The position numbers and the translations under genes are program-made. From contig DULF01000120.1 of NCBI GenBank assembly GCA_012840535.1, forward strand, positions 1 to 41,501: DNA of 41,501 bases, in the 5' to 3' direction. The notes under the pieces were generated by a model. The model did not search any database, was not told where the DNA came from, and saw only the letters and a program-made list of their open reading frames with translations. Source of the DNA: Clostridiaceae bacterium (GTDB taxonomy: Bacteria; Bacillota; Clostridia; Acetivibrionales; DUMB01). Positions within the stretch are counted from its first letter, which is position 1. Every line of letters begins with the position of its first letter. This document shows positions 1-41,501 of the stretch, one piece after another.

Positions 1-435
1 CCCTGGAGACAGAAAGGCACAGGAAGAGCAAGACAGGGAAGCATACGTGCTGTTCAATGGGTTAAAGGTGGAATTGCGCATGGTCCCAAGCCAAGATCCT
101 ATAGATACACAATACCGAAAAAGCTCAGGAGACTGGCATTAAAGTCTGCGCTATCATCGAAGGTGAACGAAAACAATATAGTTGTGCTTGAGGATTTAAA
201 ATTTGACAGCATTAAAACCAAGCAGATGGTTAATGTGTTAAAGAACTTGAAAGTAAACACAAGCAGTTTGATAGTATTGCCGGAGAAAAATGAAATTGTT
301 GAAAAATCAGCAAGGAATATACCTGGAGTCAAAACTGCGCTTGTTAACACGATTAATGTCTATGACATTATGAAATATGATAAGTTCATTATCACAAAGG
401 ATGCAGTATCAAAGGTTGAGGAGGTGTACGCATAA
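1..435 (+). CDS. rplD: 50S ribosomal protein L4, 3' part
   Basis: The reading frame is open from base 1 and ends with TAA at 433-435, giving 144 residues. It begins inside the L4 core with [17 protein letters not shown], the conserved loop that reaches into the peptide exit tunnel, then continues into the usual C-terminal domain ([12 protein letters not shown], later [13 protein letters not shown]). L4 is about 205 residues in Firmicutes, so some 60 N-terminal residues lie upstream of the window. L4 binds 23S rRNA domain I early in 50S assembly. The stop overlaps the rplW start by one base (TAATG), typical of the S10 operon and of translational coupling. Internal ATGs near 163 are not the start. 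Confidence 0.95.
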
Positions 436-788
436 TGAAAAATCCTGAAGATATCATAATAAGACCGTATATTACTGAGAAAAGCAATGCGGAGGTTGCG
501 AACGGCAAGTACACCTTCATAGTTGATGTTAGGGCAACAAAAACTGATATTAAGAATGCTGTAGAAAAGCTTTTCCAGGTTAAAGTGCTTAAGGTGAATA
601 CAGCAAAATATGAAGGAAAAACAAAGAGATTGGGCGTTCATGTAGGTACAAGGCCGGATTGGAAAAAGGCAATAGTTAAAATTGACCTTGATCCGAAACC
701 TGAAACCTATTTGGCTGAAGGCGGCAAAGAAGTTGCAATTAACAAGAAATACAAGACAAGTATTGAGGAATATGGTATAACCCAGTAA
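435..788 (+). CDS. rplW: 50S ribosomal protein L23
   Basis: This 117-residue protein starts with EDIIIRPYITEKSN, the L23 signature, and carries the RNA-binding segment KVNTAKYEGKTKRLGVHVG. L23 sits at the tunnel exit of the 50S subunit and is the docking point for trigger factor and SRP. It is about 20 residues longer than the common 95-100 residue form because of a C-terminal tail (after PKPETYLAEGG). The ATG overlaps the rplD stop by one base, and GAGGTG lies just upstream inside rplD. It sits in normal S10 order before rplB. Confidence 0.95.
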   Translation: MKNPEDIIIRPYITEKSNAEVANGKYTFIVDVRATKTDIKNAVEKLFQVKVLKVNTAKYEGKTKRLGVHVGTRPDWKKAIVKIDLDPKPETYLAEGGKEVAINKKYKTSIEEYGITQ

Positions 789-832
789 TTAAGGAATAAA
801 CCGGAACCTATTTTGATAAGGAGTGAGAAGAA

Positions 833-1666
833 ATGGCAATAAGAACGTATAGTCCTACTTCTCCCGCCAGAAGATTTATGACAGTTTCAACTTTTGAGGA
901 TATTACCAAGAAGGAACCCGAAAAATCCTTGGTTGTAATAAAAAGAAAAAAGGGCGGAAGAAATTCATATGGTAGGATCACTGTTCGTCACCGTGGTGGC
1001 GGAGCAAAGAAAAAGTACAGAATAATTGATTTTAAAAGAGATAAAGATGGAATAAAGGCAAAAGTAGCCGCTATTGAATACGATCCGAACAGGACTGCAA
1101 ATATTGCGCTTCTTCATTATGTAGACGGCGAGAAAAGGTATATTATTGCACCTGTAGATCTTAAAGTCGGAGATTTTGTTGAGTCAGGACCGGATGCGGA
1201 TATTAAGCCGGGAAATGCATTGCCTTTGGAAAACATACCTATTGGTACATTGGTACACAATATTGAGTTAAAGCCAGGAAAAGGCGGACAGCTGGTAAGA
1301 GCTGCAGGAAATGCAGCCCAGTTAATGGCGAAAGAAGGAGATTACGCACAGATAAGGCTACCTTCCGGTGAAGTCAGGATGGTTCCTATAAAATGTAAAG
1401 CGACTATAGGGCAGGTAAGCAATGTAGAGCACGAAAACATCAGTATCGGTAAAGCAGGAAGAAAGAGATGGATGGGTATAAGGCCTACAGTGCGTGGTGT
1501 TGTAATGAACCCTGTAGACCATCCGCATGGTGGTGGTGAAGGTAAGTCGCCGATAGGAAGGCCAAGTCCTGTTACACCATGGGGTAAGCCTACATTGGGA
1601 TATAAGACAAGAAAGAAAGGCAAGGATTCGGATAAGTATATTGTTAAGAGAAGGAATGTGAAGTAA
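833..1666 (+). CDS. rplB: 50S ribosomal protein L2
   Basis: The 277-residue product is full length for L2. It has the N-terminal OB-like domain ([20 protein letters not shown]) and the C-terminal SH3-like domain ending in the loop [19 protein letters not shown] near residues 223-241. That loop contains the histidine close to the peptidyl-transferase centre. L2 is a primary 23S rRNA binder required for subunit association and peptidyl transfer. The ATG follows an AGGAGTGAG ribosome site. The 44-base spacer after rplW shows no strong signal. Confidence 0.96.
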
Positions 1667-1728
1667 TCAGGAATGGCAGCTGATGACCTGCCTTAGCAGG
1701 ATATGAAAGGAGGACTGGACTTAAGGTT

Positions 1729-2013
1729 ATGGGTAGATCGCTAAAAAAAGGGCCTTATGTTGACGAAAAACTTTTAAAGAAAATTGAAGAGATGAACAAG
1801 AATAATGAAAAAAAAGTTATAAAAACTTGGTCAAGAGATTCAACAATTTTCCCGCAAATGGTTGGACATACTATCGCTGTGCATGACGGAAGAAAACATG
1901 TGCCTGTTTATATAACTGAAGATATGGTGGGCCATAAGCTGGGAGAATTTGCACCGACAAGAACCTTTAGAGGGCACGGGCATCACACTGAAAGGTCTAC
2001 TGCGTTGAAATAA
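1729..2013 (+). CDS. rpsS: 30S ribosomal protein S19
   Basis: This 94-residue protein matches S19 from end to end: [19 protein letters not shown] at the start, [20 protein letters not shown] in the middle, [15 protein letters not shown] at the end. S19 sits in the 30S head with S13. The ATG follows AAAGGAGGACTGG, a little far from the start. The 62-base spacer after rplB contains a small hairpin (CCTGC-CTTA-GCAGG at 1687-1700), too short to call a terminator. Confidence 0.96.
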
Positions 2014-2069
2014 AAATATTCCTTCGTGGCAAAAGTGGACGGAAGGAGCGAAGAGAGGAGGATTTCCAG

Positions 2070-2546
2070 TTGGAGAAAAAGGTAAAATCTAAGGAAGAAC
2101 TGTTGAAAGAAAAAGACAAGATTTTAGAGATTTACAACGCTAAGCATAGAAAAAACAACAAACCAGCCCTTTTGACCAAAAAAGAGAAGAAGGTGCTAGG
2201 AATCGGCAAGGATGAAGGAAAAGCGGTTTTGAGATATGCCCGCATTTCGCCGAGGAAAGTCAATATTGTTCTTAAATTAATAAAGGGAAAAGGTTTGGAT
2301 GAGGCATACGCAATAGTCAGGTATACGCCCAAAGCAGCGTCGGAAATTATATATAAATTGCTTAAATCAGCAGAGGCTAACGCGGTAAATAACAATGACC
2401 TGGACAGGGACAACTTATATGTAGCCGAAGCTTTTGCAAACCAGGGACCGACGTTAAAGAGAATCAGGCCAAGAGCGCAGGGCAGAGCGTATAGAATAAG
2501 GAAAAGAACCAGCCATGTAACTATAGTTCTAAAGGAAAGAAAGTAA
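2070..2546 (+). CDS. rplV: 50S ribosomal protein L22 with N-terminal extension
   Basis: From about residue 48 the protein is a standard L22: [20 protein letters not shown], then the tunnel-lining hairpin [22 protein letters not shown]22 lines the peptide exit tunnel. The start is a TTG at 2070 preceded by GAGAGGAGGA at 2053-2062, the only good ribosome site here. It gives 158 residues against the usual 110-115, so about 45 extra lysine- and glutamate-rich residues precede the L22 fold. No later start with a ribosome site gives the short form, so the extension is probably real. It is followed by rpsC after 19 bases. Confidence 0.92.
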
Positions 2547-2565
2547 GAGAAAAGGAGGTTGGAGG

Positions 2566-3234
2566 ATGGGCCAGAAAGTAAATCCGCACGGTCTAAGGAT
2601 CGGAATAATTAAAGACTGGGATACAAAATGGTATGCCAATAAAAAGAATTTCAGCGAGTTTTTGATAGAGGATTATAAGATTAGAAAACACATAAAGAAC
2701 AAGCTTTACATTTCCGGGATTTCAAGGATAGAAATTGAAAGAGCGGCTAACAAGGTAAAGGTAAATGTACACACAGCTAAGCCCGGACTGGTGATAGGAA
2801 AAGGCGGCACAGGAATAGAAGAGCTTCGCAAGGAATTGGAGAAGCTTACCGGAAAAAGCGTGCTGATTAACATTACTGAAATAAAAATACCGGAATTGTC
2901 TGCCCAGTTGGTTGCTGAAAATATTGCCGCACAGCTCGAAAAGAGGATATCCTTCAGAAGAGCAATGAAACAGGCAATGTCAAGAACAATGAAGATGGGA
3001 GCAAAAGGAATAAAAACAGCAGTTTCGGGAAGACTTGGAGGCGCTGAAATCGCAAGAACTGAACATTATCATGAGGGAACGATTCCTCTTCAGACTTTAA
3101 GGGCTGATATTGATTACGGATTTGCAGAAGCCGATACGACCTACGGAAAAATAGGAGTAAAGGTTTGGATATATAAGGGCGAAGTACTTCCCGTAGCTAA
3201 GAAAGATAAAAAGGCGGAAGGAGGAGTACGGTAA
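2566..3234 (+). CDS. rpsC: 30S ribosomal protein S3
   Basis: The 222-residue product begins [19 protein letters not shown]. It contains the type-2 KH motif [19 protein letters not shown] around residues 75-95 and the C-terminal S3 domain ([24 protein letters not shown], then [23 protein letters not shown]). S3 lies at the mRNA entry channel of the 30S subunit. The ribosome site AAAGGAGGTTGGAGG precedes the ATG. Its stop overlaps the rplP start (TAATG), implying coupling. Confidence 0.97.
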
Positions 3235-3671
3235 TGTTAATGCCGAAACGAGTAAAACACAGAAAAGTTCAAAGAGGCAGAATGAAAGGCATAGCAACCA
3301 GGGGCAATAAGGTTACCAACGGTGAATACGGCCTTCAGGCAATAGAACCGGCATGGGTTACAAGCAATCAGATAGAAGCAGCCAGGGTTGCGATGACCAG
3401 GTTCATAAAGAGGGGCGGCCAGGTTTGGATAAAAATTTTCCCTGATAAACCTGTAACGAAGAAACCGGCCGAGACCCGCATGGGTAGTGGAAAAGGTTCA
3501 CCGGAATATTGGGTGGCAGTTGTTAAGCCAGGAAGAATATTATTCGAGATTGCGGGTGTACCGGAGGAAACTGCCAGGGAAGCGCTAAGACTCGCATCCC
3601 ATAAGCTTCCGTTGAAATGCAGGTTTGTTGCCCGCGAGAGTGAAATGGATGGTGAAGCAAATGAAAGCTAG
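3234..3671 (+). CDS. rplP: 50S ribosomal protein L16
   Basis: The 145-residue protein begins [19 protein letters not shown] and has the L16 core [20 protein letters not shown]16 helps form the tRNA A-site elbow contact and assembles late. It starts within the rpsC stop codon and its 3' end overlaps rpmC by 11 bases, so rpsC-rplP-rpmC form a tightly coupled run. Confidence 0.97.
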
Positions 3672-3864
3672 TGAATTAAGAGAAAAAACACAGCTTGAAT
3701 TACAAAAAGAGCTGAATGAATTAAAGTCAGAGCTTTTTAAACTGAGGTTTCAGCTTGCTACAAACCAGCTTGAAAACCCGATGAGATTAAGAGAAGTAAA
3801 GAAGAACATCGCTCGTGTAAAAACAGTTATGAGGGAAAGGGAAATAAAAGGAACGGACAAATAA
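3661..3864 (+). CDS. rpmC: 50S ribosomal protein L29
   Basis: The start chosen is ATG 3661 ([20 protein letters not shown]), giving 67 residues, the family norm. An upstream in-frame TTG at 3625 would add 12 residues read entirely from inside rplP and is not L29-like. The two-helix body ends with the conserved [21 protein letters not shown]29 sits next to L23 at the tunnel exit. The reading frame overlaps the end of rplP, with only a weak GGTGA ribosome site, so translation probably depends on coupling. Confidence 0.95.
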
Positions 3865-3905
3865 AAAGAGAATTGTAAACCTATGAGAGAGGAGGTAGCT
3901 TCATT

Positions 3906-4163
3906 TTGGAACAGCGGGCTTTAAGAAAGACAAGGGTAGGAAAGGTAATAAGCAACAAGATGGATAAAACGATTGTTGTTGCTGTAGAAGACAGTGTTAA
4001 ACATCCTTTATATAAAAAAGTTATTAAAAGGACATATAAGCTTAAGGCACATGATGAAAACAATGAATGCAATGTTGGGGACAAGGTAAGAGTGATGGAA
4101 ACACGTCCTTTAAGCAGGGAGAAACGCTGGAGGCTTGTTGAAATAATCGAAAGAGCAAGATAG
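3906..4163 (+). CDS. rpsQ: 30S ribosomal protein S17
   Basis: This 85-residue OB-fold protein has the S17 motifs [37 protein letters not shown] and [21 protein letters not shown]17 binds 16S rRNA helix 11 early in 30S assembly. The start is a TTG at 3906, placed by the GAGAGGAGGTAGC site at 3886-3898. It lies 41 bases after rpmC. Confidence 0.95.
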
Positions 4164-4219
4164 GATAAAATTTGCCAAACAAACTTGCAGTATTACAGCA
4201 TTCGGAAGGAGGTAACAGC

Positions 4220-4588
4220 ATGATTCAGGTACAGACAAGGCTTAAAGTCGCAGATAACACCGGAGCCAAGGAACTGATGTGCATTAAAGTACTCGGAGGT
4301 ACCGGGAGAAGATATGCAAATATTGGCGATATAGTGATAGCAAGCGTTAAAGATGCAACACCCGGAGGAGTTGTTAAAAAAGGTGAAGTTGTCAAGTGTG
4401 TTATTGTGCGTTCAAAGAAGGGTGTAAGAAGGCCAGACGGCTCATATATAAAGTTTGATGAGAATGCAGCTGTTATAATAAGAGATGATAAAAACCCCAG
4501 GGGGACTCGTATATTTGGCCCTGTTGCAAGGGAATTAAGAGATAAGGATTTCATGAAAATTTTGTCCCTCGCACCGGAAGTTTTATAA
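4220..4588 (+). CDS. rplN: 50S ribosomal protein L14
   Basis: ATG 4220 ([20 protein letters not shown]) gives 122 residues, exactly the usual L14 length, and GGAAGGAGGT at 4204-4213 is correctly spaced before it. A longer open frame from TTG 4172 exists but has no ribosome site and adds 16 residues not seen in L14. L14 contacts the 30S subunit and is the binding site of RsfS. The body contains [20 protein letters not shown] and the C-terminal [21 protein letters not shown]. Confidence 0.96.
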
Positions 4589-4606
4589 GGGAGGAGGCGG
4601 TTTGAA

Positions 4607-4957
4607 TTGCCAAACAAGGTTCATGTAAAGAAAGGCGATACGGTTTATATATTATCAGGTAAAGACAGAGGCAAAAAAGGCAAAGTGTTGAAGGTAATTC
4701 CCAAGGACTCAACTGTAATTGTTGAGGGTGTCAATATAACAACAAAACATAGAAAACCGAGAGGGAGATACCAGGAAGGCGGTATTATACACCAGGAATC
4801 ACCGATACACAGTTCTAATGTTATGCTTGTTTGCGAGAGATGCAAAGCACCGACGAAGGTGAAGAAAGATATATTGGAAAACGGACAAAAGGTAAGAATC
4901 TGCAAAAAATGCAATGAAATCATAGATGTGATAAAAGAAGGGAAAGAAAACGAGTAA
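4607..4957 (+). CDS. rplX: 50S ribosomal protein L24 with zinc-ribbon tail
   Basis: The start is TTG 4607 after GGGAGGAGGCGG. The KOW domain occupies the N-terminus ([20 protein letters not shown]), as expected for the L24 assembly-initiator protein that binds the 5' end of 23S rRNA. The product has 116 residues. It carries two CxxC pairs, at residues 76/79 and 99/102, which would form a zinc ribbon, as in many Gram-positive L24 proteins. It follows rplN by 18 bases. Confidence 0.95.
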
Positions 4958-5009
4958 GACCTGTTAGCCAAGATAGTGTCTGAGACGTTGAAAGGAGGTT
5001 GCTGATTTT

Positions 5010-5552
5010 ATGACCAGACTTAGAGAAAAATATATAAATGAAGTAGTTCCGGCTTTGCAAGCAAAGTTTAAATATAAAAGCCCTATGGAAGTGCCGAAGC
5101 TTGAAAAAGTGGTATTAAATATGGGAGTAGGAGATTTTAAAGAAAACCCTAAGGCAATGGATTCAGCTGTAAATGATTTGGCATTGATTTCAGGGCAGAA
5201 GCCTGTTGTAACTAAAGCTAAGAAATCAGTTGCGGCATTTAAGATAAGACAGGGGATGAGCATTGGATGCAAAGTTACTCTTCGCGGGAGAAGAATGGAG
5301 GAGTTTGTGGATAAGCTTTTCAATATAGCTCTCCCAAGGGTTAGAGACTTTAGAGGTGTTTCTCCTAATTCCTTTGACGGAAGAGGGAATTATTCGCTCG
5401 GCATAAGGGAACAGTTAATATTTCCGGAAATTGACTATGATAAAGTTGACAAAGTAAGAGGAATGGATATAACTTTTGTCACTACTGCAAAAACGGACGA
5501 AGAAGCAAGAGAACTGTTAAGGCTTCTCGGCATGCCGTTCAGCCATAGTTAA
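5010..5552 (+). CDS. rplE: 50S ribosomal protein L5
   Basis: This 180-residue protein is full length. Motifs include [20 protein letters not shown], a [15 protein letters not shown] stretch, [20 protein letters not shown] and a C-terminal [21 protein letters not shown]5 binds 5S rRNA with L18 in the central protuberance. GAAAGGAGGTTGC precedes the ATG. Confidence 0.97.
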
Positions 5553-5577
5553 CCGAATTTAAAGGAGGGATAAATGC

Positions 5578-5763
5578 GTGGCAAAAAAAGCACTGATTTT
5601 AAAGCAGCAAAGGAAACCCAAGTACAGCACAAGAGCATACAATAGATGCAAAATCTGTGGAAGACCTCATGCATATATGAGAAAATTCGGAGTTTGCCGT
5701 TTATGTTTCAGGGACCTGGCATATAAAGGCCAAATCCCCGGAGTGAAAAAGGCAAGTTGGTAA
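5578..5763 (+). CDS. rpsN: 30S ribosomal protein S14, zinc (C+) type
   Basis: The 61-residue product is the short zinc-binding S14 form (often called rpsZ in Bacillus), with cysteines at 24, 27, 40 and 43 (CKIC and CRLC). It starts at GTG 5578 after AAAGGAGGG. S14 assembles late into the 30S head. The short C+ form here between rplE and rpsH is the normal clostridial arrangement, and the cysteines imply a zinc requirement. Confidence 0.96.
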
Positions 5764-5792
5764 CAGAGATAATTTGGAAGGAGGTTGGATAT

Positions 5793-6191
5793 ATGCAAGT
5801 TACTGATTCAATCGCTGATATGTTGACCAGAATAAGGAATGCTTGTTCTGCAAAACATGAATCAGTGGATATCCCGGCTTCAAATTTGAAAAAGGCAATA
5901 GCTCAGATCTTATTGGATGAGGGATATGTAAGATCTGTAGATATAATAGATGACGGAAGACAGGGAATAATTAGAATAACATTAAAATATGAAGCAAATA
6001 AGCAAAGTGTAATATCAGGTATAAAAAGAATCAGCAAGCCAGGCCTGAGGGTATATGCCAAGAAGGAAGAGATTCCGAAGGTGCTTGGCGGATTAGGCAC
6101 AGCAATAATATCAACTTCAAAGGGAGTCATGACGGACAAGAGGGCAAGAAAAGAAGGCCTTGGCGGAGAAGTTTTGGCTTTTGTGTGGTAA
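5793..6191 (+). CDS. rpsH: 30S ribosomal protein S8
   Basis: The start is ATG 5793 ([20 protein letters not shown]), giving 132 residues, the family length, behind GGAAGGAGGTTGG at 5776-5788. The longer frame from GTG 5757 reads back through the rpsN stop region and is not S8-like. The C-terminal [20 protein letters not shown] is the 16S rRNA binding element. S8 is the autoregulator of the spc operon in E. coli. The unusually long spacer that follows (6192-6335) is listed separately. Confidence 0.96.
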
Positions 6192-6335
6192 ACCGCTTCG
6201 CGGCACGGTAGTGAGTTTGGTAGCTGAAATAAGGATTGACTTGGATAAAGCGGCTTGTAACTCATACCAGCACCGAAGTCCATTCTGAAAAGGGTTAGGA
6301 TTTGCCCATAATTTTAAGAACAGGAGGTGCACGTA
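6192..6335 (+). other. Long, probably structured spacer between rpsH and rplF
   Basis: Most neighbours in this operon are 0-60 bases apart, but here 144 bases carry no gene. Visible pairing includes a CCGC-TTC-GCGG hairpin right after the rpsH stop (about 6193-6203). That CCGCTT could instead pair with AAGCGG near 6248. A longer-range helix pairs GGT-A-GTGAGTT (about 6207-6217) with AACTCAT-ACC (about 6258-6267). The rplF ribosome site CAGGAGG follows at 6321. It could be a mid-operon regulatory leader, or a scar of a lost gene. This is inference from pairing by eye. Confidence 0.4.
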
Positions 6336-6875
6336 ATGTCCAGAATAGGTAAACAGCCTATTGAGATACCAAAAGGTGTGGAAGTTAAAGTAGATGGAAA
6401 TACAGTAACAGTAAGAGGACAGAAAGGAACTCTTGTTAAAGTGTTTCATAAGGATATGACAATCAAACTCGATGAGGGAAAAGTAATAGTTTTAAGACCA
6501 TCGGAGGATAAATTTCATAAATCTCTTCATGGTTTGACAAGAACTTTAATCAACAACATGATTGAGGGTGTGACAAAGGGTTTTGAAAAATCACTCGAAA
6601 TCAACGGAGTTGGATATAGAGCGCAAAAACAAGGGAAAAAACTTGTGCTTACCCTTGGGTATTCTCATCCGGTAGAAATGGAGGAACCTGATGGAATAAC
6701 CGTAGAGGTTCCGGCCCCAAACAAGATTATTGTTAAAGGCTGCGATAAGCAGGCTGTTGGTGAGTTTGCTGCTAAGATCAGAGCAAAGAGACCACCAGAA
6801 GTTTACAAAGGCAAAGGTATTAAATACGAGAATGAAGTAATCAGACGTAAAGAGGGTAAAGCTGGAAAGAAATAA
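6336..6875 (+). CDS. rplF: 50S ribosomal protein L6
   Basis: Starting at ATG 6336 ([20 protein letters not shown]), after CAGGAGGTGCACGTA, the product is 179 residues, standard for L6. It has two tandem L6 folds and the C-terminal signature [20 protein letters not shown]6 lies near the GTPase-associated region of the 50S subunit. A GTG three codons upstream overlaps the ribosome site and is not used. Confidence 0.96.
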
Positions 6876-6891
6876 AAGGAGTTGAGAGTAT

Positions 6892-7260
6892 ATGATAAAA
6901 AAGCCTGTCAGAAATAAGGAAAGGCTTAGAAGGCATGAAAGAGTGCGCAAGAAAGTAAAAGGCACGCCTGAACGTCCAAGGTTAAATGTATTCAGGAGTT
7001 TAACCAACATTTATGCGCAGATTATAGATGATACTACCGGTCATACTCTTGTTGCAGCTTCAACCCTTGATAAAGCATTAAAGGGAAAGTTGAAATATGG
7101 CGGTAATAAGGAAGCTGCAGCTGAAGTAGGTAAGTTGATTGCGGAAAAAGCCCTTGAAAAAGGAATAAAGAAGGTAGTCTTTGACAGAGGTGGATACCTG
7201 TATCACGGGAGAGTAAAGGCCCTTGCAGAAGCTGCAAGAGAAGCCGGCCTGGAGTTTTAG
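6892..7260 (+). CDS. rplR: 50S ribosomal protein L18
   Basis: The 122-residue protein contains the L18 signature: [40 protein letters not shown] and C-terminal [21 protein letters not shown]18 binds 5S rRNA. AAAAGGAGTTGAG precedes the ATG and the gene is 16 bases from rplF. The 75-base spacer to rpsE has no clear signal. Confidence 0.96.
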
Positions 7261-7335
7261 TTACATTATTTATATAAAGCATGGATTTAAATGTATAATC
7301 ATACAGGATAAGGTCAGGTTAAGGAGGGGAAAAAC

Positions 7336-7836
7336 TTGCAACGTATTGATGCCAGCACGCTGAATCTTAAAGAAAAAGTAGTTAATATCGGACGCGTAGC
7401 GAAAGTTGTTAAAGGTGGCAGAACTTTCCGTTTCAGTGCCTTGGTAGTTGTCGGAGATGAAAACGGACATGTTGGTTGCGGGATGGGCAAAGCTGCTGAA
7501 ATTCCCGATGCAATAAGAAAAGGAATTGACGATGCCAAGAAAAATCTTATTAAAGTGCCTATAGTGGAAACAACAATTCCTCATGAAGTTATAGGCAGAT
7601 ATGGCGCAGGAAAGGTTTTAATAAAGCCAGCCGGCCAAGGTACCGGAGTTATTGCCGGAGGACCTGTAAGGGCAGTCCTTGAATTGGCAGGTATTCGAGA
7701 TATCAGGACAAAATCGCTGGGCTCAAATAACCCGATAAATATGGTTAAAGCAACAATCGAAGCACTTTCTCAGTTAAAGACTGCTGAAGAGGTAGCAAGG
7801 CTTCGCGGCAAGACAGTGGAAGAAATAATTGGTTAG
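7336..7836 (+). CDS. rpsE: 30S ribosomal protein S5
   Basis: This 166-residue product has the N-terminal dsRNA-binding-like domain ([40 protein letters not shown]) and the C-terminal fold with [21 protein letters not shown]5 acts in translational accuracy and at the mRNA entry site. It starts at TTG 7336 behind AAGGAGGGG. The rpmD ribosome site overlaps its stop. Confidence 0.96.
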
Positions 7837-7848
7837 GAGGGTTCTTTA

Positions 7849-8028
7849 GTGGCAAAGTTGAGAATAACTCTGGTTAAAAGCACAAACAAGGCGAAAGAAG
7901 CCCAGGTAGCTACTGTAAAAGCTCTCGGACTAAAAAAGATAGGCAGTACTGTTGAACATAATGATAACCCTCAAATAAGAGGAATGATAAACAAGGTTTC
8001 GCACCTTGTAAAAGTGGAAGAGATTTAG
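7849..8028 (+). CDS. rpmD: 50S ribosomal protein L30
   Basis: A 59-codon gene starts at GTG 7849 ([20 protein letters not shown]) and ends with TAG at 8026-8028. The short L30 fold is clear: [13 protein letters not shown]-type helix, then the [20 protein letters not shown]-terminus. The ribosome site AGGAGGG overlaps the rpsE stop codon. L30 is the normal gene at this position, between rpsE and rplO. Confidence 0.95.
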
Positions 8029-8042
8029 GGGAGGTGTAACCA

Positions 8043-8486
8043 GTGAAATTATACGAATTGCAACCTGCTCCAGGTGCTACATGGAAGCCTAAAAGGAAGG
8101 GAAGAGGGCACGGTTCTGGTAACGGCAAAACAGCCGGCAGAGGACATAAAGGACAGAACGCCCGTTCCGGCGGTGGCGTAAGACCGGGCTTTGAAGGCGG
8201 TCAGATGCCCCTTTATAGAAGGATTCCGAAAAGAGGATTTAATAATAAAAGGTTTGCAAAAAAGTATGCTGAAATAAATATATCCGCCCTCGAACAATTT
8301 GATAATGGGACAGTTGTCACAGCTGAACTGTTAAAAGATAAAGGTATTATTAAGGAAATCTACGATGGGCTCGCTGTTCTGGGTAACGGTGAATTAACCA
8401 AAAAGTTGACAGTTAAGGCTGCTAGATTTACCAAGACAGCTTCCGAAAAAATAACCTCAGCAGGAGGAAAGGTCGAGGTGGTGTAA
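8043..8486 (+). CDS. rplO: 50S ribosomal protein L15
   Basis: The 147-residue protein opens with [20 protein letters not shown] and the glycine-rich N-terminal arm ([39 protein letters not shown]) that threads through 23S rRNA. The C-terminal globular domain follows. It starts at GTG 8043 after GGGGAGGTG and ends one base before the secY start, so translation of L15 and SecY is probably coupled. Confidence 0.96.
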
Positions 8487-8487
8487 A

Positions 8488-9783
8488 ATGGGCGGCATGT
8501 TCCAAGTTTTGAGGAACGCATGGAAAATTCAAGACTTGCGCAGGAAGTTTATATTTACTGTATTGTTGCTGATTGTATATAGAATAGGTGCTCATATACC
8601 TATTCCAAACCTGGATCCTAATGAATTCAGGAGGTTGATCGAAGAATTCGGCGGCACACTAGGCGGATTCCTGGATATTATTTCCGGTGGCGCATTCAAG
8701 AATGTTACCATTTTTGCAATGAGCATAACGCCATACATTAACTCCTCGATCATTATCCAGCTGTTAACTGTTGCGATACCCAGTTTGGAACGCCTTGCAA
8801 AAGAAGGTGAAGAAGGCAGGAAAATTCTTGCCCAATATACAAGGTATGGGGCTGTTATTCTTGGTTTCCTGCAAGCAGCCGGTTTATATTGGGGAATGAG
8901 ATCTGCTGTAGTTGGCGGACCTAACGTATTGAATTTCATTACAATTACCTTGACCTTTACTGCAGGCACTGCGTTCTTAATGTGGCTTGGAGAAAAGATT
9001 ACGGAAAACGGAATTGGAAATGGGATTTCAATGATAATTTTTGCAGGAATTTTATCAAGAGGACCGCAGGCAGTGCAGCTTATATTTGGTTTGTATGAGG
9101 CAAAGGCATTTGGTGAAGGTATAATCGGTATTTTGGTGATATTATTGATCCTGGTTATATTTGTTGCAGTTATTGCAGCCGTTATATGGGTGCAGGAAGC
9201 AGAGAGAAGAATACCGATACAGTATGCAAAAAGAGTTGTGGGAAGAAAAATGTACGGCGGGCAAAGCACGCATTTGCCTATAAAGGTAAATCTTTCGGGA
9301 GTTTTGCCGATTATTTTTGCCATGTCAATAATGGCATTCCCATCAACGCTTGTTACAATGTTCTGGCCGAACTCAACAAGTAAAATAGCACTGTTCTTTA
9401 AAAATGCGCAGGGTACAATTTGGTATGCGTTGGTTTATGCGTTATTAATTATATTCTTTACGTTCTTCTATTCCGTTATTCAGTTCAATCCTGTTGAGAT
9501 TGCCAACAACATGAAGAAGAACGGCGGTTTTATACCAGGATTAAGGCCTGGCAAACCAACATCGGATTATATTGCAAAAGTGCTTAACAGGATTACCTGG
9601 TTCGGAGGATTTTTCCTTGCTGTGGTTACTTTGCTTCCTAGCATACTAGGTTCGATATTCAGAGTTGGCGGCATATGGATTGGCGGTACGACAGTTCTTA
9701 TTCTTGTCGGCGTGGCGCTGGAAACAGTAAAACAAGTCGAGTCACAAATGCTTATGAGGCATTATAAAGGGTTTTTAGAGTAA
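8488..9783 (+). CDS. secY: Protein translocase subunit SecY
   Basis: The 431-residue protein is the ten-helix pore of the Sec translocon in the cytoplasmic membrane. Visible hallmarks are the first membrane helix after WKIQDLRRKFIFTVLLLIVY, the plug and helix 2 region with FAMSITPYINSSIIIQLLTV, the cytosolic loop EAERRIPIQYAKRVVGRKMY that contacts SecA and the ribosome, and FNPVEIANNMKKNGGFIPGLRPGK. The start at ATG 8488 is placed by GAGGTGG at 8474-8480. An ATG three codons later is less well spaced. It is in the standard place between rplO and adk. Confidence 0.97.
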   Translation: MGGMFQVLRNAWKIQDLRRKFIFTVLLLIVYRIGAHIPIPNLDPNEFRRLIEEFGGTLGGFLDIISGGAFKNVTIFAMSITPYINSSIIIQLLTVAIPSLERLAKEGEEGRKILAQYTRYGAVILGFLQAAGLYWGMRSAVVGGPNVLNFITITLTFTAGTAFLMWLGEKITENGIGNGISMIIFAGILSRGPQAVQLIFGLYEAKAFGEGIIGILVILLILVIFVAVIAAVIWVQEAERRIPIQYAKRVVGRKMYGGQSTHLPIKVNLSGVLPIIFAMSIMAFPSTLVTMFWPNSTSKIALFFKNAQGTIWYALVYALLIIFFTFFYSVIQFNPVEIANNMKKNGGFIPGLRPGKPTSDYIAKVLNRITWFGGFFLAVVTLLPSILGSIFRVGGIWIGGTTVLILVGVALETVKQVESQMLMRHYKGFLE

Positions 9784-9792
9784 TTGGTCAGG

Positions 9793-9843
9793 CTTGAGAG
9801 TGGATAATTAGGTAAACCTATAACATAATTTTCCATTCTCAAG
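9793..9843 (+). promoter_or_regulatory. Stem-loop between secY and adk
   Basis: CTTGAGAGTGGA (9793-9804) pairs with TCCATTCTCAAG (9832-9843) over 12 base pairs with one G-U. A small inner hairpin (TAGG-TAAA-CCTA) lies in the loop. No T run follows, so it does not look like an intrinsic terminator. It may stabilise or process the mRNA between the two genes. Confidence 0.45.
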
Positions 9844-9872
9844 CAAAATATCGTTGACAACCGGAGGATTTT

Positions 9873-10520
9873 ATGAGATTGATATTACTGGGAGCGCCGG
9901 GTGCCGGGAAAGGCACGCAGGCGGTAATCCTGGCAGAAAAATTAAAAATACCTCATATATCTACCGGAGATATATTCAGGGCGAATATCAAAGAAGGAAC
10001 AGAGCTCGGCAAGAAAGCCAAAGAATTTATTGACAGAGGAGCTCTTGTACCTGATGATATAACGGTAGGTATAGTCAAAGATAGGCTTTCAAAACCTGAC
10101 TGCAAAAACGGCTTTTTGCTCGATGGATTTCCCAGGACTATTCCACAGGCGGAATACCTGGATGATGTACTTTGCAAAATGAATATGTCTGTTGACTATG
10201 CTATCAACATTGATGTGCCCGATGATGTGATTATAAAAAGGCTTTCAGGACGGAGAGTATGTCCGGCGTGCGGCATAACCTACCATATAGTTAATAATCC
10301 GCCGCAACAGGGAGATGTTTGTGACGGTTGCGTGACAGGCGTTGTACAAAGGGATGACGACAAGGAAGAAACCATACAGAAAAGGCTTATTGCATATCAT
10401 GAACAAACGGAACCGCTTATTGATTATTATAAAAATAAAGGCAAACTGATCGTAGTTGACGGAACAAAGGAGATTGAAGAAATAACTTCAGAAATTCTGA
10501 AGGCTATAGGTGTAGTTTGA
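9873..10520 (+). CDS. adk: Adenylate kinase, zinc-LID type
   Basis: The 215-residue enzyme interconverts ATP + AMP and 2 ADP in the cytoplasm. The P-loop GAPGAGKGTQ is at residues 7-16, the AMP-binding region has STGDIFRANI and DGFPRTIPQAE, and the LID domain carries CxxC pairs at 130/133 and 150/153 that would hold a structural zinc, as in other Gram-positive Adks. The ribosome site CCGGAGGA precedes the ATG. Its TGA stop overlaps the map start (TGATG). Confidence 0.97.
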   Translation: MRLILLGAPGAGKGTQAVILAEKLKIPHISTGDIFRANIKEGTELGKKAKEFIDRGALVPDDITVGIVKDRLSKPDCKNGFLLDGFPRTIPQAEYLDDVLCKMNMSVDYAINIDVPDDVIIKRLSGRRVCPACGITYHIVNNPPQQGDVCDGCVTGVVQRDDDKEETIQKRLIAYHEQTEPLIDYYKNKGKLIVVDGTKEIEEITSEILKAIGVV

Positions 10521-11287
10521 TGATAACCATAAAATCAAAAAGCGAAATCGATTTAATGAGAAAAGCAGGGGAGATAGTCGCTCTCGCCCATGAAAAAATA
10601 AGGGAAGCAATAAAGCCGGGTGTTACAACGCTTGAACTTGACAGAATTGCTGAAGAAGTAATAAGAAAGCACGGCGCAATACCATCCTTTAAAGGGTATA
10701 AAGGCTTTCCGGGCGCAATCGACTTTCCTGCAAGCATATGTACATCCGTTAATGATGAGGTAGTACATGGAATACCGGGTTTAAGAATGTTAAAAGATGG
10801 AGATATTATAAGTATTGATATCGGCGCCTATTATAAAGGATTTCACGGAGACGCCGCGAGAACATACGGCGTAGGCAAGATATCAAGAGAAGCTGAAAAA
10901 CTGATAAACGTTACAAGACAGAGTTTTTATGAAGGCATAAAAAGGGCAGTAAAAGGAAACAGGATTATTGATATTTCAACAGCTATACAGGAATTTGTTG
11001 AAGGAAACGGGTTTTCAGTTATCAGGGAGTATGTAGGTCACGGTATCGGAAGGGAAATGCACGAAGCTCCGCAGGTGCCTAATTACCGTACAAGAGAAAG
11101 AGGACCTCGTTTGGAACCGGGTATGACGATTGCAGTTGAACCCATGGTAAATGCCGGCAAGCATCATATTAAGCTGCTGGATAACAAATGGACAGTTGTA
11201 ACGGCTGACGGCAGCCTGTCTGCCCATTATGAGAATACGATAGCAATTACGGACGGAGAGCCTATTATTTTGACAAAACTCAACTGA
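10520..11287 (+). CDS. map: Type I methionine aminopeptidase
   Basis: This cytosolic enzyme removes the initiator methionine from new proteins. All five metal ligands are visible: Asp in SIDIGAYYKG, Asp in HGDAARTYG, His in GHGIGREMHE, Glu in VEPMVNAG and Glu in HYENTIAIT. The 255-residue length and lack of an N-terminal extension fit the minimal type Ia form. ATG 10520 overlaps the adk stop; a TTG one codon earlier is possible but less likely. Confidence 0.96.
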   Translation: MITIKSKSEIDLMRKAGEIVALAHEKIREAIKPGVTTLELDRIAEEVIRKHGAIPSFKGYKGFPGAIDFPASICTSVNDEVVHGIPGLRMLKDGDIISIDIGAYYKGFHGDAARTYGVGKISREAEKLINVTRQSFYEGIKRAVKGNRIIDISTAIQEFVEGNGFSVIREYVGHGIGREMHEAPQVPNYRTRERGPRLEPGMTIAVEPMVNAGKHHIKLLDNKWTVVTADGSLSAHYENTIAITDGEPIILTKLN

Positions 11288-11348
11288 AAAGCGAAACAGG
11301 CTTGTTAATGTGTAAGTTTTATGTTATTTCTGATATTGGAGTGAGTTT

Positions 11349-11639
11349 ATGGATATCGCCTTGGGACAGGTTGTATATTCAAAGGCAGGAAGAGATGAGG
11401 GAAGGAAGTTTATTGTTGTTGACATTGTAGATGAGAATTATATTATGTTATCTGACGGAGACCTGAGAAAAGTTGAAAAACCCAAGAAAAAGAAGATAAA
11501 ACATATTAAGCCCACTGAAATTATTATTGAACCACTGGCGGAAAAATTCAGAAACGGGCAGAAAGTAACCAATGCTGAAATAAGAAAAACATTGGCAAAC
11601 ATTGAAAACGGTCTGGATAAGAAAGAAATAAAAATATAG
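11349..11639 (+). CDS. KOW-domain RNA-binding protein (L14e-like)
   Basis: The 96-residue product begins MDIALGQVVYSKAGRDEGRK, a KOW motif like that of archaeal/eukaryotic L14e/L6e. A lysine-rich centre (VEKPKKKKIKHIKP) and an acidic helical tail follow. Small KOW proteins are found between map and infA in many Firmicutes and are annotated as RNA-binding or L14e-like. Their function is not established to my knowledge. Location inside the spc-alpha run suggests a role in the ribosome or its assembly. GGAGTGAG precedes the ATG. Confidence 0.85.
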   Translation: MDIALGQVVYSKAGRDEGRKFIVVDIVDENYIMLSDGDLRKVEKPKKKKIKHIKPTEIIIEPLAEKFRNGQKVTNAEIRKTLANIENGLDKKEIKI

Positions 11640-11675
11640 ATAACGAAAAACTTACTTAAAAAGGAGGTTTGAGTT

Positions 11676-11894
11676 TTGTCCAAGGATGATGTAATTGAGG
11701 TTGAAGGTACCGTGGTTGAGGCATTGCCAAATGCAATGTTCCAGGTAGAACTTGAAAATGGCCATAGGGTTCTTGCTCACATATCAGGTAAACTTAGAAT
11801 GAATTTCATAAGGGTTTTACCGGGGGACAAGGTAACCTTGGAGCTTTCTCCATACGATCTGACCCGTGGCAGGATTACATGGAGAGCAAAATAA
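11676..11894 (+). CDS. infA: Translation initiation factor IF-1
   Basis: This 72-residue S1/OB-fold protein is full length: [40 protein letters not shown], and the C-terminal [20 protein letters not shown]-1 blocks the 30S A site during initiation. It starts at TTG 11676 with AAAAGGAGGTTTG upstream. The neighbours (KOW protein, rpmJ) are as usual in Firmicutes. Confidence 0.97.
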
Positions 11895-11955
11895 TTAGCT
11901 TTATATAGCCAATTTTTCATATAAAGGGTTGAGCTATTTTTAAGGAGGGTAGATT

Positions 11956-12069
11956 ATGAAGGTAAAACCATCTGTTAAAGCTATATGTGAAAAGTGTAAA
12001 ATAATCAGAAGAAAAGGCAGAGTAATGGTTATTTGTGAAAATCCCAAGCATAAGCAAAAGCAGGGATAG
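11956..12069 (+). CDS. rpmJ: 50S ribosomal protein L36, zinc type
   Basis: A 37-codon gene reads [20 protein letters not shown] and ends KHKQKQG-stop at 12067-12069. The ligands C11, C14, C27 and H32 form the C-x2-C-x12-C-x4-H zinc finger of the C+ L36 form. AAGGAGGG is well spaced before ATG 11956. L36 is a late-assembling 50S protein. Confidence 0.96.
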
Positions 12070-12139
12070 GCTGTTAGATATGAAATGAAAATGGGCGACC
12101 GCATGCCTATATTTGCAAAACAGAGCAGATTAATTATTA

Positions 12140-12169
12140 TTGTAAATTAGGCAATACTTGTGGTATAAT
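12140..12169 (+). promoter_or_regulatory. Promoter for the rpsM-rplQ (alpha) operon
   Basis: TTGTAA (12140-12145), an 18-base spacer and TATAAT (12164-12169) form a sigma-A promoter, with an extended -10 TG at 12161-12162. Transcription would begin near 12176 and leave a 5' leader of about 180 bases before rpsM. It lets the alpha operon be transcribed apart from the upstream spc genes. Confidence 0.65.
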
Positions 12170-12217
12170 ATAAGCTTGGTTTATTAAATTGCCCAGGATT
12201 GTTTTTCGGTTGAATAC

Positions 12218-12265
12218 AACATCGAGGCAGCGGCTGCATGATGAAAAATCATGTCCTCTGATGTT
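12218..12265 (+). promoter_or_regulatory. Branched RNA structure in the rpsM leader
   Basis: AACATC (12218-12223) and GAGG pair with CCTC and GATGTT (12255-12265, one bulged T), enclosing two hairpins: GCAG-CGG-CTGC (12227-12237) and ATGAT-GAAAA-ATCAT (12238-12252). A three-way structure in the 5' leader of the alpha operon is a candidate ribosomal-protein (for example S4) autoregulatory site. No sequence match to the gammaproteobacterial alpha-operon pseudoknot is claimed. The rest of the 286-base interval 12070-12355 holds the promoter and AT-rich DNA. Confidence 0.5.
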
Positions 12266-12355
12266 GATTATTTAATAGATTAATATGCTTATGGAAAACA
12301 GTACCAGCAGGTAGCAGTTATGAATTCCGACTATTATTTGGAGGTGTTTTGAAGA

Positions 12356-12727
12356 ATGGCGCGTATTGCCGGAGTTGACTTGCCCAGAGATAAAAGGGTA
12401 GAAATTGGTTTGACTTATATTTATGGAATAGGAAGAACAACATCGAAAAAAATTCTGGCTCAAACAGGAGTAAATCCTGATACCAGAGTTAGAGATTTGA
12501 CTGATGACGAAATCAGCAGGCTCAGAGATGTGATTGAAAAGGAATATAAGGTAGAAGGTGACTTAAGGAGAGAAGTTTCCCTTAATATCAAAAGATTAAT
12601 TGAGATTGGTTGTTATAGAGGGAGAAGACATAGATTAGGTCTCCCGGTTAGAGGTCAGAGAACAAAAACAAACGCAAGGACAAGAAAAGGTCCCAAGAAG
12701 ACTGTTGGTGTCCAGAGAAAGAAGTAG
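12356..12727 (+). CDS. rpsM: 30S ribosomal protein S13
   Basis: The 123-residue protein shows the S13 start [20 protein letters not shown], the helix-two-turns-helix region and the basic tail [21 protein letters not shown]13 forms bridges from the 30S head to the 50S subunit. TTGGAGGTG precedes ATG 12356. It is the first gene of the alpha operon. Confidence 0.97.
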
Positions 12728-12748
12728 TAAAAGGAGGGTAACGATTTA

Positions 12749-13153
12749 ATGGCGACAAAGGTTAGTGGAACAAAGAGGAGTGCCAGAAAAAGAAAAGAAC
12801 GTAAAAATATAGAACGCGGGCAAGCTCATATTCGTTCATCTTTTAACAACACTATAGTTACAATAACTGATATGGCAGGTAATACTATATCGTGGGCAAG
12901 TTCAGGCGCTTTAGGCTTCAGAGGGTCTAAAAAGAGTACTCCTTTCGCTTCTTCAATGGCTGCTGAAACAGCGGCAAAAGCTGCGATGGAGCATGGACTG
13001 AAGACAGTTGAAGTATATGTAAAAGGACCTGGAGCTGGAAGAGAAGCGGCAATCAGAGCTTTACAAGCAGCAGGGCTTGAAGTAAGTCTCATTAAAGACG
13101 TAACGCCAATCCCACATAATGGTTGCAGGCCGCCAAAGAGAAGAAGAGTATAA
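12749..13153 (+). CDS. rpsK: 30S ribosomal protein S11
   Basis: The 134-residue product carries [37 protein letters not shown], and the C-terminal [17 protein letters not shown], all standard for S11 on the 30S platform. AAAGGAGGG precedes ATG 12749, 21 bases after rpsM. The C-terminal HNG motif is intact. Confidence 0.97.
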
Positions 13154-13172
13154 TATGGAGGTGTAGGACTAG

Positions 13173-13799
13173 ATGGCAAGGTATATTGGTGCATCTTGCA
13201 GGCTTTGCCGCAGGGAAGGCGAAAAGCTTTTCTTGAAGGGCGAAAGATGCTATACAGATAAATGTGCAATTGTTAGGAGGGCTTATGCTCCCGGACAGCA
13301 TGGACAGCAGAGAAAGAAGATGTCTGAATACGGACTTCAGCTTCGTGAAAAACAGAAAGCCAGAAGGTTTTATGGTATTCTTGAAAGCCAGTTCAAGAAA
13401 TACTTTGAAATGGCTGCAAGCAGAAAAGGAATAACAGGCGAAAACCTTCTGCAAATCCTCGAAAGCAGGCTCGACAATGTTGTTTACAGATTAGGCCTGG
13501 CAACTTCAAGGGCGGAAGCAAGACAACTGGTAAGGCATGGCCATTTCACCGTAAACGGCAAGAAGGTGAATATTCCGTCTTATCTCCTGCAGGCAGGTGA
13601 TGTAGTGGCTGTAAGGGACAAGAGCAAGAATTCTCCGAAATTTAAATCGCTTCAGGAGACTTCAAGGGGAAGGCTTATACCAAAGTGGCTTGAATTCGAT
13701 GCCGAGAATCTTGTTGGTAAGGTTGTAACTCTTCCGGCCAGAGAAGATATTGATCTGCCTATTAGGGAACACCTTATTGTTGAGTTCTACTCCAAGTAA
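13173..13799 (+). CDS. rpsD: 30S ribosomal protein S4, zinc type
   Basis: The 208-residue protein has an N-terminal zinc-finger region (CRLC then CYTDKC, cysteines near 9, 12, 26 and 31) and the S4 RNA-binding domain [21 protein letters not shown]4 initiates 30S assembly on the 5' domain of 16S rRNA. It sits between rpsK and rpoA as usual in Clostridia, whereas Bacillus has it elsewhere. GGAGGTGTAGG precedes ATG 13173. Confidence 0.97.
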
Positions 13800-13969
13800 T
13801 ATATAAATGCAAGATACATTTGAGAATAAATGTTTGCTCCTGGAAAGCAACTGAGCATTCAAAATAAACAGGAATAACCGGTATTTTAGTAAAACTAGAT
13901 TTTGAAACAAGGAAATACGAATCAGTTGCCCTCAAAAACTATAAAAGCTTGTTAAAAGGAGGGTTTTTG
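13800..13969 (+). other. Gene-free spacer rpsD-rpoA with weak pairing
   Basis: About 170 bases without a gene. A bulged helix can be drawn between TTTGA/ATG/GCTC segments (13818-13841) and GAGCATTCAAA (about 13852-13862), with a small TTGCT/AGCAA hairpin inside. I see no convincing -35/-10 pair and no terminator. The rpoA ribosome site AAGGAGGG lies at its end. Confidence 0.3.
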
Positions 13970-14917
13970 TTGATCGAAATAGAAAAGCCAAAGATTGAAT
14001 GTGTTGAAGTTAGTAAAGACAATACTTACGGGAAGTTTGTTGTCGAACCTCTTGAGAGGGGATATGGCATCACCCTGGGTAACTCACTCAGAAGAATTTT
14101 GCTTTCTTCTTTGCCCGGCGCTGCTGTAACTTCAATAAAGATAGACGGGGTTTTACATGAGTTTTCAACCATCCCCGGCGTTATAGAGGATGTTACGGAA
14201 ATCATACTGAACATAAAAGAACTATCTTTAAAACTGCATTCGGAAGGACCGAAAGTGGTTTATATTGACGCTGAGGGAGAGGGCCCCGTAACTGCAGGTG
14301 ATATTAAAGCAGATGCTGATGTGGAAATTCTAAACCCGGATCTTCATATCGCAACATTGAATGGGGACAGCAGGTTTTATATGGAACTTGTACTTAACAC
14401 CGGAAGAGGATATGTTCCTGCAGAGAAGAACAAGCAGCCAGGGCAGCCTATAGGTATAATACCAGTAGACTCCATATATACGCCTGTCAGAAAAGTTAAT
14501 TACACAGTTGAGAATACGCGTGTAGGCCAGATAACGGACTATGACAAGCTTACAATAGAAGTGTGGACTAATGGAAGTATTAAACCTGATGAGGCAATAA
14601 GCCTGGGAGCAAAAATACTGAGTGAACACCTTAATCTCTTTATAGACTTGTCAGATCAGGCTAAGCATACAGAGATTATGGTTGAAAAGGAAGAAACCAA
14701 GAAAGAAAAAGTCTTGGAGATGACAGTTGAGGAGCTTGACTTATCCGTCAGATCATATAACTGCTTGAAGAGAGCGGGTATAAATACCGTTGAGGATTTG
14801 ATCAGCAGGACAGAGGAAGATATGATGAAGGTAAGGAATCTCGGAAGGAAGTCTCTCGAAGAGGTCCTTCAAAAGCTTCATGCGTTGGGGTTGTCTCTTG
14901 CTCCAAGTGATGACTAG
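13970..14917 (+). CDS. rpoA: RNA polymerase subunit alpha
   Basis: TTG 13970 ([18 protein letters not shown]) gives 315 residues, the standard length, with AAGGAGGG six bases upstream. The earlier in-frame TTG at 13949 lies before the ribosome site. The N-terminal dimerisation domain has [20 protein letters not shown]. After a linker ([13 protein letters not shown]) comes the C-terminal domain ([32 protein letters not shown]) that binds UP elements and activators. Confidence 0.97.
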
Positions 14918-14945
14918 AAAAGTAGAAGTAGAGGAGGTTTTGAAA

Positions 14946-15470
14946 ATGGCTGTACAGAGAAAGCTTGGACGTACTACCGACCATAGGATGGCAATGCTTA
15001 AAAGTTTGGTAACGGCATTGTTTGAGCATGGTAAAATAGAAACTACTGAACCAAGGGCCAAAGAAGTAAGAAGAATTGCTGAAAAGCTTATTGCCCTGGC
15101 TGTTAAAGAAGCCGATAACTTCACTTCCAAACAAGTGAAGATTAGTTCAGCCAAACTTGACAGCGCCGGAAGGAAAATTACCAAAACCGTTACTTCAAAA
15201 AACGGCAGGAAATATGAAGTTGTTGACAGGGAAGTAAAGACTGATATGGTTACAGTTGACAGCCCTTCAAGGCTTCATGCAAGGAAGCAGATTATGAAAT
15301 GGCTCTACAGGGTAAAGGATGCCAACGGCAAAAATATTAACCTGGCAAATAAACTTTTTGACGAAATTGCTCCAAAATATAAGGATAGAAACGGTGGGTA
15401 TACAAGAATATACAAACTGGGTCCAAGAAGAGGGGACGCAGCTCAAATGGTTATTCTGGAACTTGTTTAA
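14946..15470 (+). CDS. rplQ: 50S ribosomal protein L17, long form
   Basis: ATG 14946 follows TAGAGGAGGTTTT. The protein begins [20 protein letters not shown] and ends [20 protein letters not shown], both conserved in L17. At 174 residues it is about 50 longer than the E. coli or Bacillus form, because of a central insertion from about residue 60 ([18 protein letters not shown] onward) to about residue 120. Long L17 proteins occur in Clostridia, so this is probably lineage-specific. It is the last gene of the alpha operon and is followed by a terminator. Confidence 0.94.
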
Positions 15471-15502
15471 TTAACCAGGAATAAAAGATGAAGAAGCATA
15501 GT

Positions 15503-15547
15503 ATTAGGGGATTTGGTAATGTAATTAATTGCCTTATCCCTAATTTT
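15503..15547 (+). terminator. Probable terminator after rplQ
   Basis: ATTAGGGGAT (from 15503) pairs with ATCCCTAAT (to 15544) through an imperfect stem, followed by TTTT. It lies 32 bases after the rplQ stop and 19 before the ecfA1 start, so some read-through into the ECF genes is possible. Confidence 0.5.
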
Positions 15548-15565
15548 ATATAACAGGAGATGGAT

Positions 15566-16423
15566 ATGAAAGACGTCTTGATCAAGGTGGACAACGTCAG
15601 TTTCACTTATAAATCACATGCAGTGGATTATCATGGTGTCAGGGCGTTGTCAAATATAAACCTGGAAATCAAAAACGGTGAATTTGTCGTTGTTATAGGA
15701 AGGAACGGATCAGGTAAATCAACGTTTGCCAGGCTCATAAATGCTTTGTTGATTCCGTCTGAGGGCGTTGTTTATATAAAAGGAATGAAGACATCGGATG
15801 AGAAATACCTTTGGGAAATCAGACGGTCTGCCGGCATGGTCTTTCAGAACCCCGATAACCAGATTATAGGAACAATTGTAGAAGAGGACGTTGCTTTTGG
15901 GCCTGAAAATCTTGGCGTACCGCCTGAAGAAATAAAAAAGCGCGTATATGAGTCACTTAGAATGACAGGAATTATTGAATATAAAGGGCATGCTCCGCAC
16001 CTTTTGTCAGGGGGACAGAAGCAGAGGGTTGCAATAGCCGGAGTGCTTGCCATGAAGCCGCAGTGCATTATACTTGATGAGGCAACGTCCATGCTTGATC
16101 CCATTGGAAGGAAAGAAGTGATGAAGGTTTTAAAAAAGTTAAACAGTGAAGACGGTATTACCGTTATTCATATTACACATCAAATGGATGAAGCTAGTAT
16201 GGCTGACAGGGTAATTGTTATTGATGAGGGAAGCATTGTGCTTGATGGAAATCCTAAAGAAGTTTTTTCAAATGTAGAAAGAATTAAAGGCATGGGCCTT
16301 GATGTTCCCCAGGTTACTGAATTGTTTCATGGCTTAAGGCAGGAAGGGTTTGATCTGCCGGAGGGCATATTGAGTGTTGATGAAGCTTTTAATGTATTGG
16401 CTCAAGTCATAAGGGGGCAGTAG
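15566..16423 (+). CDS. ecfA1: ECF transporter ATPase A1
   Basis: This ABC ATPase of the energy-coupling factor module drives vitamin or metal uptake with EcfA2, EcfT and exchangeable S proteins. Walker A GRNGSGKS is at residues 45-52, the Q-loop Gln near 93, the signature LSGGQ at 146-150, Walker B CIILDE at 166-171 and the switch His near 204. ATG 15566 is chosen over ATG 15560, because the AGGAG at 15555-15559 abuts the latter. The product is 285 residues. No S component is in this window, as expected for a group II (shared) module. Confidence 0.93.
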
Positions 16424-16424
16424 A

Positions 16425-17273
16425 TTGTCTATAGTTGTTACAAACCTTACACATACGTATATGAAAGGCGGTCCGTTTGAAAAAACGGCTTTATATAATA
16501 TAAATTTAAAAATTGATGATAACGAGTTTGTAGGCATTATTGGACCTACCGGCTCAGGAAAGTCAACTCTTGTTCAGCATTTTAACGGATTACTTAAACC
16601 GACTTCGGGAAAGGTTTACGTAAACGGAATGGATACTACAGGAAGCAGTTTAAAAGAGCTTAGGAAACAAGTTGGAATAGTGTTTCAATATCCTGAACAT
16701 CAGCTTTTCGAAGAAACTGTATATAAAGATATTGCTTTTGGTTTAAAAAAGATGGGACTAAAAGAGAACGAAATTGAGGAAAGAGTATGCAATTCAATTA
16801 GCTCTGTAGGTCTTTCGAAAGATGTGCTTCACAAATCCCCTTTTGAACTTTCCGGAGGGCAGAAGCGCAGGGTGGCTATTGCCGGAATACTGGTAATGAA
16901 CCCCAGAATACTTGTGCTGGATGAACCAGCGGCAGGTCTTGATCCTCGCGGAAGGGATGAGATTTATAATCTTATTGTTGAACTTCATAATAAAAAGGGA
17001 TTGACAGTGATTTTGGTGTCCCATAGCATGGAAGACATTGCAAAGCTAGCAAGAAGAGTTATCGTGATGAATGAGGGGAAAATAGTAATGGACGGCCAGG
17101 TGGAGGAAGTATTTAAAAATGCTGAAAAACTTGAAAGTATAGGTCTTTCAGTTCCACAAATTACTTACTTGATGAAGAAACTTAAGGCGATAATTCCTGG
17201 GCTGAACGAAAACATATTCACTGTAGATGAAGCAAAAAGAGAAATTGTCAAATACCTTAAAAAGGCACGTTGA
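16425..17273 (+). CDS. ecfA2: ECF transporter ATPase A2
   Basis: The second ECF ATPase (282 residues) has Walker A GPTGSGKS at 40-47, Gln 88, LSGGQ at 142-146, Walker B ILVLDE at 162-167 and His 200. It starts at TTG 16425, two bases after the ecfA1 stop, behind AGGGGG, so the two ATPases are translated together, as expected of a heterodimer. This ecfA1-ecfA2-ecfT run next to truA is conserved across Firmicutes. Confidence 0.94.
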   Translation: MSIVVTNLTHTYMKGGPFEKTALYNINLKIDDNEFVGIIGPTGSGKSTLVQHFNGLLKPTSGKVYVNGMDTTGSSLKELRKQVGIVFQYPEHQLFEETVYKDIAFGLKKMGLKENEIEERVCNSISSVGLSKDVLHKSPFELSGGQKRRVAIAGILVMNPRILVLDEPAAGLDPRGRDEIYNLIVELHNKKGLTVILVSHSMEDIAKLARRVIVMNEGKIVMDGQVEEVFKNAEKLESIGLSVPQITYLMKKLKAIIPGLNENIFTVDEAKREIVKYLKKAR

Positions 17274-17325
17274 ATGCCTCAAAAGGACTTACTATAAAAT
17301 TTGTAACAGGAGCAATGAAGGCTAA

Positions 17326-18126
17326 ATGTTGAAAGATATTACTTTAGGACAGTATTTTCCGGGAGAATCAATTATCCATAGAGCTGACCCAAGAGTCAAA
17401 ATAATTTTGACTATTGCTTATATGGTTGTAATTTTTATTGCAGACACCTATTTCGGCTTTTTAATGCTTTCACTGTTTACGCTTCTAACCCTGGTCATAT
17501 CAGGCATACCTTTTAAGTATACCATTAAAGGCCTAAAACCTATATTGTTTATTATGATATTTGCTACAGTTATTAATGTTTTCTTTGTTAAAGAAGGGAA
17601 GACCATATTTGAGTACGGATTTATCCATATAACAAGCGTGGGTGTGGAAAGAGCGGTAAAAATGGCTATAAGGCTCACGTTGCTGATAATTACGGCTTCA
17701 ATGCTTACATTGACCACAACGCCTATTTTGCTTACGGATGCAATTGAAAGCTTAATGAAGCCCCTAAGCAAGCTTGGTGTGCCTGCCCATGAAATCGCAA
17801 TGATGATGACCATTGCGTTAAGGTTTATTCCAACCCTTCTTGAGGAGACGGACAAAATAATGAAGGCGCAAGCCGCAAGAGGCGCAGACTTTGATACAGG
17901 AAACCTGGTGCAGAGAGCGAAAAGCTTTATACCGGTCCTTGTGCCCCTTTTTATAAGCGCGTTCAGGAGGGCTGACGAACTTGCAACTGCCATGGAGGCA
18001 AGATGCTACAGGGGCAGCGAGGGAAGGACAAGGATGAGGCAGCTGAAGTTTGGGAAAGTGGATGCCGTCATTGCCGCTTTTACGTTGACCCTTTTAGGAC
18101 TGGTAATTTATCTTCAGTTTATGTAA
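17326..18126 (+). CDS. ecfT: ECF transporter transmembrane protein EcfT
   Basis: The 266-residue membrane protein begins MLKDITLGQYFPGESIIHRA. It has several hydrophobic helices (KIILTIAYMVVIFIA, FLMLSLFTLLTLVI, ILFIMIFATVINVFF, a C-terminal helix). Two Ala-Arg-type coupling motifs contact the ATPases: QAARGADF and MEARCYRG. EcfT couples ATP hydrolysis by EcfA1/A2 to toppling of the S component. The gene is 52 bases after ecfA2 with AGGAG upstream. Confidence 0.93.
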   Translation: MLKDITLGQYFPGESIIHRADPRVKIILTIAYMVVIFIADTYFGFLMLSLFTLLTLVISGIPFKYTIKGLKPILFIMIFATVINVFFVKEGKTIFEYGFIHITSVGVERAVKMAIRLTLLIITASMLTLTTTPILLTDAIESLMKPLSKLGVPAHEIAMMMTIALRFIPTLLEETDKIMKAQAARGADFDTGNLVQRAKSFIPVLVPLFISAFRRADELATAMEARCYRGSEGRTRMRQLKFGKVDAVIAAFTLTLLGLVIYLQFM

Positions 18127-18171
18127 TATTTAATTAATAACAGTGAAATAAAATAAACAGGAGGTTTTATT

Positions 18172-19128
18172 ATGTATTACATAGGTATAGACCTCGGAGG
18201 GACTTTTATTAAAGCCGGCTTGGTGGACGAGAATGGTAAGATCATACTAAAAGACAGTATTCCTACCGGAAAAGAAAGGCCTTACCAGGAAATTGTCAGG
18301 GATATGGCCATGCTTGTAAAGAAGATTATAAAAGATGCACAAATTGACGAAAAGGACGTAAAAAGCATTGGAATAGGAAGTCCAGGTACTCCTGATGATA
18401 AAGAGGGAATATTGGTATATGCAAATAACCTTCCTGACTTTGTAAATGTTCCATTAAGGACTGAGATTCAAAAATACATTGATCTTCCTGTTATTCTGGA
18501 CAATGATGCCAACTGCGCAGCACTTGCCGAAAGCATTGCAGGAGCTGCCAAGGACGTCAAAAATTCAGTCACAATTACATTGGGAACAGGCGTAGGAAGC
18601 GGAGTTGTTATTGATGGCAAGCTTTACAGTGGTTTTAACTATTCTGCCCCTGAAATGGGACATATGGTAATAAGAATAGACGGTGAGCAATGCACCTGTG
18701 GACGTAAGGGATGCTGGGAGGCATACGCGTCGGCAAGCGGGCTCATTGAGCAGACAAAAAGAGCCGCCATGGAGAACAAGGACTCGCTGATAAATTTACT
18801 TGTTGACGGCGACTTGTCAAAAATTGATGCCAAAACGGCTTTTGACGCAGCCAAACAGGGTGATGAAACTGGAAGGAAAGTTGTTGAACAATACATTAAG
18901 TATTTAGCCGAAGGTTTAACAAATGTTATAAACATTTTTGCTCCCGAAGTGGTAGCAATTGGAGGAGGGGTTTCAAAAGAAGGGGAATACCTGCTTAAAC
19001 CCTTGAGGGAATTAGTTTATAAAGATGTTTATTTTAAAGGGGAACCCCAGACTCAAATCAGGGTGGCTCAGATGGGTAATGATGCAGGAATAATAGGAGC
19101 GGCTATGCTTGGAAAGATTAATGCGTAA
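18172..19128 (+). CDS. ROK-family sugar kinase (probable glucokinase)
   Basis: The 318-residue protein has the ROK phosphate loop GIDLGGTFIKAGLVDENG, the catalytic Asp in ILDNDANCAA (near residue 112), EMGH (161-164) and the zinc-binding CTCGRKGCWE (174-183). It lacks the N-terminal helix-turn-helix of ROK repressors, so it is an enzyme, most simply glucokinase for sugars taken up without a PTS. Other hexoses or N-acetyl sugars cannot be excluded. AGGAGG precedes the ATG. Its stop overlaps the truA start by 8 bases, though the functions are unrelated. Confidence 0.88.
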   Translation: MYYIGIDLGGTFIKAGLVDENGKIILKDSIPTGKERPYQEIVRDMAMLVKKIIKDAQIDEKDVKSIGIGSPGTPDDKEGILVYANNLPDFVNVPLRTEIQKYIDLPVILDNDANCAALAESIAGAAKDVKNSVTITLGTGVGSGVVIDGKLYSGFNYSAPEMGHMVIRIDGEQCTCGRKGCWEAYASASGLIEQTKRAAMENKDSLINLLVDGDLSKIDAKTAFDAAKQGDETGRKVVEQYIKYLAEGLTNVINIFAPEVVAIGGGVSKEGEYLLKPLRELVYKDVYFKGEPQTQIRVAQMGNDAGIIGAAMLGKINA

Positions 19129-19894
19129 TATTAAGCTTACAATAGAATACGACGGGACAAATTATAGTGGGTGGCAATCCCAGAAGAATGCTGTTGCAGT
19201 TCAGAATGAAATTCAAAAAGCAATAAACAAACTCACCGGTGAAAACTGTTTGCTAATCGGCGCCGGCAGAACGGATGCAGGAGTTCACGCTTTAGGACAG
19301 GTGGCAAATTTCAGGACGTCATCAAAAATTCCTGCAGATAAGTTTTCCTATGCCCTGAATAGCCTCCTGCCCGACGATATAGTAATTAAAAAATCCGAAG
19401 AAGTAAGTCTTGACTTTCATGCGCAATACTCAGCCAAGGGCAAAAAGTACATGTATTTGATATATAATTCAAACCGTCCGTCGGCGCTATTGAGGGAGAG
19501 GGCATATTTTGTACCGCAAAAACTTGATGTTGATGCAATGAAGAAAGCCGCTGAATGTTTTTTAGGCACACATGATTTTTCTGCTTTCAGGGCAACAGGG
19601 GGCAGTGCGAAAACCAGCGTGCGAACCATTACCAATGTTTCGCTGGATGTATGCCATAACATGCTGGATGCATGCAATAACCTGGGTTCATGCAATAATT
19701 TAATAAAGTTTGAGATAGAAGGCAACGGTTTCTTATATAATATGGTGAGGATTATTGCAGGCACATTGGTTGAAATAGGGATCGGAAAACTGCCCTGGGA
19801 CAGCGTTCCCGGGATAATTGAAAGCCGTGACAGGAAGAGGGCGGGCAGGACTGCCCCGCCCCATGGGCTATATCTTGTTGAGGTACGTTATTAA
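19121..19894 (+). CDS. truA: tRNA pseudouridine synthase A
   Basis: TruA makes pseudouridine at tRNA positions 38-40. The catalytic Asp is residue 52 in GAGRTDAGVHALGQ, and the family motifs YDGTNYSGWQ and GNGFLYNMVRIIAGTL are present. ATG 19121 (MRNIKLTIEY) gives 257 residues; an upstream TTG at 19109 lies inside the ROK gene. Odd feature: between SVRTITNVSLD and the GNGFLYN strand lie short tandem repeats (LDVCHNM, LDACNNL, GSCNNL) absent from textbook TruA, described separately. Confidence 0.94.
   Translation: MRNIKLTIEYDGTNYSGWQSQKNAVAVQNEIQKAINKLTGENCLLIGAGRTDAGVHALGQVANFRTSSKIPADKFSYALNSLLPDDIVIKKSEEVSLDFHAQYSAKGKKYMYLIYNSNRPSALLRERAYFVPQKLDVDAMKKAAECFLGTHDFSAFRATGGSAKTSVRTITNVSLDVCHNMLDACNNLGSCNNLIKFEIEGNGFLYNMVRIIAGTLVEIGIGKLPWDSVPGIIESRDRKRAGRTAPPHGLYLVEVRY
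19642..19701 (+). repeat. In-frame 21-base tandem repeat within truA
   Basis: Two adjacent 21-base units (19642-19662 and 19663-19683) differ at three bases, and a third, more diverged 18-base unit follows (19684-19701). They encode LDVCHNM, LDACNNL and GSCNNL, each with one cysteine. The pattern suggests expansion by slippage in a tolerant surface loop. Confidence 0.75.
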
Positions 19895-19900
19895 GGAAAG

Positions 19901-20000
19901 GGGACACACCTCTTCGAGGAATGTCCCCATACCTTGATCACACACCTCTTTGAGGGGTGTCCCCATACCTTGAACACACACCTTTGCGAGGTATGTCCTT
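19901..20000 (+). repeat. 36-base palindromic tandem repeat, about 2.7 copies
   Basis: CACACC marks successive units at 19905, 19941 and 19977, an exact 36-base period. Each unit has the palindromic layout GGGGACA...CCTC...GAGG...TGTCCCC, so it can fold as a hairpin. The third copy is degenerate (TGTCCTTT). The copies lie directly after truA. A related hairpin stands at 21059-21090. Such GGGGACA-type palindromes resemble non-autonomous repeats common in clostridial genomes. Confidence 0.75.
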
Positions 20001-20019
20001 TAAGAATCTTTAAGAATAT

Positions 20020-20063
20020 AAAAGAACGTTCTTGTACAAAATAAAAAAAAAGGACGTTCTTTT
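20020..20063 (+). terminator. Probable terminator after truA
   Basis: AAAAGAACGTTCTT (20020-20033) pairs with AAGGACGTTCTTTT (20050-20063) through 14 pairs with one G-U. The 3' arm ends in TTTT and is followed by GCTTTT. It sits just before the sigma-54-like gene and may separate it from truA. A direct repeat CTTTAAGAAT precedes it. Confidence 0.55.
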
Positions 20064-20072
20064 GCTTTTAAA

Positions 20073-21053
20073 ATGCAATGTTACATGAATTCTAAAATGG
20101 AGCTGATGGAGAATTATATACCTGCCCCCAGAAAGAGGCAATTAATCAGAATAGTTCAAATGAGCCTGCACGAGCTTTATGATTATGTCACTGAAATGTC
20201 AGCTGAAAATCCCTTGATTAATATTGAATTCAGAAACGGAAAAGCTGACGGCGAAAAAAATAGCGAAAACCCATTAAGAAGGAAGTTAGTTGATGAGAAA
20301 AACAACGTATACTACAATACAGGGGATGTTTATGGTCAAAGCGTAGATACTGGCTTTTCACAATATATTTTTATTGAAAGAAACAATCTGAAAGACTACC
20401 TGCTATTCCAACTGGATATGCTGGATATGAGCCGGCTGGATTATAAGGTCGCAAGACACATAATTGAATTAATAGATGATGACGGATACTTAAATGAAAA
20501 CATTTCTGAGATTTCAAGTTCCTTAAACGTCAGCCGAAGGAAAGCAGAGAATATATTGGCGCTGATCCAGTCTTTTGAGCCGTACTGCGTTGGAGGCAGA
20601 GTTTTTATTCCTGAACAGGTACCTTGTTGTATAATCCCAGACGTTATCGTAGCATGTGTTTCTGATGAGTACAAAGTTTTGCATGACGAGTCTTTGCAAC
20701 CCCAAATTTCCATTAATATACACTTCCTGAAAGAGATCGAAACAACTATTTGTAATTTGCCGGAAGAATATATTATAGATAAGATAGAACAGGCAAGCTG
20801 GCTGGCAAAATGCATTGAGGAAAGAAAAAGGGGGTTGCTGAAAGTTTGCAAAACAATTGTAGACTTGCAGCAGGACTTTTTTAAAAATGGCCCTGAACAT
20901 CTTGCGCCATTGGCATTGGAGGATATATCCAGAAGGCTCTCCATTGCCGAGATCGAAGCAAGCAGGGCAATGAGAAATAAATTTATGTATTGCTCCTGGG
21001 GAATATTTGAGTTTAAGTATTTTTTAAGGGATATAAAATATGCGGACAATTAG
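20073..21053 (+). CDS. Truncated sigma-54 (RpoN)-like protein
   Basis: The 326-residue frame resembles sigma-54. Near residues 21-52 is the activator-interacting region (RQLIRIVQMSLHELYDYV, then SAENPL). A core-binding part follows (LIDDDGYLNENISEISSSLN, LIQSFEP), then the pre-HTH part (IIPDVIVAC, CIEERKRGLLKVCKTIVDLQ, QDFFKNGPEHLAPLALEDIS, WGIFEFKYFL). Two pieces of a normal 430-480 residue RpoN are missing. One is roughly 50 residues between the IQSF and PDVIV segments. The other is the C-terminal DNA-binding end with the RpoN box. It ends five bases before a palindromic repeat. No downstream frame restores the end. The exact start is uncertain (20073, 20085 or 20097) because no strong ribosome site is seen. 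It may be a decaying gene or an RNA-polymerase-binding regulator that cannot recognise -24/-12 promoters. Confidence 0.7.
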   Translation: MQCYMNSKMELMENYIPAPRKRQLIRIVQMSLHELYDYVTEMSAENPLINIEFRNGKADGEKNSENPLRRKLVDEKNNVYYNTGDVYGQSVDTGFSQYIFIERNNLKDYLLFQLDMLDMSRLDYKVARHIIELIDDDGYLNENISEISSSLNVSRRKAENILALIQSFEPYCVGGRVFIPEQVPCCIIPDVIVACVSDEYKVLHDESLQPQISINIHFLKEIETTICNLPEEYIIDKIEQASWLAKCIEERKRGLLKVCKTIVDLQQDFFKNGPEHLAPLALEDISRRLSIAEIEASRAMRNKFMYCSWGIFEFKYFLRDIKYADN

Positions 21054-21058
21054 ATTAT

Positions 21059-21090
21059 GGAGACACTCCTTGTAAAAAAGGAATGTCCCC
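21059..21090 (+). repeat. GGGGACA-type palindrome after the sigma-54-like gene
   Basis: GGAGACA-C-TCCTT pairs with AAGGA-A-TGTCCCC around a GTAAAA loop (one A-C mismatch in the outer arm). Layout and sequence match the units at 19901-20000. A further weak copy (GGAATATTTCC and TATGTCCCT) follows to about 21129. Together the copies bracket the sigma-54-like gene. Confidence 0.65.
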
Positions 21091-21135
21091 AAAAGATTAC
21101 GAAGGAATATTTCCTAAAGATTATGTCCCTAATGG

Positions 21136-22374
21136 CTAAAAGCATTCGTAAAATACCTTGCTTAACGCATATTTTGAAGGCTTTTCTTCTTCCCTGTTGA
21201 TCCATTTTCCATTTGTGAAATCAGGGAATGCAACAGGGATGCTTCCCATAGCTATTGATTCCTCGGAAAGGCATGTTACTGTCATCCATGTTGCGGCGTC
21301 ATATACATCAATCGGTGGAGGTGTATTATTTTTAACGCTTTCCACAAACGCACGGAGCACAAGGAAATCCATACCTCCGTGTCCACCCTGTACTCCTGTT
21401 TTCCGGAATTCAACCCACAGTGGATGCTCATACTTTTCCAGGTAATTCTCAAAGGGTTCCCAGGTTTCATAAGGAGAGATCCCCTCTATGTATACTGCGC
21501 TTTTATCTTCCATCCATATGCCCTTTGTCCCCTGAACCCTTCCACCTCTTGAGTAAACTCTCGGCAGGGTTGTGTCATGGATAAGAAGTATTGTTTCACC
21601 ATGAGCGCATTTTATCATGGTAGTAACTATATCTCCCTGTGTAAATTCAATTTTTGCATGCTCATGTTCTGGGCCTTTGTTTCTTATTATCCATTCACGC
21701 AGACCTCTTGCTTTTGAAGCCATTGAAGTTAGCGTAAGAAATCTGTTCCCTCTGTTTATATCAAGATATTTTGCAATTGGCCCTAATTCATGGGTGGGAT
21801 AGACTTCACCGTTACGATGCTGGTAGTTTCTGAAGCGGTAGTGCCGGTTTTCAAGCCCCATGGCAATTTCGCTGCGTAAATCATGCTGATATCCGCCCTG
21901 ACAGTGTATTATTTCACCGAACAAACCTTGCTTGACCATATTCAGAACAGTCAATTCTTCTCTGCCATAGCAGCAGTTTTCAAGCATCATGAATTCAACG
22001 CCGGTCTCTTCTTTCACCTTTACCAGATCCCAGCATTCCTGAATGGAGTATGCGCCGCCTACTTCCATACCAACCGGCTTTCCGGCCTTCATTGAAGCTA
22101 TTGCAATGTTTATGTGGGCTGACCATGCAGTTGATATAATAACGCAGTCAACATCTTTTCTTTGCACAACTTCCCTGTAATCTTTGCAACATGAAGGCTT
22201 GTAGCCGCATTTTTCAAGAATGGCATTCGAAGCATTTTCCATTCTGTCTTCATATAAATCACATACGACAGTTACTCTTACATCATCCATGTTGTTAAGG
22301 CAATCTATAAGACCAAGGCCTCTCTGGCTGACACCTATTACCGCTACATTTATGATTTTGCTTTCTTTGACCAT
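21136..22374 (-). CDS. Gfo/Idh/MocA-family protein, GH109-like
   Basis: The 412-residue protein has an N-terminal NAD-binding fold (INVAVIGVSQRGLGLIDCLN) and a C-terminal Gfo/Idh/MocA domain. The motifs MLENCCYGREELTVLNMVKQ, YPTHELGPIAKYLDINRGNR and GDIVTTMIKCAHGETILLIH resemble glycoside hydrolase family 109, NAD-dependent alpha-N-acetylgalactosaminidases that act by an oxidation-elimination route. No signal peptide is seen, so it would act in the cytoplasm on imported glycosides. ATG (CAT at 22372-22374) is preceded by AAAGGAACGGTGA; an upstream TTG adds 20 residues without a ribosome site. It is divergent from an AraC gene that probably controls it. Substrate is inferred only. Confidence 0.8.
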   Translation of the reverse strand: MVKESKIINVAVIGVSQRGLGLIDCLNNMDDVRVTVVCDLYEDRMENASNAILEKCGYKPSCCKDYREVVQRKDVDCVIISTAWSAHINIAIASMKAGKPVGMEVGGAYSIQECWDLVKVKEETGVEFMMLENCCYGREELTVLNMVKQGLFGEIIHCQGGYQHDLRSEIAMGLENRHYRFRNYQHRNGEVYPTHELGPIAKYLDINRGNRFLTLTSMASKARGLREWIIRNKGPEHEHAKIEFTQGDIVTTMIKCAHGETILLIHDTTLPRVYSRGGRVQGTKGIWMEDKSAVYIEGISPYETWEPFENYLEKYEHPLWVEFRKTGVQGGHGGMDFLVLRAFVESVKNNTPPPIDVYDAATWMTVTCLSEESIAMGSIPVAFPDFTNGKWINREEEKPSKYALSKVFYECF

Positions 22375-22416
22375 GTTTTCACCGTTCCTTTTATGTATTT
22401 TATAGATTTTTGTGAC

Positions 22417-22563
22417 TGTAATATTTTGTTGCAAGCAATTTATATCTTTATCATGACCTAAAAACGCAGCAATAAAATTTTTGCTTTTATTATCTTTATT
22501 TTAGTGTTATTATTATAGCGTTGAACATGAAAAATATAGTCAAATGTATGTAATATTTTGCTG
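22417..22563 (+). promoter_or_regulatory. Repeated TGTAATATTTTGYTG in the divergent spacer
   Basis: TGTAATATTTTGTTG (22417-22431) recurs as TGTAATATTTTGCTG (22549-22563), 132 bases apart, in the same orientation. One copy lies near each gene start in the 222-base region between the GH109-like gene and the AraC gene. Paired direct sites are typical AraC-family operators. A minus-strand TATAAT (ATTATA at 22512-22517) lies between them, with TTGACT 20 bases upstream of it (22538-22543), a poor spacing. Confidence 0.45.
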
Positions 22564-22596
22564 TGCGTTAACACTATAAGAAAGGATGAACCTGAT

Positions 22597-23472
22597 ATGC
22601 AGGCATATAGCGGTATTATTTGCGATATGGATACTTATTTGGGACATGAAGATTTATCCAGGCCTTTGTTTATAAATAGCTGTGGATATTTTAACCTGGA
22701 TGGATTTGATACATCTTTGACCAGGTGCAGGAAAGACTTTTATTTAATATATCTGATAAACGGCATTGGGCATTATAAGCTGGGACAACATGTTATTGAG
22801 GTAGATGCAGGCAATATTGTTATCTTTAAGCCTGGTGAAAAGCAGGAGTATTACTACTTAGGAGAGGAAAAAGCCGAGGCTTACTGGATTCACTTTACCG
22901 GATATGAGGCCGGAAACTTGCTGGACAGTTTATCGCTTTCAGATAGGAATATTTATAAAACAGGTGTTGATTCCGAATGTATAAATATTTTTGAATCAAT
23001 AATACATGAAATACAAATAAGGAAGCCTTGTTTTCATCAATTATGTGTCGGATATTTAATTCAACTCTTGTCTTTATTTTCCCGCAAGGCTGTTTTTCTT
23101 GAAAAAGGAGAGGGAATATTTAAAAACAACAAAATCGAAAATGTTATAAAGGTCATGAACGAGAATTACCAACAGCAGCGCGAAATTGATTACTACGCGA
23201 AGATGTGCAATTTGAGCGTTTATCAATTTATTCGAAATTTTAAGAAAGTTACGCACCTTTCTCCTGCCAGGTATATTGAAAAAATAAGAATCAATAAAGC
23301 CAAGGAATTATTGGCTGACACAAACCTGACAGTAAATGAAATATCAGGCTTAGTCGGTTATAGCGATGCTTTTTATTTCAGCAAGGTATTTAAGAAAGTC
23401 ACAAATTTTTCGCCTGCTGCATTCAGGGCATCTATAAGACAAGGTATTCAGAATTGCTTTATTGACAAATAG
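22597..23472 (+). CDS. AraC-family transcriptional regulator
   Basis: The 291-residue protein has an N-terminal cupin-like sensing domain (YLINGIGHYKLGQHVIEVDA, NIVIFKPGEKQEYYYLGEE) and a C-terminal pair of helix-turn-helix motifs (YAKMCNLSVYQFIRNFKKVT and TVNEISGLVGYSDAFYFSKV). The layout is that of sugar-responsive AraC regulators. The start ATG 22597 follows AAAGGATGAA; a TTG at 22558 is possible. Its divergence from the GH109-like gene and the duplicated site between them suggest it activates that gene in response to a sugar. Confidence 0.88.
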   Translation: MQAYSGIICDMDTYLGHEDLSRPLFINSCGYFNLDGFDTSLTRCRKDFYLIYLINGIGHYKLGQHVIEVDAGNIVIFKPGEKQEYYYLGEEKAEAYWIHFTGYEAGNLLDSLSLSDRNIYKTGVDSECINIFESIIHEIQIRKPCFHQLCVGYLIQLLSLFSRKAVFLEKGEGIFKNNKIENVIKVMNENYQQQREIDYYAKMCNLSVYQFIRNFKKVTHLSPARYIEKIRINKAKELLADTNLTVNEISGLVGYSDAFYFSKVFKKVTNFSPAAFRASIRQGIQNCFIDK

Positions 23473-23517
23473 ATTGACAAATAAATATATAAGTAAAACA
23501 AATATCAATTAGAAGCA

Positions 23518-23542
23518 TCCGCCTAAAAAATGAAATGGCGGA
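23518..23542 (+). terminator. Hairpin after the AraC gene
   Basis: TCCGCC (23518-23523) pairs with GGCGGA (23537-23542) around an A-rich loop, 45 bases after the AraC stop. There is no T run, so termination here is uncertain. Around it lie AT-rich DNA and a 12-base tandem duplication (ATTGACAAATA at 23461 and 23473) across the AraC stop. Confidence 0.35.
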
Positions 23543-23623
23543 CGATTATACTGGAGATATTAAAAATATATTGCTAAAAAAATGAGCTACCAGGCGATAA
23601 ATTAAAATTATAGCAAATTATAC

Positions 23624-23653
23624 TTGACACGCGGCGTCCTCCTGTATTACAAT
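23624..23653 (+). promoter_or_regulatory. Promoter for rplM-rpsI
   Basis: TTGACA (23624-23629), 18 bases, TACAAT (23648-23653). Transcription would start near 23660 and leave a leader of about 95 bases before rplM. An L13 autoregulatory leader is known upstream of rplM in Firmicutes; this leader (23660-23745) has possible CTGTTT/TTTGCTG and GCGG/GCAG segments but I cannot draw a convincing fold by eye. Confidence 0.7.
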
Positions 23654-23755
23654 ATTACAGTGCCAAAAAGCTGTTTAATCAGAAATTTGCTGAAAAGTTA
23701 TGGTAATTGTTATTATAAATGCGGAAAGCAGTAGTTCAAGGAGGTTATTTATTCG

Positions 23756-24184
23756 ATGAAAACTTATATGGCAAAAGCCAAAGAAGTGAAGAGAAAATGG
23801 TATGTTGTAGATGCCGAAGGAAAGGTTCTCGGAAGGCTTGCATCAGAAGTGGCAAAAATTTTACGTGGAAAGCATAAACCAAATTACACGCCTCATGTAG
23901 ATACAGGTGATTTTGTAATTGTGCTGAATGCTGACAAGGTTGTTCTGACAGGCAATAAACTTGATCAGAAGATGCACAGGTATCATACCGGTCATCCGGG
24001 TGGACTGAAGGAAATAAAATACAGAAAGTTTCTTGCGGAAAAACCGGAGAAAGCAGTGGAACTTGCAATAAAAGGAATGCTCCCCAAAAACAGCCTGGGT
24101 AGAGCAATGTTTAGGAAACTGAAGGTTTACAGAGGCAGCGAGCATAATCATCAGGCCCAGAAACCTGAAAAGCTGGAGATATAA
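23756..24184 (+). CDS. rplM: 50S ribosomal protein L13
   Basis: The 142-residue product has the L13 signature [40 protein letters not shown] and [21 protein letters not shown]13 is an early 50S assembly protein. AAGGAGG precedes ATG 23756. It is cotranscribed with rpsI and in many relatives stands directly after truA. Confidence 0.97.
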
Positions 24185-24208
24185 TAATGAAGGGAGCTGA
24201 AGGTGAAG

Positions 24209-24601
24209 ATGGAGAAAGTACAATACTACGGCACAGGTAGAAGAAAAAAATCAGTTGCGAGAGTCAGACTTGTTCCAGGTGATGGAAAGATTATTATCAA
24301 TGATAGAACGCTGGACGATTATTTTGGATTGGAAACATTGAAGGTTATAGTCAGACAACCGTTAGTACTTACTGATACGCTCGGTAAATTTGATGTATTG
24401 TGCAAGGTTTCCGGCGGCGGCTTCACGGGACAGGCAGGAGCAATAAGGCACGGTATTGCAAGGGCGCTGGTTAAAGCTGATGAAGAATTAAGAGGCGTCT
24501 TAAAGAAAGCAGGATACCTCACGAGAGACCCAAGAATGAAAGAGAGAAAGAAATACGGTCTCAAAAAGGCAAGAAGAGCGCCGCAGTTCTCAAAGAGATA
24601 G
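24209..24601 (+). CDS. rpsI: 30S ribosomal protein S9
   Basis: From ATG 24209 ([20 protein letters not shown]) the protein is 130 residues, the usual length. The C-terminal tail [18 protein letters not shown] ends in the SKR that touches P-site tRNA. GAAGGTGA is spaced correctly before this ATG. A GTG two codons earlier is also possible, with AGGGAG upstream. It is followed by a terminator. Confidence 0.96.
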
Positions 24602-24648
24602 TGTTTTCCTATTCCTATGTTCAAAGTTTATATGCAAAAACGGTTATG

Positions 24649-24683
24649 AGGGACGGTCCAATAAAAGGCCGTTCCTTGTTGTT
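24649..24683 (+). terminator. Terminator after rpsI
   Basis: AGGGACGG (24649-24656) pairs with CCGTTCCT (24669-24676) with one G-U, followed by TTGTTGTT. It closes the rplM-rpsI operon. Confidence 0.65.
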
Positions 24684-24712
24684 ATATATGTATAAAAAAC
24701 CTGGAGGTCAAA

Positions 24713-25906
24713 ATGTTATTGGTTAAAAATGGAAAAATTTTAACAATGGCGGGAACCAGCCATGAAAACGGATATGTTCTTGCCGATAAGGGGAAAATAC
24801 TAAAAACGGGCAGCGATTTAAACGAAATTGATGACATAATATCAGGCTTGGAATACGTCAATGAGATAGACGCCGAGGGAGGATATGTCCTGCCCGGGTT
24901 TATCGATGCCCACTGCCATGTCGGTTTATGGGAAGACTCGGTTGGCTTTGAGGGTGAGGACGGAAATGAAATGACCGACCCGGTTACTCCTCATCTGCGG
25001 GCAATTGACGGCATCTATTTTTCAGACAGGTCCTTTGTCGAAGCCAGGGAAAACGGGGTAACCACCGTCGTAACAGGCCCTGGAAGCGCAAATGTAATTG
25101 GGGGACAGTTTGCTGCAATTAAAACCTTCGGAAACCGGATAGAGGAGATGATAGTAAAGGAACCGGTGGCTATGAAGGTAGCTTTTGGAGAAAACCCAAA
25201 AACGGTGTACTCCGAAAGAAAACAGTCGCCAATGACCCGCATGGCTACAGCGGCCATTCTGAGGGAGAACCTGATGAAAGCCAAGGAGTACAAACAGCAG
25301 CTTGAAGACTACTATAACGATATGAAAAACAATGACAAGCCTGAGTATGATATAAAGATGGAAGCTTTATTGAAGGTTTTAAACGGGGAAATACCTTTAA
25401 AAGCTCATGCCCACAGGGCTGATGACATTCTTACAGCAATAAGGATTGCAAAGGAATTTGGCGTAAGGGTTACTATAGATCACTGTACCGAGGGACATTT
25501 AATAAAGGACGTCCTGGTTTCTGAGGGAATTCCGGCTATTATCGGTCCATCCCTGACAGACAGGTCTAAAATTGAGCTGCGGAACCAGAGCCTAAAGACA
25601 CCCGGAATTCTTTCGAGGGCGGGTGTAAAGGTGGCAATAATGACGGACCATCCATGCATACCTATACAGTATTTGAGCCTTTGTGCCGCAATGGCGGTAA
25701 GAGAAGGCATGGATGAATACGAAGCATTAAAGGCAATAACAATAAATGCGGCGGAAATTACCGGGATAAGCGATACTGTTGGTAGCCTGGAACCAGGAAA
25801 GGATGCGGATATTGTAATTTTCAACGGCCATCCCTTTGATTTGAAATCAAGAGTTTTGGTTACTATAATAAACGGGAATATAGTTTATAAAAGAGAAGAT
25901 ATATAG
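24713..25906 (+). CDS. Metal-dependent amidohydrolase, substrate unknown
   Basis: The 397-residue protein is a complete amidohydrolase of the imidazolonepropionase/dihydroorotase superfamily. Metal-site motifs are visible: DAHCHVG (His 67 and 69), KAHAHRADDI, TIDHCTEGH and MTDHPCIPIQ. A typical C-terminal beta-sandwich return follows (GSLEPGKDADIVIFNGHPFD). It has no signal peptide. No pathway genes flank it: upstream is rpsI behind a terminator, downstream are t6A genes. Relatives are annotated only as amidohydrolases. A role in degrading cyclic amides, peptides or isoaspartyl products is possible but unsupported. CTGGAGG precedes the ATG. Confidence 0.85.
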   Translation: MLLVKNGKILTMAGTSHENGYVLADKGKILKTGSDLNEIDDIISGLEYVNEIDAEGGYVLPGFIDAHCHVGLWEDSVGFEGEDGNEMTDPVTPHLRAIDGIYFSDRSFVEARENGVTTVVTGPGSANVIGGQFAAIKTFGNRIEEMIVKEPVAMKVAFGENPKTVYSERKQSPMTRMATAAILRENLMKAKEYKQQLEDYYNDMKNNDKPEYDIKMEALLKVLNGEIPLKAHAHRADDILTAIRIAKEFGVRVTIDHCTEGHLIKDVLVSEGIPAIIGPSLTDRSKIELRNQSLKTPGILSRAGVKVAIMTDHPCIPIQYLSLCAAMAVREGMDEYEALKAITINAAEITGISDTVGSLEPGKDADIVIFNGHPFDLKSRVLVTIINGNIVYKREDI

Positions 25907-25970
25907 GTAAGACGCATAGACACGAGCACTTTTATTTATACCTTTTATATGCCTGAAGGTGGATGAAAGC

Positions 25971-26474
25971 ATGATACGAATTAAAACCTGTTCGGCAGAG
26001 CAGACTGTTAATGTAGGCAAACGTCTGGGTCAGATGCTAAAGCAAGGAGACATAATCTGCCTTATTGGTGATCTTGGGGCAGGAAAGACAGCATTTACAG
26101 GAGGAATAGCCGACGCCCTTGGCATAACAGGCTATATTACAAGTCCTACATTTACTATCATAAATGAATATGAGGGCAAAATACCCCTTTATCATTTTGA
26201 CGTTTACAGGATAGCAGATCCGGAAGAGTTGTATGAGTTAGGCTTTGATGAATATATTGACGGAGACGGGATCGTAGTAATAGAGTGGGCTGATTTAATA
26301 AAAGAAGTTTTGCCTTCTGAATATATACAGGTTACAATTGAAAAAGATACGGAAAATGGAGAGAACGAGAGGATAATTACAATAGAATTTAAAGGTGGCA
26401 AAAATGAAAAGCGCCTGGAAGAAATAAAAGCCCTGGATTTTGGAGGTTGTGCATATGAAGGTACTTGCAGTTGA
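25971..26474 (+). CDS. tsaE: tRNA t6A biosynthesis ATPase TsaE
   Basis: TsaE is the ATPase that resets the TsaB-TsaD complex during threonylcarbamoyl-adenosine synthesis at A37 of ANN-decoding tRNAs. Walker A GDLGAGKT is at residues 33-40, followed by SPTFTIINEYEGKIPLYHFD and IVVIEWADLI. ATG 25971 after GGTGGATG gives 167 residues; GTG 25959 would overlap the ribosome site. The C-terminus overlaps tsaB by 20 bases. Confidence 0.93.
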   Translation: MIRIKTCSAEQTVNVGKRLGQMLKQGDIICLIGDLGAGKTAFTGGIADALGITGYITSPTFTIINEYEGKIPLYHFDVYRIADPEELYELGFDEYIDGDGIVVIEWADLIKEVLPSEYIQVTIEKDTENGENERIITIEFKGGKNEKRLEEIKALDFGGCAYEGTCS

Positions 26475-27171
26475 CACTTCTTCATTGGTGGCGGCTGTCG
26501 CTGTTATCGATAATGAAAGGCTTCTGGGTGAGTATATACTGAACCATAAAAAAACTCATTCACAGAAGCTTATGCCGATGATAAAAGAGCTTATGAACAA
26601 TTTGGAACTTACTCCAAAGGATATAGATGTATTTGCGGCTTCAAGCGGCCCCGGCTCTTTTACAGGCCTCCGGATAGGCATTACTACTGTCAAGGCGCTT
26701 GCTTATGCTGTTAATAAGCCTGTTGTGGGCGTTCCGACACTTGATGCGCTGGCGTTTAATATGCCTGTTGCCGATTCGCTTGTTTGTCCGATAATGGATG
26801 CGCGTAACAACCAGGTTTTTACCGCCGTTTACAAATGGGAAAAGGGTGTACCGGTAAACATCACTGAATATATGGGTGTGCCTATTACTGAACTTGTCCG
26901 GATAGTTAAAGGGAAAAACCAAAAGGTTGTTTTTTTGGGAGACGCCGCAGAAATACATAGGGATTTTCTGAAAAATGAATTGAATGAGAACTGCGAGTTT
27001 GCGCCGGGCAATCTCATGCTGCAAAAGGCGTCATCCGTGGCCCAGTTGGCGCTTGTAAAAGCTTCAAACGGTATGACGGAAAGCAGTTTTGATATGGTAC
27101 CTTTTTATTTGAGAAAATCCCAGGCGGAAAGAGAATATGAAAAAAGACACTCTGCCGGTCTTCTGGATTAA
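26455..27171 (+). CDS. tsaB: tRNA t6A biosynthesis protein TsaB
   Basis: This 238-residue ASKHA-fold protein has VLAVDTSSLVAAVAVIDN and the signature SSGPGSFTGLRIGITTVKAL. TsaB scaffolds TsaD for t6A formation. ATG 26455 has GGAGGT upstream, both inside tsaE. tsaD is not in the window, so it must lie elsewhere. tsaE-tsaB-rimI is the usual Firmicutes order. Confidence 0.94.
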   Translation: MKVLAVDTSSLVAAVAVIDNERLLGEYILNHKKTHSQKLMPMIKELMNNLELTPKDIDVFAASSGPGSFTGLRIGITTVKALAYAVNKPVVGVPTLDALAFNMPVADSLVCPIMDARNNQVFTAVYKWEKGVPVNITEYMGVPITELVRIVKGKNQKVVFLGDAAEIHRDFLKNELNENCEFAPGNLMLQKASSVAQLALVKASNGMTESSFDMVPFYLRKSQAEREYEKRHSAGLLD

Positions 27172-27184
27172 GGTAGGGACAGTT

Positions 27185-27634
27185 ATGTATAAAATTGAAA
27201 TTGTCAGGTCCACAGAGGAACATATTGATGACATCATTGTAGTAGAGAACCTGAGCTTTAAAATACCATGGTCAAGGGAATCAATCAAGCAGGAAATCAC
27301 GGGAAATAAATTTGCAGTTTACCTTTCAGCACGGGTTGATGGCAAGGTTGTAGGCTATGCCGGGATGTGGAAAGTCTGCGGCGAAGGCCATATCACCAAT
27401 ATTGCAGTTCATCCCGAGTTTAGGCAAAATGGGATAGGAAGCCTTTTATTAGAAGGTTTGATTGATATAGCAAAAAAGGAAGGAATCACAAGGATGACCC
27501 TTGAAGTCAGAAAAAGCAACCTGACTGCTCAGCGGTTATATAAAAAGTATGGCTTTGAAGAATGTGGATTGCGGAAATCCTATTACGCCGATAATGGGGA
27601 GGATGCAATTATCATGTGGAAAAATAATGTTTAA
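27185..27634 (+). CDS. rimI: Ribosomal protein alanine N-acetyltransferase RimI
   Basis: The 149-residue GNAT enzyme has the acetyl-CoA-binding segment ITNIAVHPEFRQNGIGSLLL, TLEVRKSNLTAQRLYKKYGF and the final YYADNGEDAIIMWK typical of RimI. RimI acetylates the N-terminus of S18, and homologues may have other targets. ATG 27185 behind GGTAGGGA is preferred to ATG 27137, which lies in tsaB and would add 16 residues. Confidence 0.92.
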   Translation: MYKIEIVRSTEEHIDDIIVVENLSFKIPWSRESIKQEITGNKFAVYLSARVDGKVVGYAGMWKVCGEGHITNIAVHPEFRQNGIGSLLLEGLIDIAKKEGITRMTLEVRKSNLTAQRLYKKYGFEECGLRKSYYADNGEDAIIMWKNNV

Positions 27635-27644
27635 GGAGGTTTTA

Positions 27645-28790
27645 ATGTCCAAAATTCAACTTATTGCCACTTCTGCGTTTGGAATTGAATCAGTGGTCAG
27701 CAGAGAGCTTAAATGGTTGGGATATGATGACCAGTTTGTAGAGAACGGAAGAGTTACTTTTGCGGGAGATGAGGAGGCTATTTGCAGGACCAATCTGTGG
27801 CTCAGATCGGCTGACAGGGTTCTTGTCAAGATGGGCGAGTTCAAGGCCCTTTCTTTTGAAGAATTATTTGAGCAGACAAAGGCTCTTCCCTGGGATGAAT
27901 GGATTCCTGAAAATGCGGAATTCCCTGTAGAAGGCAAGTCAATTGATTCAAAACTTTTCAGCGTTCCGGATTGCCAGGCTATTGTGAAAAAAGCAGTGGT
28001 TGAGAAACTCAAGCAAAAGTACAGGAAGGAATGGTTTGAGGAAACCGGACCACGTTACAGGATTGAAGTTTCCCTACTTAAAGACATGGCTACCCTTACA
28101 TTGGATACAAGCGGGGCAGGACTTCATAAAAGGGGATACAGAAAGCTTGTGGGGAATGCTCCTTTAAAGGAGACATTAGCGTGTGCAATGCTTCTTATAA
28201 GCAGGTGGAAATATGACAGGGTACTGATTGATCCATTTTGCGGAACAGGTACAATCCCTATCGAAGCTGCCCTTATTGGACTTAATATAGCTCCGGGTCT
28301 TAAGCGTGAGTTTGATGCGGAAAAATGGCAGGTCATACCAGGCAGGCTGTGGGTAAAAGCCAGGGAGGAAGCTATGGATTTGATAAGGAAGGACCAGGAG
28401 TTGCGCATTCATGGGTCGGATATCAGCGAAGAGGCCATGAGCCTTGCCCGCTACCATGCAAAGCAGGCGGGAGTTGAATCCTATATACACCTTCAACGGA
28501 TGCCTGTAACGGATATAAGTTCAAGATACAAATATGGTTTTATTATCTGCAACCCGCCCTATGGAGAGCGTATAGGCGAGATGAAGGAAGTTGAAAAACT
28601 GTACAGGCAGATGGGAACAATATTCAGCAAGTTCGATACATGGTCATATTATGTACTCACCTCGCATCCCGAATTTGAAAAACTCTTTGGCCGGAAGGCA
28701 GATAAAAGAAGGAAGCTTTATAACGGCAGGATCATGTGCTATTACTATCAGTTTTTCGGACCGCCGCCACCCAGAAAAAATATTGACTAA
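27645..28790 (+). CDS. THUMP-domain 23S rRNA N2-guanine methyltransferase (RlmL-like)
   Basis: The 381-residue protein has an N-terminal ferredoxin-like/THUMP domain (IQLIATSAFGIESVVSRELK) and a C-terminal Rossmann methyltransferase with DPFCGTGTIPIEAALIGLNI (SAM site) and the catalytic CNPPYGERIGE. It corresponds to the YpsC/RlmL-N family that methylates a guanine of 23S rRNA. AAGGAGG follows the rimI stop at once, so it is cotranscribed with rimI. It lacks the second methyltransferase (RlmK) found fused in E. coli. Confidence 0.9.
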   Translation: MSKIQLIATSAFGIESVVSRELKWLGYDDQFVENGRVTFAGDEEAICRTNLWLRSADRVLVKMGEFKALSFEELFEQTKALPWDEWIPENAEFPVEGKSIDSKLFSVPDCQAIVKKAVVEKLKQKYRKEWFEETGPRYRIEVSLLKDMATLTLDTSGAGLHKRGYRKLVGNAPLKETLACAMLLISRWKYDRVLIDPFCGTGTIPIEAALIGLNIAPGLKREFDAEKWQVIPGRLWVKAREEAMDLIRKDQELRIHGSDISEEAMSLARYHAKQAGVESYIHLQRMPVTDISSRYKYGFIICNPPYGERIGEMKEVEKLYRQMGTIFSKFDTWSYYVLTSHPEFEKLFGRKADKRRKLYNGRIMCYYYQFFGPPPPRKNID

Positions 28791-28863
28791 ACGCGGGTGT
28801 TACTTTATCATTAAATAAACATATGTATAGGGGTAGTACGGTAGGAAGGTGAGGTGAAGCTTT

Positions 28864-30144
28864 ATGGTGTTAAATGTCAAAAAATCAAGACCTTGCGGCA
28901 GGGTGTTTATTCCCGGGTCAAAGTCCCATACCATTCGGGCGTTGTTTATTGCAAGCCTTGCGAAAGGCAGATCTGAAATAGCCAATCCATTAATTTCTGA
29001 AGATGCGATGTCCGCTGTTGATACCTGCAGAGCTTTGGGTGCAGAAATTGAAGTTCAGGATAATAAATTTATTGTGGATGGTTTCGGAGGGATTCCCAGG
29101 ACGCCCGAGGACGTTATAAATGTAGGCAATTCCGGAACGACATTAAGATTCGGACTTGGGACTGCGGCCCTGGGAGATGGCGTTACAGTTTTTACAGGAG
29201 ACGTCCAGATACGCAAAAGGCCGCTGGAACCTTTGATAAAAGCTTTAAACAATCTTGGTGCCAGTGTGTTTTCAACCAGGAACAACGGCCTGGCTCCCGT
29301 AGTGGTAAAAGGGAGGCTGAAAGGCGGTGAAACGGAGCTTGATTCAGTCACATCCCAATACATGTCTTCAATTCTTATCAGCGCTCCGTTATCAGAAGGT
29401 GATACTGAGGTCAGGCTGACAAGGTTAAACGAAGTTCCGTATGTCGAAATGACTTTGTGGTGGCTTGACAGACAGGGTATTGTCTACAGCAACAATGATT
29501 TTAAATTCTTTTCCATCAAAGGAAGGCAGCAGTACAAACCATTTAGTGTTTCAATACCCGGTGATTTTTCATCGGCTACTTTCTTTGCAGTACAGGCTGC
29601 AATTTCCGGTGAGGAGTTTGTTCTGGAGAATCTTGATATGACGGACCCCCAGGGTGATAAAACGGTTTTGGCTATTCTCGAGGACATGGGCGCAAAGATT
29701 GATATAAGAAAGAATGAGATAAGAATTAAAGGCAATTCTTTGACAGGAAGAGAGATTGACATGAACCCAATACCTGACGCCCTGCCGGCAATGGCTGTGG
29801 CGGGCTGTTTTGCAGAAGGAGAAACGAGGCTTGTCAATGTGCCGCAGGCAAGGCTTAAAGAGACTGACAGAATACATGTAATGTGCAATGAACTAAGTAA
29901 AATGGGAGCAGATATAAAAGAGCTTGAGGATGGGCTTGTTATCAGGCAAAGCAAGCTAAAGGGGTGCAGGGTAAATGGACATGGCGACCACCGTGTTGTT
30001 ATGGCGTTGGCAATTGCGGGCTTAAACAGCGAAGGAGATACAATAATAGACACAGCCGAAGCCATAAACGTGACATTTCCCGAATTTGTCGGTCTGATGA
30101 AATCGTGCGGCGGAAAAATGGAGTTGATGGACAATGACAGGTAA
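28864..30144 (+). CDS. aroA: 3-phosphoshikimate 1-carboxyvinyltransferase (EPSP synthase)
   Basis: AroA joins phosphoenolpyruvate to shikimate-3-phosphate. The 426-residue protein has GSKSHTIRALFIASLAKG (substrate Lys and Arg), GNSGTTLRFG, RKRPLEPLIKAL, the catalytic region PDALPAMAVAGCFAEG with RLKETDRI, and GDHRVVMALAIAGL. Two inverse alpha/beta domains are implied. It is the first gene of aroA-aroC-aroK and overlaps aroC by 11 bases. GGTGAGGTGAAG precedes ATG 28864. Its residues are far more conventional than those of AroC and AroK next to it. Confidence 0.92.
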   Translation: MVLNVKKSRPCGRVFIPGSKSHTIRALFIASLAKGRSEIANPLISEDAMSAVDTCRALGAEIEVQDNKFIVDGFGGIPRTPEDVINVGNSGTTLRFGLGTAALGDGVTVFTGDVQIRKRPLEPLIKALNNLGASVFSTRNNGLAPVVVKGRLKGGETELDSVTSQYMSSILISAPLSEGDTEVRLTRLNEVPYVEMTLWWLDRQGIVYSNNDFKFFSIKGRQQYKPFSVSIPGDFSSATFFAVQAAISGEEFVLENLDMTDPQGDKTVLAILEDMGAKIDIRKNEIRIKGNSLTGREIDMNPIPDALPAMAVAGCFAEGETRLVNVPQARLKETDRIHVMCNELSKMGADIKELEDGLVIRQSKLKGCRVNGHGDHRVVMALAIAGLNSEGDTIIDTAEAINVTFPEFVGLMKSCGGKMELMDNDR

Positions 30145-31315
30145 CACATTTGGAAGGGTTTTCAGAATTACTACCTGCGGAGAGTCATATTCCGGAGGAT
30201 TCAGAAAAAAACAGGGCATGCCTGAAGGGCTGCACGGAGGCCTGATTGCCATAGTTGACGGTGTGCCCCCGGGAATAAAGATTACCGCTCAAATGATACA
30301 GGAAGAACTGGACAAAAGAAAACCGGGCTTATCCAAACTGACCACGCCAAGAAGCGAAGCTGACATGGTATTTATTTTTTCAGGGGTTATGGAAGATGAC
30401 CTCACTACAGGGGCTCCTGTGGGACTATATATACCCAATACCGACATTGAGGAAGTCCATATTGAGCAGCACAGGTCCAATAAGGATTTTATAAGACCCG
30501 GGCAGGCTGCTTATACCTATTACAAGAAATACGGGCAGTTTGCTGACTGGGCTGGAGCAGGCCGAGCATCAGGCAGGGAAACTGCAGCCAGGGTAGCAGG
30601 CGGGGCAGTGGCTAAAGCCGTGCTTGATACCATGGGTATTGATGTGATCGGATATGTTGTTGAGTCCCACGGGATAAAAGCAGGACATATTACTTATGAA
30701 ATGGCGAAAGCAAATTACCGTAAAAACGAGATAAACTGCCCTGACCTTGAAAAAGCTGAAGAGATGATTGAAGATTTGCTAAAGGTGAAAGCGAGCGGTG
30801 ATTCCTGCGGGGGTATTATTGAAGTAATTGCAAAGGGGGTTCCTGCAGGACTGGGAGAACCTGTTTTTGACAAGCTGAGCGCGACAATTGCCCATGGCTT
30901 GATGTCCATAGGAGGAGTAAAAGGAATCGAGTTTGGTGAAGGTTTTGAACTTGCAAGAAAGAAGGGCTCCGAATCAAATGATACGCCATACTTTGATAAA
31001 GAAACAGGGAGAATAAGGTTCAGGACAAACCGGGCAGGAGGCGTCCTGGGAGGCATTTCAACAGGCGAGGAGATAAGAGTCCGGGTGGCGGTTAAGCCTA
31101 CTCCGACTATAATGCTGGAACAGGAAACAGTTAATGTCAGCACCCTCCAAAACGTAACACATCGTTTTACTTCAAGGAGCGACCCATCACTCTGCCCGAG
31201 AATATATCCTGTATGTGAGGCAATGGTCAGGATAGCGGTACTTGACGCGATTTATATAGCCAACGGATACAGGTCGGTGGTCAGGAATATAGATCCAAGA
31301 TGGGAGGAACTATAA
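30134..31315 (+). CDS. aroC: Chorismate synthase, divergent active site
   Basis: The fold is clearly chorismate synthase (393 residues): MTGNTFGRVFRITTCGES at the start, VDGVPPGIKI, TTPRSEADMVFIFSGVMEDD, GRASGRETAARVAGGAVAKA, GVPAGLGEPVFDKLSATIAH, NRAGGVLGGISTGEE. Chorismate synthase converts EPSP to chorismate using reduced FMN. Three usual histidine motifs differ. GESHG is GESYSGG followed by about 15 inserted residues before LHGG. RPGHADYTY is RPGQAAYTY. GRHDP is SRSDP. The loop RGGGRSSARET is AGAGRASGRET. Either chemistry uses other residues (His of LHGG may replace the first), or this is a paralogue with another job. The operon with aroA and aroK favours the shikimate pathway. Confidence 0.85.
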   Translation: MTGNTFGRVFRITTCGESYSGGFRKKQGMPEGLHGGLIAIVDGVPPGIKITAQMIQEELDKRKPGLSKLTTPRSEADMVFIFSGVMEDDLTTGAPVGLYIPNTDIEEVHIEQHRSNKDFIRPGQAAYTYYKKYGQFADWAGAGRASGRETAARVAGGAVAKAVLDTMGIDVIGYVVESHGIKAGHITYEMAKANYRKNEINCPDLEKAEEMIEDLLKVKASGDSCGGIIEVIAKGVPAGLGEPVFDKLSATIAHGLMSIGGVKGIEFGEGFELARKKGSESNDTPYFDKETGRIRFRTNRAGGVLGGISTGEEIRVRVAVKPTPTIMLEQETVNVSTLQNVTHRFTSRSDPSLCPRIYPVCEAMVRIAVLDAIYIANGYRSVVRNIDPRWEEL

Positions 31316-31325
31316 CGGGCACGGT

Positions 31326-31844
31326 ATGAAAAAGAGCAATATTGTACTGATCGGCATGCCGGGAGCGGGCAAAAGCACAATAGGCCCGTTGCTTGCCGGT
31401 AATTTGAAAATGGAATATATAGATACGGATACAATTATTAAAGACAGGGAGAATAAAAACCTAGCAGACATAGTTAATGAATACGGTCTTGAAAAATTTC
31501 TGGAAATCCAGGAAGAGGTAGTGTTGGGACTGGATGTTGAAAATCACGTAATTGCCACAGGCGGGAGTATAGTTTATAACGGCAGGGCAATGGAGCATCT
31601 CAAAGCAAATGGTATCATTGTTTATCTCAAATTGGAGCTTGAGGAAGTAAAGCAGAGAGTGGACCGGTCCAGAAGGTTTGCAAGAAATTTAAAACAGGAT
31701 TTCGATGACATATATTTCGAAAGAGCGCCACTTTATGAGAAGTATGCTGATATGACTGTCAACTGTTCAGGCAAAGAAATTAATGCTATTATAAATGAAA
31801 TTCTGAATGGGACAAATTTCAAAATGTCTCATAAAATACATTGA
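31326..31844 (+). CDS. aroK: Shikimate kinase-like protein
   Basis: The 172-residue P-loop kinase has Walker A GMPGAGKST, YIDTDTII (Mg and substrate Asp) and ERAPLYEKYADMTV near the C-terminus, as in shikimate kinases. Two family hallmarks are altered: the glycine triplet ATGGG is ATGGS, and the shikimate-binding Arg of the FRxxE motif is Leu (KFLEIQEE). The LID RPLL motif is replaced by RRFARN. A subgroup of clostridial proteins with ATGGS is annotated as shikimate kinase. Its place 10 bases after aroC supports that role, but substrate recognition must differ in detail. Confidence 0.75.
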   Translation: MKKSNIVLIGMPGAGKSTIGPLLAGNLKMEYIDTDTIIKDRENKNLADIVNEYGLEKFLEIQEEVVLGLDVENHVIATGGSIVYNGRAMEHLKANGIIVYLKLELEEVKQRVDRSRRFARNLKQDFDDIYFERAPLYEKYADMTVNCSGKEINAIINEILNGTNFKMSHKIH

Positions 31845-31870
31845 AAAATGTATAAATCTTAGTGTGTTTA

Positions 31871-31899
31871 AGAGGGTTTTGAATTTTTTTATCGAATAT
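31871..31899 (+). promoter_or_regulatory. Sigma-H-type promoter for spo0A
   Basis: AGAGGGTTT (31871-31879), an 11-base spacer and ATCGAATAT (31891-31899) fit the sigma-H consensus RnAGGAwWW / RnnGAATww with a single mismatch. The -10 also contains TATCGAA, one base from the 0A box TGTCGAA. Sigma-H control of spo0A is established in Bacillus, so the site makes sense here. Confidence 0.6.
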
Positions 31900-31973
31900 A
31901 TAATTCGTTGTGTTTAATTTATTTTTATTGTATTTTCTTGTAGTAATTGCTAGGACGGGAGTTACAGGTCATA

Positions 31974-32798
31974 ATGAGTGAAAGAATTAATGTGTTGGTT
32001 GTTGATGATAATATTCAATTTGGCGATTTGCTGTATAATTATTTAAACCAATACGAAGACATCAAAGTGCTGGGAGTCGCCAGGGACGGATTACAAGCGG
32101 TGGAAATGATAAAACAGTTAAAACCTGACATGGTAATTCTGGACATAATAATGCCGGGGTTGGATGGAATAGGCGTTTTGGAAAAAATGAATACAATACA
32201 GCTTGAAAAAAAACCTATGTTCATTGTGCTTACAGCAATTGGTCAGGACGTATTTATTCATAAAGCAATCCTTCTTGGTGCGGATTATTATATTGTAAAG
32301 CCTTTTAATGTTGACATACTTGTATCCAGAATACGCCAGGCGTATAAAGACAAGCATGCATCGTCATTTTCAAACAGAAATACGGCTTCTCCTGCGACTC
32401 AAATTGAAGGCAGCAAAACTGACCCGGCAAATGAAATTGAGATTTACATAACAAACCTTATGCATGAAATTGGTATTCCTCCGAATCTATCAGGTTACCA
32501 GTATATCAGGGAAGCAGTCCTTCAAACATTAAAAGGAAATGAAAAAGAATTCTTCTCCGTAACAAAGTATCTTTATCCGGTAGTGGCGGAAAAGTTCAAT
32601 ACTTCTCCGCAGAAGGTTGAACGAGCTATAAGAAAGGCTATTGAAGTTGCATGGACAAAGGGGAATATGAATTTAGTCAGGCAGTTGCCGGGTTATCAAA
32701 ACAAATGTTTTAGGGGAAGACCGACTAATTCTGAGTTTATAGCTGCTCTTTCGGACAAAGTGAGAATGTTTATAAAGCAGAAGAAAAAAATGTTGTAA
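31974..32798 (+). CDS. spo0A: Stage 0 sporulation protein A (Spo0A)-type response regulator
   Basis: The 274-residue protein has a receiver domain (Asp 11-12, phosphoacceptor Asp 57 in MVILDIIMPG, Thr 87, Lys 109) and a C-terminal Spo0A effector domain with IYITNLMHEIGIPPNLSGYQ, SPQKVERAIRKAIEVAWTKG (recognition helix) and GRPTNSEFIAALSDKVRM. Spo0A is the master switch of sporulation. ATG 31974 is preferred to TTG 31947. The 28 residues after the recognition helix (LPGYQNKCFRGRP) depart from the usual FGYT...KPTNSEF. The usual neighbour spoIVB is absent; aroK stands upstream instead. It is therefore either the relocated master gene or a paralogue. Confidence 0.87.
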   Translation: MSERINVLVVDDNIQFGDLLYNYLNQYEDIKVLGVARDGLQAVEMIKQLKPDMVILDIIMPGLDGIGVLEKMNTIQLEKKPMFIVLTAIGQDVFIHKAILLGADYYIVKPFNVDILVSRIRQAYKDKHASSFSNRNTASPATQIEGSKTDPANEIEIYITNLMHEIGIPPNLSGYQYIREAVLQTLKGNEKEFFSVTKYLYPVVAEKFNTSPQKVERAIRKAIEVAWTKGNMNLVRQLPGYQNKCFRGRPTNSEFIAALSDKVRMFIKQKKKML

Positions 32799-32809
32799 TC
32801 AAAATCCCT

Positions 32810-32873
32810 GGACAAGGGAACAGGTACCTTGTCCTACAAAATAGGATAGAGCCCTATGATAATAGGGCTCTAT
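32810..32873. terminator. Hairpin cluster between convergent spo0A and hup
   Basis: Three stems lie in 64 bases: GGACAAGG/CCTTGTCC (32810-32834), an alternative TCCTA/TAGGA (32832-32846), and a perfect 12-pair stem with GATA loop (32846-32873). They lie between the 3' ends of two convergent genes and would stop transcripts from both sides. No T run follows any stem, so they may act by blocking opposing polymerases or protecting mRNA ends. Confidence 0.55.
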
Positions 32874-32892
32874 GTAAAATGATAAAAACGTA

Positions 32893-33171
32893 TTATTTGC
32901 TGTTCACCTTGTCTTTTAACCCTTTACCTGCTTTAAATACGGGAGCATTTGATGCGGGTATGGTTATTTCTTCTTTAGTCTGAGGATTTCTTCCTTTCCT
33001 GGCGGCTCTCTTTCTTACTTCAAATGTTCCAAAACCAACGAGAACAACCTTTTCGCCTTTCTGGAGAGATTCCTCTACTGATTCAATGAAAGCGTTGAGA
33101 GCAGCTTCACTATTTTTTTTGTTTAAACCTGATTTAGCAGCAATGGAATTTACTAATTCAGTTTTATTCAT
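32893..33171 (-). CDS. hup: HU-type DNA-binding protein
   Basis: The 92-residue protein begins MNKTELVNSIAAKSGLNKKN and has the signature GFGTFEVRKRAARKGRNPQT followed by the DNA arm TKEEITIPASNAPVFKAGKG. HU bends DNA and compacts the nucleoid. The start at 33171 is preceded on the minus strand by ATAGGAGGTAGTG. A good promoter lies upstream (33207-33235). It is a single-gene unit. Confidence 0.95.
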   Translation of the reverse strand: MNKTELVNSIAAKSGLNKKNSEAALNAFIESVEESLQKGEKVVLVGFGTFEVRKRAARKGRNPQTKEEITIPASNAPVFKAGKGLKDKVNSK

Positions 33172-33206
33172 TTTTACACTACCTCCTATATTTGGAATTC
33201 GACATT

Positions 33207-33235
33207 ATTTTATAATGAAAGTAGCATGAAGTCAA
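33207..33235 (-). promoter_or_regulatory. Promoter for hup
   Basis: Read on the minus strand: TTGACT (33235-33230), 17 bases, TAAAAT (33212-33207). The start of transcription falls near 33200, some 30 bases before the hup ribosome site. Confidence 0.65.
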
Positions 33236-33363
33236 GCTTTTAGCAATAAATTAGTCATTTAGAACTATATTTTTTTTCAATATAATCTGACATTATATAA
33301 CATAATATGTTATAAAGCACCAATTTTCAGACAGACAACCTGGAAATAAGCGTAAAATCAATA

Positions 33364-33750
33364 TTATATAGAAGGTATTACAAGAATATCTACATTATCC
33401 AATGAAGCTTTCAACTCCTTATAAAAATTGTTTTCTTTGCGGTCGCTGGGAGACTCACCCATTATTATGCAGTCTATTTCATTGTTCTTAACAAATTCCA
33501 ATATCGTTTTAACAATGTCGTCGGATTTCAACACGGACAGGTTTGCTCCGACAGATTTGGATATTTCAAAAAGATATTCCAGCGCTTCTCCTTCTTTTAT
33601 GTTATCAAGAAATTTCCAGTTGCTTTTTGCCACATGTATGACAAATAATTCACTTTGCCCATCGCCACGAAGTTCAGCAGCCTTTCTTATCAGCCTTTCG
33701 CAGGTCTTTTGCTGAGTTACACAGACTAATATTCTTTTATATGTTTTCAA
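33364..33750 (-). CDS. Universal-stress-like protein (KdpD-USP type)
   Basis: The 128-residue protein starts MKTYKRILVCVTQQKTCERL and has the alpha/beta pattern of universal stress proteins, most like the USP segment of KdpD (ILVCV...ERLIRKAAELRG). The usual ATP loop G-x2-G-x9-G-S/T is not intact: the stretch reads IIMGESPSDRKENN, so ATP binding is doubtful. The start is TTG at 33750 behind AGGGAGG. It is a single gene, divergent from the fumarase operon. Role unknown; stress or potassium signalling is possible. Confidence 0.72.
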   Translation of the reverse strand: MKTYKRILVCVTQQKTCERLIRKAAELRGDGQSELFVIHVAKSNWKFLDNIKEGEALEYLFEISKSVGANLSVLKSDDIVKTILEFVKNNEIDCIIMGESPSDRKENNFYKELKASLDNVDILVIPSI

Positions 33751-33816
33751 GTTAATAATAACCTCCCTGTTGGGTGTTTTACCCGGATATCATTTGTTTG
33801 TTCATCTTTAATTAAA

Positions 33817-33836
33817 ATTATATCAGAATTATACCA
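33817..33836 (-). promoter_or_regulatory. Twin extended -10 promoters for the stress-like gene
   Basis: On the minus strand TGGTATAAT (33836-33828) and TGATATAAT (33825-33817) are both extended -10 elements 11 bases apart. Neither has a clear -35. They face away from the fumarase genes and abut the inverted repeat at 33846-33890. Confidence 0.4.
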
Positions 33837-33845
33837 AAACTACTT

Positions 33846-33890
33846 GTGGCCAATTGTTAAAAATATTTAAACAATTGATCAGGAGGCCAC
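33846..33890. repeat. Nested inverted repeat between usp-like and fumarase genes
   Basis: GTGGCC (33846-33851) pairs with GGCCAC (33885-33890), and inside it CAATTGTT (33851-33858) pairs with AACAATTG (33870-33877). The right arm has a seven-base bulge. It lies between two divergent promoters, so an operator role is likely. It resembles a Rex box (TTGTTAA...TTAACAA) but the spacing is three bases too long. Confidence 0.5.
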
Positions 33891-33894
33891 TCTA

Positions 33895-33923
33895 TTGCTT
33901 TTTATTTTTTATTATATTAAAAT
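33895..33923 (+). promoter_or_regulatory. Candidate promoter for the fumarase genes
   Basis: TTGCTT (33895-33900), 17 bases, TAAAAT (33918-33923). A leader of about 120 bases follows, which can pair GCTGC with GCAGC, GCGCC with GGGTGC and GTCT with AGAC (about 33970-34027). I recognise no known riboswitch class in it. Confidence 0.45.
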
Positions 33924-34053
33924 CTTATGTAATGACAGGGAGACCTGCTGCTATGATTGCTTTATGCTTATTGCTGCGCCTTTTTTAGGGTGCATGCGCA
34001 AGTGAGTCTGCAGCTTTAGACGGCTACCCGATAATAAATATTGGGGGACTGTG

Positions 34054-34896
34054 ATGAAAACAATAGATGTGGTAAAAATAATTGAGACGGTTGAGAAATT
34101 ATGTATTGATGCCAATTATTACCTGAACGACGATATTGCCAATTCACTTGAGAAAGGCCTTTTGCTGGAAGAGTCGGACACGGGAAAGTTGGTATTGCAA
34201 CAGCTTTTAAAAAATGCAGAAATGGCAAGAAGCCAAAAAATGGCTATGTGCCAGGACACAGGAATGGCTGTTGTTTTTGTTGATATCGGCCAGGATGTGC
34301 GCATTACGGGCGGAAGCTTGACTGATGCCATAAATGAAGGTGTCAGGAGAGGATACCAAAACGGGTATCTGCGCAAGTCGGTAGTTAAGAATCCTATTGA
34401 CAGGGTTAATACCGGAGACAACACACCGGCAGTTATCCATTATAATATTGTTGAAGGCGATTCATTGAAGATTACGGTAGCTCCAAAGGGATTCGGCAGT
34501 GAAAACATGAGCGCCTTGAAAATGTTAAAACCTTCTGATGGCATTGACGGAGTAAAAGAGTTTGTTATTGATACTGTCAGAAAAGCAGGACCTAACCCTT
34601 GTCCACCGGTTGTTGTCGGGGTAGGCATTGGAGGGACTATGGAAAAAGCTGCTTTATTGGCAAAAAGGGCATTGCTGAGACCTATTGACATAAGAAACAG
34701 CGACAGCAGTATTAAAAACCTGGAAGAGGAGCTGCTGGAGAAAATAAACAAGCTTGGGATAGGACCTGCCGGACTGGGGGGAAGGGTAACCGCCCTTGCC
34801 GTAAATGTAGAAATGTTTCCGACTCATATTGCCGGGTTGCCTGTTGCCGTTAATATCAACTGCCATGCAGCAAGGCATGCGGAAGCGGTATTGTGA
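34054..34896 (+). CDS. fumA: Class I fumarate hydratase, alpha subunit
   Basis: The 280-residue protein is the N-terminal half of iron-sulfur fumarase/tartrate dehydratase (TtdA/FumA type), hydrating fumarate to malate. Cysteines that would hold the 4Fe-4S cluster are C66 (MAMCQDTG), C183 (GPNPCPPVV) and C270 (NINCHAARHA). The motif VGVGIGGTMEKAALLAKRAL is present. ATG 34054 is spaced five bases from GGGGGA; GTG 34051 is too close. The oxygen-sensitive, two-gene form is common in strict anaerobes. L-tartrate dehydratase is the alternative activity. Confidence 0.9.
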   Translation: MKTIDVVKIIETVEKLCIDANYYLNDDIANSLEKGLLLEESDTGKLVLQQLLKNAEMARSQKMAMCQDTGMAVVFVDIGQDVRITGGSLTDAINEGVRRGYQNGYLRKSVVKNPIDRVNTGDNTPAVIHYNIVEGDSLKITVAPKGFGSENMSALKMLKPSDGIDGVKEFVIDTVRKAGPNPCPPVVVGVGIGGTMEKAALLAKRALLRPIDIRNSDSSIKNLEEELLEKINKLGIGPAGLGGRVTALAVNVEMFPTHIAGLPVAVNINCHAARHAEAVL

Positions 34897-34971
34897 CGTT
34901 TTTTTCAGGATTTTATTTTCAGGCTGAAATTAAAAACCGAATCATAAAAGTATAATGTAGAGGTAAGAAAT

Positions 34972-35532
34972 ATGCAAAATATTATAAAAATTCAGACACC
35001 GTTAACAAAGGAAAAAGTAAAACAGCTAAAAGCCGGTGATAACGTAAGCATCAGCGGGACGATATATACTGCCAGAGACGCTGCTCACAAGCGCATGATA
35101 AGTTTGATTGAAGAAGGAAAGAGCCTACCTTTTGATGTGAAAGACCAAATAATTTATTATGTAGGACCTTGTCCTGCAAGACCAGGCCAGGTTATAGGCT
35201 CTGCAGGTCCTACCACCAGCGGCAGGATGGATGCATATGCTCCAACACTTATTTCAATGGGTCTTACAGGGATGATCGGTAAAGGACTCAGGAGTAAAGA
35301 GGTTATAGATTCGATGATCAAATACGGAGCCGTTTATTTTGGTGCAATTGGCGGAGCCGGCGCCCTTATAGCAAGCACAATTGAGAGCGAAGAAGTTATT
35401 GCGTTTCCGGACTTAGGAACTGAGGCAATAAGGAAGCTAGTGGTTCGGGATTTCCCGGCTACTGTTGTAATAGATTGTTATGGAAACAACTTATATGAAA
35501 TTGGCAGAAAAAGGTACATGGTAGCTGAATAG
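34972..35532 (+). CDS. fumB: Class I fumarate hydratase, beta subunit
   Basis: The 186-residue protein is the C-terminal half: VSISGTIYTARDAAHKRMIS, YYVGPCPARPGQVIGSAGPT, TSGRMDAYAP and GMIGKGLRSKEVIDSM. It supplies much of the substrate site and pairs with the alpha subunit 75 bases upstream. The ribosome site is weak (AGAGGTAAG). Confidence 0.92.
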   Translation: MQNIIKIQTPLTKEKVKQLKAGDNVSISGTIYTARDAAHKRMISLIEEGKSLPFDVKDQIIYYVGPCPARPGQVIGSAGPTTSGRMDAYAPTLISMGLTGMIGKGLRSKEVIDSMIKYGAVYFGAIGGAGALIASTIESEEVIAFPDLGTEAIRKLVVRDFPATVVIDCYGNNLYEIGRKRYMVAE

Positions 35533-35611
35533 CAGAAATAATAAAATTAATAATGTATTTTGAATGTGCACTGGTGTATAATAAAAAAAGAAAATTAAAG
35601 GAGGTAAAACT

Positions 35612-35824
35612 ATGCCGAAGGTAACTGTTGATACAATAATAGCGGATGTTTTGAAAATGGATAGGGGGACAATACCCATTTTTCTGAATAGCGGAATGCA
35701 CTGCCTTGGATGCCCGTCTTCCCAGGGAGAAAGTATTGCCGAAGCTTGTGCCGTACATGGTATAGATGCTGAAAAGCTTGTAAAGGAGTTAAATGATTAC
35801 CTGGAGAAGAAAGAAAATAAATAA
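35612..35824 (+). CDS. DUF1858-domain protein with CxxC
   Basis: The 70-residue protein begins MPKVTVDTIIADVLKMDRGT and has CLGCPSS with cysteines 31 and 34, a short form of the domain found at the N-terminus of ScdA/YtfE-type repair proteins and of some disulfide or hybrid-cluster-associated proteins. The CxxC suggests a redox or metal role. AAAGGAGG precedes ATG 35612. It follows the fumarase genes by 79 bases, so it might help maintain their iron-sulfur clusters, but that is a guess. Confidence 0.75.
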   Translation: MPKVTVDTIIADVLKMDRGTIPIFLNSGMHCLGCPSSQGESIAEACAVHGIDAEKLVKELNDYLEKKENK

Positions 35825-35844
35825 TAATTTGTTGCCAAGGGGAT

Positions 35845-35906
35845 GTCAAGGGGATGGTTCTTTTGACAACTTTGCCAAAAGTTGTCAAAAGAACCATCCC
35901 CTTGAC
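35845..35906. repeat. Perfect 29-base-pair palindrome
   Basis: The two arms (35845-35873 and 35878-35906) are exact reverse complements of 29 bases around a GCCA loop. The outer arms read GTCAAGGGGATGGTTC and its complement. A partial outer copy CCAAGGGGATG (35836-35844) precedes it. The sequence family GGGGATGGTTCTTTTGAC resembles repeats scattered in clostridial genomes that are probably mobilised by RAYT-type Y1 transposases. It may also end the DUF1858 transcript, though no T run follows. It fills the start of the 321-base gene-free interval 35825-36145. Confidence 0.85.
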
Positions 35907-35992
35907 ACGTTGATGCGGAAGCCATAAAAAAACTTTATGCTTGTTATAAGGAATTAATATAACGTAAAAAAGGATAAAACAAGTTTTTTTTC

Positions 35993-36021
35993 TTGTACAA
36001 TATCAGAATTGAAGTTATAAT
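35993..36021 (+). promoter_or_regulatory. Promoter for purA
   Basis: TTGTAC (35993-35998), exactly 17 bases, TATAAT (36016-36021). Transcription would start near 36028, giving a 118-base leader. Confidence 0.7.
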
Positions 36022-36075
36022 TTAAATGTTGCCTGCATCAGTAAATTTATAATATTGTTAAGTCAAAGTATAAAA

Positions 36076-36120
36076 TTTCGTAGATAAAGGGATGGCATAA
36101 GTCTATCCGCTGTTACGAAA
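36076..36120 (+). promoter_or_regulatory. Two-tier stem-loop in the purA leader
   Basis: TTTCGTA (36076-36082) pairs with TACGAAA (36114-36120). Inside, GGATGG pairs with CTATCC around CATAAGT. The ribosome site CGGAGGG follows at 36130. It has no match I can see to the purine aptamer core. It could be a protein- or ligand-controlled leader of purA. Confidence 0.45.
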
Positions 36121-36145
36121 CGTGCGGAACGGAGGGAATTATTAA

Positions 36146-37446
<1,301 letters not shown>

Positions 37447-37483
37447 ATAGTTACAATTGGAAAATGCATGCGGAAAAAAACAG

Positions 37484-37549
37484 TTGACAAAACAGATAAT
37501 GCTGTAGTAACATATATAGCTGTGCGGCGGAAAACCGCCGTGTATATTT
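37484..37549 (+). promoter_or_regulatory. tRNA-Lys promoter and 5' leader hairpin
   Basis: TTGACA (37484-37489) and TAACAT (37508-37513) are 18 bases apart. The short leader carries a CGGCGG-AAAA-CCGCCG hairpin (37525-37540) ten bases before the tRNA, which would be removed by RNase P. Confidence 0.6.
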
Positions 37550-37625
37550 GGGCCATTAGCTCAGTAGGCAGAGCACTTGACTTTTAATCAAGGTGTCCGG
37601 CGTTCGAATCGCCGATGGCTCACCA
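37550..37625 (+). tRNA. tRNA-Lys (anticodon UUU)
   Basis: A 76-base cloverleaf: acceptor GGGCCAT/ATGGCTC (one G-U), D arm AGCTCAGTAGGCAGAGC, anticodon arm CTTGA-CTTTTAA-TCAAG with anticodon TTT, T arm GGCG-TTCGAAT-CGCC, discriminator A and encoded CCA (37623-37625). It decodes AAA and AAG lysine codons. Confidence 0.96.
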
Positions 37626-37631
37626 TAAAGA

Positions 37632-37664
37632 AACCCTTCAACCATGGTGGTTGAGGGGTTTTTT
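37632..37664 (+). terminator. Terminator after tRNA-Lys
   Basis: AACCCTTCAACC (37632-37643) pairs with GGTTGAGGGGTT (37649-37660) with one G-U, and TTTTTT covers 37659-37664. A textbook intrinsic terminator. The rest up to 37785 holds only a weak CCAAAA/TTTTGG pairing. Confidence 0.9.
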
Positions 37665-37785
37665 GCTGTTCTCTGAAAAAGACTTATTGCTGCCAAAAAA
37701 CTATGAAAAAACTGTTTTGGGAGCCTGAATAAGAAATAACAGAAGAAAATCCCCCATAATTATATTTTGATTACTTGTGTTTCTA

Positions 37786-37814
37786 TTGACACCTGCAAAC
37801 TATTTTGGTACAAT
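37786..37814 (+). promoter_or_regulatory. Promoter for the aminotransferase gene
   Basis: TTGACA (37786-37791), exactly 17 bases, TACAAT (37809-37814), one mismatch in total from the sigma-A consensus. Expected start near 37821, only 36 bases before the gene. Confidence 0.8.
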
Positions 37815-37856
37815 TAATTTATTAAATGAATTAATTAATTATAGGGGGGGTAAAAA

Positions 37857-39170
37857 ATGAGAAAAAAGCCAAGTGATTTTAGGTACAATACAGGTGACGC
37901 AAGAGTGCCATGGGCTGCCGTAGGTGAAAACTATAATGTTTCCGACATATTGGAAATTATAAAGTTTCTTATGCAGGGAGAAGGCCCTGAGTACGAAGAA
38001 GCGCTTCGAGCTGTAAGAGCTCAATTGGAAAAACTTGATAAAGTGTCATCACCTCCTGGCAAATTGTCGTTAGGTGATAAAGTTTCTGAAGCAGAAGCAG
38101 CTGTTGATGAGTATTTGAAAACCAAGGGCAGCTTGTTTGTTACCAATGCAACCGCAGCTTTTGAAATAGCGTATAAATATGCTAATTTAAAAGAGGGCGA
38201 CGAGGTTATAGTACCTGCTATCACGTTTGTAGCTACAATGGCATATCCTTTATCAGTAGGTGCAAAACTTGTATTTGCTGATGTTGACCCCAAAACGATA
38301 AATATGGATCCGAAAGACGTGGAAAGGAAAATAACATCTAAAACAAAAATGATTGTACCAGTTCATATCGGCGGTTATCCTGTGGATATGGACCCAATTA
38401 TGGAACTGGCTGAAAAACATGACATTTTGGTATTGGAAGATGCCGCTCATGCATTCGGAGCAAGATACAAAGGCAGAATGGTAGGAACCATAGGACATTT
38501 TGGCGGATTTAGTTTCCACGAAGTTAAAAATATAACTTCGTTCGGAGAGGGAGGCATACTTTGCACTTCAATTGATGGATTTGCGGATGAAATGAAACGT
38601 GCAAGATTTTTAGGCCTTGACTTTTCAGAACCTATTAAAAACTGGCTGTATAATGTGAGCCCGATTCGCGGTAAATATCATCCTTTTGTTCCCGGAAATT
38701 GTTCATCAACTGAAATACAGGCTCTTGGTTTAAAACTGCAAATTGAGAGAAATGACAAAATCATAGCTGAAAGAAAACGTGCGGCTGAATATCTTAACAG
38801 CAGGTTTGCAGAGAATGATGCTATTATACCTCAAGATCTTGGGAACGAAGATTATGAACCGACCTTCCACTTGTACTTACTGCAAATTGACCCCGAAAAA
38901 GCGGGCGGGGATATACAAACGTTCAAGAAACTGTTGGCGGAAAAAGGCGTTACAAACATACCTCATTTTGGGCCGTTATATAAATTCAGGATTGTTGAAG
39001 AAATGGGATATGATCCTGATGAAATAGCCAAAACATGTCCGGTTTGTGAGGAAGTGTTCAACAGGAGATTTACCCATTTGCCGCTTTATGGTTTGACGGA
39101 TGAACAACTGGAATACATGGCTGATTCAGTTTTGGAATGTGTGAAAATAATGCAGGAAAACAGGATTTAG
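37857..39170 (+). CDS. DegT/DnrJ/EryC1-family aminotransferase
   Basis: The 437-residue PLP enzyme has FVTNATAAFEIAYKYANLKE, VIVPAITFVATMAYPLSVGA, the PLP-ring Asp in LEDAAHAFGARYKG (195) and the Schiff-base Lys 224 in SFHEVKNITSFGEGG. Family members make amino sugars or act in antibiotic and cofactor synthesis. An N-terminal segment of about 90 residues (SDFRYNTGDARVPWAAVGEN) precedes the core, longer than in sugar aminotransferases. No sugar nucleotide genes are nearby and it has a strong promoter of its own, so its substrate is unknown. Ribosome site AGGGGGGG. Confidence 0.85.
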   Translation: MRKKPSDFRYNTGDARVPWAAVGENYNVSDILEIIKFLMQGEGPEYEEALRAVRAQLEKLDKVSSPPGKLSLGDKVSEAEAAVDEYLKTKGSLFVTNATAAFEIAYKYANLKEGDEVIVPAITFVATMAYPLSVGAKLVFADVDPKTINMDPKDVERKITSKTKMIVPVHIGGYPVDMDPIMELAEKHDILVLEDAAHAFGARYKGRMVGTIGHFGGFSFHEVKNITSFGEGGILCTSIDGFADEMKRARFLGLDFSEPIKNWLYNVSPIRGKYHPFVPGNCSSTEIQALGLKLQIERNDKIIAERKRAAEYLNSRFAENDAIIPQDLGNEDYEPTFHLYLLQIDPEKAGGDIQTFKKLLAEKGVTNIPHFGPLYKFRIVEEMGYDPDEIAKTCPVCEEVFNRRFTHLPLYGLTDEQLEYMADSVLECVKIMQENRI

Positions 39171-39217
39171 CTTAAAAAACCGAAGTACAGATTCATTTTC
39201 ATACGGGGGTTTTTAAG

Positions 39218-40378
39218 ATGATTATTGGCATTCCAAAGGAAATCATGTACGGCGAAGGACGTGTATCCGCAACTCCGGAAACGGTAGCAAAGTTTCGCGC
39301 AGATGGTTTTAAAGTTCTTGTAGAAAAAGGCGCCGGACTATTATCTTTTCACAAAGACGAAGACTATGCCAAAGCTGGGGCCGAGATTGTAGAGGACGTG
39401 GCAAAGCTTTATGAACAGGCCGATATAATTTTAAAGGTAAAAGAACCTCAATTTAATGCAGAAAAGAATTTGCATGAAATTGATATGATGCATGAGGGGC
39501 AGTACTTGATTACCTTTATACATCCGGCTTCACCTGTAAATCATGAAATGGTTAGAAAGATGGCAGAGAAAGGCATCATAGGATTGACTTTAGATGGCAT
39601 TCCGCGTATTTCAAGGGCGCAGAGTATGGATGCCTTAACGTCTATGAGCACTTGTGCCGGGTATAAGGGAATGTTAATTGCGGCCAATGATTTGCCTGTA
39701 TTCATGCCATCAATATTTTGTGCGGTAGGCATGATAAAACCATGTAATGTACTGGTTCTGGGCACTGGTGTGGCAGGTTTGCAGGCGATTGCAACAGCCA
39801 AAAGACTTGGAGCTGTTGTCTATGCCGCCGATATCCGGCCTGATGCGGTAGAGCAGGCTAAAAGCCTTGGAGCAAAAATAGTTGAAACGGGCGTGCCTGC
39901 CAATGTAGCCGTTGGTGAGGGTGGATATGCAAACGCTCTTTCCGATGAGTGGCTTGAAATAGAACGGGAAAATTTAAAAGAAACCATAAAACAAATGGAC
40001 ATTGTATTTTGCTCAGCACTGGTTCCCAGCAGGCTGGCCCCGGTTTTAATCACGGAAGAAATGGTAAAATCCATGAAAAGCGGTTCTGTAATTGTTGATA
40101 TTTCAATTGACCAGGGGGGCAACTGCGAATTGACAAAACCCGGCGAAAAGACGGTGGTACATGATGTAACAATAGAAGGCATAAAGAACATCCCTGGGCT
40201 GATACCTACAAGTTCTACGTGGATGTTTGCAAACAATGTATACAACCTTGTAAAGTATTTATCCAAAAACGGAGAGCTGCTCATTGATGAAAGCGATGAA
40301 ATAGTTTCCGGTATGCTCACAACTATAAACGGCAAGATTGTTCACAAGGGCGCTCTTGAGGCAATGGGGTTGATATGA
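39218..40378 (+). CDS. pntAA: NAD(P) transhydrogenase subunit alpha, part 1
   Basis: The 386-residue protein is domain I of the proton-translocating transhydrogenase, the NAD(H)-binding part. It resembles alanine dehydrogenase: MIIGIPKEIMYGEGRVSATP, YLITFIHPASPV, NAD loop VLVLGTGVAGLQAIATAKRL, and VIVDISIDQGGNCELTKP. Alanine dehydrogenase is excluded by the following pntAB and pntB. The enzyme moves hydride between NADH and NADP+ coupled to proton entry. GGGGG precedes the ATG at 39218. Confidence 0.92.
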   Translation: MIIGIPKEIMYGEGRVSATPETVAKFRADGFKVLVEKGAGLLSFHKDEDYAKAGAEIVEDVAKLYEQADIILKVKEPQFNAEKNLHEIDMMHEGQYLITFIHPASPVNHEMVRKMAEKGIIGLTLDGIPRISRAQSMDALTSMSTCAGYKGMLIAANDLPVFMPSIFCAVGMIKPCNVLVLGTGVAGLQAIATAKRLGAVVYAADIRPDAVEQAKSLGAKIVETGVPANVAVGEGGYANALSDEWLEIERENLKETIKQMDIVFCSALVPSRLAPVLITEEMVKSMKSGSVIVDISIDQGGNCELTKPGEKTVVHDVTIEGIKNIPGLIPTSSTWMFANNVYNLVKYLSKNGELLIDESDEIVSGMLTTINGKIVHKGALEAMGLI

Positions 40379-40381
40379 ACC

Positions 40382-40663
40382 ATGATGGAGTTAACTTTGG
40401 TAGTAATATTCATAGTATCCAGTATTGTCGGGTATTTTTTAATTAAAAATGTACCTTCCCTTTTGCATACACCGCTGATGTCAGGCATGAATGCCCTGTC
40501 CGGAATCACGCTTTTAGGCGCATTGGCTGCAACCGGCAAGGCGATTTTAACATTAGACATGGCTTACGGTTATGTTGCCATTGTGCTTGCAATGATAAAT
40601 GTTGCAGGGGGCTTTGGTGTAACGGCAAGGATGCTCAAAATGTTCAAAAGGGAGGAGAAATAG
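40382..40663 (+). CDS. pntAB: NAD(P) transhydrogenase subunit alpha, part 2
   Basis: This 93-residue membrane protein supplies the first helices of domain II: TLVVIFIVSSIVGYFLIKNV, then the motif PSLLHTPLMSGMNALSGITL, two more hydrophobic helices, and a basic end. It is encoded apart from domain I, as in many Gram-positives and Rhodospirillum. It starts 3 bases after pntAA (ATG 40382, or 40385) and overlaps pntB by one base (TAGTG). Confidence 0.93.
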   Translation: MMELTLVVIFIVSSIVGYFLIKNVPSLLHTPLMSGMNALSGITLLGALAATGKAILTLDMAYGYVAIVLAMINVAGGFGVTARMLKMFKREEK

Positions 40664-41501
40664 TGCTTTACTATATAATAAGCGGCATTTTAGTTCTTGG
40701 CATACTATACGGTATAAATTTAATGAGCAAGGTTGGGACTGCCAGGCTGGGCAATTATTTAAGTGCTGTTTGTACGGCTTTAGCCATTGTTGTAACACTC
40801 TATAAGTATGAGCTTTTTGCAAAAATCTGGCTGTATGTTTTTATGGGTGCAGGACTTGTAATGGGGCTTATATTGGCAAAAACCGTTAAAATGATTGAAA
40901 TGCCACAAACGGTGGCTGTTTTAAATGGTTTCGGCGGGCTTGCCAGCGCGCTTGTTTCAATAATAGCCATTAATGAAGGGAATACTGCAAATGACTTCGC
41001 TACATATACTGCCGCGCTGGCGCTTGTTATTGGCCTAGCAACCTTTTTGGGAAGCATGGTGGCCGCTGGAAAGCTGCACAAAATCCTCCCTCAAAAACCC
41101 ATAGTTTTAAGAGCACACAGTTTAATTACAAACTTTTTTATAGTTTTATCAGTTGTCTCTGTGTGCATTATCAAAAAAACCGTTTGGAGCGCGGCAATAT
41201 TTAGTTCTCTGTTTGGTATCGTTTTTTCCATAAGAGTGGGTGGGGCTGATATGCCCATAACCATATCGCTTTTAAACTCTTTAAGCGGTGTGGCGGGAGG
41301 CATCGCAGGCATTGCAATTTATGACCCGTTGCTTACTGCAGCCGGAGGAATAGTAGGCGCGTCAGGGCTGATTTTAACGCAGATTATGTGCAAAGCCATG
41401 AACAGGAAGTTGTCTGATATTTTGCTGGGGAAAACATCAGTGCTCAGCAGCAGTGATACTCAGGAAGAAACCCCTATAGAAGAAGTAAAGGAAGAAATTT
41501 C
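40663..41501 (+). CDS. pntB: NAD(P) transhydrogenase subunit beta, 5' part
   Basis: From GTG 40663 (MLYYIISGILVLGILYGINL) the frame stays open to the window end, 279 codons. It covers the membrane domain II with about eight hydrophobic helices and the motifs VGGADMPITISLLNSLSGVA and GASGLILTQIMCKAMNRKL. The NADP(H)-binding domain III would follow outside the window. GGAGGAG precedes the start. The last residues (SDTQEETPIEEVKEE) are the acidic linker to domain III. Confidence 0.93.
   Translation, partial: MLYYIISGILVLGILYGINLMSKVGTARLGNYLSAVCTALAIVVTLYKYELFAKIWLYVFMGAGLVMGLILAKTVKMIEMPQTVAVLNGFGGLASALVSIIAINEGNTANDFATYTAALALVIGLATFLGSMVAAGKLHKILPQKPIVLRAHSLITNFFIVLSVVSVCIIKKTVWSAAIFSSLFGIVFSIRVGGADMPITISLLNSLSGVAGGIAGIAIYDPLLTAAGGIVGASGLILTQIMCKAMNRKLSDILLGKTSVLSSSDTQEETPIEEVKEEI

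Follow-up and report, generated by a model that had tools for sequence, protein, structure and literature searches.

The sigma-54-like gene of the window, by which is meant the whole 41,501-nt stretch of clostridial DNA analysed here, is best explained as a relocated and eroded relic of a SigL-type gene, while a separate family of sigma-54 genes in the same order, also without the RpoN box, is best explained as encoding DNA-blind binders of RNA polymerase. This joint account is given a probability of about 0.58. The features on which it draws are collected in Table 1.

Table 1. Features of the window and of comparison loci (positions are those of the window unless a locus is named)
Feature	Position	Strand	Basis
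Sigma-54-like ORF, SigL type, without RpoN box, 326 aa	20073..21053	+	Pfam, NCBIfam, trees
Region I / activator-interacting domain remnant, residues 22-50	20136..20222	+	Pfam, identity comparison
Core-binding domain (CBD), N-terminal part, residues 102-175	20376..20597	+	Pfam; AF2 helices
Junction of in-frame deletion (~66 residues, C-terminal CBD part), residues 173-175	20589..20597	+	alignments
Extra-long helix, residues 231-265, with R251 (E. coli R336 equivalent)	20763..20867	+	AF2, alignments
HTH, recognition motif HESTVSR changed to AEIEASR	20916..20972	+	alignment, AF2
CSWGIFEFKYF motif, final conserved element ahead of truncation	20991..21023	+	alignment
Stop codon TAG, no RpoN box downstream	21051..21053	+	sequence, profile search
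Inserted block (sigma-54, oxidoreductase, AraC-type regulator), truA to rplM	19895..23755	.	comparison with relatives
Three tandem 36-nt units, GGGGACA...TGTCCCC dyad, upstream of gene	19900..20011	+	repeat search
Fourth dyad copy, directly downstream of stop	21059..21090	+	repeat search
Syntenic box-less sigma-54 genes (examples among others)	L054:8357-9466, L069:7992-9158, L047:8601-9770
GGTTATATAATACTATATAACC dyad	L081:7930-7993, L069:7931-7994, L085:413-476

The frame that a first-pass annotation had read as sigma-54-like was confirmed, and its product matches three Pfam sigma-54 domains: Sigma54_AID over residues 22-50 (E 1e-5; 25.7 bits, barely over the cut-off of 23.8), Sigma54_CBD over residues 102-176 (E 6e-22; the best stretch, profile positions 8-82 of 185, leaves this domain incomplete) and Sigma54_DBD over residues 232-318 (E 6e-23; profile positions 2-88 of 160). 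The NCBIfam model rpoN_sigma reaches an E-value of 5e-58, under its own cut-off (197 against 277 bits). Judged from these E-values, homology to sigma-54 is far beyond chance. A remnant of the activator-interacting start and part of the core-binding region are retained and the RpoN-box end is absent, much as had been described, with a palindromic repeat beginning five bases past the stop. The internal loss noticed at the same time is in frame, and it is larger than the roughly 50 residues then proposed, since the alignment gap spans 67 columns, or about 66-67 residues; a deletion would stay in frame by chance in one case in three. No RpoN-box-like sequence occurs in the three forward frames of the 900 nt downstream, and a frameshift is therefore not supported as the cause of the missing box.

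The remaining parts differ in their state of preservation. Region I has a mean identity of only 0.27-0.30 to other sigma-54 proteins (0.45-0.68 within groups), and in the extra-long helix and end motif the window protein resembles other sigma-54 proteins as closely as they resemble one another. The AF2 model has a mean pLDDT of 77.7, with the extra-long helix and the blocks of the N-terminal CBD part (CBD-N; helices at residues 106-115, 121-132, 144-150, and 155-166) above 85; it matches sigma-54 chains (Foldseek E 7e-16), and solved sigma-54 structures are its best PDB matches. HEST[VI]SR, the HTH motif in contact with the -12 element, is found with small variants in all 12 SigL-type reference sequences; the window protein keeps the E and the R and has changed the H, S and T. 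The equivalents of R383 (R298) and R336 (R251), given like all such residues in E. coli numbering by way of the alignment, are both present. The retained HTH fold and the R383 equivalent would suit a sigma-54 that works by a -12-type contact alone, or with an RpoN box contributed by another protein, but the HEST motif is gone, the genome has neither a separate RpoN-box match nor an activator, and box-less genes have no box downstream, which makes such a protein highly improbable.

The gene also stands in an unusual place. The window order is truA, the sigma-54 gene, an oxidoreductase, an AraC-type regulator, rplM and rpsI (names other than that of sigma-54 were assigned by eye). Among ten relatives searched, truA was located in nine (G011 gave no truA match), and in eight of these nine rplM and rpsI follow directly behind the best truA match, with no sigma-54 gene; in the ninth, G031, rplM did not lie within the 1.5 kb examined. 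This direct adjacency in the relatives indicates that truA and rplM were separated here by the insertion of a block of nearly 4 kb. An intact full-length orthologue at the same locus, suggested earlier as a sign of recent truncation, was accordingly not encountered among the truA-positive relatives, and no relative was seen to carry the window gene. Repeats of the form GGGGACA...TGTCCCC bracket the gene, the sole further near match in the window lying at 33063 with two mismatches. In the source genome (G000) the ancestral sigma-54 place is itself intact, in the order ZnR-RACo-ZnR-MTHFS-CPBP...C12-serine recombinase-lipid kinase, with no sigma-54 gene between MTHFS/CPBP and the serine recombinase. 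Two features of that old place are recorded here in their own right: dyad repeats of the GGGGACA type (L147:9466-9880), and a gene for a short membrane protein that by eye resembles a TM2-domain protein (L147:8910-9410).

The source genome is a draft of 3.19 Mb in 240 contigs, 96.7% complete. A full rpoN and enhancer-binding activators, which the first-pass annotation proposed to look for elsewhere in the genome, were both sought in this draft and neither was found: the two other DBD matches span 26 and 40 positions and lie near the threshold, and no GAFTGA activator is present, the best PF00158 match being partial (profile positions 19-122) at 45 bits, against 175-259 bits for the true activators of relatives. 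With no other sigma-54 and only weak, partial PF00158 matches, sigma-54-dependent transcription is very probably absent from this organism. The further proposal that the protein competes with a true sigma-54 is consequently excluded as far as the draft shows. An artefact of assembly or binning might be suspected in a 240-contig draft; it is scarcely credible for a gene flanked on both sides by conserved ribosomal genes within a contig of 41.5 kb, and the box-less family described below recurs in the single-contig genome G003, in the cultivated L069 and in many independent assemblies.

Two lineages of sigma-54 exist in the order, one housed in a conserved syntenic block and the other of SigL type, the latter sharing a contig with an activator in several genomes. 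A tree of 91 sequences places the window protein within a 41-taxon SigL clade (UFBoot 100). AU tests speak against grouping it with the box-less core of the syntenic family (p 0.0009) and, less strongly, against placing it anywhere inside the syntenic clade (p 0.041). The evidence for SigL-type ancestry is good but not absolute, because the branch of the window protein is very long (1.35-1.40 substitutions per site). Orthology with the syntenic box-less family, considered as a candidate, is rejected on trees, AU test and synteny. What the window gene shares with that family is a C-terminus ending just past the WGxFExxYFF motif and no box downstream.

Whether the window gene is a relic or a working gene turns on how much of it has survived. 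Under simulated neutral drift its frame remains free of stops with a probability of 0.09 at 0.05 substitutions per site and of 0.008 at 0.1. Measured against 26 other sigma-54 proteins, it keeps 19 of 22 columns conserved at 95% or more and 23 of 35 conserved at 80-95%; the corresponding values are 27 of 30 and 29 of 36 for L069, a maintained member of the box-less family, and 26-27 of 27-28 and 40-46 of 47-49 for the complete SigL types shown. The open frame, set beside the drift simulation, and the 19 retained near-invariant residues argue that any relaxation of selection is recent, so that selection probably acted on the gene through most of its history, and the gene is most likely a relic on which constraint has relaxed only recently. 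An old pseudogene, drifting without constraint since the loss of activators, would explain the relocation, the missing parts and the absent Shine-Dalgarno sequence, but neutral drift breaks a frame quickly and the divergence of the protein far exceeds what the probability of staying stop-free would allow; this is very unlikely.

A stronger competitor is a protein that still functions as a DNA-blind RNA-polymerase binder, having converged on the maintained family after the syntenic copy was lost. The 326 open codons with their near-invariant columns, the R336 equivalent, the extra-long helix, the in-frame deletion, the match of the AF2 model to sigma-54 chains and the disappearance of the syntenic copy from the genome are in its favour, and the intact frame and the similarity of helix and motif fit a working protein as well as they fit a recent relic. 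Against it stand the loss of about 66 CBD residues, the diverged region I, the absent Shine-Dalgarno sequence, the occurrence in one genome only, and the relocation into a repeat-bracketed site; a functional window protein is therefore regarded as unlikely. Both alternatives raised by the first-pass annotation, a pseudogene and a polymerase-holding factor lacking DNA recognition, thereby survive in part. The first, in the form of a recent relic, is judged more likely for the window gene, which is relocated, has lost half of the CBD, has no Shine-Dalgarno sequence upstream and appears in no relative; the second is suggested for the separate family of the order. In the relic account, the window lineage has no sigma-54 activators left, making sigma-54 promoter opening no longer possible there. 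The window protein has shed the C-terminal CBD half, the RpoN box and part of the HTH recognition motif, and it retains the N-terminal CBD half, the extra-long helix and the WGIFEFKYF motif. The resulting protein would be unable to direct transcription from -24/-12 promoters and, if translated, would at most touch RNA polymerase with nothing to address it to DNA. We infer that this copy is dead or dying, and it is possibly a residual polymerase binder.

The family to which the second alternative applies was delimited in a survey of 58 genomes of the order, with the extent of the DBD profile match as criterion. The match reaches the profile end in 19 genomes, ends at positions 89-117 in 17 (G017 has both kinds), and is missing or merely short and marginal in 23. 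The 17 proteins without an RpoN box end 0-12 residues past the WGxFExxYFF motif, and 16 of their genes, the window gene being the exception, lie in the syntenic block between the MTHFS/CPBP and serine recombinase genes; 14 of them form a core set. The box-less genes of G012 and G057 are nested beside complete genes (support 97-100), and on this placement their truncations are clearly recent. The core may represent one loss or several: the AU test is compatible with its monophyly without supporting it (p 0.13), and several losses are possible because the complete genes of G019, G021 and G008, with HTH already altered, fall among its members.

Outside the order, box-less sigma-54 genes were found in 3 of 243 evenly drawn genomes of the class (G069, G060, and G153), that of G069 in the same syntenic block and that of G153 retaining part of the linker; in G085, whose genome has an activator, an incomplete match runs into the contig end. 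Among the best 80 of 145 relatives at named loci, 14 are box-less, comprising 13 in the order, including that of Anaerobacterium chartisolvens DSM 27016 (L069), and L144. The RpoN box has by this count been lost separately at least five times in Clostridia (core, G012, G057, L144 and the window gene), and G060/G153, which lie outside the tree sampling, may represent a sixth loss. A search of the 900 nt downstream of 21 box-less genes (18 + 3) found no RpoN box, two complete genes serving as controls with E-values of 2e-31 and 2e-25. A split gene with the box encoded apart was rejected, since the order survey gave no match to a free-standing box and none lay downstream. Among the matches listed, phages and plasmids contributed only distant sigma-54 relatives of less than 60% identity, and every plasmid record fell short of 80% coverage of the window query.

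The distribution of activators follows that of the complete gene. PF00158 matches reaching 175 bits or more occur in 16 of the 19 genomes that carry a complete gene and in none of the 16 with a box-less gene only (Fisher p 3e-7, uncorrected for phylogeny); in 12 of the 16 activator-positive genomes the GAFTGA sequence itself was read. The three genomes with a complete gene and no full activator are G048, G021, and G019, the last with a fragment on a short contig. PF00158 matches of 142 and 134 bits occur in G026 and G012, in proteins that do not show GAFTGA, and no activator was found in G060, G069, or G153. The genomes of the box-less family are thus without a GAFTGA activator, excepting one with a second, complete rpoN. 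As separate observations, the drafts G030 and G016 have activators and no sigma-54 that was found; G030 holds at least nine strong activator domains and only a short marginal sigma-54 match, and its assembly may lack rpoN. Some genomes that have either a box-less sigma-54 or none encode PF00158 proteins, about 590 aa long, in which the GAFTGA loop is absent (L148, L149, and L150, from G026, G012, and G009).

The box-less family is clearly under purifying selection, with a dN/dS of about 0.1. By the NG86 method, applied here at high dS and undefined for 2 of 10 pairs, dN/dS is 0.083-0.110 in six pairs from one core genus (G020, G038, G044, and G047); four pairs with G006 are saturated and give 0.084, 0.179 and two undefined values. 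In the closest pair (dS 0.83) the box-less gene stands at 0.083 against 0.188, 0.172, 0.177, and 0.148 for neighbouring genes, and YN00 gives 0.09-0.17 in the six pairs that converged. Between G060 and G153, values are lowest in the CBD (0.058) and extra-long helix (0.057) and higher in the HTH/end (0.164) and the N-terminal part (0.395). A comparison of the 14 core proteins with 11 complete syntenic orthologues places the mean identity of the core above that of the complete proteins in region I (0.68 vs. 0.62), CBD-N (0.54 vs. 0.53) and CBD-C (0.52 vs. 0.47), and below it in the extra-long helix (0.47 vs. 0.54) and HTH (0.41 vs. 0.53). At single residues, all 23 sequences inspected carry the R336 equivalent, and the T380 and R383 equivalents occur in 0 and 3 of the 14 core proteins, compared with 8 and 9 of the 11 complete syntenic proteins and all 12 SigL-type sequences. 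Within the core genus the altered HTH and end are nonetheless conserved (dN/dS 0.016-0.081), which argues against simple decay and suggests that the altered HTH may have a new role there.

Structural work on sigma-54 gives this pattern a mechanistic meaning. R383 and E378 crosslink to promoter DNA (PMC5505868), while region I and the extra-long helix, with R336 at their contact, block the DNA path, and the CBD blocks RNA exit (PMC7057263), according to the parts of these papers cited here. Read against these roles, the residue conservation of the family points to lost DNA contacts and a retained polymerase lock. Its members are probably maintained, DNA-blind sigma-54 derivatives predicted to bind core RNA polymerase while keeping the built-in inhibitory lock of region I on the extra-long helix; nothing apparently able to open that lock, and no activator, was found in the box-less genomes. 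If region I, CBD and the R336 lock are what selection preserves, core polymerase would be held closed and thereby inhibited. Region I could, for its part, be kept for another reason. A broader version, in which Clostridia repeatedly made a polymerase brake out of sigma-54 after losing their activators and the window protein is a convergent, further shortened example, is put forward tentatively and is rather doubtful.

Comparison with known systems sets the clostridial proteins apart. With SigL/RpoN of Bacillota and Proteobacteria, including E. coli RpoN, they share region I, which in the window protein is a diverged remnant, CBD-N, the extra-long helix, the HTH fold and a WGIFEFKYF-type motif. 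The window copy and the family differ from it in the missing RpoN box, in altered HTH recognition residues and in a genome without an activator, and in the window copy the C-terminal CBD half is gone as well. Anti-sigma and appropriator proteins bind RNA polymerase and block initiation without DNA specificity. Occupation of core polymerase is the mode that the family is proposed to share with them, but the clostridial blocker would be a former sigma factor with its own inhibitory region. The nearest parallel comes from Neisseria, where the RLS of N. gonorrhoeae and atypical sigma-N alleles of N. meningitidis are described as non-functional (PMC6755734; PMC12316311) and where, in the cited part of one report, no GAFTGA activators are reported for N. 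meningitidis, the sigma-N protein was undetected there and an rpoN deletion left pilE expression unaffected (PMC6755734). As far as those parts go, a shortened rpoN without DNA-binding parts and an absent GAFTGA activator are common to both groups. The Neisseria losses, however, arise by frameshift, stop or deletion within species and hit the HTH, most meningococcal alleles retaining the RpoN box, whereas the clostridial cut falls past the HTH/WGIFELKYFF domain, is old, extends over several families and is accompanied by purifying selection.

Searches of the open-licence PMC literature, including that on A. chartisolvens, turned up no description of a box-less sigma-54 that is maintained in Clostridia, and the cited part of a 2019 study of the Clostridiales sigma-54 regulon (PMC6615313) does not mention such a form. 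If the proposed account of the family is correct, region I, named for the activator, and the CBD would act on RNA polymerase in their own right, as would follow from the loss of box and activators while region I is among the best conserved parts. Sigma-54 is otherwise taken to be meaningless without the RpoN box and AAA+ activators. The family would also offer biochemistry a natural minimal polymerase inhibitor. For annotation, calling rpoN from the CBD or AID alone is misleading, since several such genomes would count as sigma-54 positive in which no sigma-54 transcription is possible.

The region upstream of the syntenic genes holds a further conserved element. The TATATAATATA dyad was considered as a hairpin or operator specific to box-less genes and rejected in that role: it is conserved but also precedes the complete gene of G023, which implies that the motif predates the truncation. 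It is nearly gene-specific in the five-genome genus, and RNAalifold predicted no consensus pairs for its region. A conserved dyad, GGTTATATAATACTATATAACC, lies directly ahead of the Shine-Dalgarno sequence of syntenic sigma-54 genes and is nearly gene-specific in one genus; its TATAAT is invariant in 15 aligned sequences, and its arms reach up to 20 pairs in L069.
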